The notes under the pieces: model-generated
Told to the model about the DNA's origin: nothing
The model's database searches: none
Seen by the model: only the letters and a program-made list of their open reading frames with translations
Translations under genes and position numbers: made by a program
Shown: positions 1-64,000 of the stretch, piece after piece
How positions within the stretch are numbered: the stretch's first letter is position 1
Layout: the number at the start of each line of letters is the position of its first letter
NCBI RefSeq assembly: GCF_014639535.1
Contig: NZ_BMGA01000008.1
Coordinates: 62,001 to 126,000, forward strand
Direction of reading: 5' to 3'
From: Flavobacterium palustre
GTDB taxonomy: Bacteria; Bacteroidota; Bacteroidia; Flavobacteriales; Flavobacteriaceae
Length of the DNA: 64,000 nt

Positions 1-372
1 TGATTTTACATTCGCATCTGATACGGAGATATTAGCCAAAATGCTTCCAATATCTGCTTTTGAAACTTCAAAATTTCCTTCGGCTGCTGCTAATGCTGCT
101 GTGGCTTCGTCAATTTTTAATTGATAGTCTCTCTGATCAATAGTAAATAGAGTATCTCCCTTTTTTACAAAATCATTGTCTTTGATGTACACTTTTTTTA
201 CATAACCCGAAACTCTTGGGATAATGGGAGTCATGTATTTCTCTATCTGGGCATCATCAGTGCCTTCGTGTGATAGTGAATGAATGTATTTGTAAGAACC
301 ATATATAACGCCTAATAGAATTAAGGAAGCTATTATAACGATAAATTTTTTATTTGTTTTTTTCTTTTCCAT
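1..372 (-). CDS. HlyD/EmrA-family efflux adaptor (partial, C-terminus off the window)
   Basis: This is the periplasmic adaptor (membrane fusion protein) of a tripartite efflux pump, linking an inner-membrane transporter to a TolC-type channel. Only the N-terminal ~124 residues are visible. The start is ATG at 372, followed by a lysine-rich stretch (MEKKKTNKKF) and one membrane anchor (IVIIASLILLGVIYGSY). Next comes the typical biotinyl-lipoyl-like half motif around GYVKKVYIKDNDFVKKGDTL and then the start of an alpha-helical hairpin (DYQLKIDEATAALAAAEGN). It lies 12 bp downstream of the tolC-like gene and is the third gene of a tetR-tolC-hlyD operon read leftward. The pump permease is presumably beyond the edge. 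The single N-terminal anchor and the GTDDAQIE sequence after it favour an EmrA-like adaptor that works with an MFS permease, but an RND or ABC partner cannot be excluded. Confidence 0.88.
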   Translation of the reverse strand, partial: MEKKKTNKKFIVIIASLILLGVIYGSYKYIHSLSHEGTDDAQIEKYMTPIIPRVSGYVKKVYIKDNDFVKKGDTLFTIDQRDYQLKIDEATAALAAAEGNFEVSKADIGSILANISVSDANVKS

Positions 373-384
373 TTTAGGTATCGA

Positions 385-1716
385 TTATATTTTAGAAAGC
401 TTGAAAGTTTGGTTTAGTTGTCCTGTTGCAGCTAATAAATTGTAATATTTTTGAGTTACATCAGCCTTTGCTACTGTGTTGTTGATTTTGGCACTTAATT
501 GCTCGACATCGGCTTCTAGTAAATCATTGGTGTCAGCAAGACCGTTGTCGTATTTGTCTTTTAAAATTCGGTAATTTTCACTTGCCTGTTCAACTGCCAG
601 AGCATAAACTTCTTTTTGTTTTATTGCCAAATCATAGTCTTCAATTGCTTTTTGGACCTGAATTTTGATGTAATCGGTAAGCATCATTTCAGAAGCCTGT
701 AATTCTTTGGCCTGGCTTTTGGCTACTTTTACTTCAGTTGCATTTTTAAAAATGTTACTTAAATTATACGAGATTCCTACTCCAAAATTCATTGCATTTT
801 GAACCATTACCACATTTTTTAAATCCAAAGTAGTATATCCGCCAATCAGTGAAAGAGAAGGGTAGTAGCCGCTTCGCGCCACTTTTATATTGGCCTCACT
901 TGCTTTTTCCTGAAGACGAATGGCTTCTAAATCCTTACGGTTTTCCAATGCCGGATTTTCATCGGCAGGAATGTTGTTCATTTCAAAATTGTAGAAATCA
1001 CTTTCTTTAATTTCGATTATTGTTTTAGGATCCAGTTTCAGGAAGTTGGTTAACTCATAATTGATAACGTTTAAATTACTTTTGGCCTGGTCTAAAGACA
1101 ATTGGACTTTAGAAAGCTGTAATTGTGTTTTCAACAAATCGTTTTTTGGAACAATTTCGTTTTTTTCCAATTCCGTAAAATCCTTTACACGTTGCTGGGC
1201 GCTTTTGTAATTTTCGTTCAGCAATTCAACTGTTTTTTGAGCTTTGTACAAAGCTGCATAATAGTTGATGGCTTTCATTGCTGTTTCTTCTTTGGTTTGC
1301 AAAGCATTAGCCGTTTCTGCCTGATACAAATTATCCGAAACTTTGATGCTGTTTTTTAATTTAAAACCGGAGAAAATAGGCAAAGAGGCATTAATTTGCC
1401 CTAAAACCAATTGATCTACATTGGGGGCTTTTGTATCCGATTCGCTTTCGGCGCTGTTGTTTTTTAAATTAACAGTAGCCTTAGTCAGTCGTTGGTATTG
1501 AGCCGAAGCTTTCACCTCAGGATAAATATTGTTTTTTACCGATTGCAACTCGTGTTTTTTAGTGGCTACTTTGGCATTGGCCAAATTGACTTCGTTGCTT
1601 TTCTCCCATGCAAGATGAACGGCATCGTTGAGCGATAAATTCTTTTTTTGTTGTGCTTTTGCAGAGATGATTCCCAGAAATACAATCCCTAAAAGCAGTA
1701 ATTTTCTAGCTTTCAT
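385..1716 (-). CDS. TolC-family outer membrane efflux protein
   Basis: Outer-membrane channel of the efflux pump whose adaptor follows directly. The 443-aa length is normal for TolC-like proteins. It starts with a signal peptide (MKARKLLLLGIVFLGIISAKAQ), followed by the first OEP repeat (LSLNDAVHLAWEKSNEVNLANAKVATKK) and a second OEP half beginning near residue 250 (ENRKDLEAIRLQEKASEANIKVARSGYYPSLSL), with long amphipathic helices throughout. The start codon at 1716 overlaps the 3' end of the tetR gene by 11 bp, which points to translational coupling. Substrate cannot be inferred from the sequence. Expression is probably controlled by the TetR protein encoded first in the operon. Confidence 0.92.
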   Translation of the reverse strand: MKARKLLLLGIVFLGIISAKAQQKKNLSLNDAVHLAWEKSNEVNLANAKVATKKHELQSVKNNIYPEVKASAQYQRLTKATVNLKNNSAESESDTKAPNVDQLVLGQINASLPIFSGFKLKNSIKVSDNLYQAETANALQTKEETAMKAINYYAALYKAQKTVELLNENYKSAQQRVKDFTELEKNEIVPKNDLLKTQLQLSKVQLSLDQAKSNLNVINYELTNFLKLDPKTIIEIKESDFYNFEMNNIPADENPALENRKDLEAIRLQEKASEANIKVARSGYYPSLSLIGGYTTLDLKNVVMVQNAMNFGVGISYNLSNIFKNATEVKVAKSQAKELQASEMMLTDYIKIQVQKAIEDYDLAIKQKEVYALAVEQASENYRILKDKYDNGLADTNDLLEADVEQLSAKINNTVAKADVTQKYYNLLAATGQLNQTFKLSKI

Positions 1717-2332
1717 ATATAAGAAGTGCTTTTATTGTTTGTTGAATGTGGGTTTTAAGTTGGGTTTGTACATAATTTTCAAATTGTTCGTCTGTTTCCA
1801 GATTAAAAAGTTTTTTGAAATAGGCTTTATTCATCGTAAAATGAAAAAACGTACCCATTATTGTTGGAGATATCAACGGAATAATGACATCTTTTCTAAA
1901 AATTCCTTTTTGTTGTCCTTCGTGGATAATGGTTTCTAAGGATTTTAAATTTCGGTCTCTCACTTCATTTAAGACTTTTAATTTATCCTCTTTCTCCTCT
2001 GAAGCAAATTCAAAATGCAGGATTCTGTAAATACCCTTATTGCATCTGATACGGTTGATGTAGAGTTCAATGAGTTTGTCTATTTTTTCAATTGGATCTA
2101 AATCTTCTAGGGATAAATTTTCTATTTGAATTTTTAAATCAGAAGTTCGATACACAATTAATGCTTCAAGTAGTTTTTCTTTCGAACCAAAATAATAAGA
2201 AACCATTGCCACATTAATTTCGGCTGCTTTAGCAATTGTTCTGATTGAGGTTCCCTCGAATCCATTCTCGGCAAACAGCGTTTCGGCTATCAGTAGAATT
2301 TGAACTTGTTTTTCGTTAAAATCAGTTTTCAC
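1706..2332 (-). CDS. TetR/AcrR-family transcriptional repressor
   Basis: Dimeric DNA-binding repressor, first gene of the efflux operon, 208 aa. The N-terminal TetR helix-turn-helix is visible at about residues 8-55 (ILLIAETLFAENGFEGTSIR, then AAEINVAMVSYYFGSKEKLL), with the characteristic YYFGSKEKL that closes the HTH. The C-terminal part is all-helical and resembles a ligand-binding domain (TetR_C family not recognised). The tandem palindromes at 2362-2395 lie directly upstream and overlap its promoter, so autoregulation together with regulation of tolC and hlyD is likely. The inducer is unknown; in this arrangement it is usually a pump substrate. Confidence 0.93.
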   Translation of the reverse strand: MKTDFNEKQVQILLIAETLFAENGFEGTSIRTIAKAAEINVAMVSYYFGSKEKLLEALIVYRTSDLKIQIENLSLEDLDPIEKIDKLIELYINRIRCNKGIYRILHFEFASEEKEDKLKVLNEVRDRNLKSLETIIHEGQQKGIFRKDVIIPLISPTIMGTFFHFTMNKAYFKKLFNLETDEQFENYVQTQLKTHIQQTIKALLIYES

Positions 2333-2356
2333 CCGGATTTGTTTTTAATTAGGATA

Positions 2357-2395
2357 CAAAATTAAACAACTGTTTAATTTAAACAACTGTTTAAT
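2357..2395 (-). promoter_or_regulatory. tetR promoter with two tandem 17-bp palindromic operators
   Basis: The 17-mer TTAAACAACTGTTTAAT occurs twice in perfect tandem at 2362-2378 and 2379-2395. Each copy is an inverted repeat with arms TTAAACA and TGTTTAA around a 2-bp centre. On the minus strand the same stretch contains TTG (2386-2384), a 19-bp spacer, and TAATTTTG (2364-2357), which matches the Bacteroidota sigma-ABfr promoter consensus TTG-N19-TAnnTTTG. The operators therefore cover the whole space from -33 to -7. A repressor bound here would block RNA polymerase. Confidence 0.85.
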
Positions 2396-2400
2396 TTTAA

Positions 2401-2752
2401 TTTAACGTAATGTTAACAAAATAAAGTGGTACTTTTTTAGGAGTATTTGAATAGATAAGTAATTGATTTTGTTGTGATAAGAAGGTTTTTTGTAAAAAAA
2501 ATAAAATAAAATAAACGGTCAGTGAGTTTTTTTGAATTATATAATATCCTAATTCGAAATTAGCTTGTCGATTTTACAAACTGATGCCGTTGAAGAACGG
2601 TATTAATCCCGGAAATTTTCTTTTTTATACAAATGGATCAATCAATCACTTTATTGTAAGTTTAAAATAGTAGCAGTGAAATAAATAGCTTTTGAGAGTC
2701 AAAATTGTGAATATCTATTTTGATATTTCGACAATTATTTTGTTCTAAAATC
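2401..2752. other. Intergenic region, no gene seen
   Basis: About 350 bp of AT-rich sequence between the efflux operon promoter and the DUF4494 gene. I see no ORF, RNA gene or convincing hairpin here. Confidence 0.6.
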
Positions 2753-2760
2753 TATCTTTG
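2753..2760 (+). promoter_or_regulatory. Candidate -7 box for the DUF4494 gene
   Basis: TATCTTTG matches TAnnTTTG and ends 22 bp before the ATG at 2783. No TTG lies at the ideal 19-bp distance, so only the -7 element is supported. Confidence 0.5.
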
Positions 2761-2782
2761 GCATCCTTAAAAAAGAGAAATT

Positions 2783-3331
2783 ATGGCAACTTGGTACGAA
2801 TGCAAAGTAAAATATAGAAAAACGGATGAAACCGGTAATCAAAAAATGGTAGGTGAAATTTATTTGGTTGATGCCATTTCCTTTACCGAAGCCGAGAGCA
2901 GAATCAACGATGAAATGAAAGCTTATGTAAGTGAGGAGTTCAAAATAGCCAATATTAAAGTAGCTAATTATGCCGAAATTCATCCTTTTGAAAATGCCGA
3001 CAGATGGTTTAAATCTAAAATTTCGCTATTGGCTTATGATGAAGAAAGTGGTAAAGAGCGCAAAACCAATATGTATTTTTTAGTTCAGGCCAATGATGTC
3101 AAAGAGGCTTACGATAATACGGTGCATACCATGAAAGGGACAATGGGTGATTATACTATTCCGGCAATTTCAGAATCGGCTGTTTTGGATGTTTTTCCTT
3201 ATTTTAGTGGAGACGAAGATGAATTGGAACAATTAGAACGTTTTAATGCACTAAAAGCTTCAAAACCGGTAGTTGCCGAAATTGAAGATCACATGGAATT
3301 TGTAACAGAAGAGGAAGAAGAAACAGTTTAG
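2783..3331 (+). CDS. DUF4494 domain-containing protein
   Basis: Cytoplasmic protein of 182 aa with no signal peptide. The N-terminal segment MATWYECKVKYRKTDETGNQ and the following region with WFKSKISLLAYDEESGKE are characteristic of DUF4494, a family found almost only in Bacteroidota. Its function is not known. The C-terminal ~35 residues are acidic and low-complexity (EDEL, then a run of E before the stop). It is a single-gene unit on the plus strand with its own -7 box, closed by the bidirectional terminator at 3351-3395. Confidence 0.9.
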   Translation: MATWYECKVKYRKTDETGNQKMVGEIYLVDAISFTEAESRINDEMKAYVSEEFKIANIKVANYAEIHPFENADRWFKSKISLLAYDEESGKERKTNMYFLVQANDVKEAYDNTVHTMKGTMGDYTIPAISESAVLDVFPYFSGDEDELEQLERFNALKASKPVVAEIEDHMEFVTEEEEETV

Positions 3332-3350
3332 TTTTGATTTTGTCTAAAAT

Positions 3351-3395
3351 AAAAAGCAAATCAGAGTAGTTGAGAACACTTTGATTTGCTTTTTT
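3351..3395. terminator. Bidirectional rho-independent terminator
   Basis: Stem AAAAAGCAAATCA (3351-3363) pairs with TTGATTTGCTTTTTT (3381-3395), with A and T tracts on both sides. It separates the convergent DUF4494 and TSUP genes. Confidence 0.85.
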
Positions 3396-3410
3396 GGTTT
3401 TAAGGGCAAC

Positions 3411-4139
3411 TTAATAGAATACAATTTTAGAAAGAGTTACAATTCCTGTAATCAAAATTAAAACCAAAACTATCGATTTGAATTGCGCTTCCGAAATACG
3501 ATCTAATATTTTTTTTCCAATAAAAGTTCCGACAATACTTACCAAAAGCAGGATGGGGATGAGGTATAAATCATGTCGATGCACATAGCCGTTATAGCTG
3601 TAAACAATGCTTCTGCTGGAGTCAATGGCTAAATCAATTATGGCTGAAGTAGCAATAAAAACTTCCATCTTAAGATTATAAGCCGCCAGAGTCATGCCGC
3701 GAATGGCGCCTCCTGTCCCCAGTAAACCCGCAATTAATCCGGAGAAAGTACCTCCTAAAACCGAATTGGTGATAGTGGGTTTGATACTTAGGTTTTTGAA
3801 AAATAAAAAGACTAAACTAGTGCCAATCAGGAATATTGCCAGAGCTATTTCGAGTGTTTTCGGATTAATAAACCGGCTGATAAAAGCACCGGTAATTACA
3901 AAAATTACTGCCGGAATTCCTATGTAAATCAGCAGTTTCTTATCAAATCCTTTTCTGAAAAAAGCAATTTTACTGATATTACTCGATACATGAAACAAAG
4001 CTGTAATTCCTAAGACCGAATGAAAATCTAAAAAATAACTGGCAATAGGTACAAAAAACAGGGAAGAGCCAAATCCGCCCACAGTACCCAGAATTTCTGC
4101 CATTAGTGCCAATAGAATGAATAAGGCTAAATTTTCCAA
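3411..4139 (-). CDS. TauE/SafE (TSUP) family membrane permease
   Basis: Integral inner-membrane protein of 242 aa, the usual length for the TauE/SafE sulfite/anion exporter family. About seven to eight hydrophobic helices are visible, in two halves, with the conserved glycine-rich motifs GTVGGFGSSLFFVPI near residues 18-32 and GLLGTGGAIRGMTLAAYNL near 138-156. These two motifs mark the internal duplication of the family. Proteins of this family move sulfite, sulfoacetate or similar organosulfur anions, but the substrate here cannot be told. The next gene (4198-4512) is on the same strand 58 bp upstream and may be co-transcribed. Confidence 0.9.
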   Translation of the reverse strand: MENLALFILLALMAEILGTVGGFGSSLFFVPIASYFLDFHSVLGITALFHVSSNISKIAFFRKGFDKKLLIYIGIPAVIFVITGAFISRFINPKTLEIALAIFLIGTSLVFLFFKNLSIKPTITNSVLGGTFSGLIAGLLGTGGAIRGMTLAAYNLKMEVFIATSAIIDLAIDSSRSIVYSYNGYVHRHDLYLIPILLLVSIVGTFIGKKILDRISEAQFKSIVLVLILITGIVTLSKIVFY

Positions 4140-4197
4140 ATGTTAATTTGTTTTATTCTTGTTTATATTCCAAAAAAGCAATTCTGATGTAAAAGAT

Positions 4198-4512
4198 TCA
4201 ACTGATTAATTTCTTAATATCAATTTGCTTGAGAATTTCCCTTTCAGAATGGCGAACCAGAACTTTAAATTTTTCATACCAGGGTCTCCAGTCCGCAACT
4301 CCCATGTCTCTTGCCAGTTCCTGTTCAAAATCAGCAAGTGTGGCGTATGAGGATTCAAAAATGAGTCGGTAACTTTCCCCTGTAAAATCAGTTAAAACTC
4401 TATTTCCGCTAGTTTGTGGAAATAATCCGCCCTGGGTGGCTTCATCGATCAAAACTTTGGCTTCTTTATAACGGCCAAATTGCAGATAAAATATTTCTCG
4501 AACGATATACAT
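4198..4512 (-). CDS. Small NIPSNAP-like protein, function unknown
   Basis: Soluble 104-aa protein with no signal peptide. The opening MYIVREIFYLQFGRYKEAK and the later spacing WRPWYEKFKVLV resemble small dimeric alpha-beta barrel (NIPSNAP/EthD-like) proteins, which commonly start with a strand ending in a FGRYKEA-type turn. No catalytic residue is recognisable. It is upstream of the TSUP permease on the same strand. The family assignment is tentative; that the gene is real is supported by its balanced composition and clean start at 4512. Confidence 0.65.
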   Translation of the reverse strand: MYIVREIFYLQFGRYKEAKVLIDEATQGGLFPQTSGNRVLTDFTGESYRLIFESSYATLADFEQELARDMGVADWRPWYEKFKVLVRHSEREILKQIDIKKLIS

Positions 4513-4607
4513 GAGTACAAAAATTAGGAGTTAAACAAATGTTTTGTACCTATAAAGTTAAGAAATAATACTATTGGTGTTGTTTTATTTCTTTGAAAAA
4601 CAAGAAG

Positions 4608-5600
4608 TTATTTTTTGTGGAGATAAAGTGAATTTTCTTCTTTTCTATTCGCAGCATGAGATGCAATAAAGCTGATGATGAAAATTTGAAAAGCATGAAA
4701 AATCATAATCGGAAGCAGGACAATCCCCATAGTTCCCGGATTTGGAAATACTATTTTGGCAAATACGGTTCCGTGGACTAATGATTTTTTAGTACCACAA
4801 AATTGGGCTGTAATTTTATCTTCAATACTAAATCCCAGTTTATTGCTTAGAAAACCGCTCAGGAAATAAACCAGATAAAACAAAACCGAAACAGCGATAA
4901 CTATTATCATAATATCAAAAGTGTCAATGCTGCTAAAAACATTTTCTTCAAAGGAGCTGGCAAAACTCTTGTAGATAATCAATAAGATAATTGATTTGTC
5001 AAATAAGCTGAGGTAGTGGTTGTATTTTTGAGCTAAACTGCCCCAATAACGATGCAGGAGCAAACCCAGAATAACTGGAACTACAACTTCTGTAATCAAT
5101 TTGATATAAATAGTTCCCAGATTAAAATCGGCTCCGCTATTATTCAGGAAAAGTCCCAGCCAAAGCGGAGTTACAACAATTCCGATTAAACCCGAAATGC
5201 TGGCATTAAAAATCGCTGCCGGAATGTTTCCTTTGGCTATAGAAACCATCACTACCGATGAAGAAACGGTTGACGGCAAAGAGGCCAGAAATAAAAAAGC
5301 AAGCCAAATGTTGTTGTCGTATTCTGTGCGAATCAGGGGGTAAAAACAAAGTATAACAACGGGAAATAGCAAGAAGGTACAGCTTTGAACTAAAAGATGT
5401 AATTTCCAGTTTTTTAATCCTGATTTGATTTTTTCAGGACTCAATTTGAGTCCGTAGAAAAAGAAAATCAATGAAACACCAATACTACCGATATTTTCCA
5501 GAGGAATTGGACTTGATTTACTGCCCAATTGTGGAAAAAGATAAGCCAAAAGTACGACCGCAATTATCGAAAGGACGAATGTATCAATTTTAAATTTCAT
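4608..5600 (-). CDS. Bile acid:sodium symporter family protein (SBF-like)
   Basis: Inner-membrane transporter-like protein of 330 aa with nine to ten hydrophobic segments, as in the SBF-like (ASBT/YfeH) group. Diagnostic stretches include IGVSLIFFFYGLKLSPEKI near residue 40, LASLPSTVSSSVVMVSIAKG near 107-126 and FCGTKKSLVHGTVFAKIVF near 268-286, the last corresponding to the conserved cross-over region of the family. The substrate is unknown and need not be a bile acid. A clear paralogue of identical length sits at 29068-30060. The spacing of 95 bp from the neighbour at 4512 does not prove an operon. Confidence 0.9.
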   Translation of the reverse strand: MKFKIDTFVLSIIAVVLLAYLFPQLGSKSSPIPLENIGSIGVSLIFFFYGLKLSPEKIKSGLKNWKLHLLVQSCTFLLFPVVILCFYPLIRTEYDNNIWLAFLFLASLPSTVSSSVVMVSIAKGNIPAAIFNASISGLIGIVVTPLWLGLFLNNSGADFNLGTIYIKLITEVVVPVILGLLLHRYWGSLAQKYNHYLSLFDKSIILLIIYKSFASSFEENVFSSIDTFDIMIIVIAVSVLFYLVYFLSGFLSNKLGFSIEDKITAQFCGTKKSLVHGTVFAKIVFPNPGTMGIVLLPIMIFHAFQIFIISFIASHAANRKEENSLYLHKK

Positions 5601-5994
5601 TGTTTGCTATTCTGATTTGTAAATAAATTAGCCTGCAAAGGTAGAAACTTAGTAAAAATCAACGTAATGCTGCTTTAATTTTAGGAAGCTTTTAACGGTT
5701 TTGGGTAATAAATATTTGCGCTTTTTGTATAAAATCCATCTGTTCTAAGACAGGTTATTTCCATAAAAGAAGAAAAGAACATCGTTTGGTAAGAATCATT
5801 TTTCGACTAAAAAAAAAGCGCACTACGGCTAGTTTTCGGAGTATATAAAATTGACTATTATCTATCCGTTAGTTGCTTCGATTAACCTAGATACTTTTAA
5901 AAATGTTATTGGTCGAAATAGTTTTAGTTAAGGAGTTATTTAGGATTATATTTATCATTCCAATATTTTTCATACCCGGTAAATTACAATTTAG
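5601..5994. other. Intergenic region, no gene seen
   Basis: About 390 bp between the divergent SBF-like and fucosidase genes. Presumably it holds both promoters, but no clear -7/-33 pair, hairpin or ORF is visible. Confidence 0.6.
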
Positions 5995-8091
5995 ATGAAG
6001 CAGTTTTTCTTTTTATTATGTTGTTTAGGAATAGTATCGACTGTCAACGCTCAGAAATCCTCCGATGTCCCAAAGCCATTTGGTTCTGTGCCCACTCAGA
6101 AACAAATCGACTGGCAGGAAATGGAATTTTATGCGTTTATCCATTTTTCGCTAAACACTTTTACCAATAAAGAATGGGGTTTTGGGGACGAATCGCCTCA
6201 ATTGTTTAACCCAACCGCTTTAGATGTGCGTCAGTGGGCCAGAGTGGCAAAAGAAGCCGGAATGAAAGGAATTATATTAGTAGCAAAACATCACGATGGC
6301 TTTTGTTTATGGCCATCGGCCTATACTGAACGTTCTGTAAAAAATGCTCCATGGAAAAACGGAAAAGGCGATGTTGTCAAAGAATTAGCCGCAGCCTGCA
6401 AAGAATACGGTCTTAAATTGGGGTTGTATCTTTCTCCCTGGGATAGAAATCATCCCGATTATGGAAAACCGGCTTACATAAGCTATTTTAGAAATCAATT
6501 AAAAGAGTTATTGATAAATTACGGCGATGTTTTCGAAATGTGGTTTGATGGTGCTAATGGTGGCGATGGCTATTATGGCGGTGCCAATGAAATTAGAAAA
6601 ATAAACACATTAGAGTATTATGACTGGGAGGAAACCTATCAGTTAATCTATAAAATTGCGCCTAAAACACTGGTTTGGGGAATTGGTCCTTCGGAAGCCA
6701 GATGGATCGGCAATGAAGAAGGTTTTGCTAATGAAACCAACTGGAGTCTGTTGCGTCAAAAAGATGATTTGGCAGGCAAAGTTCATTATTCTGAATACAC
6801 CTCAGGACATGAAGATGGCGAAAAATGGGTTCCGGGCGAAGCCGATGTTTCCATTAGACCGGGTTGGTTTTATCATGCTTCCGAAGACGACAAAGTCAAA
6901 TCATTAGATGAATTGGTCGATATTTATTATAAATCCGTAGGTCGTAATGCAACTCTTTTGTTGAATTTACCTCCTGATAAAAGAGGTTTGATAAACGAAA
7001 ATGATATTCAAAGATTAAAAGAATTTACCGCAGCAATCAAAGCCGATTTTAAAACAGATGTACTGGCAAAAACCAAAGTAACAACTACTAATTACAGAGG
7101 AAATGACCGAAAATATGCTCCTGAAAATGCAATTGATGGTAATAAAAACAGCTATTGGGCTACAGATGATGCCGTGAAAAAGGCTACCATTACTTTTGAA
7201 TTTAAAAAACCAACAGCTGTCAACAGGCTATTACTTCAGGAATACATTCCGCTGGGGCAAAGAGTAAAAGCATTTACAGTAGAGGCTAAGATTGATGGAA
7301 AATGGAAAACAATTGCGAGCCAAACGACTATTGGTTACAAAAGAATTTTAAGATTTGACAGGGTTGTAGCTTCGGCACTGAGAGTCAATATTACCGATGC
7401 TAAAGCCTGTGTTTTACTAGCCAATATTCAGGCTTTTAATGCGCCTTTTTTTGTACGAATGCCTGAGATTAGCAGAGATAAAAAAGGTGTAGTAGCCATC
7501 AAAGCAGCACCTGGCTGCCGAATTTATTATACTCTTGATGGCTCCGTTCCGTCGGCAAAAAGTAGTTGGTACAAAACTGCTTTTCAACACCCTAAAGCTG
7601 TTACAATAAAAGCCATTGCAGTAGATACATTAGAGCAGAGAAGTAGTGCCGTACAAATGGCTCAGTACGGAATGGCTAAACAAAACTGGAAGGTGATTAC
7701 CGCTTCCAGCGGTGATATGAATACAATACAGCGTATTATAGACGGAGATCCGGCGACCGATTGGAGTTTTGAGAATGCAACTCATCAGCTTCCACAGCAG
7801 GTTGTTATTGATATGGGGGAAACAATGCGCATAAAAGGTTTTTCTTATGTGCCCAAACAACAGGGACATCATCTCAATTTAATTGCTAATTATGAGTTCA
7901 GTACAAGTTTGGATGCGGTTAATTGGAGTAAGCAATCGGAAGGAGAATTTTCTAATATTAAAAATAATCCAATTGAGCAGATTCAACTTTTTTCAACAGT
8001 TACTGCCCGATATGTCAAGTTTGTAGCCAAATCAGCTATTGAAAAAGGCAGTAATCTCAGTATTTGCGAAATAAACGTTATTGAGGAATAA
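5995..8091 (+). CDS. Secreted alpha-L-fucosidase (GH29) with F5/8-type C domains
   Basis: Predicted exo-fucosidase that removes alpha-linked fucose from glycans in the periplasm or outside the cell. The 698-aa protein has a signal peptide (ending near STVNAQ, residue 20) and an N-terminal GH29 catalytic barrel to about residue 350. Visible landmarks are AKHHDGFCLWPS (97-108) and EMWFDGANGG (181-190), in which D185 aligns with the GH29 nucleophile. Then follow a discoidin/F5/8 type C module (~365-478, NYRGNDRKYAPENAIDG), a chitobiase C-terminal-like module (~490-550, IYYTLDGSVPS) and a second F5/8 module to the end. The C-terminal modules probably bind carbohydrate. It stands alone on the plus strand, ended by the hairpin at 8098-8126. 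The nearby GH42 and DUF1961 genes suggest a plant or algal glycan diet, but no SusCD pair is in the window. Confidence 0.92.
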   Translation: MKQFFFLLCCLGIVSTVNAQKSSDVPKPFGSVPTQKQIDWQEMEFYAFIHFSLNTFTNKEWGFGDESPQLFNPTALDVRQWARVAKEAGMKGIILVAKHHDGFCLWPSAYTERSVKNAPWKNGKGDVVKELAAACKEYGLKLGLYLSPWDRNHPDYGKPAYISYFRNQLKELLINYGDVFEMWFDGANGGDGYYGGANEIRKINTLEYYDWEETYQLIYKIAPKTLVWGIGPSEARWIGNEEGFANETNWSLLRQKDDLAGKVHYSEYTSGHEDGEKWVPGEADVSIRPGWFYHASEDDKVKSLDELVDIYYKSVGRNATLLLNLPPDKRGLINENDIQRLKEFTAAIKADFKTDVLAKTKVTTTNYRGNDRKYAPENAIDGNKNSYWATDDAVKKATITFEFKKPTAVNRLLLQEYIPLGQRVKAFTVEAKIDGKWKTIASQTTIGYKRILRFDRVVASALRVNITDAKACVLLANIQAFNAPFFVRMPEISRDKKGVVAIKAAPGCRIYYTLDGSVPSAKSSWYKTAFQHPKAVTIKAIAVDTLEQRSSAVQMAQYGMAKQNWKVITASSGDMNTIQRIIDGDPATDWSFENATHQLPQQVVIDMGETMRIKGFSYVPKQQGHHLNLIANYEFSTSLDAVNWSKQSEGEFSNIKNNPIEQIQLFSTVTARYVKFVAKSAIEKGSNLSICEINVIEE

Positions 8092-8097
8092 AAAGAA

Positions 8098-8126
8098 AAG
8101 GCTTCGATAATAAAAAACGAAGCCTT
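8098..8126 (+). terminator. Hairpin terminator after the GH29 gene
   Basis: AAGGCTTCG (8098-8106) pairs perfectly with CGAAGCCTT (8118-8126). The downstream T tract is interrupted, so termination strength is uncertain. Confidence 0.6.
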
Positions 8127-8348
8127 ATTAGTTAGCATTTATTTGAGATTGTGTTTAGGGTTTTCAATCGTTTATTGCTTCGGATATTATTGAGAATCTT
8201 AGGGGGGCTTTTTTGAGTTTGGAATGAAATAGTTGGTGATTTTTATTTTTTTGAGACTTCAAGAATGGTATTAGAATTAATCAAGAAGCCACACGAAAGG
8301 ATTCGTGCGACCAATGTCCCTAAGTTAAGGATAGATTTATCTAGGTCT

Positions 8349-8416
8349 GTCATTCCGAAGAATGAGGAATCACAATAGTTGCTCACGTTATGTGATTTCT
8401 CCTTCGTCGAAATGAC
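8349..8416. repeat. Long imperfect palindrome (REP/MITE-like hairpin)
   Basis: The arm starting GTCATTCCGAAGAATGAGG at 8349 pairs with the arm ending CTTCGTCGAAATGAC at 8416; about 22 of the outermost 26 positions pair. This kind of GTCATTnCGA...TCGnAATGAC hairpin is a common interspersed repeat of flavobacterial genomes. The short reading frame across it (8243-8440) is an artefact of the repeat. Confidence 0.75.
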
Positions 8417-8460
8417 ACAAAATACGCATAACTTAATCACATTGTTCGTGCGGCAGTGTG

Positions 8461-8560
8461 GGGTTGGTTAATAAAGTTGCCCATCTTTGTGGGCACGGAT
8501 TACAAATCCGCGCTATCGGGTTGGTTGACAAAGTTGCTCCTCTTTGTGAGCACGGATTCC
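8461..8560. repeat. Tandem interspersed repeat containing a 30-bp unit also found at 59845
   Basis: Two imperfect direct units start with GGGTTGGTTAATAAAGTTGC (8461) and GGGTTGGTTGACAAAGTTGC (8518). The first contains a 30-bp sequence (8491-8520, beginning GGGCACGGATTACAAATCCG) that is identical at 59845-59874. The unit itself can fold through CGGATT/AATCCG. Confidence 0.75.
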
Positions 8561-8595
8561 GCTAATGTTATAGATGTCCATAGTCGTGTTAGAAT

Positions 8596-8741
8596 ATTGC
8601 AGGTAACGTCCTGTGGCTTTGCGAAGTTTGGGGATTAGTTCTCCCAAAACTAACAATTTAAGATAAGGTTTACAAATATAAAACCAACTTTAAATTAAGC
8701 CTTAAAGCCCAAATTTCGCAAAACCACTGTTAGCAAACGTT
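8596..8741 (-). repeat. attC-like palindrome E1
   Basis: Imperfect 146-bp palindrome directly downstream of the 8746-9612 gene. Stem arms are GTGGCTTTGCGAAGTTTGGG (from 8613) and the matching arm at 8707-8728, which read as complements shows GTGGTTTTGCGAAATTTGGG. The outer ends are AAC (8605-8607) and GTT (8729-8731). Between AAC and the stem there are 5 nt on the left and 1 nt on the right, the asymmetry shared by E2-E7. Read on the minus strand, its opening AAAAACGTTTGCTAAC matches the complement of the start of its own cassette (9612-9628) at 15 of 16 positions. Confidence 0.8.
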
Positions 8742-8745
8742 TTTG

Positions 8746-9612
8746 TTATATATCTTTCCAAGTTTCAATATGAACTTTATCTTTTAAATCAAAGGAATCA
8801 TATTTTTCAACATTTTCATTATAAAGTAACTTAAGATTCCAAATTAATCTTGAAGTCAACATCTTATTTATATCCAAAATTAAAGAAATAGTTTCTACTT
8901 TAGAATTAGGGTTTATTACTCTGCAATAATGCTGACGATCGCTTATGTACTCTGAATGCGCATAGTTTGAATAAATTGACCACATTTGATCTATCCTTGA
9001 TTTTTGAATTCCACTTCTCTCAAACAATTGCTTGCTTTCTATAAGTTTTGCATATCTTGGATTTAAGTATTCTTTTTTCTTAGTTTCGTTAGCTTGTTGA
9101 AATAAGTTAGATTGTTTAATAGCGTCAATAGCTTCTTCTATTTCTAATTTTATCTTCTTTCGACTATTTTCTGTATCAATAAAATCTGCTGAAATCTCAA
9201 AGTTGTTCTGCTTTTGTAAAGCATGCAACTTGTAAATATTTAACCTAAAATCTTTAATTTCGTCTTCAACCTTATCAAAAACTAAATAAAATAAAATTAA
9301 AAATGTTTCGATTTGCATTCTAGTTATAGAGTTAAGAGAATCAATATCAATTGAGTTAATTTCCTTATCTAAAATTTTCACTTTAGTTCCTTTAATTAAA
9401 GAGATTATCGAATTATTTGCAAATGCAAAACGATAAGCTTTTGCTTCCAATATTGACTGATGACTTTTAATTTGAATTCTCCTTTCAAAAGGATTATTGG
9501 CTAGTTCAAACAAGCAATTAGTCATCGAAGAAAAGAAGTCGATTTTTTTTCCGATATCATTAGTATTTTCTGCAAAATACAATTCTGCATAATGTTTATT
9601 GCGGTCGTCCAT
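8746..9612 (-). CDS. Unknown protein carried as a lone cassette
   Basis: I do not recognise this 288-aa soluble protein. It is rich in Lys, Ile and Asn, looks mostly helical, and lacks a signal peptide or membrane segment. A motif near the C-terminus, MWSIYSNYAHSEYISDRQHY, is the most conserved-looking part. A longer frame begins at 9663, but its first 17 codons run through the palindromic element B1; the ATG at 9612 (MDDRNKHYAEL), just after the cassette junction, is the likely start. The gene sits between B1 (9626-9703) on its 5' side and E1 (8596-8741) on its 3' side, so the unit is a single cassette of about 1,020 bp. Composition is more AT-rich than the glycosidase genes around it, consistent with acquisition. 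Confidence 0.75.
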   Translation of the reverse strand: MDDRNKHYAELYFAENTNDIGKKIDFFSSMTNCLFELANNPFERRIQIKSHQSILEAKAYRFAFANNSIISLIKGTKVKILDKEINSIDIDSLNSITRMQIETFLILFYLVFDKVEDEIKDFRLNIYKLHALQKQNNFEISADFIDTENSRKKIKLEIEEAIDAIKQSNLFQQANETKKKEYLNPRYAKLIESKQLFERSGIQKSRIDQMWSIYSNYAHSEYISDRQHYCRVINPNSKVETISLILDINKMLTSRLIWNLKLLYNENVEKYDSFDLKDKVHIETWKDI

Positions 9613-9625
9613 AAAAATGTTTGCT

Positions 9626-9703
9626 AACTTGTATATACTTGCTACAAAGTAGCGCCTATACACTCCAAACAGGATAGATTGTCGCTACTTTAATAGTATA
9701 TTC
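9626..9703 (-). other. attI-like element B1
   Basis: Palindromic element with arms TATACTTGCTACAAAGTAGCG (from 9634) and a complementary arm ending at 9700. It matches B2 (45629-45707), which lies beside the recombinase, at roughly 48 of the first 57 positions with no gap. The junction AAC (9626-9628) marks the cassette start; on the minus strand GTT is preceded by AAGTATATACAA. No recombinase gene is near this copy. Confidence 0.7.
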
Positions 9704-9806
9704 TTTTTTGCTAAAGTATAGATAATTCTTATAAAAACGACTATTGACTTAATTGTTTTTGTATAATTTCTCTTAAGGTGTAAAAGACATTAGAATCAAG
9801 AAAACA

Positions 9807-9853
9807 AAAAAGCTTTAGCCTAATCTTGATTTAGATTTCGGCTAAAGCCTTTT
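9807..9853 (-). terminator. Terminator of the DUF1961-GH42 operon
   Basis: AAAAAGCTTTAGCC (9807-9820) pairs with GGCTAAAGCCTTTT (9840-9853). On the minus strand it is followed by a T tract. A second hairpin, CGGGCTAAAGCCCG, lies at 9884-9897 between it and the GH42 stop codon. Confidence 0.65.
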
Positions 9854-9972
9854 GAAAGCTTTAATTTGTAAATCGGGCTAAAGCCCGACCCAATTCATAC
9901 TTTAAAATTGGTATTAATTTAAAAATCTGTGTTTATCTGTTTAAATCCGTTTAATCAGCGTTCCAAACCCTT

Positions 9973-12069
9973 TTAGTATTTCCACACCAATACATCAGCG
10001 GTTTTCATGGATTTTGTTCCAATGATAATTTCAGCATTGGCAGGCAATTTCATTTCATACACTTTATCCGAATAGTTTACAGCAATCCCAAAACCATCGC
10101 GGTATTCTACCAATATTCCTTCCGGATAATTTTCAATTGGGATATTTTGTTGTTGGTATAATTTGGTCAAAACTTGTTTCTCCAAATCTCCTTTTTTAGA
10201 ATCCACACCTATGTAAGTAACCGTTCCTTTGCCTAATTTACGCGAAATTACAGCAGGAGTTCCGGCATAGAAATCCCCCTGAAAAGTGCCCCAGATTTCA
10301 GTTCCTTTGTTTGGTTTTAATAAATCGCCCCAGCTTACCCAATCAAAATCCTGATTGTTGAATTTAATTTTATCCGGTGATTGCGGCATCAATAAATCAT
10401 AAGATTCCACTTCGGAACCAATTAATTTCCACATTGGTTCGTAGAATTTGGCTTCCCAAAGATGTCCTTTTCGGTTTTGAATTCCTGAGCGACAGCTTAA
10501 TACTAAGTTTCCTCCGTTTTGAGCATAGGCAGTCATTTTATCAATCATTTGCTGGTCGATCATTTGATAAGCCGGAACTAGCAACACCGGATATTTTGAA
10601 AAATCAGTTGTGTCACGAACAAAATCCACCGGAGCGCCAAAGGATTTTGCAGCCTTGTAATATTTTGTAAAATGATTAAATGTATTCCATTGGTTGGTTT
10701 GTTTGTTCAAATCAATTCCCATAACATTATTGGCATTGAACAGAATTCCGGTTTTGCGTTGCAAATAATCTTTTGGTAATGTTGCTTTCGGATTGTATTT
10801 TTTTCTCAAAGCAGCAATGTCTTTGATGAATTGGCTGAATTCCTGTCCGCCGGGAGTAGGCGTAACACCATCGGTACCTACAATTCCGTAATGAAATTGC
10901 TCATAACCGTACAAAGGCGCACGAAAACGATAGGTGCAGGTAAATTTACTTCCACCGGCAAAAACATGCCACAACCAAAGTCGCATAGCTCCCGGTAAGG
11001 GCTGCGGATTAATGCTTCCCCAGTTTACCTGTCCCGGTTGCAATTCCATTACGCCATAAGCGCCTTTCATTGGACGGAAAAAATCATTCGACATAGCAAT
11101 TCGGGAATATTCGCCCACACGATAGCCTTTTGGTCCAATGCCTAAATCACCACCATAAACCATATAGCGGGTGTAAGAAACAAAATCCAATTCTTTACTG
11201 GCTCCCACATAACCCACATCATACATCGGAATATAATTAGAAGTTAGCCATTGATCCGGATTCGAATATTTACGGATTTCTTTGGCTTGCTCATCTAAAA
11301 AAGTAGCCGTTTCATCATCAGCAAAACGATAATGATCCAGTTGGGAATGTAAATTCATTCCCCAAATGCCGTGTTTTGGAATATTAATTTCATCAAAACT
11401 ACTGTAGGTTCCGCTCCAGAAATTATTCCCCCAGGCTTCGTTAAGTACATCGATGGTTTTGTATTTGTTTTTTAACCAATTGCGGAAACGTTCGTGTGCA
11501 TCCTGTCCATAATCCAGAAAACGACGTGGTTCATTATCTACCTGCCAACCCATCACATTTTTATCATTACCGTATCTTTTGGCTAATTCGGCAATCATTT
11601 TCATCGAATAAGAACGGTAATAATTACTTGAAAAAGTAGCATGTTGGCGTGTTCCATGATCCATTTTAGTGCCGTCTTCATTAGTTGCTAAAATATCCGG
11701 ATGCTTGCGAACCAACCAAACCGGAGGTGTAGCGGTTGAAGTACACATAATTACTTTTAGATGGTATTTTTTAGCTAGTTCTAAAGATTTATCCAGCCAT
11801 TTAAAATCGTATTTGCCTTCTTCGGGTTCGAGTTGCGCCCAGGCAAATTCGCTAAAATGAGTGTATTCAAATCCCATTTTTTCCATGTTTTGGAAATCAC
11901 GCTCCCATTGCGCTGGATCCCAATGTTCCGGATAATAATAAACTCCCACTGAAGTTAAATCTTTGGAAGGAAAAAAAGACTCGATTTTTTGAGCAAAAGT
12001 AGCGGTACTAAACAGCAGTAACAGCGCCAGAACGCATTGTTGGTACAATGCAGTTGTCTTGTAATTCAT
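9973..12069 (-). CDS. Secreted beta-galactosidase (GH42)
   Basis: Predicted exo-acting beta-galactosidase of 698 aa, exported through a signal peptide (cleavage near ATFAQ, residue 27). The catalytic barrel begins with SVGVYYYPEHWDPAQWERDF (40-59), typical of GH42. E180 in GWQVDNEPRR is the probable acid/base and E342 in GVMELQPGQVNW the probable nucleophile. The beta-galactosidase trimerisation domain follows at about 440-620 (LVPAYQMIDQQMIDKMTAYA, GKGTVTYIGVDS), then a small C-terminal beta domain. The DUF1961 gene lies 65 bp upstream on the same strand, so the two are probably co-transcribed and work on the same galactose-containing polysaccharide. Confidence 0.93.
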   Translation of the reverse strand: MNYKTTALYQQCVLALLLLFSTATFAQKIESFFPSKDLTSVGVYYYPEHWDPAQWERDFQNMEKMGFEYTHFSEFAWAQLEPEEGKYDFKWLDKSLELAKKYHLKVIMCTSTATPPVWLVRKHPDILATNEDGTKMDHGTRQHATFSSNYYRSYSMKMIAELAKRYGNDKNVMGWQVDNEPRRFLDYGQDAHERFRNWLKNKYKTIDVLNEAWGNNFWSGTYSSFDEINIPKHGIWGMNLHSQLDHYRFADDETATFLDEQAKEIRKYSNPDQWLTSNYIPMYDVGYVGASKELDFVSYTRYMVYGGDLGIGPKGYRVGEYSRIAMSNDFFRPMKGAYGVMELQPGQVNWGSINPQPLPGAMRLWLWHVFAGGSKFTCTYRFRAPLYGYEQFHYGIVGTDGVTPTPGGQEFSQFIKDIAALRKKYNPKATLPKDYLQRKTGILFNANNVMGIDLNKQTNQWNTFNHFTKYYKAAKSFGAPVDFVRDTTDFSKYPVLLVPAYQMIDQQMIDKMTAYAQNGGNLVLSCRSGIQNRKGHLWEAKFYEPMWKLIGSEVESYDLLMPQSPDKIKFNNQDFDWVSWGDLLKPNKGTEIWGTFQGDFYAGTPAVISRKLGKGTVTYIGVDSKKGDLEKQVLTKLYQQQNIPIENYPEGILVEYRDGFGIAVNYSDKVYEMKLPANAEIIIGTKSMKTADVLVWKY

Positions 12070-12134
12070 AATAGTATGGTTTGCTAATAGTGAATTACAA
12101 ATCTAAGTTTTTTTAATTATAAAGTGTAAAATTC

Positions 12135-12935
12135 TCACTTAATTGTGTAAATCGAAATGTTTTTATATAAAGCTGTCCGGGTAGCCATTTGTCTAAAACC
12201 AATTCTACCTTCAATAAGTTCGGGATGGTTTTTAAGATTCCAGGAGAATAATTTGGAACTGTTTTTTCCAACTACTTTAAAATAGAGTTTTGAATTGGTT
12301 TTAATCACTGTAATTTTATAGGTTTCATCCGTTTTGAACAATCCGGTTTCAAAGTAAGGATTCGGGATTTCGGTAGTAGTGTTAAAATTTTGTCCGGGAA
12401 CTACAGGATATTGGCGTACTCTGATGTAATCTTTTTTGCTGTTGGTATTGTCGTTTTCAAAAGAAGCATAGCTAATATGCAGGGCTTTCATATTGTTGAA
12501 ATAGGTTTTCATTGCCGGAATTTCTCTTAAATGATTCCATTTGGAAATATCCTCAACATAAGGAGCAATTCCCGTGCCGGTTGCCTGAAGGTATAAAATG
12601 ACAGCCCATTTAGTTGCAGCATCTTTTCTGGTAAAGTTGAATTCTATTTTTAGATTTCCCTTAAAAGAATCCTTTGTCCAAAGAACTGCATGATCCGAAT
12701 CGGATGCTGCTTTTTCTCCGGCATTGAAAAGCATTCCGACTTTAGAGTTTTTAACAGCAGCCTGAAGTCCGTCTAAGAACCATTTGGATTGCCAGTCTTT
12801 TGTGCCGCTATCCTGAAATTGTAAGTGCCATTTTTCAGACTGATTGAGAACTTCAAATTCTTGATTGTCGGTGTTTTGAGCCTGTGTTGGAACAGAAAGA
12901 AAGAGCATTACAATTAGTAGTTGCCTTAAGTTCAT
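12135..12935 (-). CDS. Secreted DUF1961 family protein (concanavalin-like lectin fold)
   Basis: Exported 266-aa protein with a signal peptide (MNLRQLLIVMLFLSVPTQAQ). The body resembles DUF1961, a family with a predicted concanavalin-A-like jelly-roll fold found in polysaccharide-degradation loci: HLQFQDSGTKDWQSKWFLDG near residue 38, the NAGEKAASDSDHAVLWTK stretch near 72, and the closing GRIGFRQMATRTALYKNISI. It could bind or cleave a glycan; no catalytic assignment is safe. It is the first gene of a probable two-gene unit with the GH42 enzyme. Confidence 0.8.
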   Translation of the reverse strand: MNLRQLLIVMLFLSVPTQAQNTDNQEFEVLNQSEKWHLQFQDSGTKDWQSKWFLDGLQAAVKNSKVGMLFNAGEKAASDSDHAVLWTKDSFKGNLKIEFNFTRKDAATKWAVILYLQATGTGIAPYVEDISKWNHLREIPAMKTYFNNMKALHISYASFENDNTNSKKDYIRVRQYPVVPGQNFNTTTEIPNPYFETGLFKTDETYKITVIKTNSKLYFKVVGKNSSKLFSWNLKNHPELIEGRIGFRQMATRTALYKNISIYTIK

Positions 12936-13278
12936 TATTAATAACTGTTTATTTTAAAAGATATAGCAATAATTGATAATTCTTTCTGTAGCTTATTTAT
13001 TGTTTTTGCTAAAAAGGATTCTCAATTCTTAGGAAATTTTCGTTATAGAAAAGTTAGTTGCTTTTTAGGTTTCCAGCTTGTGAGTTGCTAAGTTAAAAAG
13101 TTTTTAGAAGAGTGTGTTTTTTAGAAGCTTTATTGTTCGAAGAAGTAGAAAGAAAATGTTTTTGAAAGATAATATTTATATATTTGATTAGTTTAAAAAA
13201 CGAGGCAAAGTTTTGTTAATTTCTTTGAATGTTGAAGAGGATTGAAGATATTTATTCTAAACCAGTTAGCTAATATTT
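12936..13278. other. Intergenic region, no gene seen
   Basis: About 340 bp of AT-rich sequence between divergent genes. Nothing structured stands out. Confidence 0.55.
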
Positions 13279-13932
13279 ATGAAAAAATTTGTCTCATATC
13301 AGGGGCTGCCAATTAAATCAGGTGGGGCACATACATTAAAAAATAAAAATGGAAAAGAAAATTATGATAAAATTTTAGACTTCTTGAACAGATATGCTTC
13401 TAGAATTAATGAAGAGCAAGTAGAATTAACGTTATATAAATCGAAAGAAAAAAAATATTCGATTACACAAATTATGTTTAAAATAATTCTAAAATTTGGA
13501 ATTCCGAAATATAGAAATGACGGCTATCTAAAATCTTGGAGTTGGTATTTGACTAATAGACAGATAAAAAGAGGATTTGAAATTTTAGAATTCAATAAAC
13601 AACTATCTGAAAATCCACTTGGACCTATTTCATTAAATTTTAAATGGAATTTTTATTTTAAAGATCCTAAGACACAATTAGAATTATTAAATCAAGACTT
13701 AATACCAGAAATAGATTTTAGATTAAAAAATTCTCAAGTGTATTTGAGAATATCTGAAAAATCAACTGTTTCTGTTTGGTTTGCATTTCCTTTTGAGGAA
13801 ATTCATCAATGTGAAAAGGAATTTATAGAAGATTTAAAATTAAATTTACCATTTAAAATTTCAGATAAACATTGGAGAATTTGGAAATATTCGAAGGAAG
13901 GAAATTGGATAGCAAGAAAAATAGAGATATAA
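13279..13932 (+). CDS. Unknown protein
   Basis: I do not recognise this 217-aa soluble protein. It has no signal peptide or membrane segment and is very rich in Lys, Ile, Phe and Trp. The codons are more AT-rich than those of its neighbours, as expected for an acquired gene. The sequence around GFEILEFNKQLSENPLGPIS and the final WRIWKYSKEGNWIARKIEI give no family. It is a single gene, with non-coding DNA on both sides and a decayed DUF433 gene downstream on the other strand. No palindromic cassette site flanks it. Confidence 0.6.
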   Translation: MKKFVSYQGLPIKSGGAHTLKNKNGKENYDKILDFLNRYASRINEEQVELTLYKSKEKKYSITQIMFKIILKFGIPKYRNDGYLKSWSWYLTNRQIKRGFEILEFNKQLSENPLGPISLNFKWNFYFKDPKTQLELLNQDLIPEIDFRLKNSQVYLRISEKSTVSVWFAFPFEEIHQCEKEFIEDLKLNLPFKISDKHWRIWKYSKEGNWIARKIEI

Positions 13933-14070
13933 AATATTAACAATGTGGACTTAAGGTTTTAATTCGTATTAACATAGATAAGTAAAGGTTTTAAACTTTG
14001 CTCCACTAGATGAGATTCCTTCTTTGTTGAAATTTACAAGGTTGAGAGGAAATCTTTGTAAACTAAAGAT

Positions 14071-14271
14071 TTAAAAGATTAATCTGTAGGCAAGACAGGC
14101 TTTTATGTGATTTTCGTTTAATTCAGGGAAATCAGTAATAATCTCATCAAACGACATTCCATTTGCTAACCAGTTTAAAACATCAAAAACTGTAATTCAG
14201 GTACCAATAATGATAGGTTTCCCAAATCGAATCTCTGAATTAATGGTAATATGTTGTTTGTAATCAATCAT
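14071..14271 (-). pseudogene. DUF433 (VapB45-like antitoxin) gene with a nonsense codon
   Basis: The minus-strand frame from ATG at 14271 reads MIDYKQHITINSEIRFGKPI, then IIGT, TGA (14199-14197), ITVFDVLNWLANGMSFDEII and on to FPELNENHIKACLAYR before a stop at 14071-14073. This matches the DUF433 family, whose usual motif here is GTRI, so the TGA looks like a single CGA-to-TGA change of the arginine codon. The C-terminal tail after LAYR also differs from the family. DUF433 proteins are antitoxins of a PIN-like (DUF5615) toxin; I see no toxin partner downstream. The gene is therefore a decayed orphan. Confidence 0.8.
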
Positions 14272-14351
14272 ATTGCGTTCTTTTTTACAAAGTTAATGAA
14301 ATAATTAATTTATTGGATGGTTTTAGAATTGCTTAACAAATGTCAAAAATA

Positions 14352-14393
14352 AAGCCACAGATTTAAAAGATTAATCCTTTAAATCTGTGGCTT
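14352..14393. terminator. Terminator after ddl
   Basis: A 16-bp perfect stem, AAGCCACAGATTTAAA (14352-14367) with TTTAAATCTGTGGCTT (14378-14393), lies 16 bp beyond the ddl stop codon. Confidence 0.8.
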
Positions 14394-14408
14394 AAAAAGA
14401 TGTTTTTA

Positions 14409-15380
14409 TCAAGCTAATGCCAATTCAATAGCGTTAGTAAACAAATCCTCCAATGAAATACCGGCAGCTTTTGCCTGTTGCGGAATCAAACTTTCGGTGG
14501 TTAATCCCGGAATGGTGTTCATTTCGAGCATGTGTGGTTCTCCATCGACAATGATAAATTCAGAACGGGAGAATCCTTTCATTTTCAACACTTCATAAGC
14601 ACGTTTAGCAATAGTACCTACTTTTTGAGTCATTTCGTCAGAAAGTCTCGCCGGAGTGATTTCCTGAGATTTCCCCTGGTATTTGGCTTCGTAATCAAAG
14701 AAATCATTTTCAGAGACAATTTCGGTGATTGGCAATACAATAATTTCTCCTTTGTAATTGATTACACCTACTGAAACTTCGGTTCCGTCAAGGAAACTTT
14801 CAATGATAATTTCGTTGTCTTCTTTGTAAGCCGTTTCAATGGCTGTAGGCAATTCGGCTTCGGTTTTTACTTTCGAAATCCCAAAACTGGAACCTGCTTT
14901 ATTAGGTTTTACAAAACAAGGCAAACCTACTTTATTGATAATTTCAGCGGTGTTGATTACATCACCTTTATTTAGATAATAAGAAATTGCCGTTTTAATT
15001 CCGTAAGGTTTTAAAACTGAAAGTAAATCGCGTTTGTTGAATGTCAATGCCGATTGGTAATAATCGCAGGAAGTTTGCGGAATGTTTAACAATTCAAAAT
15101 AAGCCTGCATCAAACCGTCTTCACCCGGAGTTCCGTGGATGGCGTTGAAAACGCAGTCAAAACTGATTTTGTTGCCGTTCACCGTTATTGAAAAGTCGTT
15201 TTTGTCAATTGGGAATTCGTTGTCTGCATCATCTACATAAACCCATTTTTCTTTGAAAATATGGATTCGAAATCCGTTGTATTTTGATTGATCTAAAAAT
15301 TTGTAAACTACGTTACCGCTAATAAGAGAGATTTTGTACTCGCTGGAATAGCCGCCCATGATGATGGCAATGTTTTTCAT
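14409..15380 (-). CDS. ddl: D-alanine--D-alanine ligase
   Basis: Cytoplasmic ATP-grasp enzyme that makes D-Ala-D-Ala for peptidoglycan. The 323-aa length is normal. Landmarks: N-terminal IAIIMGGYSSEYKISLISG (the HP-like binding loop), FNAIHGTPGEDGLMQAYFEL near residue 82, the ATP-binding PCFVKPNKAGSSFGISKV near 154-171, and the metal-binding EMNTIPGLTTESLIPQQ near 289-305 with the conserved NxxPG and S. It is transcribed divergently from the PASTA protein gene; the 118-bp spacer carries a repeat palindrome. Confidence 0.95.
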   Translation of the reverse strand: MKNIAIIMGGYSSEYKISLISGNVVYKFLDQSKYNGFRIHIFKEKWVYVDDADNEFPIDKNDFSITVNGNKISFDCVFNAIHGTPGEDGLMQAYFELLNIPQTSCDYYQSALTFNKRDLLSVLKPYGIKTAISYYLNKGDVINTAEIINKVGLPCFVKPNKAGSSFGISKVKTEAELPTAIETAYKEDNEIIIESFLDGTEVSVGVINYKGEIIVLPITEIVSENDFFDYEAKYQGKSQEITPARLSDEMTQKVGTIAKRAYEVLKMKGFSRSEFIIVDGEPHMLEMNTIPGLTTESLIPQQAKAAGISLEDLFTNAIELALA

Positions 15381-15414
15381 TTAGTTGCGTTTGTATTTTA
15401 AAATCGATTTGTTT

Positions 15415-15475
15415 TTTAGCCCCGATAGCTATCGGCATAGCTCAAATCCTATAAATAAGTCCGGGACTGAGCTAC
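15415..15475. repeat. Interspersed palindrome with CCGATAGCTATCGG core
   Basis: A perfect 14-bp palindrome CCGATAGCTATCGG (15422-15435) is followed by TAGCTCA...TGAGCTA arms (to 15473). The CCCGATAGC core also occurs inside the repeats at 55577 and, inverted, at 8512 and 59866. Confidence 0.6.
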
Positions 15476-15515
15476 ATTAAACAAAATTATCATTTTTTTT
15501 GAAACCAAATAGCTT

Positions 15516-15523
15516 TATCTTTG
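15516..15523 (+). promoter_or_regulatory. Candidate -7 box for the PASTA-rluD operon
   Basis: TATCTTTG fits TAnnTTTG, 23 bp before the ATG at 15547. This position argues against the upstream in-frame ATG at 15499. Confidence 0.55.
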
Positions 15524-15546
15524 TGACCTTTGAAAAAATTAAATTT

Positions 15547-16176
15547 ATGAGTTTACGTAAATACCTTACTAGTCGTGTGTTTTTTACACAGGTTTTTCTT
15601 GCTGCTTTAATCATTGCCGTTTTGGGTTATCTTTTTATGCACTGGTTGACTTTTACAACCGATCATGGAAATGAAATTACGGTACCTGATTTGAGAAAAC
15701 TCACCGAAGAACAGGTGGAAGAGAAGTTAGACGAATTGGATTTGGATTACGTATTGCTTGACAGTGTTGATTACAGAGGCGATTATCCTAAGTACAGTGT
15801 CGTTCAGCAGGATCCGGTGCCTGGTGCTAAGGTAAAAGAAGGAAGAAAAGTTTATATTAAGATCAACAGTTCAGGGTTTTCATCGGTTAAGGTTCCTAAT
15901 CTGATTGAGAAAACCTATCGTGAGGCTTTGCCAACATTGAGAGCATTAGGACTTGAGGAAGGTACAATTACCTATATTCCTAATCTTGGAAAAGACATGG
16001 TTTTAGAAATGCGCTACAAAGGAAGAAATATAAAACCCGGAGACAGAGTATTGAAATCTTCTAAAATCGATTTGGTTTTAGGTGATGGAAAAGCCAGTTA
16101 TGAAGAAGAAATTACTAGTGAAACAGATAGTACTGTAGTTGCTGAACCAACAGAAGAATTGCCAAATGAACAATAA
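15547..16176 (+). CDS. PASTA domain-containing membrane protein
   Basis: A 209-aa protein with a short cytoplasmic N-terminus, one membrane span (VFFTQVFLAALIIAVLGYLF) and a periplasmic part with two PASTA domains. The first runs from about EITVPDLRKLTEEQVEEKLD to KVYIKINSSG, the second from VKVPNLIEKTYREALPTLRA to KIDLVLGDG. PASTA domains bind peptidoglycan stem or cell-wall precursors; unlike PknB-type kinases there is no kinase domain here. I use the ATG at 15547 because the -7 box overlaps the longer frame. The last 11 bp overlap rluD, and the divergent ddl gene links the locus to cell-wall synthesis. Confidence 0.85.
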   Translation: MSLRKYLTSRVFFTQVFLAALIIAVLGYLFMHWLTFTTDHGNEITVPDLRKLTEEQVEEKLDELDLDYVLLDSVDYRGDYPKYSVVQQDPVPGAKVKEGRKVYIKINSSGFSSVKVPNLIEKTYREALPTLRALGLEEGTITYIPNLGKDMVLEMRYKGRNIKPGDRVLKSSKIDLVLGDGKASYEEEITSETDSTVVAEPTEELPNEQ

Positions 16177-17209
16177 TATCGAGCCGATTGATTTAGAAGA
16201 CGAGGAATTATTTGAGCATTATAAATTTGAAGTTCCTAAAGGGCAGGCATTATTGCGTATTGACAAATATTTGATGGGGTTAATACCAAATGCTACCCGA
16301 AATAAAATACAAAATGCCGCTACCGAAGGCAATATTTTTGTAAACGATGCTAAGGTAAAATCCAATTATAAAGTAAAACCCTTTGATGTGGTGACTATTA
16401 TGTTATCGCATCCGCCGTTTGAAAACCATGTGCTTCCGGAGAATATTCCGTTAAATATTGTCTATGAAGATGACGCTTTGTTATTGGTTAACAAAGAACC
16501 GGGATTAGTGGTGCATCCGGGACATGGAAATTATACCGGAACATTGGTAAATGCTCTGGCTTTTCATTTTGAGAATTTGCCAATGAACAGCAGTGAGCGT
16601 CCGGGATTAGTGCACCGAATTGATAAGGATACTTCAGGTTTATTAGTCATTGCCAAAACGGAAGCCGCTATGACACATCTGGCCAAACAATTTGAAGCTA
16701 AAACTACCGAAAGGGAATATGTGGCACTGGTTTGGGGAAATGTGGCTGATGATAGCGGAACCATCGAAGGAAATTTGGCGCGTCACTTAAAAGACCGTAT
16801 GCAAATGGCTGTTTTTGCTGATCCTGAAATAGGCAAACCTGCTATTACGCATTATAAGGTTTTAGAGCGTTTTGGTTATGTAACTTTGGTTTCCTGCATT
16901 CTGGAAACTGGAAGAACGCACCAAATTAGAGCACACATGAAACACATAGGACATCCTTTGTTTAATGATGAACGTTATGGTGGTCATTTGATTTTAAAAG
17001 GAACTACGTTTACCAAATACAAACAGTTTATAGAAAATTGTTTCAAAGCCTTGCCAAGACAGGCTTTGCACGCTAAAACATTAGGTTTTGTTCATCCAAA
17101 TACCGGAGAAATGATGCGTTTTGATACCGAACTTCCGGATGATTTTAAGGATTGTATCGAGAAATGGCGCAATTATTCTAAATCGCACCTTATTGAAGAA
17201 AACGAATAA
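16166..17209 (+). CDS. rluD: RluA-family 23S rRNA pseudouridine synthase (RluD type)
   Basis: Converts specific uridines of 23S rRNA to pseudouridine. The 347-aa protein has an N-terminal S4 RNA-binding domain (about 20-80, LLRIDKYLMGLIPNATRNKI) and a catalytic domain carrying the RluA signature RPGLVHRIDKDTSGLLVIAK near residues 145-165, where the Asp of HRIDKDTSG is the catalytic residue. Later family motifs are LETGRTHQIRAHMKHIGHPL and RQALHAKTLGF. The ATG at 16166 overlaps the end of the PASTA gene and is preferred over the frame opening at 16139. RluD and RluC cannot be told apart from sequence alone; the S4 domain and length fit RluD. Confidence 0.9.
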   Translation: MNNNIEPIDLEDEELFEHYKFEVPKGQALLRIDKYLMGLIPNATRNKIQNAATEGNIFVNDAKVKSNYKVKPFDVVTIMLSHPPFENHVLPENIPLNIVYEDDALLLVNKEPGLVVHPGHGNYTGTLVNALAFHFENLPMNSSERPGLVHRIDKDTSGLLVIAKTEAAMTHLAKQFEAKTTEREYVALVWGNVADDSGTIEGNLARHLKDRMQMAVFADPEIGKPAITHYKVLERFGYVTLVSCILETGRTHQIRAHMKHIGHPLFNDERYGGHLILKGTTFTKYKQFIENCFKALPRQALHAKTLGFVHPNTGEMMRFDTELPDDFKDCIEKWRNYSKSHLIEENE

Positions 17210-17226
17210 AATTGCTAAAAAAATAA

Positions 17227-17260
17227 AAAAATGCCGTCTTGTTACAAAGACGGCATTTTT
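17227..17260. terminator. Bidirectional terminator between rluD and the S41 peptidase gene
   Basis: AAAAATGCCGTCTT (17227-17240) pairs with AAGACGGCATTTTT (17247-17260), with A/T tracts on both sides. Confidence 0.9.
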
Positions 17261-17262
17261 TG

Positions 17263-18702
17263 TTATTCTATATACATTTGATTTTGTCCTTTTAAATTCT
17301 TAGAATCATTGATGTATTTGAAATCGTCGCTTGGTTTTTCTGTTGGTACCAATCGGGCTGTTCCCGTGATTTTTCCTATAGCGGTACTTAACAAAGGTTC
17401 GCTGGGATCTCCAAGTACTCCAAGGGTTTTTATCCTTTCGGTTAATTTGTAATCCGGAATTAAACCATCTAAATAATCACCAAAACCTACTGAGTTTACC
17501 GATTGTGCCACGATTAATTGCATGGCATAACGATGCGAGCTATTGGCATTGCTTTTAGTCAAATTAGGAGAATCGTAAAGTGTAACCGAAGCCACATTTT
17601 TCCCATAAGTTGCATCGCCAATTTGTACTACATTAATGTAAGGATCGAGTCCGTTGATAATGAGTTCACTTGCCGAAGCTGTATTTTTGGTTGTTAAAAC
17701 ATAAAGTTTAGTAAGATTCAGGCTGTTGATGCTGGTTCCGTTGATAGTGCTTGTAAAAGTGTATTTTCTGTTGAGGTATGATTTTTTCTGATTATAAGCT
17801 AATTCACTAAAAATTTGTCCTCTGAATTGTCCTGTGATCATACTGGCTAATCTTGCCGAGCTGAGTACAGAACCACCGCCATTGTATCTTAAGTCCAGAA
17901 CTAAATCGGTAATTCCTTCCGATTTGAAGTAGCCAAAAACCTCACTCAATTTTGAATCATAACTTGGAAAAAAACCATTATACATCAGATAACCTATTTT
18001 ATGATTGCCGTTTGTAATGACTTTTTTTATGAGAATTGGGTTTTCGGCAAGGACGGTTTTTGTTAAAGCCAGTGATTTTCCATTAGGAGTAATCACTGGA
18101 TTGTTATTGCTGTCATAGGTAAGTTCGGCAAAATGTAAAGTGTAATTTTCATTGGAACTGGAAAGTAAACTGCGGTAGTTTGCCAGATTTAGGCTAACTC
18201 CGTTTACGGCATAAAATATTTCGCCTCGCTGAATGTCTTTTGCGGCAGCATCAGAATTTGGAATAATATAACGAACATACCCAATAATCTGGTCGCTGTC
18301 TTTAATAGAACTTAAGCCAAATTCTACACCATTGCTTTTTGAGGTTCCTCCCAGTTGTTGTTCCAGTGTAAGGTAATCACTGACTATCCAGCTAAATTGA
18401 TCCACAACTTCGGCCGAATTATCATTTGGAACAGGAGGTTTGTAGAGCAAATTATTAAATAGTGTTTCGGGTGTGGCGTAGCTTTTCAAAAAGAATTCGT
18501 ATTCTGCATTTGATGAAAATCGATTGTTGGCTAAATCAGGTACTTCGGCCTGCCACAAATACATTTGGTTCATTCCTCTCCAAATAAATTTAGGGATGTC
18601 AAGGTCAGTAGGTTTTGTAATTACATCGTCCTGATCCTGACAGCTTTGTAATGATAAAAGAGGAATTAAAAACAGCAATACATATTTGAATTGGCTTTTC
18701 AT
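17263..18702 (-). CDS. S41 family peptidase, lipoprotein
   Basis: C-terminal-processing-type serine protease, 479 aa, probably anchored as a lipoprotein through LLSLQSCQDQ (Cys21). A PDZ-like region lies at about 115-200 (SWIVSDYLTL, YIIPNSDAAAKDIQRGEIFY) and the S41 domain at about 220-430. DLVLDLRYNGGGSVLSSARL is the typical strand-turn motif. The catalytic Ser is in NTASASELIINGL near residue 339 and the Lys in DATYGKNVAS near 365. Flavobacteria have several such secreted proteases of unknown substrate. It is a single gene, convergent with rluD. Confidence 0.9.
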   Translation of the reverse strand: MKSQFKYVLLFLIPLLSLQSCQDQDDVITKPTDLDIPKFIWRGMNQMYLWQAEVPDLANNRFSSNAEYEFFLKSYATPETLFNNLLYKPPVPNDNSAEVVDQFSWIVSDYLTLEQQLGGTSKSNGVEFGLSSIKDSDQIIGYVRYIIPNSDAAAKDIQRGEIFYAVNGVSLNLANYRSLLSSSNENYTLHFAELTYDSNNNPVITPNGKSLALTKTVLAENPILIKKVITNGNHKIGYLMYNGFFPSYDSKLSEVFGYFKSEGITDLVLDLRYNGGGSVLSSARLASMITGQFRGQIFSELAYNQKKSYLNRKYTFTSTINGTSINSLNLTKLYVLTTKNTASASELIINGLDPYINVVQIGDATYGKNVASVTLYDSPNLTKSNANSSHRYAMQLIVAQSVNSVGFGDYLDGLIPDYKLTERIKTLGVLGDPSEPLLSTAIGKITGTARLVPTEKPSDDFKYINDSKNLKGQNQMYIE

Positions 18703-18900
18703 AATGGTTAACTATTAGGGCTATTAGTGTAAAAGTACTATCTTTAATTTTATTATTCGTTTTTTTAGAATCGATACGCTGGTTTTTTTATCTAAAATTA
18801 CGTTTTCTATGGTTATGACAGCTGTTAGAAGAGGTGTTTTTTTTTGGCATAGAAATGGTAAGTATAGTTGTAAATAAGAACATAATTTTAATATAAAGAT

Positions 18901-19434
18901 ATGACAATGAAAAAAGTACTGATTACATTAGTAGTTGCCTTTGCTTCAAATTTATTTTACGGACAAACTGTTTTTGATCAGTTTGACGGACAGGAAGAAA
19001 TTGTTTCGGTAGTAGTAAACAAAAAAATGTTTGAATTGATGAGTAAGGTAAAAGTAGATCCTTCGGACAAGGAAACACAGCAATATTTGAAATTAATTCA
19101 GAATTTAGAAAATTTAAAGGTTTTTTCGACAACAAATACTAAGGCAGCCCGGGAAATGAAAACGGTTGCTGATAGTTATATAAAAGCAGCTTTTTTAGAA
19201 GAGTTGAAAAAAGTAAATGAACATGGAAAACAAATTACAATTGATGTAAAACGCTCCGGAGGCAACAACCAGCTCAGTGAGTTTTTAATGTTTATTGAAG
19301 ACGATGCCAACGGTATTAATAGGGCGGTTTTAATGTCGTTAACCGGTGTTTTTAGTTTGAGTGATATTGCTATTTTAACTGATAAAATGCAAATTCCGGG
19401 TGGAACGGAACTTAAAAAATTAACCCAAAAATAG
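18901..19434 (+). CDS. DUF4252 domain-containing secreted protein
   Basis: Exported protein of 175-177 aa. The start may be the ATG at 18901 or the one at 18907, giving the signal peptide MKKVLITLVVAFASNLFYGQ. The body matches DUF4252 (VNKKMFELMSKVKVDP, LENLKVFSTTNTKAAREMKT), a Bacteroidota family with no known function and a fold likely dominated by helix-strand repeats. It is one gene between an upstream S41 peptidase and a convergent TPR gene, and is closed by a strong terminator. Confidence 0.88.
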   Translation: MTMKKVLITLVVAFASNLFYGQTVFDQFDGQEEIVSVVVNKKMFELMSKVKVDPSDKETQQYLKLIQNLENLKVFSTTNTKAAREMKTVADSYIKAAFLEELKKVNEHGKQITIDVKRSGGNNQLSEFLMFIEDDANGINRAVLMSLTGVFSLSDIAILTDKMQIPGGTELKKLTQK

Positions 19435-19449
19435 ATTTTACAGAAAAAG

Positions 19450-19486
19450 AAAAAAGCTGTTTCGAGAAATTGAAACAGCTTTTTTT
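19450..19486. terminator. Terminator after the DUF4252 gene
   Basis: AAAAAAGCTGTTTC pairs with GAAACAGCTTTTTT across a short loop, with flanking A and T tracts, so it can act in both directions. Confidence 0.9.
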
Positions 19487-19525
19487 AGTTATGCCGGAAA
19501 ATTTCCGGCTGTTTAATAATTTGTA

Positions 19526-20026
19526 TTATTTACAAAACATCTTTAGGTTTTTAGCAGCACTCTGGCTTCCCAGTTGTTGGGCCTTGGCAAAATCGGCGCA
19601 GGCACTTTTTTTGTCTTCCAGATGAATGTATGTAAGACCTCTTAAATTATAAGTAATATAATCTCCCGAATTAAATTTGATGGCTGTATTACAGTCATTC
19701 AAAGCCGCTTTGTAGTCTTTCAGTTTGTAATAAATATTAGCTCTGGTGGTATAAGCATAGGTGTTGTCGTCGTGCATTTCTATTGTTTTATTCACGTCAG
19801 TCAATGCTCCCTGAAGATCATTGATTTTTATTTTTTCCATGCCCCGGTTTAAATAAGCAACAACAAAATCGGGTTTCATTTTTATGGCTTTGTTGTAATC
19901 GGCTATTGCGCCTTGGGTATTTCCGGCATCCGATTTTTTCATTGCCTGATCAAAATAGTTTTCGGCAGTTTGACTCCAGCCTAAAGTTGACAGAGCAAGA
20001 AAAGAAAATAAAAGTAGTTTTTTCAT
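19526..20026 (-). CDS. Secreted tetratricopeptide repeat protein
   Basis: A 166-aa protein with signal peptide (MKKLLLFSFLALSTLGWSQ) followed by about four TPR units, for example NYFDQAMKKSDAGNTQGAIA, MKPDFVVAYLNRGMEKIKI, DNTYAYTTRANIYYKLKDYK and DYITYNLRGLTYIHLEDKKS. TPRs mediate protein contacts; the partner is not apparent. It is a single gene, convergent with DUF4252 and divergent from DUF3826. Confidence 0.88.
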   Translation of the reverse strand: MKKLLLFSFLALSTLGWSQTAENYFDQAMKKSDAGNTQGAIADYNKAIKMKPDFVVAYLNRGMEKIKINDLQGALTDVNKTIEMHDDNTYAYTTRANIYYKLKDYKAALNDCNTAIKFNSGDYITYNLRGLTYIHLEDKKSACADFAKAQQLGSQSAAKNLKMFCK

Positions 20027-20203
20027 GAGCAGGTATTTTTTAATTTATTGGGTCGGTTAAAAATAAGCATTTGAAAGTTGTTTTTGATGCAAACAAATGA
20101 ATTTATTACAATAAATTTTAAAGGACATTTTTGGCTTGTTTTTTGATATTAATTGGAATTGTGTTTTTAACACATAATAATATAAAACAAAAAAAAATTA
20201 TAA

Positions 20204-20863
20204 ATGAAAGCAAAAAAGATTAAAGTCGCACTGCTCATTGGATTGATGACTTTGGGTACTCTGGCAAATGCACAATCAGTAAAGGCTTCTGATGAAGAAG
20301 TTAAAAAGGCAAAAGAATGGATCAGCACATTAGAGTTGAAGGATAACGCAAAAGAAGACCGATTAGTCCAAGTGGTTGCAACGCACCTTTCATTAATAAA
20401 AGATTGGCACAATAGCCATCCTGCTACTACAGTTCCGGCTGGAATCAATCCTTTAGACGGGAAGCCGCTTTCGGAATTGCATCGACAAATTATTGCCGAT
20501 TCAGCAATGCCTTCCAGTATTCATCAGGATTTAATGTCAGGCTTAAGAAAAGATTTGAGCGAAGAGCAAGTAGCATTGGTTTTGGATAAATACACTATCG
20601 GAAAAGTTGCTTTTACGATGAAGGGTTATCAGGCGATTGTCCCTCAAATGACGGCTGCTGAGACTGCTGAAATTCAGAAATTATTAGAAAAAGCACGTGA
20701 ACAGGCCGTTGATTATAAAAGTATGAAGGAGATATCGGCAATTTTTGAAATTTATAAAACACAAGCCGAGCAATATTTGAACAATAATGGTCGTAACTGG
20801 CGTCAGATGTACGCAGATTATACCAAAAAAATTAAGGCTGAGAAAGCAGCTAAAAAACAGTAA
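20204..20863 (+). CDS. DUF3826 domain-containing secreted protein
   Basis: Exported 219-aa protein with signal peptide to about residue 24 (TLGTLANAQ). The rest fits DUF3826: AKEWISTLELKDNAKEDRLV, then LSLIKDWHNSHPATTVPAGI, LHRQIIADSAMPSSIHQDLM and the C-terminal lysine-rich WRQMYADYTKKIKAEKAAKK. The family occurs in Bacteroidota polysaccharide-utilisation loci, often pectin-related, but its function is unknown. No glycosidase is next to it here. It is followed by a strong terminator shared with the convergent DUF4198-like gene. Confidence 0.82.
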   Translation: MKAKKIKVALLIGLMTLGTLANAQSVKASDEEVKKAKEWISTLELKDNAKEDRLVQVVATHLSLIKDWHNSHPATTVPAGINPLDGKPLSELHRQIIADSAMPSSIHQDLMSGLRKDLSEEQVALVLDKYTIGKVAFTMKGYQAIVPQMTAAETAEIQKLLEKAREQAVDYKSMKEISAIFEIYKTQAEQYLNNNGRNWRQMYADYTKKIKAEKAAKKQ

Positions 20864-20907
20864 TAAAAAAAGGTCTTTAACGCAAATAAGCATTAAGACC
20901 TTTTTTT
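20864..20907. terminator. Bidirectional terminator
   Basis: AAAAAAAGGTCTTTAA (from 20865) pairs with TTAAGACCTTTTTTT (20893-20907). It separates the DUF3826 and DUF4198-like genes. Confidence 0.9.
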
Positions 20908-20926
20908 ATGAAATCAATTAATAAGA

Positions 20927-21652
20927 TTAGTTCACAACGAGTTGGTAAGTTGCCATTTTCCATATTTCGTCGTATTTTTTTCCGTGGTGTTCTCCGGATT
21001 TCTTCTCTGTTTGAGAAAACTCAATCATATAATTTCCTGACCAAATCGGAGTAAACGAAATTTCTCCGTTTTCGTTTGTCCATAATTCTTTTTCCCAGCC
21101 ATTTGGCGCAATAACTTTTACTTTTTGTGATTTTGCAATAGCATTGTTATAGATAGCAATAGCGGTAATCTTTTGGTTTTTGCGTATATCAGTTGTGTTT
21201 TCGGTAAAAACAGCTATTTTGTTGCTGTTGTTAGTGCTTAAGTTTCCGTTGAGTTTGTTTCCTACCACAATGTTAGCGCTGGAATTGTAATCCAGTACCA
21301 TAGTACCATAAATGTCTTTTACGGTATGCTGCATAACTACGGTATAAACCCCTTCTTCATCAGGAGTAAAGAATGCCTGGTATTTGTTCTCCAGTGCGGT
21401 CGATTTTAATTTGATTTCTTTTTTCGTCGGGCTGATTACCAGTAGTGTGAAATCTTTTAAATCCGAAAACCATTTATCAGATTTTGTGATGTCATTTTCT
21501 GAAAATTCACCAAAATACACTGAAATTTCCTGAGGTTTTCCTTTACTACCGGTAGCTTTAGTTTCAATCCAAAGTGCATGAGCAAATGCAGCAGGTGCTG
21601 AAACAAATAGCAAAAAAGCAATTATTGTTGTTTGGAATAGGTTTGTTTTCAT
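20927..21652 (-). CDS. DUF4198-like secreted protein
   Basis: Exported 241-aa protein. The signal peptide ends near APAAFAHALWIE, which puts a His at the mature N-terminus as in DUF4198 proteins; these often accompany metal (Ni/Co) or TonB-linked uptake systems. Two beta-sandwich-like halves are suggested: one around TPDEEGVYTVVMQHTVKDIY (about 114-134) and one around KITAIAIYNNAIAKSQKVKV and WTNENGEISFTPIWSGNYMI. A His-rich patch KKSGEHHGKKYDEIW lies near the C-terminus. No transporter is next to it, so the role is open. Confidence 0.75.
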   Translation of the reverse strand: MKTNLFQTTIIAFLLFVSAPAAFAHALWIETKATGSKGKPQEISVYFGEFSENDITKSDKWFSDLKDFTLLVISPTKKEIKLKSTALENKYQAFFTPDEEGVYTVVMQHTVKDIYGTMVLDYNSSANIVVGNKLNGNLSTNNSNKIAVFTENTTDIRKNQKITAIAIYNNAIAKSQKVKVIAPNGWEKELWTNENGEISFTPIWSGNYMIEFSQTEKKSGEHHGKKYDEIWKMATYQLVVN

Positions 21653-21994
21653 ATTTGATAAATTTATTTGTTAACGGTTTAAGTTGTTGCTTTTTACAGA
21701 TTTTGGCTGGAAAATTTGTAGTTAATAACGATTTTCAAAATCGTCTAAAATCGATGCAAATATAAAATTATTTATTATTAATTTAGATTAAATATAAATA
21801 AAAAAATAAGATTTTTGGAGGATAGTAAGCAGTAGTTTAGTAAGCTCTGTTGAATACATGCTTTTTTAGTGTTGATAAAAGTTCTTTAGATATCCTTATC
21901 GTGGTTTCTCTTTGTCAATCTATTTTAGGATGATTCAGTTTCCTTTCGGATACTATTTTTGAGTTTCGAAAATATTTTTAAAGAACAAATAGTC
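21653..21994. other. Intergenic region, no gene seen
   Basis: About 340 bp between the DUF4198-like start and the GT2 stop codon. No ORF, RNA gene or terminator stem is evident. Confidence 0.55.
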
Positions 21995-23425
21995 CTATCT
22001 TTTAGTAAATCCTTTTCTTGTCATTTCACCCCAGCCTTTGGTACCCATCATTTTTTCTTTGTAACCAATTAAAGCAGCATATACTGTTAGAGGATGAAAA
22101 TACAAGGGTTCTATAAAAGCAGCCAACAACAGTTTTAAAAAATCGGCTTGTTTTGGATACTTGTGGTAGGTATGTTCTTCACTGTAAAGAGCCATAACTG
22201 AAAATAATATAGCAAAAAAGTAAACAAATAGAAGTAGTAAAAAGAAAAAATACCAGTTCAATAAACCAAATGCAATAAGCAAAATTGTTATTATAAGGCC
22301 TATAAACTCTATTGCAGGAGCCAGGAATTCAAAAAATGTCCAGTAAGGTACACTGAGCATTCCCAGTAGCTTGTATCTAGGATTCAGGAACATTTTTTTA
22401 TGAATGTTAAGGGTTTCTATGGTTCCTCGCATCCAGCGGCTGCGCTGTTTTTTGAATATTTTAGAGTCTTCAGGAGCTTCTGTCCAGCAAAGAGGATCCG
22501 GTATATAACTAACTGCATAGGGTATCTTGTTTTCAAGCATATAACGACGCATGCGTACTACCAGTTCCATGTCTTCACCCACGGTTTTTGTACTATAACC
22601 GCCGGTAAGCAAAGCTATTTCTTTATCAAATGCGCCAAATGCACCACTGATAAGCAATAATCCATCGAGTCTTCCCCAGGCCATTCTTCCCAAAAGAAAT
22701 GCTCTAAGGTATTCTAAAACCTGTATTCTTGGCAGCATCACATTCGGAATATTTACTTCGACTAAGCGTCCGTTTTTGATGATACACTGGTTTGCAATCC
22801 TTACTACACCACCGGTAGCAATAACGCGCTTACCGTAAGATTCAAGAAATGGTTTTGCCAGTTTAAGCAATGAATCTTTATCAAGGATACAATCTACATC
22901 AATACATACTACATACTGATTTTGTGCAATGTTAAGTCCTACATTCAAAGCATCGGCTTTACCGCCGTTTTCTTTGTCAACCACTATCAGTTTTTTATAA
23001 GCAGCGTTTCTGGAAGTGTAAATTCCTTTAACTTTTTTCGTTTCAATTTTTGAATGAATATCAAGTTCCGTCAGAACAAGGTCATAGGTCTTAATGAGGA
23101 TATCCATCGAATTGTCCTTACTGCCATCATTCACCACAATTACCTGATAATTATTGTAGTTTAAGGAAAGTAATGATTTTACATTTTCTTCAATGGTGAA
23201 ACCTTCGTTGTAGGCTGGAGCAATTAGTGAAAGGCTTGGCGCAAATTCACTTGTAAGTAGCACTTCGTAGTCTACAAAACTATTTTTTTTCAGATATTCT
23301 TTTAGTTCTTTTGTAGAAAGATAGGCTAATATAAGATAAGAAGACATAATGAGTATTGCATACCCAAGTATCAGGATTAGATAGATCTCAAAAAATGCGC
23401 TTATTTCACTATTAAAAAAAGTCAT
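21995..23425 (-). CDS. Membrane-bound processive glycosyltransferase (GT2)
   Basis: A 476-aa inner-membrane GT2 enzyme of the hyaluronan/cellulose synthase type, likely building and extruding an exopolysaccharide. An N-terminal membrane helix (about 14-37) precedes the catalytic domain: IAPAYNEGFT (68-77), VVNDGSKDN with D100, IDVDC with D176 and D178, TVGEDME with E284-D285 (catalytic base) and KKQRSRWMRG with the Q(Q/R)xRW motif at 327-331. At least three further membrane helices follow after residue 345. It is the last gene of a four-gene unit (hybrid kinase, receiver, HEAT protein, GT2). The gap to the HEAT gene is 12 bp, so co-expression is very likely. No PilZ domain is present, unlike c-di-GMP-controlled synthases. 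Confidence 0.9.
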   Translation of the reverse strand: MTFFNSEISAFFEIYLILILGYAILIMSSYLILAYLSTKELKEYLKKNSFVDYEVLLTSEFAPSLSLIAPAYNEGFTIEENVKSLLSLNYNNYQVIVVNDGSKDNSMDILIKTYDLVLTELDIHSKIETKKVKGIYTSRNAAYKKLIVVDKENGGKADALNVGLNIAQNQYVVCIDVDCILDKDSLLKLAKPFLESYGKRVIATGGVVRIANQCIIKNGRLVEVNIPNVMLPRIQVLEYLRAFLLGRMAWGRLDGLLLISGAFGAFDKEIALLTGGYSTKTVGEDMELVVRMRRYMLENKIPYAVSYIPDPLCWTEAPEDSKIFKKQRSRWMRGTIETLNIHKKMFLNPRYKLLGMLSVPYWTFFEFLAPAIEFIGLIITILLIAFGLLNWYFFFLLLLFVYFFAILFSVMALYSEEHTYHKYPKQADFLKLLLAAFIEPLYFHPLTVYAALIGYKEKMMGTKGWGEMTRKGFTKR

Positions 23426-23437
23426 TTGCTGCTATTG

Positions 23438-24283
23438 TTATATTGTTAATGCCTGCAATACGTTTTGTGCTTCATTCTGTATTAGTGTGTCTGGAGTTCT
23501 GGCAACTAATTTTTCTACATGAGGGATTTTTTGAGAAAGTTTAAGCTCTTTAATAAGCTTTAATCCAAGTGTTACAACAGTGGTGTTTTGTGATTCTAAT
23601 AAGAGTTCTACACCTCTAATATCACCTATATCGTGTTTTTTAAAAGCGTTTATAATATTTACCTGAGTCCAATCGTCAATAGGGTAAGGATGCGCTGTAA
23701 GGTGTACTATTCCTTTTGTACCTGCAAGTTTGATGCAGGCATTTATTGCTGTGATTTTTAAAGTTTTATTTTTGGCTTTAGCCACTTCTACTATACTGTC
23801 AAAAGCCTCATTTATATTCAATTCCGCAAGTTCGGTAATTCCTTTACACTTTAGTTCCCATTTTGCGCTTTTGAGCTTTTTAAATGAATCATTTATTAAT
23901 CCGGACTCTTTATAAAATTGTTCCAGCTTTTGGGCATAAATACCTTCGTAGTTTGTATGGAGATTTATAATGGATTCGGTTAAAATTGATCTGAAGAAAG
24001 TAGTATTAGAAAGCTTACTATAATTTTTGTCTTCCTTAATGGCAGAAAAAGGAGTATCCTGAAAAACTACCGAAAACATTAATTTATCAATAAGTATATT
24101 GTATTCGATTCGGAGTTTTTCTTTTCTAATATTATTGCTTCGACTCCTGATAATCAATAGATACAGTATCAATGATGCCCCTATAAACAGGCTAATTGAC
24201 AGGATTAGGAATGACTCAATCCATGCGTCACTATTCTTATAAAGTTCCGCTATTTTTATCATATCAGAAATGTCATTAAACAC
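23438..24283 (-). CDS. Membrane-anchored HEAT-repeat protein
   Basis: A 281-aa protein with one strong membrane span at about residues 20-45 (SFLILSISLFIGASLILYLL) and a cytoplasmic helical-repeat part. From about 150 on the repeats resemble HEAT units: ELKCKGITELAELNINEAFD, KTLKITAINACIKLAGTKGI, WTQVNIINAFKKHDIGDIRG and TVVTLGLKLIKELKLSQKIP. Its start overlaps the receiver gene by 8 bp, and the GT2 gene begins 12 bp after it ends. It probably acts as an adaptor or scaffold between the receiver and the glycosyltransferase at the membrane; that is inference from gene order. Confidence 0.8.
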   Translation of the reverse strand: MFNDISDMIKIAELYKNSDAWIESFLILSISLFIGASLILYLLIIRSRSNNIRKEKLRIEYNILIDKLMFSVVFQDTPFSAIKEDKNYSKLSNTTFFRSILTESIINLHTNYEGIYAQKLEQFYKESGLINDSFKKLKSAKWELKCKGITELAELNINEAFDSIVEVAKAKNKTLKITAINACIKLAGTKGIVHLTAHPYPIDDWTQVNIINAFKKHDIGDIRGVELLLESQNTTVVTLGLKLIKELKLSQKIPHVEKLVARTPDTLIQNEAQNVLQALTI

Positions 24284-24641
24284 GTATGTTTAGTAACTTA
24301 TTGATTCTTACTAAAAGTACAGCCGGACTCACCGGTTTAGCAATAAATTCGTTTGCACCTATGTCAAAAGAATCCAATTCGGTCTGCTCAATACCCGATG
24401 AAGTAAATATAATTATTGGAATATCTGAGCCAATGCTCTGTCTTACATATTGCGTAATTTCCATTCCGCTGATGCCGGGTATATTTATATCTGTCAAAAT
24501 CAGATCATACTCATTTGTACGTATAGCATCGAGGGCATCCTTACCATCAGAAAACTGGTCAACAGTAAATCCTTTGGACTCCAGGAAAAAAGATAATGAT
24601 TTGCGTAGGATTTCATTATCTTCAGATAAGATTATTTTCAT
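24276..24641 (-). CDS. Stand-alone response regulator receiver (CheY-like)
   Basis: A single REC domain of 121 aa with no output domain. It has the acidic pocket (SEDNE, residues 6-10), the phosphoacceptor D51 in DLILTDINIPG, the conserved Thr/Ser in IIIFTSSG near 80, and the Lys in FIAKPVSP near 102. It probably receives phosphate from the hybrid kinase encoded just upstream (81 bp away) and signals to the HEAT protein, whose gene overlaps it by 8 bp. Confidence 0.93.
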   Translation of the reverse strand: MKIILSEDNEILRKSLSFFLESKGFTVDQFSDGKDALDAIRTNEYDLILTDINIPGISGMEITQYVRQSIGSDIPIIIFTSSGIEQTELDSFDIGANEFIAKPVSPAVLLVRINKLLNIRV

Positions 24642-24722
24642 TGTTTTGAATATTTGTTTTGGGACAAACTTAATTTTACAAAATCTAAAATTTATACAAA
24701 GCTATTGCATATTTCTCTTTTA

Positions 24723-26708
24723 TCATAGTTCCTTTAAAATTTTAATTACATCAGCAATTCCGTACTGTAAAACAGTAATTTTATTTGAAGTTTCAGTAAA
24801 CTGTCCGGATTTAGCTTCTTGCTCAATAACTGACAAACAATGACTAAGATCATCCAGCATGAACAAATCTATACTGGATTTCATATTATGTGACAACTTT
24901 TTCACTTTGTCATGGTCAATATTCTGGATTGCTTCTTCGAGTTGTATTGCTTCATTCGGGATTTTTTCGATAAAAAGAGCAATCATTTCCTGCTTAAAGT
25001 TTGGATTTCCACATGATAGATCATCTAAATAAGATAAATCAATCTTTCGTTTTGGTTGCGCCTTATTATCTTTGTTTATTACAGTTTTTATAGTCTCTAA
25101 AAGTAATTGCTGCTTAAAAGGTTTTGGCACATAAGCATCCATACCAATTTTGAAACAACGTTCCTGTTCACCTACCAGAGAATGAGCAGTCATGGCAATA
25201 ATAGGAATGTTGGAATTCATTTCATTCCTAATGTATTCGGTGGTTTGATAACCATCTTTAAAAGGCATCTGCAAATCCATTAACACCAAATCATATTCGT
25301 TTTGTAATAATAAATCGATTCCTTTTTCACCATTTTCAGCAATGTCTAACTCAAATCCGAAATTAAGGATGACACTTTTTGCCAGTTTCTGGTTTATGAT
25401 ATTGTCTTCGCAAAGAAGAATTTTAAGTTTACCAAGATCGTCGTCTGCAATTGATTCCGTTTCTGATTCAACAGGGTTTGCTTTTTTGTAATTTATTTGA
25501 AAGAAAAATTCTGAACCCCGATTCTCTTTACTTTTTACGTGAATTTGGGAATTCTGCATTTCAATTAGCTGTTTTACGATGTTTAGTCCCAGTCCGGTAC
25601 CTCCAAATCTTCGCGTAGTACTTTCTTCAGCTTGTGTAAAACGGTCAAAAATAGTTTTAAGTTTATCCTCAGGAATGCCTATTCCGGTATCTTTAACAGA
25701 GAATCGAAGCGAATAATAATCGGCAGTTTCATCTATTTTTTTGACAGAAATAGTTACTTCACCTTCTTCAGTAAATTTTAAGGCGTTTCCAGTAAGGTTA
25801 ACCAGTATTTGGTTCAGTCTTCCGTGATCGCCAATAACCATTTCAGGCATATCGGCATCCAGAAACAGGTTGAATTCAACAGCTGGCGAGGCTTTTACTT
25901 TTAGTAAATCATAAACATGTTTTAATGTCTTTTTTAGATTGAATGGTTGTGCTTCAATAGCCAGATTGCCGGATTCAATTTTAGAAAGATCCAGAATGTC
26001 ATTAATTATTAAAAGCAGATTTTCTCCGGCAATTTGTACACTGTCAATGTAATCACGCTGAAGCTTATCCAGTTTTGTTTGGGCCAGAAGATCAGTAAAT
26101 CCAATTACAGCATTTAAAGGTGTTCTGATTTCGTGACTCATATTTGCCAAAAAACTATCTTTTGCGAGTACGGCAAGTTCTGCAATTTTTTTCTGAGTGT
26201 CCAGTTCAATATTTTTTGTTCTAAGTTCCAATTGGTTTATTACATGCTTCGCAATAATCGAAAGAGCATTTCGTTGGTTATCATTCAGCTCTTTGGTAGT
26301 ATGGTCAATAGCACATATAGTTCCTATATTATAACCGTCAGGTGTTGTAAGTGGAATACCGGCGTAAAACCTGATTTTAAAACCGTCAACAACATTAGGA
26401 TCATTTCTAAATTGTTCATTTAAAAAGGTATCGGGTATTTCAACCAGTTTTGTATCCATAATAGTATACTGGCAAAAACTAATTTCCCGGGGTACTTCTG
26501 AAACTCCAATTCCAATTTCCGATTTAAACCATTGTCTGTTTTCATCAATGAATGATATATGTGCAATAGGTACACCACATATATAGGAAACAAGTTTTGT
26601 TGCATCATCAAATGCGTGCTCAGGTAGTGTGTCAAGAATGTTATAGCGTTTTAATGCTGCTAGACGTTCTGGCTCGTTATGGGGTACAGGTTTTTCTTTA
26701 TTATTCAT
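24723..26708 (-). CDS. Hybrid histidine kinase with GAF, HisKA, HATPase, REC and HPt domains
   Basis: A soluble 661-aa phosphorelay kinase. Order: N-terminal GAF domain (about 10-150, with FDDATKLVSYICGVPIAHIS and GTICAID), HisKA with H192 in ANMSHEIRTPLNAV, HATPase_c with GRLNQILVNLTGNALKFTEE and the G boxes VKDTGIGIPEDKL and GGTGLGLNIV, a REC domain with DLVLMDLQMPFKDG, and an HPt domain with LSHNMKSSIDLFML whose His can pass phosphate on. There is no membrane segment, so it likely senses a cytoplasmic signal. A frame opens at 26774, but ATG at 26708 (MNNKEKPVPHNEPERL) is the natural start for the family. It heads the receiver-HEAT-GT2 unit. Confidence 0.93.
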   Translation of the reverse strand: MNNKEKPVPHNEPERLAALKRYNILDTLPEHAFDDATKLVSYICGVPIAHISFIDENRQWFKSEIGIGVSEVPREISFCQYTIMDTKLVEIPDTFLNEQFRNDPNVVDGFKIRFYAGIPLTTPDGYNIGTICAIDHTTKELNDNQRNALSIIAKHVINQLELRTKNIELDTQKKIAELAVLAKDSFLANMSHEIRTPLNAVIGFTDLLAQTKLDKLQRDYIDSVQIAGENLLLIINDILDLSKIESGNLAIEAQPFNLKKTLKHVYDLLKVKASPAVEFNLFLDADMPEMVIGDHGRLNQILVNLTGNALKFTEEGEVTISVKKIDETADYYSLRFSVKDTGIGIPEDKLKTIFDRFTQAEESTTRRFGGTGLGLNIVKQLIEMQNSQIHVKSKENRGSEFFFQINYKKANPVESETESIADDDLGKLKILLCEDNIINQKLAKSVILNFGFELDIAENGEKGIDLLLQNEYDLVLMDLQMPFKDGYQTTEYIRNEMNSNIPIIAMTAHSLVGEQERCFKIGMDAYVPKPFKQQLLLETIKTVINKDNKAQPKRKIDLSYLDDLSCGNPNFKQEMIALFIEKIPNEAIQLEEAIQNIDHDKVKKLSHNMKSSIDLFMLDDLSHCLSVIEQEAKSGQFTETSNKITVLQYGIADVIKILKEL

Positions 26709-26905
26709 GTTATTAGTAGGTAAAGTGCATAAATATAAAAAAATGAAATAAAACTTTAGAAAAAATAAACTCACATGAATCTTGAAATATCTAAAAAATC
26801 AATAAAATGTTATTTATGAGTGTTTAAGGAGGATTGACTAGGTCTATTTTTATGATAAAAAACTTTTACAAGTCTGTTTAATGTGTAAATAGTAAAAAAA
26901 GCCAT

Positions 26906-26942
26906 AAAAAAAATCCCAATTCATAGTGAAATGGGATTTTTT
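26906..26942. terminator. Terminator downstream of the lrp gene region
   Basis: AAAAAATCCCAT-type arms pair around a TCATAGTGAA loop (GAAATGGGATTTTTT on the plus strand). T tracts lie on both strands. It lies 230 bp beyond the lrp stop. Confidence 0.75.
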
Positions 26943-27174
26943 GTGACCCCTACGATACAATTTTCAAACCATTTTATGCAGGATTTGAAGAAATTGGCCT
27001 GTTTTTTAAGTTTACTTGTAAGATAAATATTTTTAATTTTTGTAAAAGCGGTTTATATGTATAGTAAAGGTTAAATGTTCGAAAAGTTGTCCACCTTTAT
27101 TTACTTTAAATTTTGATTTTTTGAAGCCCTTTTGGGTACTGATACAGACAGGGCTTTTTTTAGCAACAATCTAT
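26943..27174. other. Non-coding stretch with an orphan plus-strand hairpin
   Basis: No ORF. AAGCCCT (27124-27130) pairs with AGGGCTT (27150-27156), followed by a T7 tract on the plus strand only, which has the form of a terminator although no plus-strand gene precedes it. It may end a small RNA, or be a leftover of a lost gene. Confidence 0.4.
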
Positions 27175-27636
27175 TTATAAATTAATGTTGTGCAGATTTT
27201 TTATTTCAGACATTACAAAAGTGCTCTGCGTACTGCCGATACTTTCGACGGAACCTAATTTATTAAAGACGAAATTCTGATAATGTTTCATATCCTTAGC
27301 GAAAACCTTAAGGATAAAATCATAATCTCCAGAAATATTATAACATTCCACCACTTCATCAATTTTCATAATATCCTCGACAAAGCTGTTGCCGATGTTG
27401 CGATCATGTTGTTTGAGCTTTATATTGCAAAAAACAATAAATCCATGTCCAAATTTCTCATGGTCAATTAAGGCGATGTATTTTTTGATGTACCCATTAT
27501 TTTCGAGCCTTTTTACACGCTGCAGCACAGGAGTTGGAGACAGATTTACCTGCGCGGCCAGTTCCTTGATGGTAAAACTTGAATTGTTTCCCAGTATTTT
27601 CAGCAAAAGCAGATCGGTAGTATCGAGTTCTTCCAT
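27175..27636 (-). CDS. Lrp/AsnC-family transcriptional regulator
   Basis: A 153-aa regulator with an N-terminal winged HTH (LLLLKILGNNSSFTIKELAA and LSPTPVLQRVKRLENNGYIK, residues 7-50) and the C-terminal RAM/AsnC ligand-binding domain (IDEVVECYNISGDYDFILKV, residues about 88-108). Such proteins respond to amino acids. The following genes on the same strand upstream include a MesX/MesD methionine synthase pair, so methionine or a related amino acid is a reasonable candidate effector. The 230-bp gap to the OYE gene suggests it has its own promoter. Confidence 0.92.
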   Translation of the reverse strand: MEELDTTDLLLLKILGNNSSFTIKELAAQVNLSPTPVLQRVKRLENNGYIKKYIALIDHEKFGHGFIVFCNIKLKQHDRNIGNSFVEDIMKIDEVVECYNISGDYDFILKVFAKDMKHYQNFVFNKLGSVESIGSTQSTFVMSEIKNLHNINL

Positions 27637-27867
27637 AGAATAAAAATCTTCTTAAGTTTCAAAAATACATTTAAAAAAATAAATAACACCTGTTTTGTGT
27701 TTTAAAACAGCTGAATTCTCTTAAGTAAGAATGTCTGATAGTTTTTTTAGTTGTATAACATAACTTCGCATAGCGAATTGAGCTGATTGATATTTCAATA
27801 TGAAGTCCGCTTGTAGAATGCTTTTTTAGTGTACTGGTTTGGTTTACTTGTCTATATTGTATGGATT

Positions 27868-28950
27868 TTATTCATTCCAAAGCGGATAATCAGTATAACC
27901 ATGTTTACCGCCCCCAAACATTGTTGTCCTGTCTGGTTTATTAAGCGTGGCACTTTTTTCAAACCGTTCAGGCAGGTCAGGGTTTGCGATGTATAACGTG
28001 CCAAAGGAAATAAGCTTTGCTATACCTTTTTCAAGTTCTTCTTCGGCAGAAGTCTTGTCATACCCTGAATTAGCAATAAGTGTTTGGCGTATCTTACTGC
28101 CAAAGAATTCAATCTCGTTTTCAGCGGCATAATGTTCAGGCGAAGGGAAATTGGAACTTCGTCTCATGAGTTCAACATGGGCAAAGTCCAGTTTGTTCAG
28201 TTCTTCAATCAGGTAGGTATAGGTGCCGGCAGGGTCATCCAATACCATATCACCATAGGGATGGTAAGGGGATATTTTAATACCCACCTTTTCACTACCC
28301 ACGGCACTGATTAATTCCTGCATCACTTCCAGTACAAAGCGGACTTTGTTAGGTATGCTGCCGCCATAACCATCTGTCCTTTGGTTGGCACTTTCTGCTA
28401 AAAACTGGTTGGGCAGATATCCATTGGCAGCATGAAGCTGAACCCCGTCAAAACCTGCGGCTATGGCATTTTTTGCGGCCTGGCCATAGTCCTTTATAGT
28501 CTGCTTGATTTCTTGGATTGTCATTTCCTGAGGTATTTCGTAATCCTTCTTACCTTGGGAGGTAAAATGCTGCATTCCCCTTACAGGCAGGGGTGATGGC
28601 GCTAAAGGGAGCCTGCCGTTTCTGTCTACAGAATGTCCCATGCGGCCGGTGTGCCAAAGCTGAGCTATAATAACTCCGCCCTTATCGTGTACCGCCGCTG
28701 TAACTTTCTTCCATGCATCTATTTGTTGATTGGTAAAAATACCAGGAGTGAGCGGACTGCCGGTAGCTTCTTCACTGATTCTTATGGATTCGGTTAACAG
28801 CATACCTGCACTTGCCCTTTGGGTGTAGTACTCTACTGTTAAATCACCCACTAAGCCATTTATGTCTGTACGGCCCCTGGTCATCGCAGCCATTACCATT
28901 CTGTTTTTTAGGCTGACACCGCCTAACTGTGTTTTTTTTAAAAGTTTCAT
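27868..28950 (-). CDS. Old Yellow Enzyme family alkene reductase
   Basis: FMN-dependent NAD(P)H oxidoreductase of 360 aa that reduces electron-poor double bonds; relatives include NemA and XenA/B. The TIM barrel starts LLKKTQLGGVSLKNRMVMAA with the next block TRGRTDINGLVGDLTVEYYTQRA; substrate-binding His/Asn lies in GFDGVQLHAANGYLPNQFLA near residues 165-184, and RTDGYGGS is the OYE signature around 190. The natural substrate is unknown. It is on the same strand as the symporter and MesX/MesD genes, 117 bp after the symporter. The coding GC looks higher than that of the flanking kinase genes. Confidence 0.92.
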   Translation of the reverse strand: MKLLKKTQLGGVSLKNRMVMAAMTRGRTDINGLVGDLTVEYYTQRASAGMLLTESIRISEEATGSPLTPGIFTNQQIDAWKKVTAAVHDKGGVIIAQLWHTGRMGHSVDRNGRLPLAPSPLPVRGMQHFTSQGKKDYEIPQEMTIQEIKQTIKDYGQAAKNAIAAGFDGVQLHAANGYLPNQFLAESANQRTDGYGGSIPNKVRFVLEVMQELISAVGSEKVGIKISPYHPYGDMVLDDPAGTYTYLIEELNKLDFAHVELMRRSSNFPSPEHYAAENEIEFFGSKIRQTLIANSGYDKTSAEEELEKGIAKLISFGTLYIANPDLPERFEKSATLNKPDRTTMFGGGKHGYTDYPLWNE

Positions 28951-29067
28951 ACCACTTTTTTAAAATTGTTATTGTTGATCAAAGACAAGCAGCTAAAAAC
29001 CTTCATCTATGCCATCTGCGGGAGATCTTTTTTGCTAAGTTAATTATGTAAGATGTTTCTGTGAATA

Positions 29068-30060
29068 TTATGCTTTTTTCCGTTGAGCCATACGCTGAGC
29101 GATGACGCTGGAGGCAATTAATTGAAAGGCATGGTAAAGCATAAGCGGCAACAATACGATACCGGTGATGGTGCTATGCTGAAAGAGCACTTTTGACATG
29201 ACTGTGCCATGTACTAATGACTTTTTAGATCCACAAAATAAGACCGTAATACGATCTTCAACTGAAAAGCCAAACAAGCGGCTGAGTAGTCCTACACAAA
29301 GGAATACAGCAAAAAATAAACCCACCATCCCCGCAGCTAGTCCGGCAAGTTCAAGAGCGGTGAAGCCTTCAAAAAGATGCTGGGAGAATGACTTGCAAAA
29401 AGACGTGTAAATGATCGTTAGGATAACTCCCTGATCGAAATATTTGAGCTGTTTCTTATATTTTTCGGCAATGGCGCCAAAACGGGAGTTGAGACTGATG
29501 CCGATGATGACAGGCAATAAGACTTGAAGAATCAGCTTTATGAAGATATCAGTGGTGTCAAAATCGCCTGTTGCAGAAGCGATGAACAGTCCAACCCAAA
29601 TCGGTGTAACCACTACGCCTATCAAACTTGAGATGCTCGCATTGAAAATGGCTGCGGGAATGTTGCCCCTGGAGATAGAAACCATGACCACAGAAGAGGA
29701 AACTGTGGACGGTAAAGCCGCCAGAAAAAATACACCCAGCCAAAGTAATTCGAAGCCGTTGTTGACAAACAAGGGGCGAAATGCCAAAACGATGAGTGGA
29801 AAAAACAAAAAGGTTGTCAGCTGGACGACAATGTGCATTTTCCAGTTTGTAAGCCCGGTTTTTAGTTTTTCTACACTCAGTCGCAAACCATAAAACAAAA
29901 AAATAAACGACACGCCTATATTGGCAATCTCTTCCAGCGAAACAGGTTCTTTGACCATGCCCGGCTGAGGCAAAAAATGAGCCAGCAGGATCATGGTGCC
30001 TATCATTAGCAGGAAACCGTCGAAACCTGCTTTGCTTAATACTTGTAATAACTTTTTCAA
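29068..30060 (-). CDS. Bile acid:sodium symporter family protein (second copy)
   Basis: A 330-aa membrane protein, the paralogue of 4608-5600. Shared landmarks are IGVSFIFLFYGLRLSVEKLK, ALPSTVSSSVVMVSISRGNI, IPAAIFNASISSLIGVVVTP and CGSKKSLVHGTVMSKVL. Nine to ten membrane segments are visible. Its place between the methionine synthase and OYE genes suggests that it imports or exports a small organic anion linked to that pathway, but that is speculation. The two copies differ clearly in base composition, this one being more GC-rich, which argues against recent duplication. Confidence 0.9.
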   Translation of the reverse strand: MKKLLQVLSKAGFDGFLLMIGTMILLAHFLPQPGMVKEPVSLEEIANIGVSFIFLFYGLRLSVEKLKTGLTNWKMHIVVQLTTFLFFPLIVLAFRPLFVNNGFELLWLGVFFLAALPSTVSSSVVMVSISRGNIPAAIFNASISSLIGVVVTPIWVGLFIASATGDFDTTDIFIKLILQVLLPVIIGISLNSRFGAIAEKYKKQLKYFDQGVILTIIYTSFCKSFSQHLFEGFTALELAGLAAGMVGLFFAVFLCVGLLSRLFGFSVEDRITVLFCGSKKSLVHGTVMSKVLFQHSTITGIVLLPLMLYHAFQLIASSVIAQRMAQRKKA

Positions 30061-30161
30061 TATGATATTTAATATGTCAATTAAGAATTTTTTAAAGCCA
30101 ATCTGGCCTATAAAGGAGTTTTCGTAAAACTGTAATTCAGGAAACGCATTGTAGATTGAGA

Positions 30162-31190
30162 CTACATCCCAAATTCTCTGCGTATGATTTCTGCTCCTGC
30201 ACTTAAGGCATTTAACTTGCCTCTTGCCACGTCTCGGGACAAAGGAGCCATACCGCAGTTTGTTGAAGGATAAAGGTTTTCGATATCTACAAACTCAAGA
30301 GTTCTACGCAGGGTATCTGCTACTTCTTCCGGTGTTTCGATAGTGTTGGTTGCCACATCAATTGCACCGACCATTACTTTTTTGCCGCGAACCAGTTCGA
30401 TTAAATTAAAAGGCACACGCGAGTTATGGCATTCCAATGAGACAATATCAATATTGGATTTTTGAATTTTAGGGAAAATTTCCTCGTACTGGCGCCACTC
30501 TGAACCCAATGTCTTTTTCCAGTCATTATTAGCTTGTATGCCATAACCGTAACAGATATGTACCGCAGTTTGGCATTTTAAACCTTCAATGGCACGTTCC
30601 AATGCTACCATTCCCCAATCGTTTACTTCATCAAAGAACACATTAAATGCCGGTTCATCAAACTGGATAATATCTACCCCGGCATCTTGCAGTTCTCTTG
30701 CTTCTTCATTAAGCAATTTCGCAAATTCCCATGCCAGTTTTTCACGGCTTTTGTAATGGTCATCATACAAAGTATCTACCATTGTCATCGGTCCCGGCAG
30801 TGCCCATTTTATAGGTTGATCTGTCAGCGTGCGTAAAAATTTGACATCTTCGACAAAAACTGCTTTTTGGCGTGCAACCTCGCCTACAACGACAGGAACA
30901 CTTGCATCATAACGGTCACGGATTTTTACGATTTTACGATTTTCAAAATCTACACCGCTTAAATGCTCGATAAAAGTGGTTACGAAATGCTGGCGTGTCT
31001 GTTCGCCATCACTAATTATATCCACGCCTGCCAACTGCTGTTCATGCAGAGAAATGCGCAAAGCATCCTGTTTTCCTTCAATTAACTGATCTCCTTCTAA
31101 TTTCCAGGGCGACCAGAGTTTTTCGGGCGGTGCAAGCCAGGCAGGTTTAGGTAAACTTCCCACAATTGAAGTCGGTACTAATTTTTTCAT
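30162..31190 (-). CDS. mesD: Core methionine synthase, MesD type
   Basis: A 342-aa zinc methyltransferase corresponding to the C-terminal catalytic half of MetE, without the MetE N-terminal folate-binding half. Start SIVGSLPKPAWLAPP is typical. Other landmarks: ISDGEQTRQHFVTTFIEHL near 59-78, WALPGPMTMVDTLYDDHY, IQFDEPAFNVFFDEV, and the likely metal ligands in AVHICYGYG (His and Cys) and STNCGMAPL (Cys). It makes methionine from homocysteine with a methyl donor other than folate-polyglutamate. The partner gene (DUF1852, MesX) lies 30 bp upstream; in the described MesD family MesX and oxygen are needed. The assignment rests on this pairing and on my memory of the family. Confidence 0.85.
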   Translation of the reverse strand: MKKLVPTSIVGSLPKPAWLAPPEKLWSPWKLEGDQLIEGKQDALRISLHEQQLAGVDIISDGEQTRQHFVTTFIEHLSGVDFENRKIVKIRDRYDASVPVVVGEVARQKAVFVEDVKFLRTLTDQPIKWALPGPMTMVDTLYDDHYKSREKLAWEFAKLLNEEARELQDAGVDIIQFDEPAFNVFFDEVNDWGMVALERAIEGLKCQTAVHICYGYGIQANNDWKKTLGSEWRQYEEIFPKIQKSNIDIVSLECHNSRVPFNLIELVRGKKVMVGAIDVATNTIETPEEVADTLRRTLEFVDIENLYPSTNCGMAPLSRDVARGKLNALSAGAEIIRREFGM

Positions 31191-31220
31191 AATAAAATAT
31201 TTTTAATGTGCTGTAATTAA

Positions 31221-32225
31221 TTAAAGATCAAAATTGGCAGACCACTGCTCTAAGGCATTTTTGTAAGGCTTAATGAAATACTCTTCTGCATATTTACCCT
31301 GTTCGACAGCCAGTCGGCTGCGCTCTTCGCGGTCATAATCAACGCGGGTCAGTGAATAATCTTCGTGTTTAAGGCTAGGTTGATAGATTTTCCCGGCCGC
31401 TGAATTTGAATTGTAAATTTCAGGGCGATAAATCTTCTGGAAAGTCTCCATCGTGCTGATTGAGCTGATTAGTCCAAGATCAGTATAATCAGCAAGCAGA
31501 TCTCCGGAATGATAAAAAGCCATCGGTGCAACACTGTTCGGGGGCATGAAAAAACGAACTTTTAAACCCATTTTAGAGAAATATTCATCAGTGATAGAGT
31601 ACTGATCCTGCAGATACTCGAAACCCAGAACGGGATGCTGATACTCAGTACGAGTATAAGTTTTGTTGCTTGATAGACTTAGACAAATTATCGGTGACAT
31701 CTTAAAGTACTCTTTATAAGTGGCTGAATTCACAAAGCACTTATACAGTTTTCCGTGCAAGTCACCAAAATTTTCAGGAATACAAAAATCAGGTTTATTT
31801 TTATTGTACTCGGTCAATAAAATACTGAAATCATAATCACGGACATAAGAAGAAAAATTATTTCCAGCGATACCTTCGATACGCTGGTTAGTTTTACGGT
31901 CAAAAATATTCGTTTTTAAAACTTCAATCAACGGCAGATTGTTAATACCATTCTTATCATCAATAGTCATCGTTACTGTGATGATTTCAAGTTCTACAAG
32001 ATAACGATCAGCTTTAGGATTATCCAAATGAGCCAATGCATTGAATCGATTGTTAATCATATTTAAGGCATTACGTAAGTTTTGCTGACGATTATTTCCT
32101 CTAGCCAAGTTTGCAAAATTGGTCGTCAGACGTGTTTGACTTGAGGGGTGATAGTTTTCATCTAGACAAGTACTATCGAGCTTGAATGCAAAATCAGACT
32201 TGATTGTATTTTTGGTGTTTTTCAT
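31221..32225 (-). CDS. mesX: DUF1852 protein, putative MesX
   Basis: A 334-aa soluble protein that I recognise as DUF1852, the partner of MesD in the oxygen-dependent methionine synthase system; it is thought to act as an oxygenase-like accessory. Landmarks: FKLDSTCLDENYHPSSQTRL, TTNFANLARGNNRQQNLRNA, MINNRFNALAHLDNPKADRY and VARFFMPPNSVAPM-like text near residue 250 (VRFFMPPNSVAPMAFYHSGD). A frame opens at 32273, but ATG at 32225 with a purine-rich stretch before it (AAAAGAAAG) is the better start. It is followed by mesD 30 bp downstream, so the pair is an operon. Confidence 0.82.
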   Translation of the reverse strand: MKNTKNTIKSDFAFKLDSTCLDENYHPSSQTRLTTNFANLARGNNRQQNLRNALNMINNRFNALAHLDNPKADRYLVELEIITVTMTIDDKNGINNLPLIEVLKTNIFDRKTNQRIEGIAGNNFSSYVRDYDFSILLTEYNKNKPDFCIPENFGDLHGKLYKCFVNSATYKEYFKMSPIICLSLSSNKTYTRTEYQHPVLGFEYLQDQYSITDEYFSKMGLKVRFFMPPNSVAPMAFYHSGDLLADYTDLGLISSISTMETFQKIYRPEIYNSNSAAGKIYQPSLKHEDYSLTRVDYDREERSRLAVEQGKYAEEYFIKPYKNALEQWSANFDL

Positions 32226-32319
32226 ATCTTTCTTTTCGTTTATTCTTGAATCTCCTAATATGATCGCTTCCATTTAATTAGGTATAGTTATTTATACTGC
32301 AAATTTTTAAATAAAAGAT

Positions 32320-32344
32320 TTATAAATCAAATTTTGATTTATAA
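32320..32344. promoter_or_regulatory. Perfect palindrome upstream of mesX, candidate operator
   Basis: TTATAAATCAAA (320-331) and TTTGATTTATAA (333-344) are perfect arms around one central base, about 95 bp upstream of the mesX start. The spacing and symmetry suit a dimeric regulator; which one is unknown. Confidence 0.5.
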
Positions 32345-33180
32345 TAAGCTAATTAATCTATTGTGGAATTATTTTGTAGATAATTAGTGTTTTTTGTGGT
32401 ATAATAATGAAGGAAAACAGATAAATTATCTTTAGAAAACTTTGTTATGATTGATTGAAGCTGACTGCAGCGCCTCAAAAAGATGCTAGATTAACTATTA
32501 GAAATAGTAAATATGATATATTTATGTCCTGTACTTGTTTGCTAAAGAATTAAATACTTAAAAATGAGCTTTGTCGCATCTATTTGTAACTAATTATTTT
32601 TAGAGATTCAAAAAATACTAAATGAATACCAAAGGGCATTGTTATCCCAAAGTTATTATCCTTTAGGTAGTCTATTTAAATTATGATTTACATTGAGTTG
32701 TAGCGATGTTGAGAAAATAATGAAGATCAGAGGGAGTATTGTGGATCTTTCCCCTATTCAGCGATAGTTTTATAAGTTTACATCTTTCATTGGGTCGGAG
32801 ATGAAAAGTGAAAAAGCATTGTGAGGCATAACTGGAGACTTGATAAAACCTAAATCAAAGTAAAAAAACATTTGACGCTATTTATATTGCGTAGTTGATA
32901 AATTGGGAATTACTGTTGATTATGAATATATTCAAACCTAAATTTCTTTGATCTAGATTTTGCTGGGATTTATTTAAATATACATGTGTTACGATTCTGT
33001 CACAAAACTTAAATTGCTAAAACATCAGTATAATTCGAATTAACTTTTTGTTCAGAAAAGAAGTTCCTTTAAAATCTATATCATTTATCTTTTCTTGATT
33101 TGGTTTTAATCAAGTAGTTAGTTAAGAAGTGCTATTTGTTAAAAAAACTAATTTTTAAAATAATGATAATTAGATTCTTG
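32345..33180. other. Long non-coding region, nothing identified
   Basis: About 830 bp without a convincing ORF, tRNA or terminator. I checked for methionine/SAM riboswitch-like structure before mesX and saw none. Confidence 0.5.
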
Positions 33181-33182
33181 CC

Positions 33183-33201
33183 GGTTTGAATCCAGTCGAG
33201 G
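33183..33201 (+). repeat. Inverted copy of the tRNA-Arg 3' end
   Basis: The 19 bp GGTTTGAATCCAGTCGAGG are identical to the T-arm and acceptor part of the tRNA-Arg gene (33332-33314 on the minus strand), but in inverted orientation 110 bp away. Confidence 0.8.
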
Positions 33202-33274
33202 AACTCTATGAAAAATATAAATCGCAGTTATATGTATGATTTGATTTATAAAATAGAGTTTAAAATATATAAAA

Positions 33275-33302
33275 AAAGCTTATTTCTTTCGAAATAAGCT
33301 TT
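33275..33302 (-). terminator. Terminator of tRNA-Arg
   Basis: AAAGCTTATTTC pairs perfectly with GAAATAAGCTTT across a 4-nt loop, with a T7 tract next on the minus strand; it begins 9 bp after the tRNA 3' end. Confidence 0.85.
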
Positions 33303-33310
33303 AATTTTTG

Positions 33311-33384
33311 TGACCTCGACTGGATTCAAACCAGTAACCTTCTGAGCCGTAATCAGATGCGCTATTCAGTTGCGCCACGAGGCC
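33311..33384 (-). tRNA. tRNA-Arg (anticodon ACG)
   Basis: A 74-nt cloverleaf on the minus strand: acceptor GGCCTCG pairs with CGAGGTC, the D-arm holds GCGCAACTGAATAGCGC, the anticodon stem-loop TCTGATTACGGCTCAGA shows ACG, and the T-arm is CTGGTTTGAATCCAG with discriminator A. CCA is not encoded. Confidence 0.95.
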
Positions 33385-33477
33385 TTTTGCAGTTGCTTTG
33401 TAAAGCGTGATTGCGGGTGCAAATATAGGGATAAATGTGTAACTTGCAAGCATAAATTTCAATAAATACTAAAAAAA

Positions 33478-33990
33478 ATGAAGTTAGAAAAATATATCCG
33501 TGATATTCAGGGATTTCCAAAAGAAGGAATTTTGTTTAAAGATATTACTCCGTTGTTAAATGACGCTAAAGCGACTCAGGAATGTCTTAAAATCTTAGTG
33601 GAATCATTGAAAGGACAAAAAATAAATAAGGTCGTTGGTGCTGAAAGTAGGGGTTTTTTGTTCGGAATGTTATTAGCGCAGGGGTTAAATGCCGGTTTTG
33701 TGCCAGTGAGAAAGCCTAATAAATTGCCTTATGAAACCATCTCTGCTTCTTATGATTTAGAATATGGAACCGATATTTTAGAAATTCATAAAGATGCTAT
33801 TCAAAAAGGGGATAAGGTGTTAATTCACGATGATGTTTTGGCAACCGGAGGAACGGCTAAAGCGGTTTGTGAATTGGTTGAAAAATTGGGAGGCGAAATC
33901 GTGCAATGTAATTTCCTGATGGAGCTGACTTTTCTTAATGGTCGCGAGAAATTAAATGGTTATGATATTTTTGCTGCTTTAAGGTATTAA
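33478..33990 (+). CDS. apt: Adenine phosphoribosyltransferase
   Basis: Purine salvage enzyme, adenine + PRPP to AMP, 170 aa, cytoplasmic. It starts IRDIQGFPKEGILFKDITPL, shows VGAESRGFLFGMLLA (flexible loop region) near residues 57-71, and has the PRPP-binding motif VLIHDDVLATGGTAKA at about 119-134. Length and motif order are textbook for Apt. It is the first gene of a plus-strand run that continues with DUF1684 and TatD genes; a gap of 57 bp separates it from the next start. Confidence 0.95.
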   Translation: MKLEKYIRDIQGFPKEGILFKDITPLLNDAKATQECLKILVESLKGQKINKVVGAESRGFLFGMLLAQGLNAGFVPVRKPNKLPYETISASYDLEYGTDILEIHKDAIQKGDKVLIHDDVLATGGTAKAVCELVEKLGGEIVQCNFLMELTFLNGREKLNGYDIFAALRY

Positions 33991-34047
33991 CCAAATTGCC
34001 TTTGTAGCTTTACAACTTTTAAGCTATTTTTGCATAAAAATTTGAAG

Positions 34048-34650
34048 ATGAGGTATATTCTGTTGTTTAGTATTTTGTTCCAAAGTGTTTTTGGTTTCAG
34101 TCAGGAAAAATTTGATTTGGCTGCAGCCAAAAAATACCAACAGGAGTTAAATAAGGAATTTGCCGATGCTAAAACAAGTCCTTTAGAAACGAAAGATTTA
34201 GCTGAGTTTAAAGGTTTGGATTTCTATCCTGTCAATAAAAAGTATTTTGTCAACGCTCATTTTGTGAGAACTCCCCAGGAGAAGCCGTTCAAAATGAAAA
34301 CTACTACTAACAGAATGCCGGTATATGTGAAATACGGAGAAGTACACTTTGAAATCGACGGGCAAAAATGCCTACTGAATGTGTATCAGGATTTGGAATT
34401 AATTCAGAATCCCAAATACAAAGACGATTTGTTTTTACCATTTTTTGACGAAACCTCCGGAAAAGAAAGTTACATTGGCGGGAAATACATTGATTTAAAA
34501 ATCCCAAAAGGCAATACCATAGCTATTGATTTTAATAGGTCATACAATCCGTATTGTGCTTATAGTTACCGTTATTCCTGCCCGAGAGTCCCTTTGGAAA
34601 ACAATTTGAAAGTGGCTATTCGTGCCGGTGTTAAAAAATTCCATGACTAA
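34048..34650 (+). CDS. DUF1684 domain-containing secreted protein
   Basis: Exported 200-aa protein (signal peptide MRYILLFSILFQSVFGFSQ). The rest is DUF1684: LAEFKGLDFYPVNKKYFVNA, MPVYVKYGEVHFEIDGQKC, LFLPFFDETSGKESYIGGKY and the closing NPYCAYSYRYSCPRVPLENN. The NPYCAY and CPxP motifs are conserved in the family, whose function is unknown. An in-frame ATG at 34030 precedes, but 34048 gives the better signal peptide. The last base of its stop codon is the first base of the tatD-like gene (TAATG), so the two are coupled. Confidence 0.88.
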   Translation: MRYILLFSILFQSVFGFSQEKFDLAAAKKYQQELNKEFADAKTSPLETKDLAEFKGLDFYPVNKKYFVNAHFVRTPQEKPFKMKTTTNRMPVYVKYGEVHFEIDGQKCLLNVYQDLELIQNPKYKDDLFLPFFDETSGKESYIGGKYIDLKIPKGNTIAIDFNRSYNPYCAYSYRYSCPRVPLENNLKVAIRAGVKKFHD

Positions 34651-35297
34651 TGCAGTATTTCAATTTACATACGCATCAGTTTAAAAATCAGGAACACATT
34701 CTGGAATTAGTTAATCAATATCCGCAGGAATTTGACCAGACAATCACCAATTATTCGATTGGGATTCATCCTTTGTTTATTGATGAAAACCGATTAGAAA
34801 GTGATTTAGAAATTCTGGAGCAAAAAGCTGGCTTACCGGAATGCTTAGCAATAGGCGAATGTGGTTTGGATAAACGCAGCGAAACTTCTTTTGAGATTCA
34901 ATTGGAAGGTTTAAAAAGACAATTCCTTTTAGCCGAAAAATTCCAAAAACCGCTTGTGATACATTGTGTTCATGCTTTTCAGGAACTAGTTGAAATAAAG
35001 AACCAATTGCAAATTACAGTTCCTATTATCATTCATGGATTTTCTAAAAAAGAGCAGTTGGCAAAACAACTTCTCAATAATGGATTTTATCTTTCTTTTG
35101 GGAGATATTTACTCGTAAATCCCGAATTGGAATCGGTTTTTAATAATGTTCCCGAAAATCGTTTTTTCTTGGAAACTGATACTTCTGACTATACTATTGA
35201 AGAAGTGTATGCCTTGGCAGCAAAATATAAAAAAATAACTGTAACGGAATTGCAGCAAATTATTTCAAATAATTTCAATACCGTTTTTAATAAATAA
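34650..35297 (+). CDS. TatD family metal-dependent hydrolase
   Basis: A 215-aa TIM-barrel hydrolase. It begins YFNLHTHQFKNQEH (the HxH metal site), has IGECGLDKRSETSFEIQLEG near 71-90 (catalytic Glu), LVIHCVHAFQELVEI near 109-123 and LETDTSDYTIEEVYALAAKY near 173-192 with the metal-binding Asp. It is shorter than E. coli TatD by about 45 residues. TatD proteins act as DNases or in D-aminoacyl-tRNA clearance; the substrate here is unknown. It overlaps the DUF1684 stop codon. Confidence 0.88.
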   Translation: MQYFNLHTHQFKNQEHILELVNQYPQEFDQTITNYSIGIHPLFIDENRLESDLEILEQKAGLPECLAIGECGLDKRSETSFEIQLEGLKRQFLLAEKFQKPLVIHCVHAFQELVEIKNQLQITVPIIIHGFSKKEQLAKQLLNNGFYLSFGRYLLVNPELESVFNNVPENRFFLETDTSDYTIEEVYALAAKYKKITVTELQQIISNNFNTVFNK

Positions 35298-35328
35298 ATA
35301 AATTACCGAATACATAAATACCTTTATT

Positions 35329-36048
35329 ATGGCTGAATGGACAGAAAGAGCTGAATTATTATTTAGAAAAGAAGGATTAGAAAAATTACAAAAAGCACAC
35401 ATACTTGTAGTAGGATTAGGTGGTGTGGGCTCATTTGCGGCTGAATTTTTAGCCAGAGCAGGAGTAGGGAAAATGACTATTGTTGATGGAGATGTGGTGG
35501 ACATTACTAATATTAACCGACAATTGCCGGCTTTGCATTCTACTGTAGGGGAGCCTAAAATTACCATTGTAGGTGACAGATTAATGGATATTAACCCGGA
35601 ATTGCAACTGACCCGTGTCCAGGAATTTCTTTCTCCTGAACGTGCTTTCGAAATTGTAAATACCGACTTTGATTACGTTTTAGACTGTATTGATAGTATT
35701 ACTCCAAAATTAAACCTGATTGTAGGGGCTAAGAAAAAAGGTGTGAAAATTATTTCGAATATGGGAGCCGGAGGAAAAATGCAGGCAGGTAAAGTGGTTG
35801 TAAAAGACATTAGCAAAACCGATGTGTGCCCGTTAGCCAAAGTGGTTCGAAAACGCCTTAAGAAAATGGGTGTCAGCCGTGGAGTGAAAGCGGTATTTTC
35901 TATCGAAAAACCGGACGAAGGCAGTGTGAAAAAGACAGATGGTTCTAATTTTAAAAAATCGTTCTACGGAACCAATAGCTATATGCCGTGTTTATTTGGT
36001 TTACACGCAGCCGAAACGGTAATTCGTTATATCGTTAAAAAAGAGTAG
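35329..36048 (+). CDS. tcdA: tRNA threonylcarbamoyladenosine dehydratase (TcdA)
   Basis: ThiF/MoeB-like E1 enzyme of 239 aa that cyclises t6A to ct6A in tRNA using ATP. It has the nucleotide-binding VVGLGGVGSFAAEFLARAGVG, then MTIVDGDVVDITNINRQLPA with the conserved Arg, KPKITIVGDRL-type Lys nearby (EPKITIVGDRL), the SYMPCLFGLHAAETVIRYIV C-terminus and the TDVCPLAKVVRKRLK motif. The length fits TcdA rather than MoeB or ThiF. It lies 31 bp after the tatD-like gene and is likely in the same transcript. Confidence 0.9.
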   Translation: MAEWTERAELLFRKEGLEKLQKAHILVVGLGGVGSFAAEFLARAGVGKMTIVDGDVVDITNINRQLPALHSTVGEPKITIVGDRLMDINPELQLTRVQEFLSPERAFEIVNTDFDYVLDCIDSITPKLNLIVGAKKKGVKIISNMGAGGKMQAGKVVVKDISKTDVCPLAKVVRKRLKKMGVSRGVKAVFSIEKPDEGSVKKTDGSNFKKSFYGTNSYMPCLFGLHAAETVIRYIVKKE

Positions 36049-36122
36049 GGAAGAAGGAAGTTAGAAGAGGGAATAAATGCAGATTACGGCATAAACAACA
36101 AACTAAAAATAACAAACTAAAA

Positions 36123-36797
36123 ATGATACAAACAGTAATTTTTGATATGGACGGTGTAATTGTGGATACGGAACCGGTACACCGTTATTCGTATTACAAA
36201 CAATTTGCCGAGTTAAATATCGAAGTAAGCGAAGAATTATACACTTCGTTTACAGGAAATTCAACCCGAAATATTTTTCAAAAACTAAAAGATATTTTTC
36301 AACTGGAACAGGAAGTTGAAGATTTGATTCAAAGAAAAAGAAGCATTTTTAATGATGCTTTTGATACCAAAAAAGACTTGGACTTGTTGGCGGGAGTTCG
36401 CAATTTAATTGAGGATTTACATCAAAATGGGGTGCAGTTAATTTTGGCTTCATCGGCTTCAAAAGTAACTATCGAACGTATTTTCAACCGTTTTGATTTG
36501 CACAAATATTTCACACATAAAGTAAGTGGTGAAGATTTTCCAAAATCAAAACCACATCCGGCTATTTTTGAACACGCAGCGAGTTTATCAGTGGCTCCAA
36601 AAGAAAATTGTATTATTATTGAAGATAGCACAAACGGAATTGTTGCCGGAAAAGCGGCAGGCATTTTGTGTATAGGTTACAATAGTTTGCATTCTAAAAA
36701 TCAGGATTTATCATTGGCGGATTATGTTGTCAATCACTTTGATGAGTTGGATTATGCCAGAGTTAAAGATATGGATTCTAAATTATGCAATTATTAA
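36123..36797 (+). CDS. HAD-superfamily phosphatase / beta-phosphoglucomutase-like
   Basis: A 224-aa cytoplasmic HAD hydrolase with all four motifs: VIFDMDGVIVDTEPVHRYSY (catalytic Asp pair), LILASSASKVTIERIF (motif II), the Lys in SKPHPAIFEHAAS and IIIEDSTNGIVAGKAAGILC (motif IV). The C1 cap between residues 18 and 85 is helical as in beta-phosphoglucomutase and sugar-phosphate phosphatases. The substrate is not predictable. It is the last gene of the apt-tatD-tcdA run; a 75-bp gap with short direct repeats precedes it. Confidence 0.9.
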   Translation: MIQTVIFDMDGVIVDTEPVHRYSYYKQFAELNIEVSEELYTSFTGNSTRNIFQKLKDIFQLEQEVEDLIQRKRSIFNDAFDTKKDLDLLAGVRNLIEDLHQNGVQLILASSASKVTIERIFNRFDLHKYFTHKVSGEDFPKSKPHPAIFEHAASLSVAPKENCIIIEDSTNGIVAGKAAGILCIGYNSLHSKNQDLSLADYVVNHFDELDYARVKDMDSKLCNY

Positions 36798-36945
36798 CAT
36801 CTTAGTTTATAAGAAGTTGTAAATTTGAAAGTAAAGAAAAATACAGAATGTATGAAATCGCAATTAACAACAAGTTTGCGTAAGTAAACACCAATCAGTA
36901 AAAAGCGATAACATAATTGACTGCTAAAAAATAAATTTTACAGAT

Positions 36946-37788
36946 ATGAAAAGAATATTGGTTGTTTTGTCTCTTATTATCTCTCAATATGTTGTTGAAG
37001 CTCAGGTAAGAATTCCTGAAACAAGTCCGAAAGCCGTTGTAAAACAAGTGGTAGGTTTGACAGATGTTGAAATTGAATATTCACGTCCTTCGGCCAGAGG
37101 AAGATCGGTTTTAGGAAATTTAGTGCCTTTGGGAAAATTATGGAGAACCGGAGCTAATGATAATTCAATCATTACGTTTAGTGATGATGTGGTTATTAAT
37201 GGTAAGACCTTAAAAAAAGGTAAATATGCCTTATATACCATTCCTAATATTCAAAGTTGGGAAGTATTGTTTTATACCGCAACTGATAATTGGGGAACGC
37301 CTAAAGAATTTGATGAGTCTAAAGTAGCTTTGAAAACAACAGTTAACGAAGAAGCTTTGGTGAAACCGGTTGAAACTTTTACCCTTTCGATAGGGAATTT
37401 AGACAGTAATTCGGCGACTTTAGATATTGCCTGGGAAAATTCATTTGTTTCTTTAAAATTTGAAGTTCCTACTCAAAAGAAAGCTATTGCCAGTATCGAA
37501 AAAACATTAGCAGGTCCTACGCCGGAAGAATATTATACCGCAGCCCAATATTATTACCAGTCTAATGGCGATATCGAAAAAGGAAGAACTTATATAGATA
37601 AAGCAGTTGAATTGTCTAAGTCGGTGCCTTTTTATTATTTGAGATTAAAATCGTTAATTCAGGCAAAACAAGGCGATAAAAAAGGAGCTATTGAAACCGC
37701 TAAATGGTCTATCTCTGCCTCCGAAGCAGCCGGAAACAAAGAATATGTGGAAATGAATAAAGCTAGTATAGAAGAATGGAGTAGATAA
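36946..37788 (+). CDS. DUF2911 domain-containing secreted protein
   Basis: Exported 280-aa protein with a signal peptide (about 20 aa, ISQYVVEAQ). The DUF2911 domain runs to about residue 165: VEIEYSRPSARGRSVLGNLV, LGKLWRTGANDNSIITFSDD, GKYALYTIPNIQSWEVLFYT. The C-terminal ~90 residues form TPR-like helices (EEYYTAAQYYYQSNGDIEKG and the following YLRLKSLIQAKQGDKKGAIE). The family is common in Bacteroidota and has no known function. It is a single gene with its own terminator. Confidence 0.88.
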   Translation: MKRILVVLSLIISQYVVEAQVRIPETSPKAVVKQVVGLTDVEIEYSRPSARGRSVLGNLVPLGKLWRTGANDNSIITFSDDVVINGKTLKKGKYALYTIPNIQSWEVLFYTATDNWGTPKEFDESKVALKTTVNEEALVKPVETFTLSIGNLDSNSATLDIAWENSFVSLKFEVPTQKKAIASIEKTLAGPTPEEYYTAAQYYYQSNGDIEKGRTYIDKAVELSKSVPFYYLRLKSLIQAKQGDKKGAIETAKWSISASEAAGNKEYVEMNKASIEEWSR

Positions 37789-37806
37789 AATATTCTGTTT
37801 TTCATG

Positions 37807-37847
37807 AAAAAATCCCATTCGGACATGATTGTGCGAATGGGATTTTT
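37807..37847 (+). terminator. Terminator after the DUF2911 gene
   Basis: AAAAATCCCATTCG pairs with CGAATGGGATTTTT (37834-37847) around an 11-nt loop. Confidence 0.88.
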
Positions 37848-38007
37848 GTTTTTATACGTTATGACAATAGTTTAATTGATTTATTTGTAATAAAAATTAT
37901 GAATGGTTGTTCTAATTGTTAATAGGAATTATGTGTAAAGTCAAAGACATTTGCGTAGCGTTCATAAGGAACTATACTTTGCGGAGTAGTGAGTTTTAGT
38001 GTCATTA

Positions 38008-40593
38008 TTATTTCTTAGAAATTGAGATGTTTAGACTTCTCCGTTTAACCCATTTTTCCAATTCTACTGCCCAAAATACAATACTTGATAGTCCTAAACA
38101 GGTCAATAGTTCAATAAGTGTCAAAGATTGTGTACGGAAAATGTCTTGTAAAAAAGGAACATAAATTACCGCCATTTGTAACCCAAGTGTCAACAGAACT
38201 GCCCCCACCAATTGTTTATTTCCAAAAATGCCTTGACTGAAAAGTGATTTCCAGTCGCTGCGAATAGCCATTGCATGTCCCATTTGTGATATGCTTAAAA
38301 CTGTAAATACCATTGTCATCCATTTCTCATTGCCTGCGTGTCTTGCCCAAGCTTGTGTTCCTATACATATAGCACCCATAAGCAACCCCACCCAAAGAAT
38401 ATGAATGCCCAGACCATCACTGAAAATACTTTCATCTGTTTTGCGTGGCTGACGTTTTAAAATGTTCTCTTCGGCTCCTTCAGATGTAAAAGCAAGTCCG
38501 GGCAAACCGTCTGTAACAAGATTTATCCAAAGAATATGTATTGGAAGAAGCGGAATTGGCAAACCGATAAGAGGCGCAAGGAAAATTGTCCATACCTCAC
38601 CACTGTTGCTTGTCATAGTGTATTTTATGAATTTGCGAATGTTGTCAAAAATTCTACGACCTTCTCGCACTGCTTTTATGATAGTGGCAAAATTATCATC
38701 TAATAAAATCATGTGTGCCGCTTCTTTTGAAACATCAGTACCAGTAATACCCATTGCGATACCAATGTTGGCCCGTTTCAATGCAGGAGCATCATTCACT
38801 CCATCGCCTGTCATCGCAACAAAATGATTTTTCTTTTGCAATGCTTTTACAATATTTAGTTTTTGTTCGGGCGATACACGCGCATATACTTTTATGTATT
38901 CAATCTCTTTTTCAAATTCTTCATCTGTAAAATTAGCAAGTTCAGTTCCTGTAATTATCCTGTCGGTTTTGTGTTGTAAAATCCCTGTTTCGGTGGCAAT
39001 AGCTTTTGCTGTAATAGGATGGTCGCCAGTGATCATAATGGGTGTAATACCTGCTGTGTGGCAATCTGTAATCGCCTGTATGACTTCTTCCCTTGGAGGG
39101 TCAATCATTGCTGCCAAGCCAATAAATTTTAAATTGTTCTCAATGCTCTCTATTGAAATACTCTTGGGTAATTCATCTACGAGTTTTAAGGCATAAGCCA
39201 AAACCCTTTTTCCTTGTTGAGCAAACTTTTCGGTAGCTTCATTTATTTCTTCTGAATTTGCATCCTTACAACTGCTTAAAATATTTTCTACAGCACCTTT
39301 TGTAACAATTAGCCATTGTCCAGCTAAAGGATAAATGGTTGTCATTCGTTTTCGCACCGAATCAAAAGGCAATTCATATTGACGTTTAAAATCTGTCAAC
39401 CATTTTTGGTTGTAATATATGTTTTTTCGGACATATTCAACCAAAGCCACTTCGGTTGGGTCGCCTTTGAGTTGTTTACTTTCATCGGTTATCACATCAT
39501 GGTTCAGTTCCATCGAAAGTAGCAATAGTTGCTCTGCTGTAAACTCATTGATTCCTTCCGTTTTTGGCGAAATCCAACAATCCATAACTGTCATTTTATT
39601 TTGAGTGATGGTTCCTGTCTTATCGGAACAGATGTAAGTAACAGAACCCAATGTTTCAACGGCAGGTAATTTTCGGATGAGTGAATTTTTACGAACCATC
39701 TGTTTCGCACCCAAAGCCAAAGCAATAGTGATAACTGCTGGTAATGCCTCGGGAATGGCAGCTACTGCGACAGAGATGGCGGTGAGCAACATGCGGATAG
39801 GGTCTTCGCCACGCAGCAAACCTCCACCGTAAATAATGGCACAAATAAAAATTACAACAAAAGATAGTTTTTTTCCAAAGTCAGCTAATCGCTTTTGAAG
39901 TGGTGTTTTAGTTTCATCCTCTTGTAGCAGTTGAGCTATCCGACCAATTTCGGTGTCCATACCAGTTGCCACCACAATACCCTCAGCTCTTCCATAAGTT
40001 ACAATTGTTGTTTTGTAAGCCATATTGAATCGGTCGCCTAGCGGTGAGTTTTCCGGGATTATTTCATCTGTGTGTTTTTCTACTGCATTGGATTCTCCGG
40101 TTAATGATGCCTCTTCCACTTTTAAGGAGTAAGTTTCTGTTAAACGAATATCTGCCGGAACCGACATCCCTGCTTCTAGAATTATGATATCACCGGGCAC
40201 TAACTCGGATGCAGCAAGTTGAACAATATTTCCTCCTCTGCGAACCGTAGCAGTAAATGCCGACATTTTTTTCAATGTTTCCATTGCTTTTTCTGCACGG
40301 TATTCCTGCACAAAACCTATGATAGCATTAAGTAACACAATGATTAATATTACAATGGCATCTTTTAAATCGCCCACAGCTAAAGAAATTACAGCTGCTA
40401 ACAGCAGAATAATAACCATTACATCCTTAAACTGATGCATCAATAAAACGAGAATAGAAATTTTCTTTTTTTCTAGTAGTTCGTTTTTACCATATTGTTT
40501 TTGGCGTTCTTCAACTTCTGCTCTATGCAAGCCTTTTTTACTTGTGTTAAACAATTGATAAGTTTCAGAAACGGATAGAAGATGGTTTTTCAT
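38008..40593 (-). CDS. Cation-translocating P-type ATPase (P2A, Ca2+ type)
   Basis: Inner-membrane ion pump of 861 aa. It has the phosphorylation site ICSDKTGTITQNK with D324, the membrane motif AIPEALPAVITI (281-290) that corresponds to the P2A calcium-site motif PEGLP, LTGESNAVEK as the actuator loop, and MTGDGVNDAPALK as the hinge motif. Two N-terminal and six C-terminal membrane helices are visible. The N-terminal 'cation ATPase N' region is present, so it resembles SERCA/PMR1-type pumps rather than heavy-metal pumps. It is a single gene whose promoter region lies next to the distal end of the cassette array. Confidence 0.92.
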   Translation of the reverse strand: MKNHLLSVSETYQLFNTSKKGLHRAEVEERQKQYGKNELLEKKKISILVLLMHQFKDVMVIILLLAAVISLAVGDLKDAIVILIIVLLNAIIGFVQEYRAEKAMETLKKMSAFTATVRRGGNIVQLAASELVPGDIIILEAGMSVPADIRLTETYSLKVEEASLTGESNAVEKHTDEIIPENSPLGDRFNMAYKTTIVTYGRAEGIVVATGMDTEIGRIAQLLQEDETKTPLQKRLADFGKKLSFVVIFICAIIYGGGLLRGEDPIRMLLTAISVAVAAIPEALPAVITIALALGAKQMVRKNSLIRKLPAVETLGSVTYICSDKTGTITQNKMTVMDCWISPKTEGINEFTAEQLLLLSMELNHDVITDESKQLKGDPTEVALVEYVRKNIYYNQKWLTDFKRQYELPFDSVRKRMTTIYPLAGQWLIVTKGAVENILSSCKDANSEEINEATEKFAQQGKRVLAYALKLVDELPKSISIESIENNLKFIGLAAMIDPPREEVIQAITDCHTAGITPIMITGDHPITAKAIATETGILQHKTDRIITGTELANFTDEEFEKEIEYIKVYARVSPEQKLNIVKALQKKNHFVAMTGDGVNDAPALKRANIGIAMGITGTDVSKEAAHMILLDDNFATIIKAVREGRRIFDNIRKFIKYTMTSNSGEVWTIFLAPLIGLPIPLLPIHILWINLVTDGLPGLAFTSEGAEENILKRQPRKTDESIFSDGLGIHILWVGLLMGAICIGTQAWARHAGNEKWMTMVFTVLSISQMGHAMAIRSDWKSLFSQGIFGNKQLVGAVLLTLGLQMAVIYVPFLQDIFRTQSLTLIELLTCLGLSSIVFWAVELEKWVKRRSLNISISKK

Positions 40594-40794
40594 TTCAATA
40601 ATGAGTTTTTACTTTGAAAATACTAATACAGGCACTTTGGTAGTTTATGTTAACTCTGCCGATTTACTTGGTAAGAACATACTTTCGAATCCTTTCTACA
40701 CTTTTGTTTATTAGTTGCTTATAAAAAAAGGGTTGTCCTTGTGTTTATTTTTGAATTCAGGTCGGGCCTTTGTCGTTTGTACGGTCGTCCTACC

Positions 40795-40936
40795 ATTGGC
40801 TATAACGGTTTGGGGCTTTGCGAAGTGGCGAACTTCGTAGCGACATATTTTCCACTAAGATAAAATTTATTGAGAAACGTGAACGTGAAACTTACCATAA
40901 AATTAGCAATTGCGAGAAACGGCTGTTACCAGCAGC
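40795..40936 (-). repeat. attC-like palindrome E2 (distal end of array)
   Basis: Ends AAC (40804-40806) and GTT (40925-40927). Left spacer GGTTT, right spacer A, the fixed 5:1 asymmetry. Stem: GGGGCTTTGCGAAGTGGCGA against TCTCGCAATTGCTAATTTTA read as complement; weaker than the others. Its opening on the minus strand, AAGCTGCTGGTAAC, agrees with the complement of its cassette start (AAGTTGCTGGTAAC, at E3) in 13 of 14 positions. Confidence 0.75.
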
Positions 40937-41326
40937 TTAATTTATTTGAACTTTATATTTTATCAGAATTGCTAATGACGATATTATAGAAGGAAGAAAC
41001 ATAACAATCAAAACTATAATCGGCTCATATGAGTCACCAATTCCGTAACTCTTGGAAAAAATAAATGGCGACAGAAACGCAAACACGCATCCAAAAATCA
41101 ATGAAAATATTGCAGTTAATTTTATTATGAGTTTATGTTTAAAATCATTCAATCCAAACGTCCGAGCGTTCCATCCGGTAACAGCCATTCCAATAAATAT
41201 TGCCAAAGTCAAGAATGCAGTAATCTCGAGACTTTCATAAATTAAAATTAGAAATGTTATAAGTGCCATTATTGAATAAAACACAGCTGAAATCCATCCA
41301 AAACTTCGAACTATTTTTTCTTTCAT
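40937..41326 (-). CDS. Cassette 6: small membrane protein of unknown function
   Basis: A 129-aa protein with four hydrophobic segments (YSIMALITFLILIYESLEIT, FLTLAIFIGMAVTG, LTAIFSLIFGCVFAFLSPFI, VLIVMFLPSIISSLAILIKY) and a charged loop between the second and third. I do not recognise the family. It is the most distal cassette. Its stop codon lies directly at the start of E2 and its 5' side begins 75 bp from the junction GTTACCAGCA at E3. Confidence 0.7.
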   Translation of the reverse strand: MKEKIVRSFGWISAVFYSIMALITFLILIYESLEITAFLTLAIFIGMAVTGWNARTFGLNDFKHKLIIKLTAIFSLIFGCVFAFLSPFIFSKSYGIGDSYEPIIVLIVMFLPSIISSLAILIKYKVQIN

Positions 41327-41390
41327 TTTACTTTAATTCTTTCGGCTCATTTTTTTAATGTCGGTTAATCGAGTGGTTTCGTGCGGCCAA

Positions 41391-41532
41391 GTTGCTGGTA
41401 ACGTTCTGGTACTACAGCGGGTTTGGGACTAAATTAAGCCCATTCTTCGGATTTGCCAAATCATTCAGATACAAAACCATTTTTCCATTAAGCCTATTGC
41501 CCAAATCCGTTGTAGTAGCTGTTACCAGCAGT
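41391..41532 (-). repeat. attC-like palindrome E3
   Basis: Ends AAC (41400-41402) and GTT (41521-41523). The arms TGCTGGTAACGTTCTGGTAC and the complement of TAGCTGTTACCAGCA match through TGCTGGTAAC, then show 5-nt versus 1-nt spacing before the stem TACTACAGCGGGTTTGGG against TACTACAACGGATTTGGG. The strongest stem of the set. Its opening (TGCTGGTAAC) matches its own cassette start TGCTGGAAAC, at E4, in 9 of 10 positions. Confidence 0.85.
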
Positions 41533-41534
41533 GA

Positions 41535-41996
41535 TTATTTCTTGACAAACTCTGTCGAAAGATTATTCCCCCAAGGCATAGTTTTCAATATAATTTGTTT
41601 CTCATTCGGCTCAATTTCTAGCCATAATTCGCTTTTTTTAATCGAGTCAAAATCTAGAATTAGTATTGGCGAATCGATTTCTTCAATTTTCCATTTTCCT
41701 TTGCCGGCATTATTATATTGTCTGGATTTATTCAGAGTGAAAGTCTCGTTGTCATAGACAATGAGGATATCTTTTTCTTTTCCGAGATTGTAGTTACCTA
41801 CGATTTTATTTTCCAAATTTAGTTGGAATATAGAAACTAATGCAAGATGAATAAATGGAAGTGCAAGAAAACCTAAGCCTATATAAAGAGTTTTATTTGT
41901 ATTACCTTTTCTAATTTTGAAAATACCGATAAGAGTTAATATTATACCAATCAAAGGACTGATTATGTAAAGTGGGAATGTCCAAAGTGCTTCCAT
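41535..41996 (-). CDS. Cassette 5: small membrane protein of unknown function
   Basis: A 153-aa protein. Two or three N-terminal membrane helices (PLYIISPLIGIILTLIGIF, LYIGLGFLALPFIHLALVSI) are followed by a soluble, presumably exported, lipocalin-like stretch: NKIVGNYNLGKEKDILIVYD and FTLNKSRQYNNAGKGKWKIE, ending NEKQIILKTMPWGNN. That pattern (membrane anchor plus small beta domain) is common among cassette-borne proteins, but I recognise no family. It is bounded by the E4 junction on its 5' side and E3 on its 3' side. Confidence 0.72.
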   Translation of the reverse strand: MEALWTFPLYIISPLIGIILTLIGIFKIRKGNTNKTLYIGLGFLALPFIHLALVSIFQLNLENKIVGNYNLGKEKDILIVYDNETFTLNKSRQYNNAGKGKWKIEEIDSPILILDFDSIKKSELWLEIEPNEKQIILKTMPWGNNLSTEFVKK

Positions 41997-42031
41997 ATTT
42001 TATTTTATCGTAGTATTTTTGGTCTGTATCA

Positions 42032-42170
42032 TTGCTGGAAACGGTTTGCGGCTTTGCGTAGTGGCGGATTTTACCACAAATGTTGATACGAAGCACACAC
42101 TTCAAAGATAGCACAAATGTTCATACGAAGCACGTCACCCGCCATTACGCAAAACCGCTGTTACCTGCTG
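42032..42170 (-). repeat. attC-like palindrome E4
   Basis: Ends AAC (42040-42042) and GTT (42160-42162). Left spacer GGTTT, right spacer A. Stem GCGGCTTTGCGTAGTGGCGG against GCGGTTTTGCGTAATGGCGG, 17 of 20 positions paired. Its opening on the minus strand, GCAGGTAAC, equals the complement of its own cassette start GTTACCTGC (at E5) and differs from the GCTGG variant of its neighbours. The loop holds a 22-bp direct repeat (CACAAATGTTGATACGAAGC at 42075, repeated at 42112). Confidence 0.85.
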
Positions 42171-42269
42171 GGCTTTGTCATGTCGTTTATTTTTTAGTGA
42201 ATTCGCAAAAGCAAAAGCCACAAGCAGATGAACCGCTTATGGCTTCTTGTTAAAATGTTTTTTGCTAAA

Positions 42270-43013
42270 TTATTTGAGCAAATGGTTTACATAACCACCA
42301 TCAACCCAAATGTCTGTACCTGTAATGAAGCTTGCATGGTCAGAAGCTAAGAACAAAATAGTACTCGCTATTTCTTCTGGTTTTCCTACTCTTTTCAAAG
42401 CGGTACCTGATGCCAAATGTGCTTTCACATCGTCATTAGCAACACTGTCTAAGCCTGGTGTGTTTATTGGACCTGGACTTACAATGTTTACTCTTATTTT
42501 TCTATCAGCCAATTCGTTTGCAGCAATTTGGGCAATTTTGTTTACCGCACCTTTTGTTGCAGCATAGGCACTGCTATACATGGTAGCTGCTTGTGCAATT
42601 GTAGATGACGTAAAAAGTACTGAAGACCCGTCAGCCAAATGTGGTATTAATTTTTGTAATGTAAAATACAAGCCTTTTACATTGGTGTTGAACTGAGCAT
42701 CGAAATCGGCTTCCGAGGTCATTGCAATGGGTGAAAATATGGCTATACCTGCATTTAAGAATAGTATATCAATTTTATTTCCACTTTCTGCAATTGCCTT
42801 TTCTAAAACTGCAATTCCTGTCAAATTCGAAATATCAGAAACCACTGTTTTCAGCAATGGGCTGTTAATTTGCGATGCTGCTTCTTTTAGGTTTTCGGTA
42901 CTTCTACCTGTTATCCAAACACTTGCTCCTGCATTGATGAATGCTTTTGCGGTGGCAAATCCAATTCCTTTGGTGCCGCCTGTCACTAATACATTTTTGT
43001 TTTTAAAATCCAT
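42270..43013 (-). CDS. Cassette 4: SDR family oxidoreductase
   Basis: A 247-aa NAD(P)-dependent short-chain dehydrogenase. Rossmann motif NVLVTGGTKGIGFATAKAF, NADPH-specific ITGRSTENL, the NNAG-equivalent LNAGIAIFSP, and the catalytic Ser plus YxxxK in SAYAATKGAVN with an Ala before Tyr's partner (Tyr-Ala-Ala-Thr-Lys). C-terminal GTDIWVDGGYVNHLL closes the fold. The substrate is unknown. It is divergent from the HxlR regulator gene in the same cassette; SDR/HxlR pairs of this kind are common, with the regulator responding to a reactive electrophile or quinone. Confidence 0.93.
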   Translation of the reverse strand: MDFKNKNVLVTGGTKGIGFATAKAFINAGASVWITGRSTENLKEAASQINSPLLKTVVSDISNLTGIAVLEKAIAESGNKIDILFLNAGIAIFSPIAMTSEADFDAQFNTNVKGLYFTLQKLIPHLADGSSVLFTSSTIAQAATMYSSAYAATKGAVNKIAQIAANELADRKIRVNIVSPGPINTPGLDSVANDDVKAHLASGTALKRVGKPEEIASTILFLASDHASFITGTDIWVDGGYVNHLLK

Positions 43014-43043
43014 TTCTTTACTTATTTTAAATTTTTAATGGCA

Positions 43044-43094
43044 CAAAATTATAACAGGTAAGTTATTTTAAGTAACTTTGTACTTAAAAATAAC
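43044..43094. promoter_or_regulatory. Divergent promoters and HxlR operator of cassette 4
   Basis: An imperfect palindrome GTTATTTTAAGTA (43062-43074), ACTTTG, TACTTAAAAATAAC (43081-43094) lies between the SDR and hxlR-like genes; the arms match except for one extra T. TAnnTTTG boxes occur for both directions: TAACTTTG (43073-43080, plus) and TAATTTTG (43051-43044, minus). The plus-strand box is inside the palindrome, so binding would repress at least hxlR. Confidence 0.7.
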
Positions 43095-43125
43095 AGTAAC
43101 ATCGGTGTAACAAAGTAACATTATT

Positions 43126-43479
43126 ATGTGCCTAACAAAAGATTTCGGACAGAAACACAAGACAGAAATGAGAGCCATTCAAGATTCTATGGATGTGTTA
43201 AATGGAAAGTGGGTAATACCTATTATTTCATCAATATGCTTTTATGAAACAAGAAGATTTTCGGACATTTTAAATGATATTGATGGGATTTCAAACAGAA
43301 TGTTGAGCAAAGAATTAAAGGCTTTGGAAGTGAACAAATTAGTAAAAAGAACCATTTTGGATACACAGCCCATTTCTGTGCAATATGAACTTACAGAGCA
43401 TGGTAGAACATTGCAAACGATTATCAATAACCTAACAGTATGGGGTATTTCGCACAGGAAGGAAATTATTGGTCAATAA
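43126..43479 (+). CDS. Cassette 4: HxlR-family transcriptional regulator
   Basis: A 117-aa winged-helix protein of the HxlR/MarR-like group. Landmarks: IQDSMDVLNGKWVIPIISSI, RFSDILNDIDGISNRMLSKE, LKALEVNKLVKRTILDTQPI, VQYELTEHGRTLQTIINNLT. An N-terminal Cys (MCLTKDFG) near the HTH may be redox-active, as in HypR/YodB-type sensors, although the family commonly has it at a slightly different spot. It is the only array gene on the plus strand. It probably regulates itself and the SDR gene through the palindrome at 43062-43094. Confidence 0.92.
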   Translation: MCLTKDFGQKHKTEMRAIQDSMDVLNGKWVIPIISSICFYETRRFSDILNDIDGISNRMLSKELKALEVNKLVKRTILDTQPISVQYELTEHGRTLQTIINNLTVWGISHRKEIIGQ

Positions 43480-43527
43480 AATTCTACAATACATATTCGA
43501 TGTTTCAAGTAGTCTTCGGTTTTAGCC

Positions 43528-43670
43528 TTGCAGGTAACGTTCTGGCGCTACACGAGGTTTGGGATTAAAGATGCGAGGTTTTTCGGTTAAACACAAATTT
43601 CCCAAATACAAAAATCATCTATAAATTCAGCCTAATGCCCAAATCTCGTGTAACGGCTGTTACCAGCAGT
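43528..43670 (-). repeat. attC-like palindrome E5
   Basis: Ends AAC (43536-43538) and GTT (43659-43661). Left spacer GTTCT, right spacer A. Stem GGCGCTACACGAGGTTTGGG against GCCGTTACACGAGATTTGGG, 17 of 20 paired. Its opening TGCTGGTAAC equals the complement of its own cassette start GTTACCAGCA (at E6), whereas its other end carries GTTACCTGCA, matching the next cassette's palindrome (E4). Confidence 0.85.
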
Positions 43671-44218
43671 TATTTTGTTTCAATTATTGTAAGTTTTGCT
43701 TTTTCGTATTCCTTTTTCCTTATTTTCCTTTCGCTTTTGGTTTCATAACCTGCAGGTAATAAAGTGTTATATCTCTCATCACTTAATAACCATAATTTAT
43801 ATTTTTCTTGAAATTTTTCAGTGCCAACAGATTGTATAAATGGCAAGTAGAACTCTACGAAATTTGTATTATTTTCACAGGTGCTCATTAAGCAATTTTG
43901 ATAGTAGAATCCTATATAATTAACAATAATTAGTTCAATTCTGTCTGCTATAATTATTGCGATTTCGCCTTTTGTTAAATTTCGTCCAATACATTCAGAT
44001 TTTACATTCGTTATAGTTTGGTCTGTAAAAAAATCTGCAAGAGTTGGTAATAATTTAGTTTTATATTCTATAATTTTTTTGGCTGGTTCAGTTTTGCTTA
44101 TTTCTTTAGAGTCATTTGTTTTCACAATTTCGTTTAATAAAGAGTCTATTTCAATTTTGTTTTGAGATAAAACTAAGTTGAAACTAAAAATTAAAACTAA
44201 AAGCAAAACATTCTTCAT
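43670..44218 (-). CDS. Cassette 3: secreted protein of unknown function
   Basis: A 182-aa protein with a signal peptide (MKNVLLLVLIFSFNLVLSQ), so probably periplasmic. Landmarks: KTKLLPTLADFFTDQTITNV, CIGRNLTKGEIAIIIADRIE, and YQNCLMSTCENNTNFVEFYL with three Cys that could form disulfides. The C-terminus is lysine-rich (KSERKIRKKEYEKAKLTIIE). I recognise no family; a resemblance to small secreted immunity or chaperone-like proteins cannot be substantiated. Its stop codon is the first base beyond E5. Confidence 0.72.
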   Translation of the reverse strand: MKNVLLLVLIFSFNLVLSQNKIEIDSLLNEIVKTNDSKEISKTEPAKKIIEYKTKLLPTLADFFTDQTITNVKSECIGRNLTKGEIAIIIADRIELIIVNYIGFYYQNCLMSTCENNTNFVEFYLPFIQSVGTEKFQEKYKLWLLSDERYNTLLPAGYETKSERKIRKKEYEKAKLTIIETK

Positions 44219-44238
44219 AGATGCTATTTTTCTTATAA

Positions 44239-44380
44239 TTGCTGGTAACGTCCTGTGGCTTTGCGACAGCTGCGGAAATTGGAACTGAGTACACTAGGCT
44301 GGACTGAACGAAGTTATGAAAATAAAAACGAACTTTTACAACTGAAATAGCAGTTGCGCAAAACCGCTGTTGTGCGCCGT
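44239..44380 (-). repeat. attC-like palindrome E6
   Basis: Ends AAC (44247-44249) and GTT (44369-44371). Left spacer GTCCT, right spacer A. Stem GTGGCTTTGCGACAGCTGC against GCGGTTTTGCGCAACTGC. Its opening GGCGCACAAC is the exact complement of its own cassette start GTTGTGCGCC at E7, while its other end (GTTACCAGCA) is unrelated to that and matches E5's opening. Confidence 0.85.
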
Positions 44381-44863
44381 TTAAGACTTTTTCAAGCTTC
44401 TATTTTTATAGATTTTTAATAAATAATTTAGCTTTTGGCTACTAATATTCAACTCGTTTAAAAAGATTTCTTCCTTACCGTTAGAAGTATTAAGAACTAA
44501 ATAATCTTTCGATTGTGAAGAAGAAGAATAGTTCGGTCTACTGATAAATTCAAAAGTCTCAATTTTCGACCAAGTTATAAATTTATTGCTTTTTATTTGA
44601 ATTCCTTTGTCATTTAGTTTGAGACAAACTTTTGATTCAGTTTTACTTTCTTTTACATTTGAGTATAAAGCATACGTTAGGTAAATTAAGATTAGAAAAC
44701 ATAATATTTTGTAGCTTACAGAAAAGTTAGAAAAAATAGCAACTAAGCATAACACGATATAAACTATTCCGCCAAAGATTTGAAAATAACTATAACTTTT
44801 AGATAAGCTAATTATCGTTTCTTCTGGTGCTTTTGTATTTTCCTCAAATAAACTTTTTAGCAT
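44381..44863 (-). CDS. Cassette 2: membrane protein with PH-like C-terminus
   Basis: A 160-aa protein with two membrane helices (IFGGIVYIVLCLVAIFSNF, SYKILCFLILIYLTYALYS) followed by a ~70-residue soluble part: VCLKLNDKGIQIKSNKFITW, SKIETFEFISRPNYSSSSQS and LVLNTSNGKEEIFLNELNIS. This layout matches bacterial PH-like/bPH domains attached to a two-helix anchor, seen in many small membrane proteins of unknown role. The assignment to that fold is by pattern, not by a recognised family. The cassette spans about 640 bp. Confidence 0.72.
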   Translation of the reverse strand: MLKSLFEENTKAPEETIISLSKSYSYFQIFGGIVYIVLCLVAIFSNFSVSYKILCFLILIYLTYALYSNVKESKTESKVCLKLNDKGIQIKSNKFITWSKIETFEFISRPNYSSSSQSKDYLVLNTSNGKEEIFLNELNISSQKLNYLLKIYKNRSLKKS

Positions 44864-44878
44864 AAACGTGATTATAAA

Positions 44879-45023
44879 TGGCGCACAACGTTTCGCGGCT
44901 CACTCGAAGTCGGTTGGGTTATGAAACCGAGTACTCTCCGCTGCGACTAAAGGTAATAAGAAAACGTGAACTTGAATCTTCGGCTTAACCAACCGATTGC
45001 GAGTAGCCGCTGTTGTGCGACGT
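44879..45023 (-). repeat. attC-like palindrome E7 (first after attI-like B2)
   Basis: Ends AAC (44887-44889) and GTT (45012-45014). Left spacer GTTTC, right spacer A. Stem GCGGCTCACTCGAAGTCGGT against GCGGCTACTCGCAATCGGTT with one bulged base. Its opening GTCGCACAAC equals the complement of its own cassette start GTTGTGCGAC at B2; its other end reads GTTGTGCGCC, so the one-base difference tracks the correct partner. Confidence 0.85.
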
Positions 45024-45028
45024 TATTA

Positions 45029-45604
45029 TTATTGCCAAACATTAAAATTTGCCTTTATCAAATTGATAATCTCATTGTAAGCGTTTAACTCATCTACATC
45101 TGGAGATTGTTTTAAATAAATTTCATAGTTATCGAATTGAATCGTATTGATTTCTTTCAAATTTCTATAGTAAAGTTTGTACCCAATTCCATCCATAACG
45201 CCTAATGTCGTTGTTTCTACTACATATCCATATTTTTCGTCAAACACAACTCTCGGTTTTTGAATTTTGTAATCAATCTCCCGAATACTCGGCAACTTTT
45301 TGATATTGATGATATAAAACTGTAACCATAGATATTCAAAATTACTTTTTGGAGTTATTACGGTTTCGTCAAATGTTGTTAGGTCGTTTCTAAAATGATA
45401 AAGAATTGCGCTCCAATTCTTTTCATCAACCTTGTAAAATCTAAATAATTCGGTGCCTGTGGTTATTTGGTAGCTTTTGTAAACCCGAATTTCTTTGCTG
45501 GCAAGAGTATCAGGAATGCCCAAACGACTATTGATTTCTGATATGGATTGAGCATTGAATACAATGCTTTTGAGAATCAGGAAAATCAACAGTATTTTTT
45601 TCAT
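45029..45604 (-). CDS. Cassette 1: secreted protein of unknown function
   Basis: A 191-aa protein with a signal peptide (MKKILLIFLILKSIVFNAQS). The rest contains SEINSRLGIPDTLASKEIRV, YKSYQITTGTELFRFYKVDE and IQFDNYEIYLKQSPDVDELN. I recognise no family. A longer frame starts at 45670, but its first 22 codons run through the B2 element and the cassette junction at 45629-45631; the ATG at 45604 lies 25 bp inside the cassette and gives a proper signal peptide. It is the first cassette next to the recombinase, where integrons usually place the newest acquisition. Confidence 0.75.
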   Translation of the reverse strand: MKKILLIFLILKSIVFNAQSISEINSRLGIPDTLASKEIRVYKSYQITTGTELFRFYKVDEKNWSAILYHFRNDLTTFDETVITPKSNFEYLWLQFYIINIKKLPSIREIDYKIQKPRVVFDEKYGYVVETTTLGVMDGIGYKLYYRNLKEINTIQFDNYEIYLKQSPDVDELNAYNEIINLIKANFNVWQ

Positions 45605-45628
45605 TACAATTGGAATATAATGTCGCAC

Positions 45629-45707
45629 AACTAGTATATACTCGCTACAAACTAGCGCATATACACCCAAAAATGGGTAGATTGGCGCTATAAAGTAGCG
45701 TATTGTC
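45629..45707 (-). other. attI-like element B2 between recombinase and first cassette
   Basis: Palindromic element: CTCGCTACAAACTAGCGC (45641-45658) is mirrored by GGCGCTATAAAGTAGCG (45684-45700), and ACCC...TGGGT pairs at the centre. On the minus strand the cassette junction GTT is preceded directly by the perfect 10-bp palindrome AGTATATACT. The same element occurs as B1 at 9626-9703. It starts 26 bp downstream of the recombinase stop codon. B2 lacks the stem-interior design of E1-E7, so it is a different class of site. Confidence 0.7.
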
Positions 45708-45733
45708 CAACAAATGTAAAAATAATAATTGTA

Positions 45734-46777
45734 TTACAAATCATCAAAAGGACTTTTTATTTGTTGAATACTTTTCGTACTAACGTGCGTGTAAATTTCG
45801 GTAGTTTTGCTACTATTATGACCTAATAATTCTTGAATGTATCTCAAATCGGTACCGTTTTCTAGTAAGTGTGTAGCGAAGCTGTGCCTGAGCCAATGCA
45901 AAGTGGCAGGTTTCGTAATTCCCGATTTTTGTAAAGCTTGTTTTAATACCTGTTGGAGACTCCTACTATCATAAGGTTGTCCGCTAATTTGCCCTTCAAA
46001 CAAATATTTTGTGGGTTTAAAGGCGATATAATATTCCCGCAACATTTCTAAAATTTTTGGGGATAATGGAGCAATGCGGTCTTTTTTTCCTTTGGCGTTT
46101 TTCAGTAAAACTAGGTTTCTTTTTGAGTCGATATGAACGGGTTCGAGAGCCAATAATTCGCCACAGCGCAAACCGCAACTATAAATCAACGAAAGCATCA
46201 TTTTGTGTTTGATATTGCTGTGGGCATTCAAAATCAATTTTATCTCTTCTTTACTCAATACATTGGGTAATTGTTTGGCTCGTTTTGGTCGGTGAATTTT
46301 ATCTACCAGCATCTTGGTTTCTCGGATGGTCTGGAAGAATAGTTTAATGGCATTGACGATTTGGTTTTGATAAGAAGCTGATAAATTATTTTTTAAAATA
46401 TACTCATTATTGTACAAAATAACATCTTCATTTGTAATATCGGCAATGGCTTTTTCTCGATAAAATACCAGAAAAGATTTTAAAGCTTCACTATAAGTTA
46501 CAATAGTGCTTTCGCTATAACGTTTGGAACGCATCCATTGTTTGAATTTTTCTATTTGTATTTGTGCTTCTTCTGAAGGAATGGTATATGCTATTGGCGT
46601 TATTTTGAACCGAACTCTGTTTTCTTCGGTATCCGGAATATGCCATGCCATAAGTGTTTGACTCCATCGGGCGCCGTTAATTTTTTTGATGCGCTCAATC
46701 AAGCCGGCATTTTTTTCAAAATAGACAGCAATTCTATTTTCTCCTTTGTGTTTAATAGGTTTAGCAGACCATTTCAT
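45734..46777 (-). CDS. Tyrosine recombinase of the cassette array (IntI-like C-terminus)
   Basis: A 347-aa site-specific recombinase. Three parts: an extra N-terminal domain (1-70, MKWSAKPIKHKGENRIAVYF), a core-binding domain (about 72-165, FKQWMRSKRYSESTIVTYSE) and the catalytic domain (170-345) with R204 (CGLRCGELL), K around 229-232 (KGKKDR), H294 and R297 (TLHWLRHSFATHLL), H320 (LLGHNS) and nucleophile Y329 (TEIYTHVS). SGITKPATLHWLRHSFATHL and the ending KSPFDDL are strikingly like the corresponding parts of class 1 IntI (GITKPATPHTLRHSFA, RSPLDAL). It lacks the ~16-20 residue IntI-specific insertion before that region. It transcribes toward the array, with B2 next to its 3' end. It could therefore be a cassette recombinase or a Xer/phage-type enzyme that merely sits there. 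Confidence 0.9.
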   Translation of the reverse strand: MKWSAKPIKHKGENRIAVYFEKNAGLIERIKKINGARWSQTLMAWHIPDTEENRVRFKITPIAYTIPSEEAQIQIEKFKQWMRSKRYSESTIVTYSEALKSFLVFYREKAIADITNEDVILYNNEYILKNNLSASYQNQIVNAIKLFFQTIRETKMLVDKIHRPKRAKQLPNVLSKEEIKLILNAHSNIKHKMMLSLIYSCGLRCGELLALEPVHIDSKRNLVLLKNAKGKKDRIAPLSPKILEMLREYYIAFKPTKYLFEGQISGQPYDSRSLQQVLKQALQKSGITKPATLHWLRHSFATHLLENGTDLRYIQELLGHNSSKTTEIYTHVSTKSIQQIKSPFDDL

Positions 46778-46860
46778 AATGAATTGATTTTCTGACTTAA
46801 ATGTACTGAAATAACAATTACAAAAAGCATTGTCAATAGCAATTACAAATTTTATTGAAT

Positions 46861-47012
46861 GCAGGAACCGCGTGAGGGATTACTTCACTAAGTTTTATTT
46901 TTTTGTTGAGTCCAGTGAATTTTATTTGCGGCGGTATCCTCGAAGTGCAACGGAGAGATAAAGCTAAGAGCCCAACCATGACGTAGCGTAGTGGAGGCAG
47001 GGGCACGCCCAC
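46861..47012. repeat. Interspersed flavobacterial repeat
   Basis: Starts GGAACCGCGTGAGGGATTAC and ends GTAGTGGAGGCAGGGGCACG, a GC-rich unit that stands out from the AT-rich surroundings. It is non-coding and resembles dispersed repeats of the genus. The rest of 46778-47117 shows nothing. Confidence 0.6.
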
Positions 47013-47117
47013 TTCTTTAAATATTCTTTAATTTATCACTGTTGCAACTAATTCATGATTTTATAACCGTTGCTATATTTGATAGCAATAGCGCTGACAA
47101 CTTTTTAGAGTTATTTT

Positions 47118-48839
47118 TTATTCCTCAATTTTTTCAGTCTTAAAAATACTAGCCTGTAATAAAGTTGAAAGCACAATCGTCATCATGGCTCCAATAAAAT
47201 TCAGCCATAAGTATCCCAGTTTTTCTTCGCCACTTGGGTAGATAAAAATGGCAAAATAATAAATCACAAAAATGGTCAACTGGCTAATCAAAGCGCTGTA
47301 AAAAATAGCTTTGGCTTTGACAAATTTGATATAAAAGCCCACCAGAAATATTCCCAGTACAGTGCCGTAAAAAATAGAACCTACAATATTGACTAATTGG
47401 ATTAGGTTTTCAAACAGTGTTCCAATACAGGCAAAAAGAATGGCTATAATTCCCCAAAACAAGGTGAAAAATTTAGTAGCATGAAGGTAGTGCTTTTCGG
47501 TTTTGGGTTCTTTTAAATTGCGTTTGTAAATATCGATAGCTGTTGTAGAAGCCAGTGCAGTAAGTCCTGATGCTGTAGAGGACATGGCTGCCGAAATAAT
47601 CACGGCCAGTAATAATCCTATTAAACCTTTAGGCAGATAATGCAGGATGAAGTGAAAGAAAACATAATCCTTATCGTTGGTTTCACTGCCTTTGTCGGCT
47701 TTTAGAATGATTTCTTTGGCATGATCTCTCAGGTCTTTTTCTTTGGTAGAAATCGCTACTAATTCCTTTCTGAGAATCGGGTTGTCATAGTCCTGATTCA
47801 ACTGATCGATGTACAACAAATTGATGACTTTTTTGTCTTCCGAAAGCAGCTCTAATTGTTTTTCCAGGGCGTGGTATTCGTCTTTGTATTTTGATTTTTC
47901 AATAGCCGCCTTGTTGTTGGGATTGAAATTTAAAGGAACAGGATTGAATTGGAAAAAAACAAAAACCATAATTCCTGTCAGCAGTATAAAAAACTGCATC
48001 GGTACTTTTAAAAAACCATTCATAATTAATCCCATCTGGCTTTCGCGAACGGATTTTCCGGATAAATACCTTCCCACTTGCGACTGATCGGTTCCAAAAT
48101 AAGCCAGTGCCAGAAAAAAGCCACCTGTAATTCCGCTCCACAAAGTGTATTTTTCTTCGGGATCAGTAGAGAAATCTACAATATCCATTTTGTCATTAGC
48201 TCCTGCTATGTGCAACGCATTGCTAAAAGTCATGTCGTTAGGCAGAAAATGAAGAATCAGAAAAAAAGTAATAAACATCCCCGACATAATCACAAACATC
48301 TGTTGTTTTTGGGTAACGTTTACCGCTTTTGTCCCACCTGAAAAAGTGTAAATAATTACCAGAATCCCAATAACAATATTCATATAACTCAAATTCCAGC
48401 CCAGTAAAGCCGATAAAATAATGGCCGGAGCATAGATGGTTAGTCCGGTACCGAGTCCTCTTTGGAATAAAAATAAAATAGCCGCAAGCGAACGGGTTTT
48501 TAGGTCAAATCGTTTTTCGAGGTATTCATAAGCAGTGAAAACTTTGAATTTATGATAAATAGGGATAAATGTCAGGCAAATGACGATCATGGCTATGGGT
48601 AACCCAAAATAAAATTGCACAAAGCCCATTCCGTCATGGTAAGCCTGTCCCGGTGTGGATAAAAAAGTAATGGCACTGGCCTGTGTAGCCATTACCGAAA
48701 GTCCTACGGTGTACCAGGGGGTTTCGTTGCTTCCCAGAATAAAATCCTCAACATTTTTACTTCCTTTGGTTTTCCAGGCTCCATACGATACAATAAAGAG
48801 CAGGGTGATAATCAATACAATCCAGTCAAATAATTGCAT
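47118..48839 (-). CDS. Sodium:solute symporter (SSS family)
   Basis: A 573-aa inner-membrane symporter with about 13 helices. Typical SSS text: VGLSVMATQASAITFLSTPG near 48, IYTFSGGTKAVNVTQKQQM near 165 and the core SAAMSSTASGLTALASTTAI near 419. A ~90-residue charged soluble insertion (EKSKYKDEYHALEKQLELLS onward) lies about residues 310-395. The substrate is unknown; relatives transport sugars, sialic acid or inositol. It is followed upstream on the same strand by a 35-aa membrane ORF and by the PIG-L deacetylase, with 3-13 bp gaps, so it forms an operon that suggests uptake of a deacetylated or amino sugar. Confidence 0.93.
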   Translation of the reverse strand: MQLFDWIVLIITLLFIVSYGAWKTKGSKNVEDFILGSNETPWYTVGLSVMATQASAITFLSTPGQAYHDGMGFVQFYFGLPIAMIVICLTFIPIYHKFKVFTAYEYLEKRFDLKTRSLAAILFLFQRGLGTGLTIYAPAIILSALLGWNLSYMNIVIGILVIIYTFSGGTKAVNVTQKQQMFVIMSGMFITFFLILHFLPNDMTFSNALHIAGANDKMDIVDFSTDPEEKYTLWSGITGGFFLALAYFGTDQSQVGRYLSGKSVRESQMGLIMNGFLKVPMQFFILLTGIMVFVFFQFNPVPLNFNPNNKAAIEKSKYKDEYHALEKQLELLSEDKKVINLLYIDQLNQDYDNPILRKELVAISTKEKDLRDHAKEIILKADKGSETNDKDYVFFHFILHYLPKGLIGLLLAVIISAAMSSTASGLTALASTTAIDIYKRNLKEPKTEKHYLHATKFFTLFWGIIAILFACIGTLFENLIQLVNIVGSIFYGTVLGIFLVGFYIKFVKAKAIFYSALISQLTIFVIYYFAIFIYPSGEEKLGYLWLNFIGAMMTIVLSTLLQASIFKTEKIEE

Positions 48840-48842
48840 AGC

Positions 48843-48950
48843 TTAAGAGTATAATTTCATTATTGAATAAAAGAACAGGATGTATATTATATTGGCAACC
48901 AGTACCCAGGTATAATTTGTTTTCCAGTTTTTTTCTTTTTTTGGTTCCAT
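48843..48950 (-). CDS. 35-aa membrane protein, likely small partner of the symporter
   Basis: A short gene in the 123-bp gap between PIG-L and SSS: ATG at 48950 and TAA at 48843, translating as MEPKKEKNWKTNYTWVLVAN followed by IIYILFFYSIMKLYS. It has a charged N-terminus and one membrane helix. It stops 4 bp before the SSS start and begins 12 bp after the PIG-L stop, the tight packing of an operon gene. Small helper subunits are known for some SSS and related transporters, so this may stabilise the symporter; no homologue can be named. A weak purine-rich site precedes the ATG. Confidence 0.65.
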   Translation of the reverse strand: MEPKKEKNWKTNYTWVLVANIIYILFFYSIMKLYS

Positions 48951-48962
48951 TTTATTGCTTTT

Positions 48963-51500
48963 TTATTCTTGGGGATTAACAATTTCAGATTCAGGTGTTT
49001 TAAGCGCAATCATATTCGCCAGCAATCGGTAGGCTCCGGAAACGCCCATAGGCAATTCTCTAAATAAACTTAAACCGGTATAAATATATTGTCCTTTTCC
49101 ATAAGTTGCCACTAATAAAGCTCCTTTTTTAGGACTTTCACCTTTGTCATGTGAGGAAAGAATAGGAGTAAAAGCAGCATCAAATTCATTGGGATAATAC
49201 AAGCCCTGTTCCTGTGTCCATCCTTTAAAATCTTTTTGGGTAATTTCATTTGGATAATTTAAAATGGGATGATTTGGCGCCAGAAATTCCACTGTAGCAT
49301 TTTCATCGGTAACTCTGTCCTGAGAAATCGTCAGGGGATAAGGTGCCATATTATGCGGAATATTCGAATCGGGAGTATTGTATTGTACAATTAATGTCTT
49401 TCCTTTTTTTACAAATTCAAGCAAAAGATGTTGTCTGATTTTTAATCCCGCTAAGGTATTGTAAGCGCGAATTCCCGTAATGATAACATCAAAATTGTTT
49501 AAACTTCGGGAGTTAATTTCATCCGGACTGAGTAATTGAACACTGTATCCCATTTGGGTTAGGCATTCCGGAACTTCATCACCGGCTCCCATGATGTAAC
49601 CAATTCTTTCGTTAGTGGTTTTTAAATCCAGTTTTTTAAATTTGGCTTCAGCCGGCAATAAAACCTGTTGTTTGGAAATATGGTCATAATTAATCATAAT
49701 TTGCTCTTTTTCCAGCTTTTTAGTATTGATGGTTACGCTGCTTTTGGCTGTTATTTCCGATGGATTTTCGGGAGGTGTAACATCAAAATACAGTGTTTTT
49801 TCCATTTCTTTTTTATCCAGACTAAAAGGGATTGTTGCCGGAGTTACCTGCCAGTTATCGGCTAGTTCTAATTGTACATTGCCCTCAATATTGTCTTTTC
49901 CGGCTTTGACCTGCACTGCCATTTTTTTGGTTTTTCCATCATTGAAAAAAGAAATCTGATCTACTATTTTAGTACTGGCATCAGGTATTATATCCAGAAA
50001 ATAGTACATTTCTCCTTTTACTTTATCATTGTATTTGTAAATAATATCACGCTCAAAAGGAATATTTACATTATTGATTGCAATGTTAAATTGTATTTTA
50101 ACTTCTCGAATAATATCCGGAATACCAATATTTTCCTGATGGTCAACCTGATACATTCCTGTTGTTCCTTTGTCTTTTAACCAATAGGGCTGAGTGTATT
50201 CTAAATTTTCGGCTAATTCTAAGTCGATAGTATTTCTTTCGGCGATATTATTGCTTAAAACTTTATTATAAACGCTGTTCTTTTGATTTGGAAAAAGGGT
50301 TACACTTTTTAATTCCATTGGGATAGCGCTTCGGTTGATGGTTTCCAGTCTTAATTTAACAGTACTTCCCGGAGTGGACTGTTGTACGTTAGCAACGGCT
50401 TCGAGGTACAATCCGGTGCAGCCGGCAATAATGTTTTTAAGTTCGTTCAGTTTTATTGGTTTCCAATGATTTTCGTCTAAAGCAGCGATCATTTGATAGG
50501 CTTTGATAAGATCAGGAATGGATGCCGACGGATTTGAAAAATTAAATTGTGATTCAATTTGGCTAATTAATTCGCCAATTGCTTTTCCGCCATTTATGCG
50601 ATTCCAACTGGTGTCGATGCCGTCAAAAAGGTTGGATTTGTCTTTTAGTTTTTCGCCGTTAATCAACTCCAGGTATTCGGTATCCTGACCACGACTTCCG
50701 GTGCTTCCAAAACCTTGTGATTTATGACTGCTTCTGCTTAAAGCTGCAATTTCCTGATTGGATATTCCTGTCTCGGTATAATAAACTCCTGTTTCCAGAC
50801 TGAGGAATTTTGATTTATCGGCCTGATCAAATTTCTCCTGATTGCCGTAAAACCAAACAGAAGGATTAAAGAAAATACGTTTGGGTTGCCAGGTGCTGAA
50901 CCACTTTAGTTGTTCCGGAAAACGTTTTGGATTATTAGCTAATTTAAAACTTTCAACACTTAAAATTGCCGAAGCGGTATGATGCCCGTGAGTAGTTCCT
51001 GAGGTGCGGTGATCAAAACGATTGATAATGACGTCGGGTTGGAATTTTCGAATTGTCCAGACTACATCAGACAGGACTTTTTCACGGTCCCAAATTTCGA
51101 AAGTTTCATCCGGATTTTTAGAAAAACCAAAGTCATTGGCACGGGAAAAAAACTGTTCTCCGCCATCAATTTTTCGGGCTTCAATTAATTCCTGAGTACG
51201 AATAACACCTAATAATTCTCTTAATTCAGGTCCTATCAGATTTTGTCCGCCATCGCCTCTGGTCAATGATAGATATGCTGTTCTTGCTTTTTTTTCATTG
51301 GATAAATAAGAAATCAATCGGGTGTTCTCGTCATCGGGATGGGCTGCAATATATAGTACACTCCCCAGAAAATTCAATTTTTGAATTTGGTTGTAAATTT
51401 CAACCGAATTCCATTTTTCCGGTTTTTGAGCTGAAGAAACCTGAGTAAACAATAAGGATAGCAGAATAATGAAAGATATATTTATTGGTGTTTTTTGCAT
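48963..51500 (-). CDS. Large secreted PIG-L/LmbE-family deacetylase
   Basis: An 845-aa exported protein (signal peptide MQKTPINISFIILLSLLFTQ...SSAQ). The N-terminal ~250 residues are a PIG-L/LmbE zinc-dependent deacetylase with AAHPDDENTRLISYLSNEKK (HPDD metal motif), SLTRGDGGQNLIGPEL and GTTHGHHTASAILSVESFKL (second metal site). The middle (about 380-620) looks like several beta-sandwich domains, and the C-terminal ~220 residues resemble a glutamine-amidotransferase-like fold (FDVIITGIRAYNTLAGLKIR, LIVQYNTPDSNIPHNMAPYP). It is likely to act on N-acetylated sugars at the cell surface. The start at 51500 rather than 51521 restores a clean signal peptide. It is cotranscribed with the small ORF and symporter. 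Confidence 0.88.
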   Translation of the reverse strand: MQKTPINISFIILLSLLFTQVSSAQKPEKWNSVEIYNQIQKLNFLGSVLYIAAHPDDENTRLISYLSNEKKARTAYLSLTRGDGGQNLIGPELRELLGVIRTQELIEARKIDGGEQFFSRANDFGFSKNPDETFEIWDREKVLSDVVWTIRKFQPDVIINRFDHRTSGTTHGHHTASAILSVESFKLANNPKRFPEQLKWFSTWQPKRIFFNPSVWFYGNQEKFDQADKSKFLSLETGVYYTETGISNQEIAALSRSSHKSQGFGSTGSRGQDTEYLELINGEKLKDKSNLFDGIDTSWNRINGGKAIGELISQIESQFNFSNPSASIPDLIKAYQMIAALDENHWKPIKLNELKNIIAGCTGLYLEAVANVQQSTPGSTVKLRLETINRSAIPMELKSVTLFPNQKNSVYNKVLSNNIAERNTIDLELAENLEYTQPYWLKDKGTTGMYQVDHQENIGIPDIIREVKIQFNIAINNVNIPFERDIIYKYNDKVKGEMYYFLDIIPDASTKIVDQISFFNDGKTKKMAVQVKAGKDNIEGNVQLELADNWQVTPATIPFSLDKKEMEKTLYFDVTPPENPSEITAKSSVTINTKKLEKEQIMINYDHISKQQVLLPAEAKFKKLDLKTTNERIGYIMGAGDEVPECLTQMGYSVQLLSPDEINSRSLNNFDVIITGIRAYNTLAGLKIRQHLLLEFVKKGKTLIVQYNTPDSNIPHNMAPYPLTISQDRVTDENATVEFLAPNHPILNYPNEITQKDFKGWTQEQGLYYPNEFDAAFTPILSSHDKGESPKKGALLVATYGKGQYIYTGLSLFRELPMGVSGAYRLLANMIALKTPESEIVNPQE

Positions 51501-51587
51501 AATTTTTCTCAATAAGCTCAAATGTAGTAATTATTTTTTTGGAATAAAATCATTGCTGTTGTCTTTGTAGTAATGCTTAACAAACCA

Positions 51588-51618
51588 AAAGGCGAATTCC
51601 AATTTGAAATTCGCCTTT
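51588..51618 (-). terminator. Terminator of the 51638 gene
   Basis: AAAGGCGAATT (51588-51598) pairs with AATTCGCCTTT (51608-51618). Confidence 0.8.
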
Positions 51619-51637
51619 GATTTTTTGTATTATTAGA

Positions 51638-52150
51638 TTAACGGTTTCTGTGTCCGTAGTGGTTTCCTCTGTCGCGTCTGTCATCTCTATCATCTCTGTC
51701 GTCTCTGTCGTAACGGTCTCTTGATTTATAGTTATCGGCATAACGGTAGTTGTTGTAACGGCGACCTTCTGCATATCTTGGATAATTTCTGTTATCGTAA
51801 TATCTAACAGTATGATTGTTGAAATAAGCATAAGGACGGTTTCCGTGGTATCCTCTTAAGGCAATTCGATGCGCACGATTCAAATCACAGTTTCGGTATT
51901 GTACCGGTACATATCTTGTACGAACCCAGTTTCCGTGGTTTAAATACACATACAAAGAAGCGTTAACGTCATAATATGCTTCAATTTCCGGGATGTAATA
52001 AAAATCTACATTAACGTGATTTTGTGGTACCCATGCCGGTCTTACAACTACTGCGGGTGCTCCTATGTTTACGTTCACTGAAACTTGTGCCTGTGATGTA
52101 CTTGCTGCAAATAAAATGATTCCTGTTGCGATTAATTTTAAAGTTCTCAT
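51638..52150 (-). CDS. Secreted Tyr/Arg-rich protein (paralogue 1)
   Basis: A 170-aa exported protein (signal peptide ending near TSQAQVSVNVNIG). The body is Tyr-, Asn- and Arg-rich: VDFYYIPEIEAYYDVNASLY, GNWVRTRYVPVQYRNCDLNR, then a low-complexity Arg/Asp tail (DRYDRDDRDDRDDRRDR). It shares the signal-peptide, IGAP, FYYIPxIxAYYD and LRGYHGNxPY-type features with 52572-53060, so the two are paralogues. No function is known for this flavobacterial family. The two genes lie 421 bp apart on the same strand and each has its own terminator. Confidence 0.8.
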   Translation of the reverse strand: MRTLKLIATGIILFAASTSQAQVSVNVNIGAPAVVVRPAWVPQNHVNVDFYYIPEIEAYYDVNASLYVYLNHGNWVRTRYVPVQYRNCDLNRAHRIALRGYHGNRPYAYFNNHTVRYYDNRNYPRYAEGRRYNNYRYADNYKSRDRYDRDDRDDRDDRRDRGNHYGHRNR

Positions 52151-52526
52151 GATTTCTATATTTTAAAGTTACTTGGGGTTATGAATTATTTTTTATTACT
52201 TATGTTAGTCAATTTTCAATTACTGTGCCAAAAATATTTTATTAACTTATTTTTAACTTATCCGAATTTCGATTAAAAGAATAAACGCAAAGCTTTTTTT
52301 TAAGTCGCTTTTTTTATGTACTAAGTAGTCGTAAAAATAATTGCTATAACACTTTTAAAAATGAGAGATTACAGTTTTTTGTTTTATTTTCTACTTTAGT
52401 TTCAAAATGTTCTTTTTGAGATCGTTTTATTTTTTATCTGTATTCGTTCTTTTTTATTTTATTCCAATTTACGTGCCAATATTATTTTTGTTAACATTAT
52501 TTTAACTTTTTAAAGTAGCTTAAAAA
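52151..52526. other. Intergenic region between paralogues, no gene seen
   Basis: About 375 bp of very AT-rich DNA, presumably the promoter region of the 51638-52150 gene. No clear TAnnTTTG with a TTG partner found. Confidence 0.5.
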
Positions 52527-52551
52527 AAAGAAACGCAGTTAGCGTTTCTTT
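52527..52551 (-). terminator. Terminator of the 52572 gene
   Basis: AAAGAAACGC (52527-52536) pairs with GCGTTTCTTT (52542-52551), and a T tract follows on the minus strand. Confidence 0.8.
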
Positions 52552-52571
52552 AGTATCTGAGGTGTTAGAAT

Positions 52572-53060
52572 TTAACGTTTATTGTTTCCGTTACCGCGAC
52601 CCTGATTGTGTTTGTTGTTACCGGAATTATTCCCTCTGTTATAATCAAAATCACGTTTGTTGTCGTGTTTGTAATCGTATCTGTTACCGATTGTTTTTTG
52701 TGGTTTTCCTTTGTATCCTTTATAATATTTTGCTTTATGAGTTTTATAATGGATGTAAGGTTTGTTTCCGCGGTAATCGGTTAATACTACTTTGTAACCT
52801 CTGTATAAATCATAATGTCTGTAGTGTGGAGGAAGTTGTCTTGTATATATCCATCTTCCATTTCCAAAATAAATAAATTGTGAAAGACGAATATCATAAT
52901 AAGCCTGAATGTCCGGAATGTAATAAAAATTCACATTCGAATAGCCTACAGGTCCCCAGGCAGGAGGAGCTCCGATATTTACATTTACTGAAACCTGAGC
53001 GTGTGAGGCACTCGTTACTAATAATATAATTCCTGCTGCGATCAATTTTAAAGTTTTCAT
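52572..53060 (-). CDS. Secreted Tyr/Gly-rich protein (paralogue 2)
   Basis: A 162-aa exported protein (signal peptide MKTLKLIAAGIILLVTSASH...). Matches the 51638 gene in the first ~110 residues: VSVNVNIGAPPAWGPVGYSN, NFYYIPDIQAYYDIRLSQFI, TRQLPPHYRHYDLYRGYKVV. The C-terminal 50 residues are Lys/Asn/Gly-rich (GYKGKPQKTIGNRYDYKHDN, GNNKHNQGRGNGNN). The shared region is conserved enough to be a single domain of unknown function; the divergent tails are low-complexity. Confidence 0.8.
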   Translation of the reverse strand: MKTLKLIAAGIILLVTSASHAQVSVNVNIGAPPAWGPVGYSNVNFYYIPDIQAYYDIRLSQFIYFGNGRWIYTRQLPPHYRHYDLYRGYKVVLTDYRGNKPYIHYKTHKAKYYKGYKGKPQKTIGNRYDYKHDNKRDFDYNRGNNSGNNKHNQGRGNGNNKR

Positions 53061-53458
53061 AATTCTAAATTTTTAGGTTATACCAATGATAATTATAAAA
53101 GAACATATAAACGTTATTATTTTCATTCTTTATAATTAAAAAGCCAATTATTGTGCCAAAAAACTATTTGTACTGTTTAAAAACTAATTTGAAAAGCCGT
53201 TTTTCTCCATTTAAAACGTATTTGATGTCGCTTTATTGTTTGAAAGTAAGTAAGCTGATGTGGCTAAAGAGTGGGTGGTATTTTATGAAAAAACAAACAG
53301 TATTTGAAATAAAATTTGTTTTACCGAGCTGATTTTTTTGAATCTCGGCTTCGGTTTTTGCCACGAATTCACGAATAAAAAAGAAATTAGTGAATTCGTG
53401 GCGATTATTTCACTAATACCTCTGGGGCACTGCCCCGAGGTAGTTTATTAAAAGACGA
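53061..53458. other. Intergenic region with two interspersed repeat hairpins
   Basis: No gene. GCCACGAATTCAC (53360-53372) pairs with GTGAATTCGTGGC (53390-53402), and CCTCTGGGGCA...TGCCCCGAGG forms a GC-rich hairpin at 53419-53440 just after the mscS-like stop codon; it may serve as a terminator there. Both repeats have the look of genus-wide interspersed elements. Confidence 0.6.
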
Positions 53459-53998
53459 TTAATCGGTAAATTCTTTTTCTTCATGTAGATTAGGAAGTAT
53501 AGAAACTCCTTTTTGAAAAAATAGATTATTAGGATAAATAACCTGTTCTCCCTCTTTATTTTTTATGGTGACATGAAAAGCTCCAATATCTTCAATTTCG
53601 CCTACAATAGGAAAGTCTTTGTCCAGAATTTGAATGATATCGCCTATTTTAAAAGGGAAGGAAAAAAATAAAAGAACCCCTGCGGTAATATTACTCAAAA
53701 TAGACCATTGGGCAATCATTACCACACCTGCAACACCTATTACTGTTGCAACCGAAGTAATGCCTGAAATAATTTCTTTTGAGCTTACTCCCCAAATAAA
53801 GATTAAAGCAATAGCTGCCAGAATATTTATCAGCAGATGAATGTATTTAATAACTAAATTGGTTCTGTTCTCAATGATATGAGTGCTTTTGGCAAATTTA
53901 CGTACTAATTTGGTGGATATAATTCGAAAAATCATCAGAATTATAATTACTATACCACTAGCAATTGATTCGGTTGTGAAATTATTTAAAAAATTCAT
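53459..53998 (-). CDS. Short MscS-type mechanosensitive channel
   Basis: A 179-aa membrane protein with three helices (about 11-27, 47-65 and 75-102) and a short beta domain. The pore helix is in SGITSVATVIGVAGVVMIAQ, and the conserved MscS text WSILSNITAGVLLFFSFPFK, IGDIIQILDKDFPIVGEIED, GAFHVTIKNKEGEQVIYPNN follows. It is about 100 residues shorter than E. coli MscS, missing the C-terminal alpha/beta part. Opens on osmotic downshift in the family. It lies immediately downstream (10 bp) of maf on the same strand, so it is probably in the same operon. Confidence 0.9.
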   Translation of the reverse strand: MNFLNNFTTESIASGIVIIILMIFRIISTKLVRKFAKSTHIIENRTNLVIKYIHLLINILAAIALIFIWGVSSKEIISGITSVATVIGVAGVVMIAQWSILSNITAGVLLFFSFPFKIGDIIQILDKDFPIVGEIEDIGAFHVTIKNKEGEQVIYPNNLFFQKGVSILPNLHEEKEFTD

Positions 53999-54008
53999 GT
54001 GTTTCGTT

Positions 54009-54593
54009 TTATGCTAAATTACTCAAATATTGATATACTTTGTCCACCGGAAGTCCAATAACATTAGCATAAGAACCTTCAATTTTGGAAACTCCCACAA
54101 AACCAATCCATTCTTGAATTCCGTAAGCGCCCGCTTTGTCAAAAGGTTTGTAGTTTTCGATATAATAAGCAATGGCTTCGTCACTTAATTCATTAAAAGT
54201 AACTTTGGTTATTTCGAATATAACTTCGGTTTTTGTGCTGGTTTTAAAACAAACCGAGGTAATGACTTCGTGAGTAGCATTCGATAAGGATTTTAAAATA
54301 GCAAAAGCATCCTCGCTGTCTTTGGGTTTTCCTAAAGCTTTTTCATTGTGCCAAACTAAGGTGTCGCTGGTAACAAGAATTTCGTTGTCCTGTAACTCGC
54401 CGTCAAAAGCAGCGGCTTTCAATTCGGCGAGGTAATTAGTGATTGCTTCCCGTTTTAATTCCGGAGGAAATATTTCTTCGATTTCTTTTAACCGAATTTC
54501 AAAATCCAAATCTAAATCCTTGAAAAATTGCTGTCTTCTGGGCGAACCAGAAGCTAAGATGATTTTGTAATCTTTTAATTTATTTCGAAGCAT
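54009..54593 (-). CDS. Maf-family nucleotide pyrophosphatase
   Basis: A 194-aa cytoplasmic enzyme that hydrolyses non-canonical or excess nucleoside triphosphates (dTTP, UTP or modified CTP/UTP) in the family. Landmarks: IILASGSPRRQQFFKDLDLD with the conserved SGSPRR, VTSDTLVWHNEKALGKPKDS with catalytic Asp, VITSVCFKTSTKTEVIFEIT, and FDKAGAYGIQEWIGFVGVSK. The start codon overlaps the UbiA-like gene by 14 bp, so the two are coupled. YhdE- and YceF-type Maf cannot be separated here. Confidence 0.93.
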   Translation of the reverse strand: MLRNKLKDYKIILASGSPRRQQFFKDLDLDFEIRLKEIEEIFPPELKREAITNYLAELKAAAFDGELQDNEILVTSDTLVWHNEKALGKPKDSEDAFAILKSLSNATHEVITSVCFKTSTKTEVIFEITKVTFNELSDEAIAYYIENYKPFDKAGAYGIQEWIGFVGVSKIEGSYANVIGLPVDKVYQYLSNLA

Positions 54594-55512
54594 GGTATTG
54601 TATGTTTAGGGTAATGAATAAAATGGATAAAATTCCGAAAAATAAGATCCATTTCAGTACTTTACTTAGTTTTTGAAAGTCGATTTTTGATTGTGCTGAC
54701 CACGTTTTGATACTAAAATAGAGTAGTGGTCCAGAAACAAACAGCAAACCATAGATGGTGGCTGCAATAAGATGATTGGCTATCAGGTAATTATTGATGT
54801 AAATAAACAGTAGTATTGTTGGAATAAAACTCAAGGCAAAAACTAGTTTGGTTGTTTTTGGTATGCCCAAAACAATAGCTAATGTTCGCATTCCCTGTTT
54901 GGAATCGCCTTCGAAATCCTCTAAATCTTTAACAATTTCGCGTAAAAAATTAATCATAAAGGCAAAAACGGCGTAGTCAATAAGTATAGCAAACATGCCT
55001 GCCATGACTTCTTGATTAGCGGTATCAGTAGCGGGGAAAATATCAAAAATCCCAATAATAATAACACTTAACGATAATAATAAAGCAACAACAATATTAC
55101 CTATAAGTGGCATTTGTTTCAAACTGGTTGCATAAATATAAAGTGTTGCAGCAATCAAAACAAAAATAGCTGCAAAAGTAGGTCGCATAATCACATTGGA
55201 TAAATAAAAGCCAATGGCAACTCCGCTAATATTTAATAAGGCATAAATGTTATAAGCCCGGTTTTCGGAAATGGTTTTGCCTACAATACACTTATCGGCT
55301 TTGTTTTCTTTGTCGGTTTCCTGATCAAAAATATCGTTAATTACATAACCCGCAGCTGCAATTAAAGCCGTACTTAAAACCAATAAACCGTATTGCCAAT
55401 CGGCAAGAGCCAAATCGATTTTTTGTAATTTCAAAAAGCCGTACCTGAAAATAAGCTGCATCAAAGCCAGCATTAATAGGTTTTTGTATCGAATGAGATT
55501 TAGGAAGTTCAT
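54580..55512 (-). CDS. UbiA-family prenyltransferase (GGGP-synthase-like)
   Basis: A 310-aa membrane prenyltransferase with about eight helices. The first Asp-rich motif is AAGYVINDIFDQETDKENK at about 56-74 (NDxxDxxxD) and the second REIVKDLEDFEGDSKQGMRT at about 190-209 (DxxD). Bacteroidota genes of this type are annotated as geranylgeranylglycerol-phosphate geranylgeranyltransferases, but they may also make menaquinone or other prenylated lipids. It ends 14 bp inside maf. The 97-bp upstream gap holds a low-complexity repeat. Confidence 0.85.
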   Translation of the reverse strand: MNFLNLIRYKNLLMLALMQLIFRYGFLKLQKIDLALADWQYGLLVLSTALIAAAGYVINDIFDQETDKENKADKCIVGKTISENRAYNIYALLNISGVAIGFYLSNVIMRPTFAAIFVLIAATLYIYATSLKQMPLIGNIVVALLLSLSVIIIGIFDIFPATDTANQEVMAGMFAILIDYAVFAFMINFLREIVKDLEDFEGDSKQGMRTLAIVLGIPKTTKLVFALSFIPTILLFIYINNYLIANHLIAATIYGLLFVSGPLLYFSIKTWSAQSKIDFQKLSKVLKWILFFGILSILFITLNIQYHASK

Positions 55513-55609
55513 TTGTTGAGTTGGGAGTTAGGAGTTAGGAGTTGGAAGCTGGGAGCTGGGAGCTGGGAGTTGGAAGTCCCGATAGCTCCCAGCTTCCAAC
55601 TCCCTGCTT
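55513..55609. repeat. Low-complexity tandem GGAGTT/GGGAGCT repeat with palindrome
   Basis: The first half is a run of GGAGTTAGGA- and GCTGGGAGCTGGGA-type direct repeats. The end folds: GGGAGTTGGAAG pairs with CTTCCAACTCCC around a loop carrying CCCGATAGC. It separates the kdsC-like and ubiA-like genes. Confidence 0.65.
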
Positions 55610-56137
55610 TTAATCATATTTAGCATCAAAACTTTCCATCCATTTTCCCTGAACTTTCATCACTTGTTCAATCACATCACGAACAGCACCTTTTCCGCCA
55701 TTTTTATGGGAAATGTACTTGGAAATGCCTTTAATTTCAGGGCAGGCATCCTGCGGACAAGCAGGTAATGCTACTAATTTCATCACCTGATAATCAGGGA
55801 TATCGTCGCCCATGTATAAAATATGTTCCTGTTTGATTTGGTGAATATCAATGTATTCGTCAAAGGTTTCCACCTTGTCAGGCGTTCCTAAATGAATGTT
55901 GGTAATTCCCAGATTGCGTAAACGAACGCGTACTCCCTCGTTGCTTCCGCCCGAAATAATACATACATTATAGCCGCTGTCAACCGCTGCTTTCAACGCA
56001 TAACCATCCCGAATATTCATGGTTCTCAACATTTCGCCATCGCTGTTTACAAATACGGAACCATCGGTAAGTACACCGTCAACATCAAAAATAAAAGTAG
56101 TGATGTCGTTCATTATTTCTTTATAACTTTTTGCCAT
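55610..56137 (-). CDS. kdsC: KDO-8-phosphate phosphatase-like HAD protein (KdsC)
   Basis: A 175-aa HAD phosphatase without cap domain, the form that tetramerises in KdsC. DITTFIFDVDGVLTDGSVFV carries the catalytic Asp pair, IISGGSNEGVRVRLRNLGIT is motif II, and ILYMGDDIPDYQVMKLVALP motif IV. It would release KDO from KDO-8-P for lipopolysaccharide, though other sugar-acid phosphates are possible. The start overlaps the upstream DUF2520 gene by 17 bp. Confidence 0.9.
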   Translation of the reverse strand: MAKSYKEIMNDITTFIFDVDGVLTDGSVFVNSDGEMLRTMNIRDGYALKAAVDSGYNVCIISGGSNEGVRVRLRNLGITNIHLGTPDKVETFDEYIDIHQIKQEHILYMGDDIPDYQVMKLVALPACPQDACPEIKGISKYISHKNGGKGAVRDVIEQVMKVQGKWMESFDAKYD

Positions 56138-56894
56138 TATCCTGAATCGATTGGGTTAGAATTTTATATATAGTGAGTTGTTTTTCATCGGTCAAAAAGG
56201 CTTCGTGCGCTGCAATGGTTTTCTGGTCGTTGCGAATAGCCGGCCCTGTTTGAGCTTCCTGAGGAGAAAGGGTATTTAATTTAGTTACCGTTTCCTGTAT
56301 CAAAGGTTTTAAAATATCAAAAGGGATTTGGTTTTCCTGACAAATTTCGTTTCCAATGGAGTAGAGATGATTGGTGAAATTATTGACAAAAACGGCTGCG
56401 ACATGAAGTGCTTTTCGTTGTTGGGAATTGATAGCATAGACTTTTTCCGAAATGCTTTTGGCAATTTTATCCAAAACCTGATAATCAGTTGGATTTTCGG
56501 TTTCCAAACAAATGGGAATTGTTGTAAAATCGACTGTTTTTCCTTTTGAGAAAGTTTGCAAGGGATAAAAAACGCCTTTTCGGTTATTGTCGTGTAAAAC
56601 ATTTAAAGCCATACTGCCCGAAGTGTGTACCACTAAACGGTTTTTAAACGGAAGTTGGTTTGAAACAGTTTCGACGGCATCGTCAGAAACGGCAATAATG
56701 TATAAATCAGCTTCCTGCAAATTAGAATATTCGGTAATAATTTGTTCCGGATGAAGTAATGCAGCCAGGGTTTCTTTTTTTCTGGAAAAAACCTGTGCCA
56801 ACTCGATTTCACTGCCCGATTTTTTAAGGTTTTGAAATGTAGTGATAAGATGTTGGGCTACATTTCCGGAGCCGATAATGCTTATTTTAATCAT
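56121..56894 (-). CDS. Rossmann-like and DUF2520 domain-containing protein
   Basis: A 257-aa protein. The N-terminal Rossmann half has ISIIGSGNVAQHLITTFQNL and LYIIAVSDDAVETVSNQLPF; the C-terminal half is DUF2520, helical, with KALHVAAVFVNNFTNHLYSI and LNTLSPQEAQTGPAIRNDQK. Distant relatives include ketopantoate and pyrroline-5-carboxylate reductases, so an NADP-dependent reductase role is possible but not shown. It is first in an operon running kdsC, ubiA, maf, mscS. A terminator for the upstream hsp20 lies just before it. Confidence 0.88.
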   Translation of the reverse strand: MIKISIIGSGNVAQHLITTFQNLKKSGSEIELAQVFSRKKETLAALLHPEQIITEYSNLQEADLYIIAVSDDAVETVSNQLPFKNRLVVHTSGSMALNVLHDNNRKGVFYPLQTFSKGKTVDFTTIPICLETENPTDYQVLDKIAKSISEKVYAINSQQRKALHVAAVFVNNFTNHLYSIGNEICQENQIPFDILKPLIQETVTKLNTLSPQEAQTGPAIRNDQKTIAAHEAFLTDEKQLTIYKILTQSIQDNGKKL

Positions 56895-56972
56895 AGCGGT
56901 AAAATTAAGAAAAAAACTCGTTTTTCAAATTTTTAAAAGACTAACACTGATGAAACGGATTTAGCAGCATAA

Positions 56973-57005
56973 AAAAATGAGTTAGTGTTTTTCTAACTCA
57001 TTTTT
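56973..57005. terminator. Terminator after hsp20
   Basis: AAAAATGAGTTAG (56973-56985) pairs with CTAACTCATTTTT (56993-57005); it ends 11 bp before the hsp20 stop codon. Confidence 0.85.
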
Positions 57006-57015
57006 CAAAATTGGA

Positions 57016-57453
57016 TTACTTGATGTCAATAATTTTAGAAGCTTTGGGCTTGGCTTCCTCTTTTTTAGGAATGGTGATGGCTAAAATTCCGTTTTCGTAT
57101 TTAGCCGAAATTTTTTCATCATTCACCACTTCAGGAAGTGTGAAAGATCTGCTGAAGGACTGGTAGCTGAATTCCTGTTTGGTAATTCGTTCTCCATCCT
57201 TAGTCTCGTTGCTTAGTTTTTTTTCTGAAGAAATAGTTAATAAATCATTATTCAGTTCAATTTTGAAATCTGATTTTTCAAAACCCGGAGCAGCAACTTC
57301 TACAAAAAAAGAATCTTTGTTTTCTTTGATATTCAAAGAAGGTAGCGTAGTGTTGGTTTTTGAAAAATTGTCTCTATTCCAACCTTCAAAATCATTATTA
57401 AAAAATTTGTCAAATAAACTAGGCCATTGGTTTTGATACTTAACAATTGTCAT
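57016..57453 (-). CDS. Hsp20/alpha-crystallin family small heat-shock protein
   Basis: A 145-aa ATP-independent chaperone. The alpha-crystallin domain spans about 40-130: LPSLNIKENKDSFFVEVAAP, GFEKSDFKIELNNDLLTISS, SRSFTLPEVVNDEKISAKYE and ENGILAITIPKKEEAK, with the A-x-x-x-n-GvL signature near the end and a C-terminal IxI motif (KIIDIK). A longer frame to 57519 is open, but ATG at 57453 (MTIVKYQNQWPSLFDKFFN) fits the family N-terminus. It is a single gene with its own terminator. Confidence 0.92.
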   Translation of the reverse strand: MTIVKYQNQWPSLFDKFFNNDFEGWNRDNFSKTNTTLPSLNIKENKDSFFVEVAAPGFEKSDFKIELNNDLLTISSEKKLSNETKDGERITKQEFSYQSFSRSFTLPEVVNDEKISAKYENGILAITIPKKEEAKPKASKIIDIK

Positions 57454-57668
57454 AATAAATACATTTTGAGTTAAACATTGCTTTTTCTTTTGAAATAACA
57501 AAGAAAATACCAATTGCAATAAACTGACAATAAGTTAGTTGTTGACTTTTGTAGGGGATTTTTGTTTCTGAAAATTTTAATAATTTTTAAGAAAGAAATG
57601 TCAATTTTTCAGTTTTTAATGTTAAACCACATTAGTTAGGCAGGCATTTGCCTGTGCCCGCTTTTTTG

Positions 57669-58159
57669 TTAAAACAGTAATGATGATAACAGGACAGTCC
57701 CAACAAAAAATAGAAACAACTGTATAAAAAAGACAATTCTGTTAGCGCGTTCAATCTTTGTACATGTTTCTTCTATTGATGAATACTTTGATTTGGCTTC
57801 TTTGTAATTTACAGAGCGAACAATGATTCTCGAAATTTTGCGTTTAAGTCTGAAATTCCATTCTTCTAATATTGCTAACACAAGTCCTGATCCGATTGAA
57901 ATTAAACTTAGAATTAAAGCGACGGTAACTGCGCAACGAACGGAACATGATAACTCTAAATTTTGAACGGAATCACTCAGTATAAAACCTATTTCCGCCG
58001 TAGAAAGTAAAATAATAAGATTTCGCAAATAGCCTAAATGATTGACATGAATATTTAGCCAATTACTTACGTCGTAAATCTGCTTTGCAGCCTCTAATTT
58101 GTCGTCCTTATTTTCTTTTGTCCTTATTTTCTTGATTTTTTTAATTCGTTAAATTGCAT
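57669..58159 (-). pseudogene. Small membrane protein gene, probably frameshifted near its start
   Basis: The intact C-terminal part (119 codons from a TTG at 58028) has two membrane segments (CAVTVALILSLISIGSGLVL and VFFIQLFLFFVGTVLLSSLL) around a charged loop with KREISR-like text (RLKRKISRIIVRSVNYKEAK). No ATG, GTG or other good start begins this frame; it stays open upstream to 58148. The only ATG nearby (58159, MQFNELKK) is in another frame and would join it if one A were added to the A7 run at 58136-58142, giving a coherent ~163-aa protein. So the gene is probably a frameshift pseudogene, or it uses slippage. Family unknown. Confidence 0.5.
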
Positions 58160-58170
58160 ATAACGGTCAT

Positions 58171-58203
58171 AAGCTAGCGCAAGCGTCGCGCTTGTGCCCG
58201 CAA
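58171..58203 (+). repeat. REP-like element (left copy)
   Basis: AGCTAGCGCAAGCGTCGCGC then TTGTGCCCGCAA. It folds as CAAGCG-TCG-CGCTTG. It is repeated in inverted orientation at 58814-58845, on the other side of the RAYT pseudogene. Confidence 0.75.
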
Positions 58204-58205
58204 TC

Positions 58206-58759
58206 TTAATTCATATCGATACTTAAAATAGTATGGTCATCATTGCCATAATTTCTGGCACTACTGTATTTCCAATCTATTGGATCTGTTACAAAACCTG
58301 TCACTACAGGATTTTGATGTATATAATTCAGTTTTTGTTCGAATACTTTTAAAGTAAAGACCAAATTTCAATGGGTTGGTTATGTTGTTGCCAAAATTGG
58401 TAATTAACATTGTTTGAGTTTTTTATTCCGGCTCGCGAAAACATCCATAACATCCATTCTTTTCTGCTTTCTTGCGGGTTGTCTTCTATCAGTTGGAGCA
58501 TTTTTTTTGATGTAAAGCCCTTAAAATCCCGAATTAATCCTGATGGGTCGTTCAATGCCGAACGAAAAATTAGATGAATATGACTTGGCATTATACAATA
58601 GCCATAAAGTTCCATTCCTTTATTCTTTCTGCAAAAATCCAAGGATTCAATAATACTACTAAAATAAATGTCTCTGGTAAAAACATCGATCCAGTTTACA
58701 GTAGCGAATGAAATAAAATAAGCTCCTGATTTTTCACCAAACTTATATTTCCTGCTCAT
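58206..58759 (-). pseudogene. REP-associated tyrosine transposase (RAYT, Y1_Tnp family), frameshifted
   Basis: The minus-strand frame from 58759 reads MSRKYKFGEKSGAYFISFAT and has the HUH-type catalytic motif GYCIMPSHIHLIFRS (His-x-His) and the YKGFT-like stretch DFKGFTSKKMLQLIEDN of Y1 transposases. It stops at 58349 after QPIEIWSLL. The continuation lies in another frame: VFEQKLNYIHQNPVVTGFVT and WKYSSARNYGNDD to a stop at 58206-58208. The break sits at a tandem 5-bp duplication, TAAAG-TAAAG, at 58350-58359; removing one copy restores WSLKVFEQK. The catalytic Tyr region (in the middle) is intact. Confidence 0.88.
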
Positions 58760-58813
58760 ACTTTTTAATTAAGGTTATTTAAAAAAATAAAGGCTTTTTT
58801 ATTGGATTTTCTT

Positions 58814-58845
58814 TGCGGGCACATGCGGGACGCTTGCGCTAGCTG
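58814..58845 (-). repeat. REP-like element (right copy, inverted)
   Basis: Reads on the minus strand AGCTAGCGCAAGCGTCCCGC then ATGTGCCCGCAA; all but two of the 32 positions equal the left copy at 58172-58203. The two copies flank the RAYT pseudogene as inverted repeats. Confidence 0.75.
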
Positions 58846-58889
58846 GGGCAAAAAATAGGGTTAATATAGTTTTCATTTTTTTGTTTATT

Positions 58890-59804
58890 TTAGGTTTTTT
58901 CGATAAAAAGGATGTAGCTGGTTTCGTAAAAATATTCTTTTGTAGTATCATTTCTTTTGGCTGGTAATATTTTTTTGTCAAAAGATTGAATAATTCTGTC
59001 AATTTCATTCTTAATGATAGTATTTGGAGCAATTGAATTTACCTTAAATATTTTTCCATTAGTATCTATTGAAAATCTTGGATAAATCGAAATTTCTCCT
59101 TTTAATTTTTGTTTGGAAATTGCTTCTAAGGATATATGTTTCAAAATGTATTTATTCAATTCGTTATAGAAACAGCTATTACGTTTGCTGTAATCTAAAT
59201 TTTGACATTCATTAAGAGATGGAGTGACATCATAAACTGCATTTGTACTTGCTTTTATTATTGTTTTTTTGTTTTCCCTACAAAATAATTGAACACTAAT
59301 TATTGCAGATTTGTTTTCGGTATCAATATTAAGTTTTTCTAAAGGAAATGTCTTGAATACATTTTTTATTTGTTTATTAAAATCAGCATTACCTGTTTGA
59401 ATTTTTATATTTTGAGCTTTATTGTCTTTACCTATCTCAAAAGTTAGTCTAATTGTGTAATCATAGTTGTCTAATTTATAGGGATTTAATTTGAAAAGAA
59501 ATGAAGATGTAATTTTATGATAATCAATCTTTTTTAAATCTTGAGTGCTTAAATTTTGTTTTAAAAAAAGTGAAAGCTCATTATTCTCATCAGGGTTTGC
59601 TGTGGCTTGAAATGAATTTTTCTCCAACTCAGATACTAATTTATATTCTGCTTCAGTGTAGTATCGATTTTGACGTTCTCTATTTATTGCCTCATTCGAA
59701 TATTCTGAAACTCTTTCCTGTAAATCAGTTTTATTATTAATCTGGGAAAAACTAATTATTGAGTGAAGCAGAATTATTAATAAAGCTAGTTTTTTTATAG
59801 TCAT
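58890..59804 (-). CDS. Secreted protein of unknown function with TonB-C-like ends
   Basis: A 304-aa exported protein (signal peptide MTIKKLALLIILLHSIISFS). The middle and end each show the form of a TonB C-terminal-like strand-helix-strand unit: PYKLDNYDYTIRLTFEIGKD and NKQIKNVFKTFPLEKLNIDT, then GEISIYPRFSIDTNGKIFKV and IIKNEIDRIIQSFDKKILPA. Such tandem units are common in Bacteroidota periplasmic proteins of unknown role. It precedes the nuclease-like gene by 150 bp. No family name is safe. Confidence 0.72.
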   Translation of the reverse strand: MTIKKLALLIILLHSIISFSQINNKTDLQERVSEYSNEAINRERQNRYYTEAEYKLVSELEKNSFQATANPDENNELSLFLKQNLSTQDLKKIDYHKITSSFLFKLNPYKLDNYDYTIRLTFEIGKDNKAQNIKIQTGNADFNKQIKNVFKTFPLEKLNIDTENKSAIISVQLFCRENKKTIIKASTNAVYDVTPSLNECQNLDYSKRNSCFYNELNKYILKHISLEAISKQKLKGEISIYPRFSIDTNGKIFKVNSIAPNTIIKNEIDRIIQSFDKKILPAKRNDTTKEYFYETSYILFIEKT

Positions 59805-59844
59805 GTTCTGTTATTGTTGGTTTAAAAAAAGTGATAATTGGAAT

Positions 59845-59874
59845 GGGCACGGATTACAAATCCGCGCTATCGGG
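59845..59874 (+). repeat. 30-bp repeat identical to 8491-8520
   Basis: Begins GGGCACGGATTACAAATCCG and ends CGCTATCGGG; 30 of 30 positions equal the copy at 8491. Both copies lie near cassette-type elements. Confidence 0.85.
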
Positions 59875-59954
59875 GTTTAGTACTTAACTTTGCAAGTATG
59901 TACCAAACTGAAAATCCTCACGGATTTTCAGAAGTAAGCGAGAAGAAGCAATTA

Positions 59955-61313
59955 TTAATAGCCATTGTTGTACCTCGTTTTTATTAATTCAACACTTTTT
60001 ATTAAATCTTCATCATATTTTACTTCTATTAATTCGCAACCATTTTTTCTGCATTTTTGCTTTTTAATTTTATCTCTCTCAACTGTTTTCAAATAGCCCT
60101 CTTTTCCTCCGAAATATGTTACCGGTTCATAGTGTTGTTTTCCGTTATATTCTATTGCTACGTTTAATTCCTTAATAAATATATCAATTCTTTGTCTTCC
60201 TAACCAGTCTGGACTGTATTGTGTGACGACTTTATATTTAGGAAAAGCATCTTTAATTAAATTATAAAGTAGGCTTTCATTGTATAAACTACCAACAATA
60301 TTGAATCCTTTTTGAGTCCTAATTTTATTTTCAATAGATCTTAAATTACTTTTTAGCCTCTTATAATATTCACGAATTAACTTTTCCGATATATTTACAG
60401 AACTTAATCTACTTCGAACAAGGTTTGACACATTACCAATAATACCATCGATTTCCCATCTTTCCAAAATTTTTATACCTAAAATATCTAGTTTAAAGTC
60501 GGGGTAGATATTTTCTGTTTTTAACGAATCTTCAAGAAAATTTAATTCGAAAAAATCTCTAACTTCTTCATTATTTAATGAATTTATGAAATCCAAAAAA
60601 TCTTGCGTTTCGATAATTTCATTCGTACTTTCAGATACTTGGAATTTAAATGAAGGATTTGAAATGTAAGGAATTGAAAGAGGTATAGTGTTATTATTTA
60701 GTAGATAATTTTGGATGTCATTCTTATTAATGTCCAATCCGTCTGTGATTGATATAAGGCTTAATTGAAATGGGTTAAGCAATTTCAAGGTTTGAAAAGC
60801 ATTTAAAATATCACATGGTTGGGCTTTCGACCTAACTAGAAATTGAATTCTCTCCAAAATGCTAAACCACTCGTTGCCCGAAAATGTTTTAACATATAGT
60901 TTGTCAAACTCTAGGATATCTTCATCTGATTTTAAAAATTCAAACAACTTAAGGGTATAAAAGCTGTAATTTACTGATGAATTTTTATTTGATATTTTAA
61001 TGTTCTTTCCATTAGGAATAATTAAAATATCAACCCATCTACGTCCATTTAAATTTTCTCTAACTCCTGAACAGGCATAGCAATTTGAATCGCTAATTAG
61101 ATAATTGTTTCCTTGAAAATTAATCAGGTTAAAGACTTCATTTGACTCATCAGTAAATTCAATTGGGTGATTTATTAAGTCTAAATCTTTAAGTTCAAGT
61201 TTTTTGCCGTCCTTGGTATGATACTCCGAATATAAATTCATCTCGAAATGAATTGACTTTAAATCAATATTTAAGTAGTTTTCATAACATTTATTTATTA
61301 ATTCAGAGGTCAT
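59955..61313 (-). CDS. Protein with C-terminal PD-(D/E)XK nuclease-like domain
   Basis: A 452-aa soluble protein. The first ~320 residues are unknown and AT-rich in coding, with NLINFQGNNYLISDSNCYAC and IFEFLKSDEDIL-type segments and a CYACSG pair that may bind metal. The last ~110 residues resemble a DUF559/Vsr-like restriction nuclease fold: LIKDAFPKYKVVTQYSPDWL, RQRIDIFIKELNVAIEYNGK then QHYEPVTYFGGKEGYLKTVE, ERDKIKKQKCRKNGCELIEV. The RIDIFI Asp, the AIEYNGKQH Glu-x-Lys pair, and a final strand are as expected for the active site. This may be a DNA-cutting effector, for example for defence. A cassette-like junction (GTTATACCTC) starts just after 61313 and its complement (GAGGTACAAC) sits at the 3' end. 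Confidence 0.72.
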   Translation of the reverse strand: MTSELINKCYENYLNIDLKSIHFEMNLYSEYHTKDGKKLELKDLDLINHPIEFTDESNEVFNLINFQGNNYLISDSNCYACSGVRENLNGRRWVDILIIPNGKNIKISNKNSSVNYSFYTLKLFEFLKSDEDILEFDKLYVKTFSGNEWFSILERIQFLVRSKAQPCDILNAFQTLKLLNPFQLSLISITDGLDINKNDIQNYLLNNNTIPLSIPYISNPSFKFQVSESTNEIIETQDFLDFINSLNNEEVRDFFELNFLEDSLKTENIYPDFKLDILGIKILERWEIDGIIGNVSNLVRSRLSSVNISEKLIREYYKRLKSNLRSIENKIRTQKGFNIVGSLYNESLLYNLIKDAFPKYKVVTQYSPDWLGRQRIDIFIKELNVAIEYNGKQHYEPVTYFGGKEGYLKTVERDKIKKQKCRKNGCELIEVKYDEDLIKSVELIKTRYNNGY

Positions 61314-61362
61314 TCGAAATGAGGTATAACGTGTGTTGACGGTTCGGTTTTCTCCATATAAT

Positions 61363-61674
61363 TCATATCAAACCTTTAATGATAAAAAAACTAAAAAGAC
61401 CTGTTAATCCAATTCCAACAAGTAAAAGAATTAAGGTAATAAAGTTGTGTTCTATTATTTGCCAACTTAATATACCACCTTGCTCAAAAGAGTTTCTAGT
61501 TTTCCAAGCAATCCAATGAGATAATCCAATAAGTATCATCCCAAATCCAAATCCGAAAAGATGTTTTCGCTCAATAAATTCAATATTAATAGTTGCGGAA
61601 CCAACACAAGCGATAATACCGAGTATAAAAACTGCTTTCCACCAAGTGTCAATTTTAAAAAGATTGAAATTCAT
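61363..61674 (-). CDS. Small membrane protein of unknown function
   Basis: A 103-aa protein with three hydrophobic segments (WWKAVFILGIIACVGSATI, LFGFGFGMILIGLSHWIAW, HNFITLILLLVGIGLTGLFS) and no recognised family. It precedes the nuclease-like gene by 49 bp on the same strand, a spacing compatible with joint transcription, and could be an immunity or anchor partner for it; this is inference only. Confidence 0.6.
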   Translation of the reverse strand: MNFNLFKIDTWWKAVFILGIIACVGSATINIEFIERKHLFGFGFGMILIGLSHWIAWKTRNSFEQGGILSWQIIEHNFITLILLLVGIGLTGLFSFFIIKGLI

Positions 61675-62020
61675 TAGTTTGTGTTTTTAAAAATTAATTC
61701 GCATTGTCCAATCATTGTAGCTCCTGTTTTGTTAACTTTCTGCGAACACAAATGTTCATTTTCAGATTGATTTCTTCTGCGTAATTTTGGCACAACTGCC
61801 CTATAACTTGTTTATATGTATGACAAAATCATACAAAGCCACCTGGTTTTGTGTAGATATGTATGATAGCAGTCGTACTTTATTTTTTGCTAATATATAA
61901 AAATATCCTACAAAATGATTTATTCCTTAATCATATCCTTTAAGGTTTCGAGCTGGATTTCCAGTTTTCAACTTTGTCAGTGTTTAAGAATCTGGCAGGA
62001 TAGTATAGATGAAAATAAAT
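61675..62020. other. Intergenic region, no gene seen
   Basis: About 345 bp between the small membrane protein start and the pentapeptide protein stop. I found no ORF or stem. Confidence 0.5.
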
Positions 62021-62590
62021 TTATTCAACAACAATCCCATACTTGTATAGCAAACCTTTTACACCTTCAAGGGCGAATTGTGCTTTTTTGAGTTTGGTTT
62101 TTGTGGGGTCGATAGTGTAGTTGTAACTTGTTCTGAAATCGACTTTAGAGGCGTTAGCTTTTTCAAATTCGGCGCGGTACAAATCGCAGTTGGTAAATTG
62201 TGCTGCTGTTAAGTCAGTCGCCATAAAGTCAACGGCAATCAGGCTGCAATTAGTAAAAGTGATGCCTTTGAGTTTTAAGGCATAGAATTTAGAGAAATCC
62301 AATATGCAGTTTTCAAAGTGAATTTCGAAGATGAGTTTGTCACTCATGGCAAAATTGACTTCTTTGATTTGGCAATCCTTAAAAAATACGGTTCTAAAAG
62401 CGGTGTGGTTGATTTTGGAATCGTTAAAGATGCAGTTGTTAAACCGACAGTCAATAAAGGTAACGCCTATTAAATTGCAATCGGAAAAATTACAGTTATT
62501 GAAAGTACAGGATTCAAATTCTTTGAGGTTGAGCGCTTCCTGTCCGTAGTGGAGGTTGTGGTAGTGCTGGTCAAAGAAATACTCGGTCAT
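62021..62590 (-). CDS. Pentapeptide repeat protein
   Basis: A 189-aa soluble protein made of A(D/N)LxX-type pentapeptide repeats, which form a right-handed quadrilateral beta helix: FESCTFNNCNFSDCNLIGVT, FIDCRFNNCIFNDSKINHTA, FEIHFENCILDFSKFYALKL, LTAAQFTNCDLYRAEFEKAN. The order and spacing are close to the Qnr/McbG group, which shields DNA gyrase from quinolones or microcins, but the sequence alone does not prove this. The C-terminus (LEGVKGLLYKYGIVVE) fits the family. It is a single gene. Confidence 0.85.
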   Translation of the reverse strand: MTEYFFDQHYHNLHYGQEALNLKEFESCTFNNCNFSDCNLIGVTFIDCRFNNCIFNDSKINHTAFRTVFFKDCQIKEVNFAMSDKLIFEIHFENCILDFSKFYALKLKGITFTNCSLIAVDFMATDLTAAQFTNCDLYRAEFEKANASKVDFRTSYNYTIDPTKTKLKKAQFALEGVKGLLYKYGIVVE

Positions 62591-62699
62591 TGTTCTAATT
62601 TTAGATTATAGACTTTAGATTTCAGAATACAGCGATTAAAAATTTAAATTCTGCATTCTGAAATCGTATTCTATCATTTTCTTTTTTGCTTGATCAAAA

Positions 62700-62860
62700 A
62701 AGAAACAAAAAAATCAAGTCTTGCGCTTCCTCGTCGGTCAAATTAGTTTTCGAATGCTAAAAGAAAAGAACTCGCTACGCTCAGACAGCTTTTCTTTTTA
62801 CGCATTCTTCAAACATTTGACACTCGACTGCGGCAGCTAAGGACATCTGAATCTCGTAAA
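62700..62860. repeat. Interspersed repeat block
   Basis: GC-rich relative to its surroundings: TTGCGCTTCCTCGTCGGTCA and GAACTCGCTACGCTCAGACA. Non-coding. Further along (62925-62985) short CTTCTGC-type direct repeats occur. The rest of 62591-62986 shows nothing. Confidence 0.55.
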
Positions 62861-62986
62861 CAATAATATTTTAGTTACCATTTTTAAATCTAAATTCTAA
62901 AATTTGCAATCTAAAATCTTAGTTCTGCCTTCTGCTACTGCCTTCTGCTCTCTGGTCACTAAATACTGACCACTGCAATCTGAGTT

Positions 62987-64000
62987 CTATTCTTCTTCCT
63001 TTTGTCCCATCATCATCAGATAGGCTTTCAGGAATTCGTCGATTTCACCATTCATTACGCCGTCAACGTTACTGGTTTCACAGCCTGTACGAACGTCTTT
63101 TACCAGTTTATAAGGCTGCATCACGTAATTTCGAATTTGCGAACCCCATTCGATTTTCATTTTTCCGGCTTCAATATCGGCGCGTTGTGCCTGTTTCTTT
63201 TTCAATTCGATTTCATACAACTGCGAGCGAAGCATTTGCATGGCACGCTGTCTGTTGTCCTGCTGCGAACGTGTTTCTGAACACTGAATCTGGATTCCGG
63301 TAGGTTTGTGATACAATTGCACTTTAGTCTCTACCTTGTTTACGTTTTGCCCTCCGGCACCACTGGAGCGCGAAGTGGTAATCTCGATATCGGCAGGGTT
63401 AATGTCAATTTCGATACTATCATCCACCAACGGATAAACGTAAACTGAAGCAAATGAGGTATGTCTTTTAGCATTACTGTCAAACGGGGAAATACGCACC
63501 AAACGGTGTACGCCATTTTCGCCTTTGAGGTAACCAAAAGAATAATCGCCTTCAAATTCTAAGGTTACGGTTTTAATTCCCGCCACATCGCCTTCCTGAT
63601 AATTAAGCTCTTTGATTTTGAAACCGTATTTTTCACCCCACATCATGTACATACGCATCAGCATCGAAGCCCAATCGCAACTTTCGGTTCCACCGGCGCC
63701 GGCTGTAATTTGCAAAACAGCGCTTAAAGTGTCTCCTTCATCCGAAAGCATGTTTTTAAATTCAATGCTTTCAATATGATTTTCGGTCAATTGGTATTGT
63801 TCGTCGAGTTCTTCTGTGGAGAGTTCGCCTTCTTTGTAAAATTCGTAGGCTAACTGTAATTCTTCGGTTAAAGCAACGGCTTTATCGTAGTCTTCAATCC
63901 ACTTTTTTTTGTTTCGAAGATTCTTTACAATAAGTTCGGCTTCCTTAGCGTTGTTCCAAAAATCCGGAGCAAAGGTTTTTTCTTCTTCGTTAGCAATTTC
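62987..64000 (-). CDS. prfB: Peptide chain release factor 2 (partial, N-terminus off the window)
   Basis: Release factor for UGA and UAA stop codons, reading leftward from the right edge. The frame is open from 64000, and the visible part starts [20 protein letters not shown]. The catalytic GGQ motif is in [20 protein letters not shown], and the C-terminal [20 protein letters not shown] matches the family. The likely programmed +1 frameshift site (near codon 25) lies beyond the window, so it cannot be checked. The start at 63790 given by an ORF finder is an in-frame TTG inside the gene and should not be used. The stop codon is at 62987. Confidence 0.95.

Follow-up and report, generated by a model that had tools for sequence, protein, structure and literature searches.

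An integron-like cassette array beside a tyrosine recombinase without the I2 insertion in Flavobacterium palustre

The 64-kb window (the whole stretch of 64,000 nucleotides of Flavobacterium palustre DNA analysed here) contains six cassettes in a row next to a tyrosine recombinase gene, all read on the minus strand. The array is very probably a chromosomal system that captures genes in the manner of an integron (Table 1). The integron reading of the array is supported by the anatomy of the cassettes, by their palindromic ends and by the association of such ends with one type of integrase. All six cassettes lie where a sequence-only reading of this DNA had placed them. However, its upper limit of the array does not stand, because the first boundary, A^GTT, falls at position 45631 and the following 45632-45733 are an attI-like site rather than cassette. 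The arrangement of one gene per cassette end is also broken by cassette 4, which has two genes on opposite strands. The adjacent integrase and its lack of I2, the attI-like site, further attI-like sites dispersed in the genome and the spread across the phylum were missing from that reading. Of the loci compared, only those from the window's own genome contain the chromosomal neighbours of the array, and no synteny of the platform between species was seen.

Table 1. Features of the cassette array and of the attI-like sites in the window
Feature	Position	Strand	Remarks
Integrase	45734..46777	-	347 aa tyrosine recombinase; from domain matches and alignments
Candidate Bacteroidota -7 promoter element (Pc-like)	45711..45718	-	TACATTTG; reads into array
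attI-like site, main	45632..45733	-	Palindromic repeats CGCTA..TAGCG (45686-45700, 45643-45657) flank CCCATTTTTGGG; then TATATACTA before GTT
Cassette 1	44889..45630	-	ORF listed 45029-45670, start upstream of cassette boundary; no family match; boundaries G^TT
attC-like site S1	44880..45021	-	
Cassette 2	44249..44888	-	ORF 44381-44863, without Pfam match
attC-like site S2	44240..44378	-	
Cassette 3	43538..44248	-	ORF 43670-44218
attC-like site S3	43529..43668	-	
Cassette 4	42042..43537	-	SDR oxidoreductase 42270-43013 (-) and HxlR regulator 43126-43479 (+)
attC-like site S4	42033..42169	-	
Cassette 5	41402..42041	-	ORF 41535-41996
attC-like site S5	41393..41530	-	
Cassette 6	40806..41401	-	ORF 40937-41326, without family match
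attC-like site S6	40797..40934	-	Last of array, fold weak
Second attI-like site, without integrase	9628..9733	-	Arms CGCTA..TAGCA (main: CGCTA..TAGCG); G of GTT at 9628; upstream end approximate
Single cassette at second attI-like site	8607..9627	-	ORF listed 8746-9663, start upstream of boundary; lower end approximate
attC-like site of single cassette	8599..8740	-	Own start 7/7, 899 nt upstream
Third attI-like site	61807..61910	-	Arms GTATGA..TCATAC; upstream end approximate

The start of each cassette is the reverse complement of the opening of its own palindrome, as had been proposed, and the covariation between the two is confirmed. Cassettes 1-6 match at 10, 10, 10, 9, 9 and 10 of 10 letters, and their total of 58/60 is the maximum over all 720 start/palindrome pairings in the window; six pairings reach it because three palindromes have one common opening. 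Starts compared with the directly preceding palindrome match at 9, 5, 9, 7 and 10 letters in the five cases in the window, and therefore the window alone holds few informative cases and is a weak test of whether the match is to a cassette's own palindrome rather than to that of its neighbour. Related arrays make this distinction clearly. Over 148 cassettes of 22 arrays (related loci and the window; 25/209 sites without exact AAC and GTT dropped beforehand, neighbours 150-2500 nt apart kept), the own-end match is 6.41/7, compared with 3.17/7 for the same-site neighbour, 3.01 in global shuffles (largest of 1000: 3.33) and 3.59/7 when shuffling is confined to single arrays (largest 4.00). Another 49 cassettes, most of them from outside the genus (4/103 sites without exact AAC and GTT dropped beforehand, neighbours 150-2000 nt apart kept), give 5.55/6 for the own end, 3.18 for the neighbour and 2.46 when shuffled (largest of 1000: 3.06). 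In both sets, own palindromes match better than random pairs in related genomes, a comparison on which the sequence-only reading had staked its integron interpretation.

The boundary rule of integron cassettes holds, and so does the attC-like fold claimed with it. The palindromes have a common covarying attC-like fold of about 139 nt. In an alignment fitted to the structure, 607 stem cells are changed on both sides compared with 200.1 in shuffles (0/500 shuffles as high), and 19/21 stem pairs change on both sides (shuffled 15.0). Folding is stronger on the bottom strand in 186/202 rebuilt sites versus 82/277 control stretches, and top-strand folding of the second and sixth palindromes (S2, S6) is no better than that of shuffles. 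The spacer of the sites is asymmetric (1 nt vs 5 nt), and an A located 15 nt after AAC is 97% conserved in sites. The R boxes differ from cassette to cassette independently of the GTTRRRY/RYYYAAC consensus. GTTRRRY fits 21/283 sites, about 1 in 16 being expected by chance, and RYYYAAC fits 22/283, in agreement with the earlier remark that the stems depart from the textbook sequence.

A conserved attI-like site, about 100 nt past the integrase, marks the start of the first cassette. This site lies at a near-constant distance from the integrase stop in 34/53 loci; the first-cassette boundary is weaker or outside 60-120 nt from the stop in 19/53, and 2/55 loci gave no such boundary. TAnnTTTG is the Bacteroidota -7 promoter consensus, and it is present at +5..+70 past the integrase stop in 18/40 loci (shuffles mean 1.45, largest of 500: 7). 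As a control for the attC-like site at 8599..8740, a 7/7 start is found upstream at 3/300 random AAC positions. No attC-like site was found after the third attI-like site. The window's genome has nine attI-like sites, of which seven are followed by an attC-like site and two are not, and 5/20 of its attC-like sites have no attI-like match nearby. The arms of orphan attI-like sites agree with the main attI of their own genome at 9-10 of 10 letters in 31/76 cases (permutations mean 11.8, largest of 5000: 29), copies of one attI per genome being uncorrected in this test. The test covers 92 rows of 16 genomes with 76 orphans, one of them adjoining a second integrase; the remaining genomes of the 131 attI-like rows were unused, their main attI being not among the matches or not identified.

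The attC-like sites are widespread in Bacteroidota, being present in at least 126/296 sampled genomes of the phylum; genome counts are lower bounds because only a few candidates per genome were scored. They occur in 76/94 genomes with this integrase and in 50/202 without it (odds ratio 12.8), and in 25/85 genomes with canonical IntI and 101/211 without it (odds ratio 0.45), genome relatedness being ignored in both comparisons; 18/94 genomes with this integrase show no site. In the window and 60 loci, 310/312 sites are downstream of the best-matching integrase of the locus and on its strand, and two are on the other strand. The strand is the fairer part of this result because the stretches were chosen to extend further downstream than upstream. 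Consistently, 80 named loci contain 53 sites, and 49 of these, spread over 19 loci, follow the integrase on its own strand. The site model (R2) found none in its control, a set of 442,034 bases in 31 loci (among L294-L326) from relatives that lie outside the phylum. No earlier description of such a system was found in the open-access literature searched.

It is improbable that this is a true cassette array moved by another recombinase, either host XerC/XerD or another of the seven in the genome, with the adjacent gene as a passenger. The window's genome does have seven Phage_integrase matches, one of them an integrase of the array-linked type, the adjacent integrase has no I2, and in 50/126 site-bearing genomes no integrase of this family reaches E<=1e-45. 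However, the near-constant position of the attI-like site relative to the integrase stop, the common orientation of sites and integrase, their co-occurrence across genomes and the likeness of orphan arms to the main attI all speak against a passenger, and the integrase at 45734-46777 is presumably the enzyme acting on the array.

This integrase consists of an N-terminal extension of about 70 residues without Pfam match, a SAM-like domain (~76-154) and a catalytic domain (173-334). R204, KGKKDR (229-234), H294, R297, H320 and Y329 are taken by us to have the catalytic roles established for tyrosine recombinases; R204, H294, R297, H320 and Y329 do not vary across two alignments, one of 11 and one of 18 sequences. 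The two unsaturated comparisons give a dN/dS of 0.06 and 0.07. Its best NCBIfam match is NF040815 (XerA-type) with 218.5 bits, just under the cut-off of 220, and a plasmid relative in Chryseobacterium is listed in the database as 'site-specific tyrosine recombinase/integron integrase'. An IntI integron of the ordinary kind that merely scores low in the models would have the same architecture, and the integrase does reach 200.8 bits to the IntI model TIGR02249 and aligns to IntI4 in two blocks. Such an integron is nevertheless very unlikely. The score is below the cut-off of 265, and the I2 insertion is absent by two comparisons: IntI4 residues 184-244 are opposite only residues 254-271 of the window integrase, and 42 columns, selected as sparse outside IntI, are full in 30/30 canonical IntI rows and empty in 52/54 array-linked integrases, the other two having 3 and 5 residues. 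The distance from KGKKDR to HxLRH, a third measure of the insertion, is 59 residues, compared with 100 in the two IntI rows measured, the motif pattern having missed several rows. In a quick tree, the 30 IntI rows form one clade with a support of 100 that excludes the window integrase. The array-linked recombinases are not one clade there (15 changes of label), and 27 of the 114 recombinases entered have no site downstream, some lying at a contig edge and some being other recombinases. Moreover, 30 loci around canonical IntI genes from this phylum (flanks of about 1.5 kb or less on each side) gave no hit with the site model. The system is not a canonical integron, since its integrase has no I2, is outside the IntI clade and is below the IntI cut-off, and its R boxes are off GTTRRRY. 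The earlier guess of a separate family was right in this respect.

The content of the cassettes is in keeping with the gene-capture reading. The longest ORF of 283 cassette stretches is on the integrase strand in 252 and on the opposite strand in 18, 13 having no ORF of 50 aa, and the median distance from stop to boundary is 135 nt. Size and orientation are consistent with small co-oriented integron cassettes. Copies of some cassettes exist in other species, where their neighbours are unrelated: a 667 bp stretch of cassette 3 is 94% identical in another genome (L228), where the boundary is decayed, and cassette 5 has an 89% identical copy in another array (L229) with other neighbours. In the six of eight shared-cassette pairs whose flanks were compared, these are unrelated, bar two left flanks at 0.79-0.80. 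These common and duplicated cassettes suggest that cassettes move as units. The least credible explanation is that the palindromes have no part in recombination and are terminators, or repeats dispersed at the ends of genes. They are placed after stop codons, most of them fold and isolated copies exist in the window's genome. A terminator, however, would not make a cassette start agree with its own distant palindrome, entire cassettes are found again between unrelated flanks, and an Rfam search of 38000-48000 gave no match. A BLAST search with site S3 against plasmids and phages gave no match and is uninformative because it misses a Chryseobacterium array that the covariance model detects in the same plasmid collection.

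In the proposed mechanism, the integrase would recombine attC-like hairpins at cassette ends with the attI-like site that lies about 100 nt beyond the end of the integrase gene, and may also use those dispersed over the rest of the genome. In its circular form, a cassette would hold a complete hairpin with the two cassette ends as its outer arms. A crossover at G^TT in attI would place the new cassette first, beside the candidate and putatively active promoter. Integration would split the outer arms, each of which stays with its cassette, and the own-palindrome rule would follow from this. The hairpins are probably used single-stranded with a preference for the bottom strand. An array-linked integrase without I2 is unexpected because I2 is reported, in the part of the source available, to be necessary for cassette capture by IntI (PMC7790495). 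In an enzyme that lacks the I2 helix of IntI, the role of telling the strands apart and avoiding second-strand exchange may fall to the asymmetric spacer, to the conserved A in the stem region or to the extra N-terminal region. The chances are evenly balanced that this is a separately evolved second kind of integron, in which cassettes are captured as single-stranded hairpins by one I2-free, Xer-like integrase that feeds many chromosomal attI platforms whose arms are suited to it.

Two accounts, in the portions available, present the I2 helix as a feature of integron integrases alone and credit it with having made cassette recombination from single strands possible (PMC7790495, PMC4792948). 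This view can be tested directly on arrays that follow the same logic next to an I2-free integrase. Such arrays suggest either that a relative of an I2-free ancestor is still living or that the solution arose independently. Detection that needs an IntI-specific domain and canonical attC boxes would be expected to miss these sites, frequent as they are in the phylum.

The system resembles IntI integrons in that a tyrosine recombinase adjoins an attI-like site, cassettes are mostly single-gene and co-oriented, folded attC-like sites have own-end R boxes and a G^TT boundary, folding is stronger on the bottom strand and isolated sites exist elsewhere in the genome. It differs from them in an integrase with an extra N-terminal region, without I2 and outside the IntI clade, in R boxes that vary between cassettes and do not follow GTTRRRY/RYYYAAC, in the spacer of 1 nt vs 5 nt and in several attI-like sites per genome. 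Unlike in most IntI integrons, the integrase gene reads towards the cassettes, an orientation known in a few integrons. The catalytic domain is like that of XerA/XerC/XerD (NF040815 and related), which act on short dif-like sites; the adjacent attI-like site, the cassette array and the N-terminal extension set the window integrase apart from them. In an 'integron-like' subgroup of tyrosine recombinases, members without the insertion are not linked to cassette arrays or sites in the available part of that account (PMC8138268). In Riemerella anatipestifer, integration in the absence of flanking homology is reported for a gene that has an attC-like 3' region of 140 bp; the region travels with the gene, and the authors propose site-specific recombination (PMC13148043). 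By description, this resembles the cassettes of the window, whereas the Riemerella account, in the part available, names no integrase. The array-linked integrases are a candidate enzyme family for this homology-independent gene uptake in Riemerella.

The six cassette starts and palindrome openings reported by the sequence-only reading are all present on the minus strand of the window, and its claim that each start answers to its own palindrome holds: own pairing matches 58 of 60 letters, the maximum of all 720 pairings, at which 6 pairings tie. The array-bearing genome is 3.97 Mb in 36 contigs, and the named relatives found are mostly Bacteroidota, several of them Flavobacterium, which fits the genus assumed in the sequence-only reading. 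In 148 cassettes of 22 arrays, the window included, the match of the start with its own site is 6.41/7 letters after GTT, compared with 3.17/7 for the same-site neighbour and 3.01/7 for shuffles. Another 49 cassettes, taken mainly from loci that lie outside the genus but including a plasmid and one more genome from within it, give 5.55/6 for the own site, 3.18 for the neighbour and 2.46 for shuffles. Such an own-end rule is the expected outcome if each cassette was once a circle, the complete hairpin of which was split at G^TT upon insertion. The eighth letter after GTT matches the own palindrome in 0.01 of the 148 cassettes and the ninth in 0.91; the eighth position, where the R box has its outer edge, seems to be a constant mismatch.

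A covariance model built from the six window sites (R1) was run on the window and on 40 loci of relatives and gave 211 matches at E<=1; the best 150 sites were used to make a second model (R2). Because the R2 alignment was fitted to structure, its pair counts are biased towards pairing: 88.7% of cells pair, against 67.1% when shuffled, and 607 cells carry changes on both sides, against 200.1 (0 of 500 shuffles as high). The signal is lost when the partner is slid by 1-3 columns, and the own-end test is independent of stem pairing. At E<=0.01, R2 finds 105, 104 and 103 sites in three locus sets. The 5' half of the top-strand consensus consists of seven variable letters, AAC, A and GCNGYT..CG before the loop, and the 3' half of CG..AAGCNGC, five letters ending in C, GTT and seven variable letters. 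The most frequent register (149 sites) has a 1-nt spacer on one side against 5 nt on the opposite side, and an A at 15 nt past AAC is 97% conserved. The fifth stem pair is usually a top-strand G-T wobble (156/283 sites), which would make it an A-C mismatch in the bottom strand. The R boxes are unconstrained, with 164 distinct 7-mers in 283 sites; the departure from the GTTRRRY consensus noted earlier is borne out, since only 21 of these sites fit it.

When the circular-form sites are rebuilt, the bottom strand folds better in 186/202 (means of -26.7 and -23.2 kcal/mol), compared with 82/277 control stretches within cassettes. The circular form also folds better on the bottom strand than the integrated hybrid site in 183/202, a contrast that partly restates the own-end rule. 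Such predicted folding is compatible with recombination of the bottom strand in single-stranded form, the mode used by integrons.

The start of the first cassette was predicted from the palindrome of that cassette, and a first boundary with at least 5/6 matching letters was found in 53/55 loci. It matches 6/6 at 60-120 nt past the integrase stop in 34 of the 53 and is weaker, nearer or further off in the other 19; those far from the stop may have matched by chance. An attI-like site is conserved ahead of the boundary, made up of a pair of palindromic repeats with a CCC..GGG centre, followed by TATA.ACAA before GTT. The same or a close arrangement occurs in L059, L060, L074 and L076, loci of relatives that end at a contig edge, though no sites were detected there. 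A TAnnTTTG element, the -7 promoter consensus of Bacteroidota, lies just upstream in 18/40 loci (shuffles: mean 1.45, largest 7).

The genome of the window carries more than one attI-like platform. At E<=0.01, R2 finds 20 sites in it, six of them inside the array, and the attI-like pattern has nine matches, with none for a reversed control pattern. Seven of the nine have a same-strand attC-like site within 0.9 kb downstream and two have none within that distance on the same strand; 5 of the 20 attC-like sites lie near no attI-like match. A search at E<=1e-30 finds a single integrase of this type in the genome. Two orphan attI-like sites, lacking an adjacent integrase, lie in the window. The one at 9628-9733 and its cassette stand between two large genes, glycosidase-like by eye. 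The stretch after the other, the third attI-like site, has no detectable attC-like site and is perhaps a decayed cassette. Of 35 genomes having an integrase match, 30 have attI-like matches and 0 match the control pattern. Orphan arms are closer to the main attI of the genome they sit in than to those of others: 31/76 agree at 9-10/10 letters (5000 permutations: mean 11.8, largest 29), and the mean similarity of 6.14 is reached by 1/5000 permutations. Part of this likeness could arise if orphans are derived from the main site within their own lineage.

Coordinates of features in the window and in loci of relatives (L-numbers)
Feature	Sequence	Coordinates	Strand	Remark
Orphan attI-like site	window	9628-9733	-	loaded with one cassette
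Cassette of the orphan site	window	8599-9627 (minus)		ORF of 305 aa listed, no assigned function
SDR-HxlR pair	window	42270-43479		in cassette 4
Third attI-like site	window	61807-61910	-	arms GTATGA..TCATAC, unlike main site
Integrase relative, long N-terminal extension	L077	11524-13293		590 aa in all
Integrase relative, long N-terminal extension	L189	18151-19659		503 aa
Group II intron reverse transcriptase	L155	21765-23081		inside Chryseobacterium plasmid array

When 283 cassette stretches were all compared, eight pairs matched at >=70% over >=75% of the longer member. They include exact copies of 447 and 918 bp within one array, a pair at 97.5% identity in two genomes belonging to the same genus, and a pair at 92.7% linking a genome of the window's genus to one with which it shares the phylum only. 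Flanks were compared for six pairs; apart from two left flanks at 0.79-0.80 within similar preceding sites, they resemble each other no more than unrelated sequences do (0.43-0.55). Window cassette 5 has an 89% identical stretch in a five-site array of another species, with other neighbours, and a 94% copy of cassette 3 lies in a third genome, with a weak site and with GCT in place of GTT at its boundary. To judge from these sequence comparisons, the cassettes move. Relatives of the SDR-HxlR pair at ~68-70% identity occur elsewhere in the genus. Ten loci carrying such SDR-HxlR-like matches gave no R2 site, so cassette 4 may hold a captured chromosomal pair.

Of 296 genomes sampled from the phylum, at least 126 (75/139 genera) carry sites at E<=1e-4 and at least 94 carry the integrase at E<=1e-45. 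Sites are found in 58/69 genomes having only the integrase without the I2 insertion, in 7/60 having only canonical IntI and in 43/142 having neither, counts from mutually related genomes, so that p-values of co-occurrence cannot be read as if each genome were an independent trial. R2 was also run on 80 named loci of relatives and yields 53 sites, spread over 19 loci; 49 lie downstream of the integrase on its strand, and none occurs in the most distant 33 (L294-L326, two Bacteroidota). A Chryseobacterium plasmid carries an integrase at 68.6% identity and four sites, and its array holds a group II intron reverse transcriptase; group II introns occur in attC sites of integrons. The integron-integrase model TIGR02249 at E<=1e-60 matches 85/296 genomes, 84 above cut-off, and none within the family of the window in this sample. 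These 84 exceed what would be expected from the few complete integrons in PMC9024848, where IntegronFinder 2.0 gives one in Bacteroidetes proper, in Salinibacter ruber M1, and others in Chlorobi and Ignavibacteriae. Bacteroidota are named among integron-bearing phyla in PMC8618304 and PMC9668308. PMC13148043 describes homology-independent integration in Riemerella anatipestifer of a gene with a 140-bp attC-like 3' region. No earlier description of the system was found among the open-access papers listed in the literature searches, bioRxiv and most subscription papers lying outside this scope.

That the system works like an integron is strongly supported. Membership of the IntI integron family was rejected on the integrase and the R boxes. 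The integrase is a 347-aa tyrosine recombinase directly ahead of the array on the same strand, scoring 218.5 bits against NF040815 (cut-off 220) and 200.8 bits, split into two stretches, against TIGR02249 (cut-off 265). Two of its relatives have long N-terminal extensions, in which no Pfam match exceeds the cut-off. Residues 35-58, in the N-terminal region of the L155 integrase, weakly match DUF5710 (E 0.0025, 17.9 bits, cut-off 26.5), a possible lead, from sequence similarity, towards the fold of the extension. In a quick maximum-likelihood tree with SH-aLRT support only, flagged long branches and a midpoint root, the 30 IntI rows form one clade (support 100) without any array-linked integrase, and a single clade of array-linked integrases was not recovered (15 label changes). 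According to PMC7790495 and PMC4792948, the I2 domain is exclusive to IntI and required. Alignment with the IntI4 structure 2a3v falls into two blocks, with IntI4 184-244 opposite query 254-271. Among 114 aligned recombinases, 42 columns are full in 30/30 IntI rows and empty in 52/54 array-linked integrases, the other two having 3 and 5 residues there; these columns were picked for sparseness outside IntI, and the count restates the difference and is no independent test. The spacing from KGKKDR to HxLRH is 59 residues in the integrase and 58-63 in measurable relatives (one artefact of 322), whereas it is 100 in each of two IntI rows measured.
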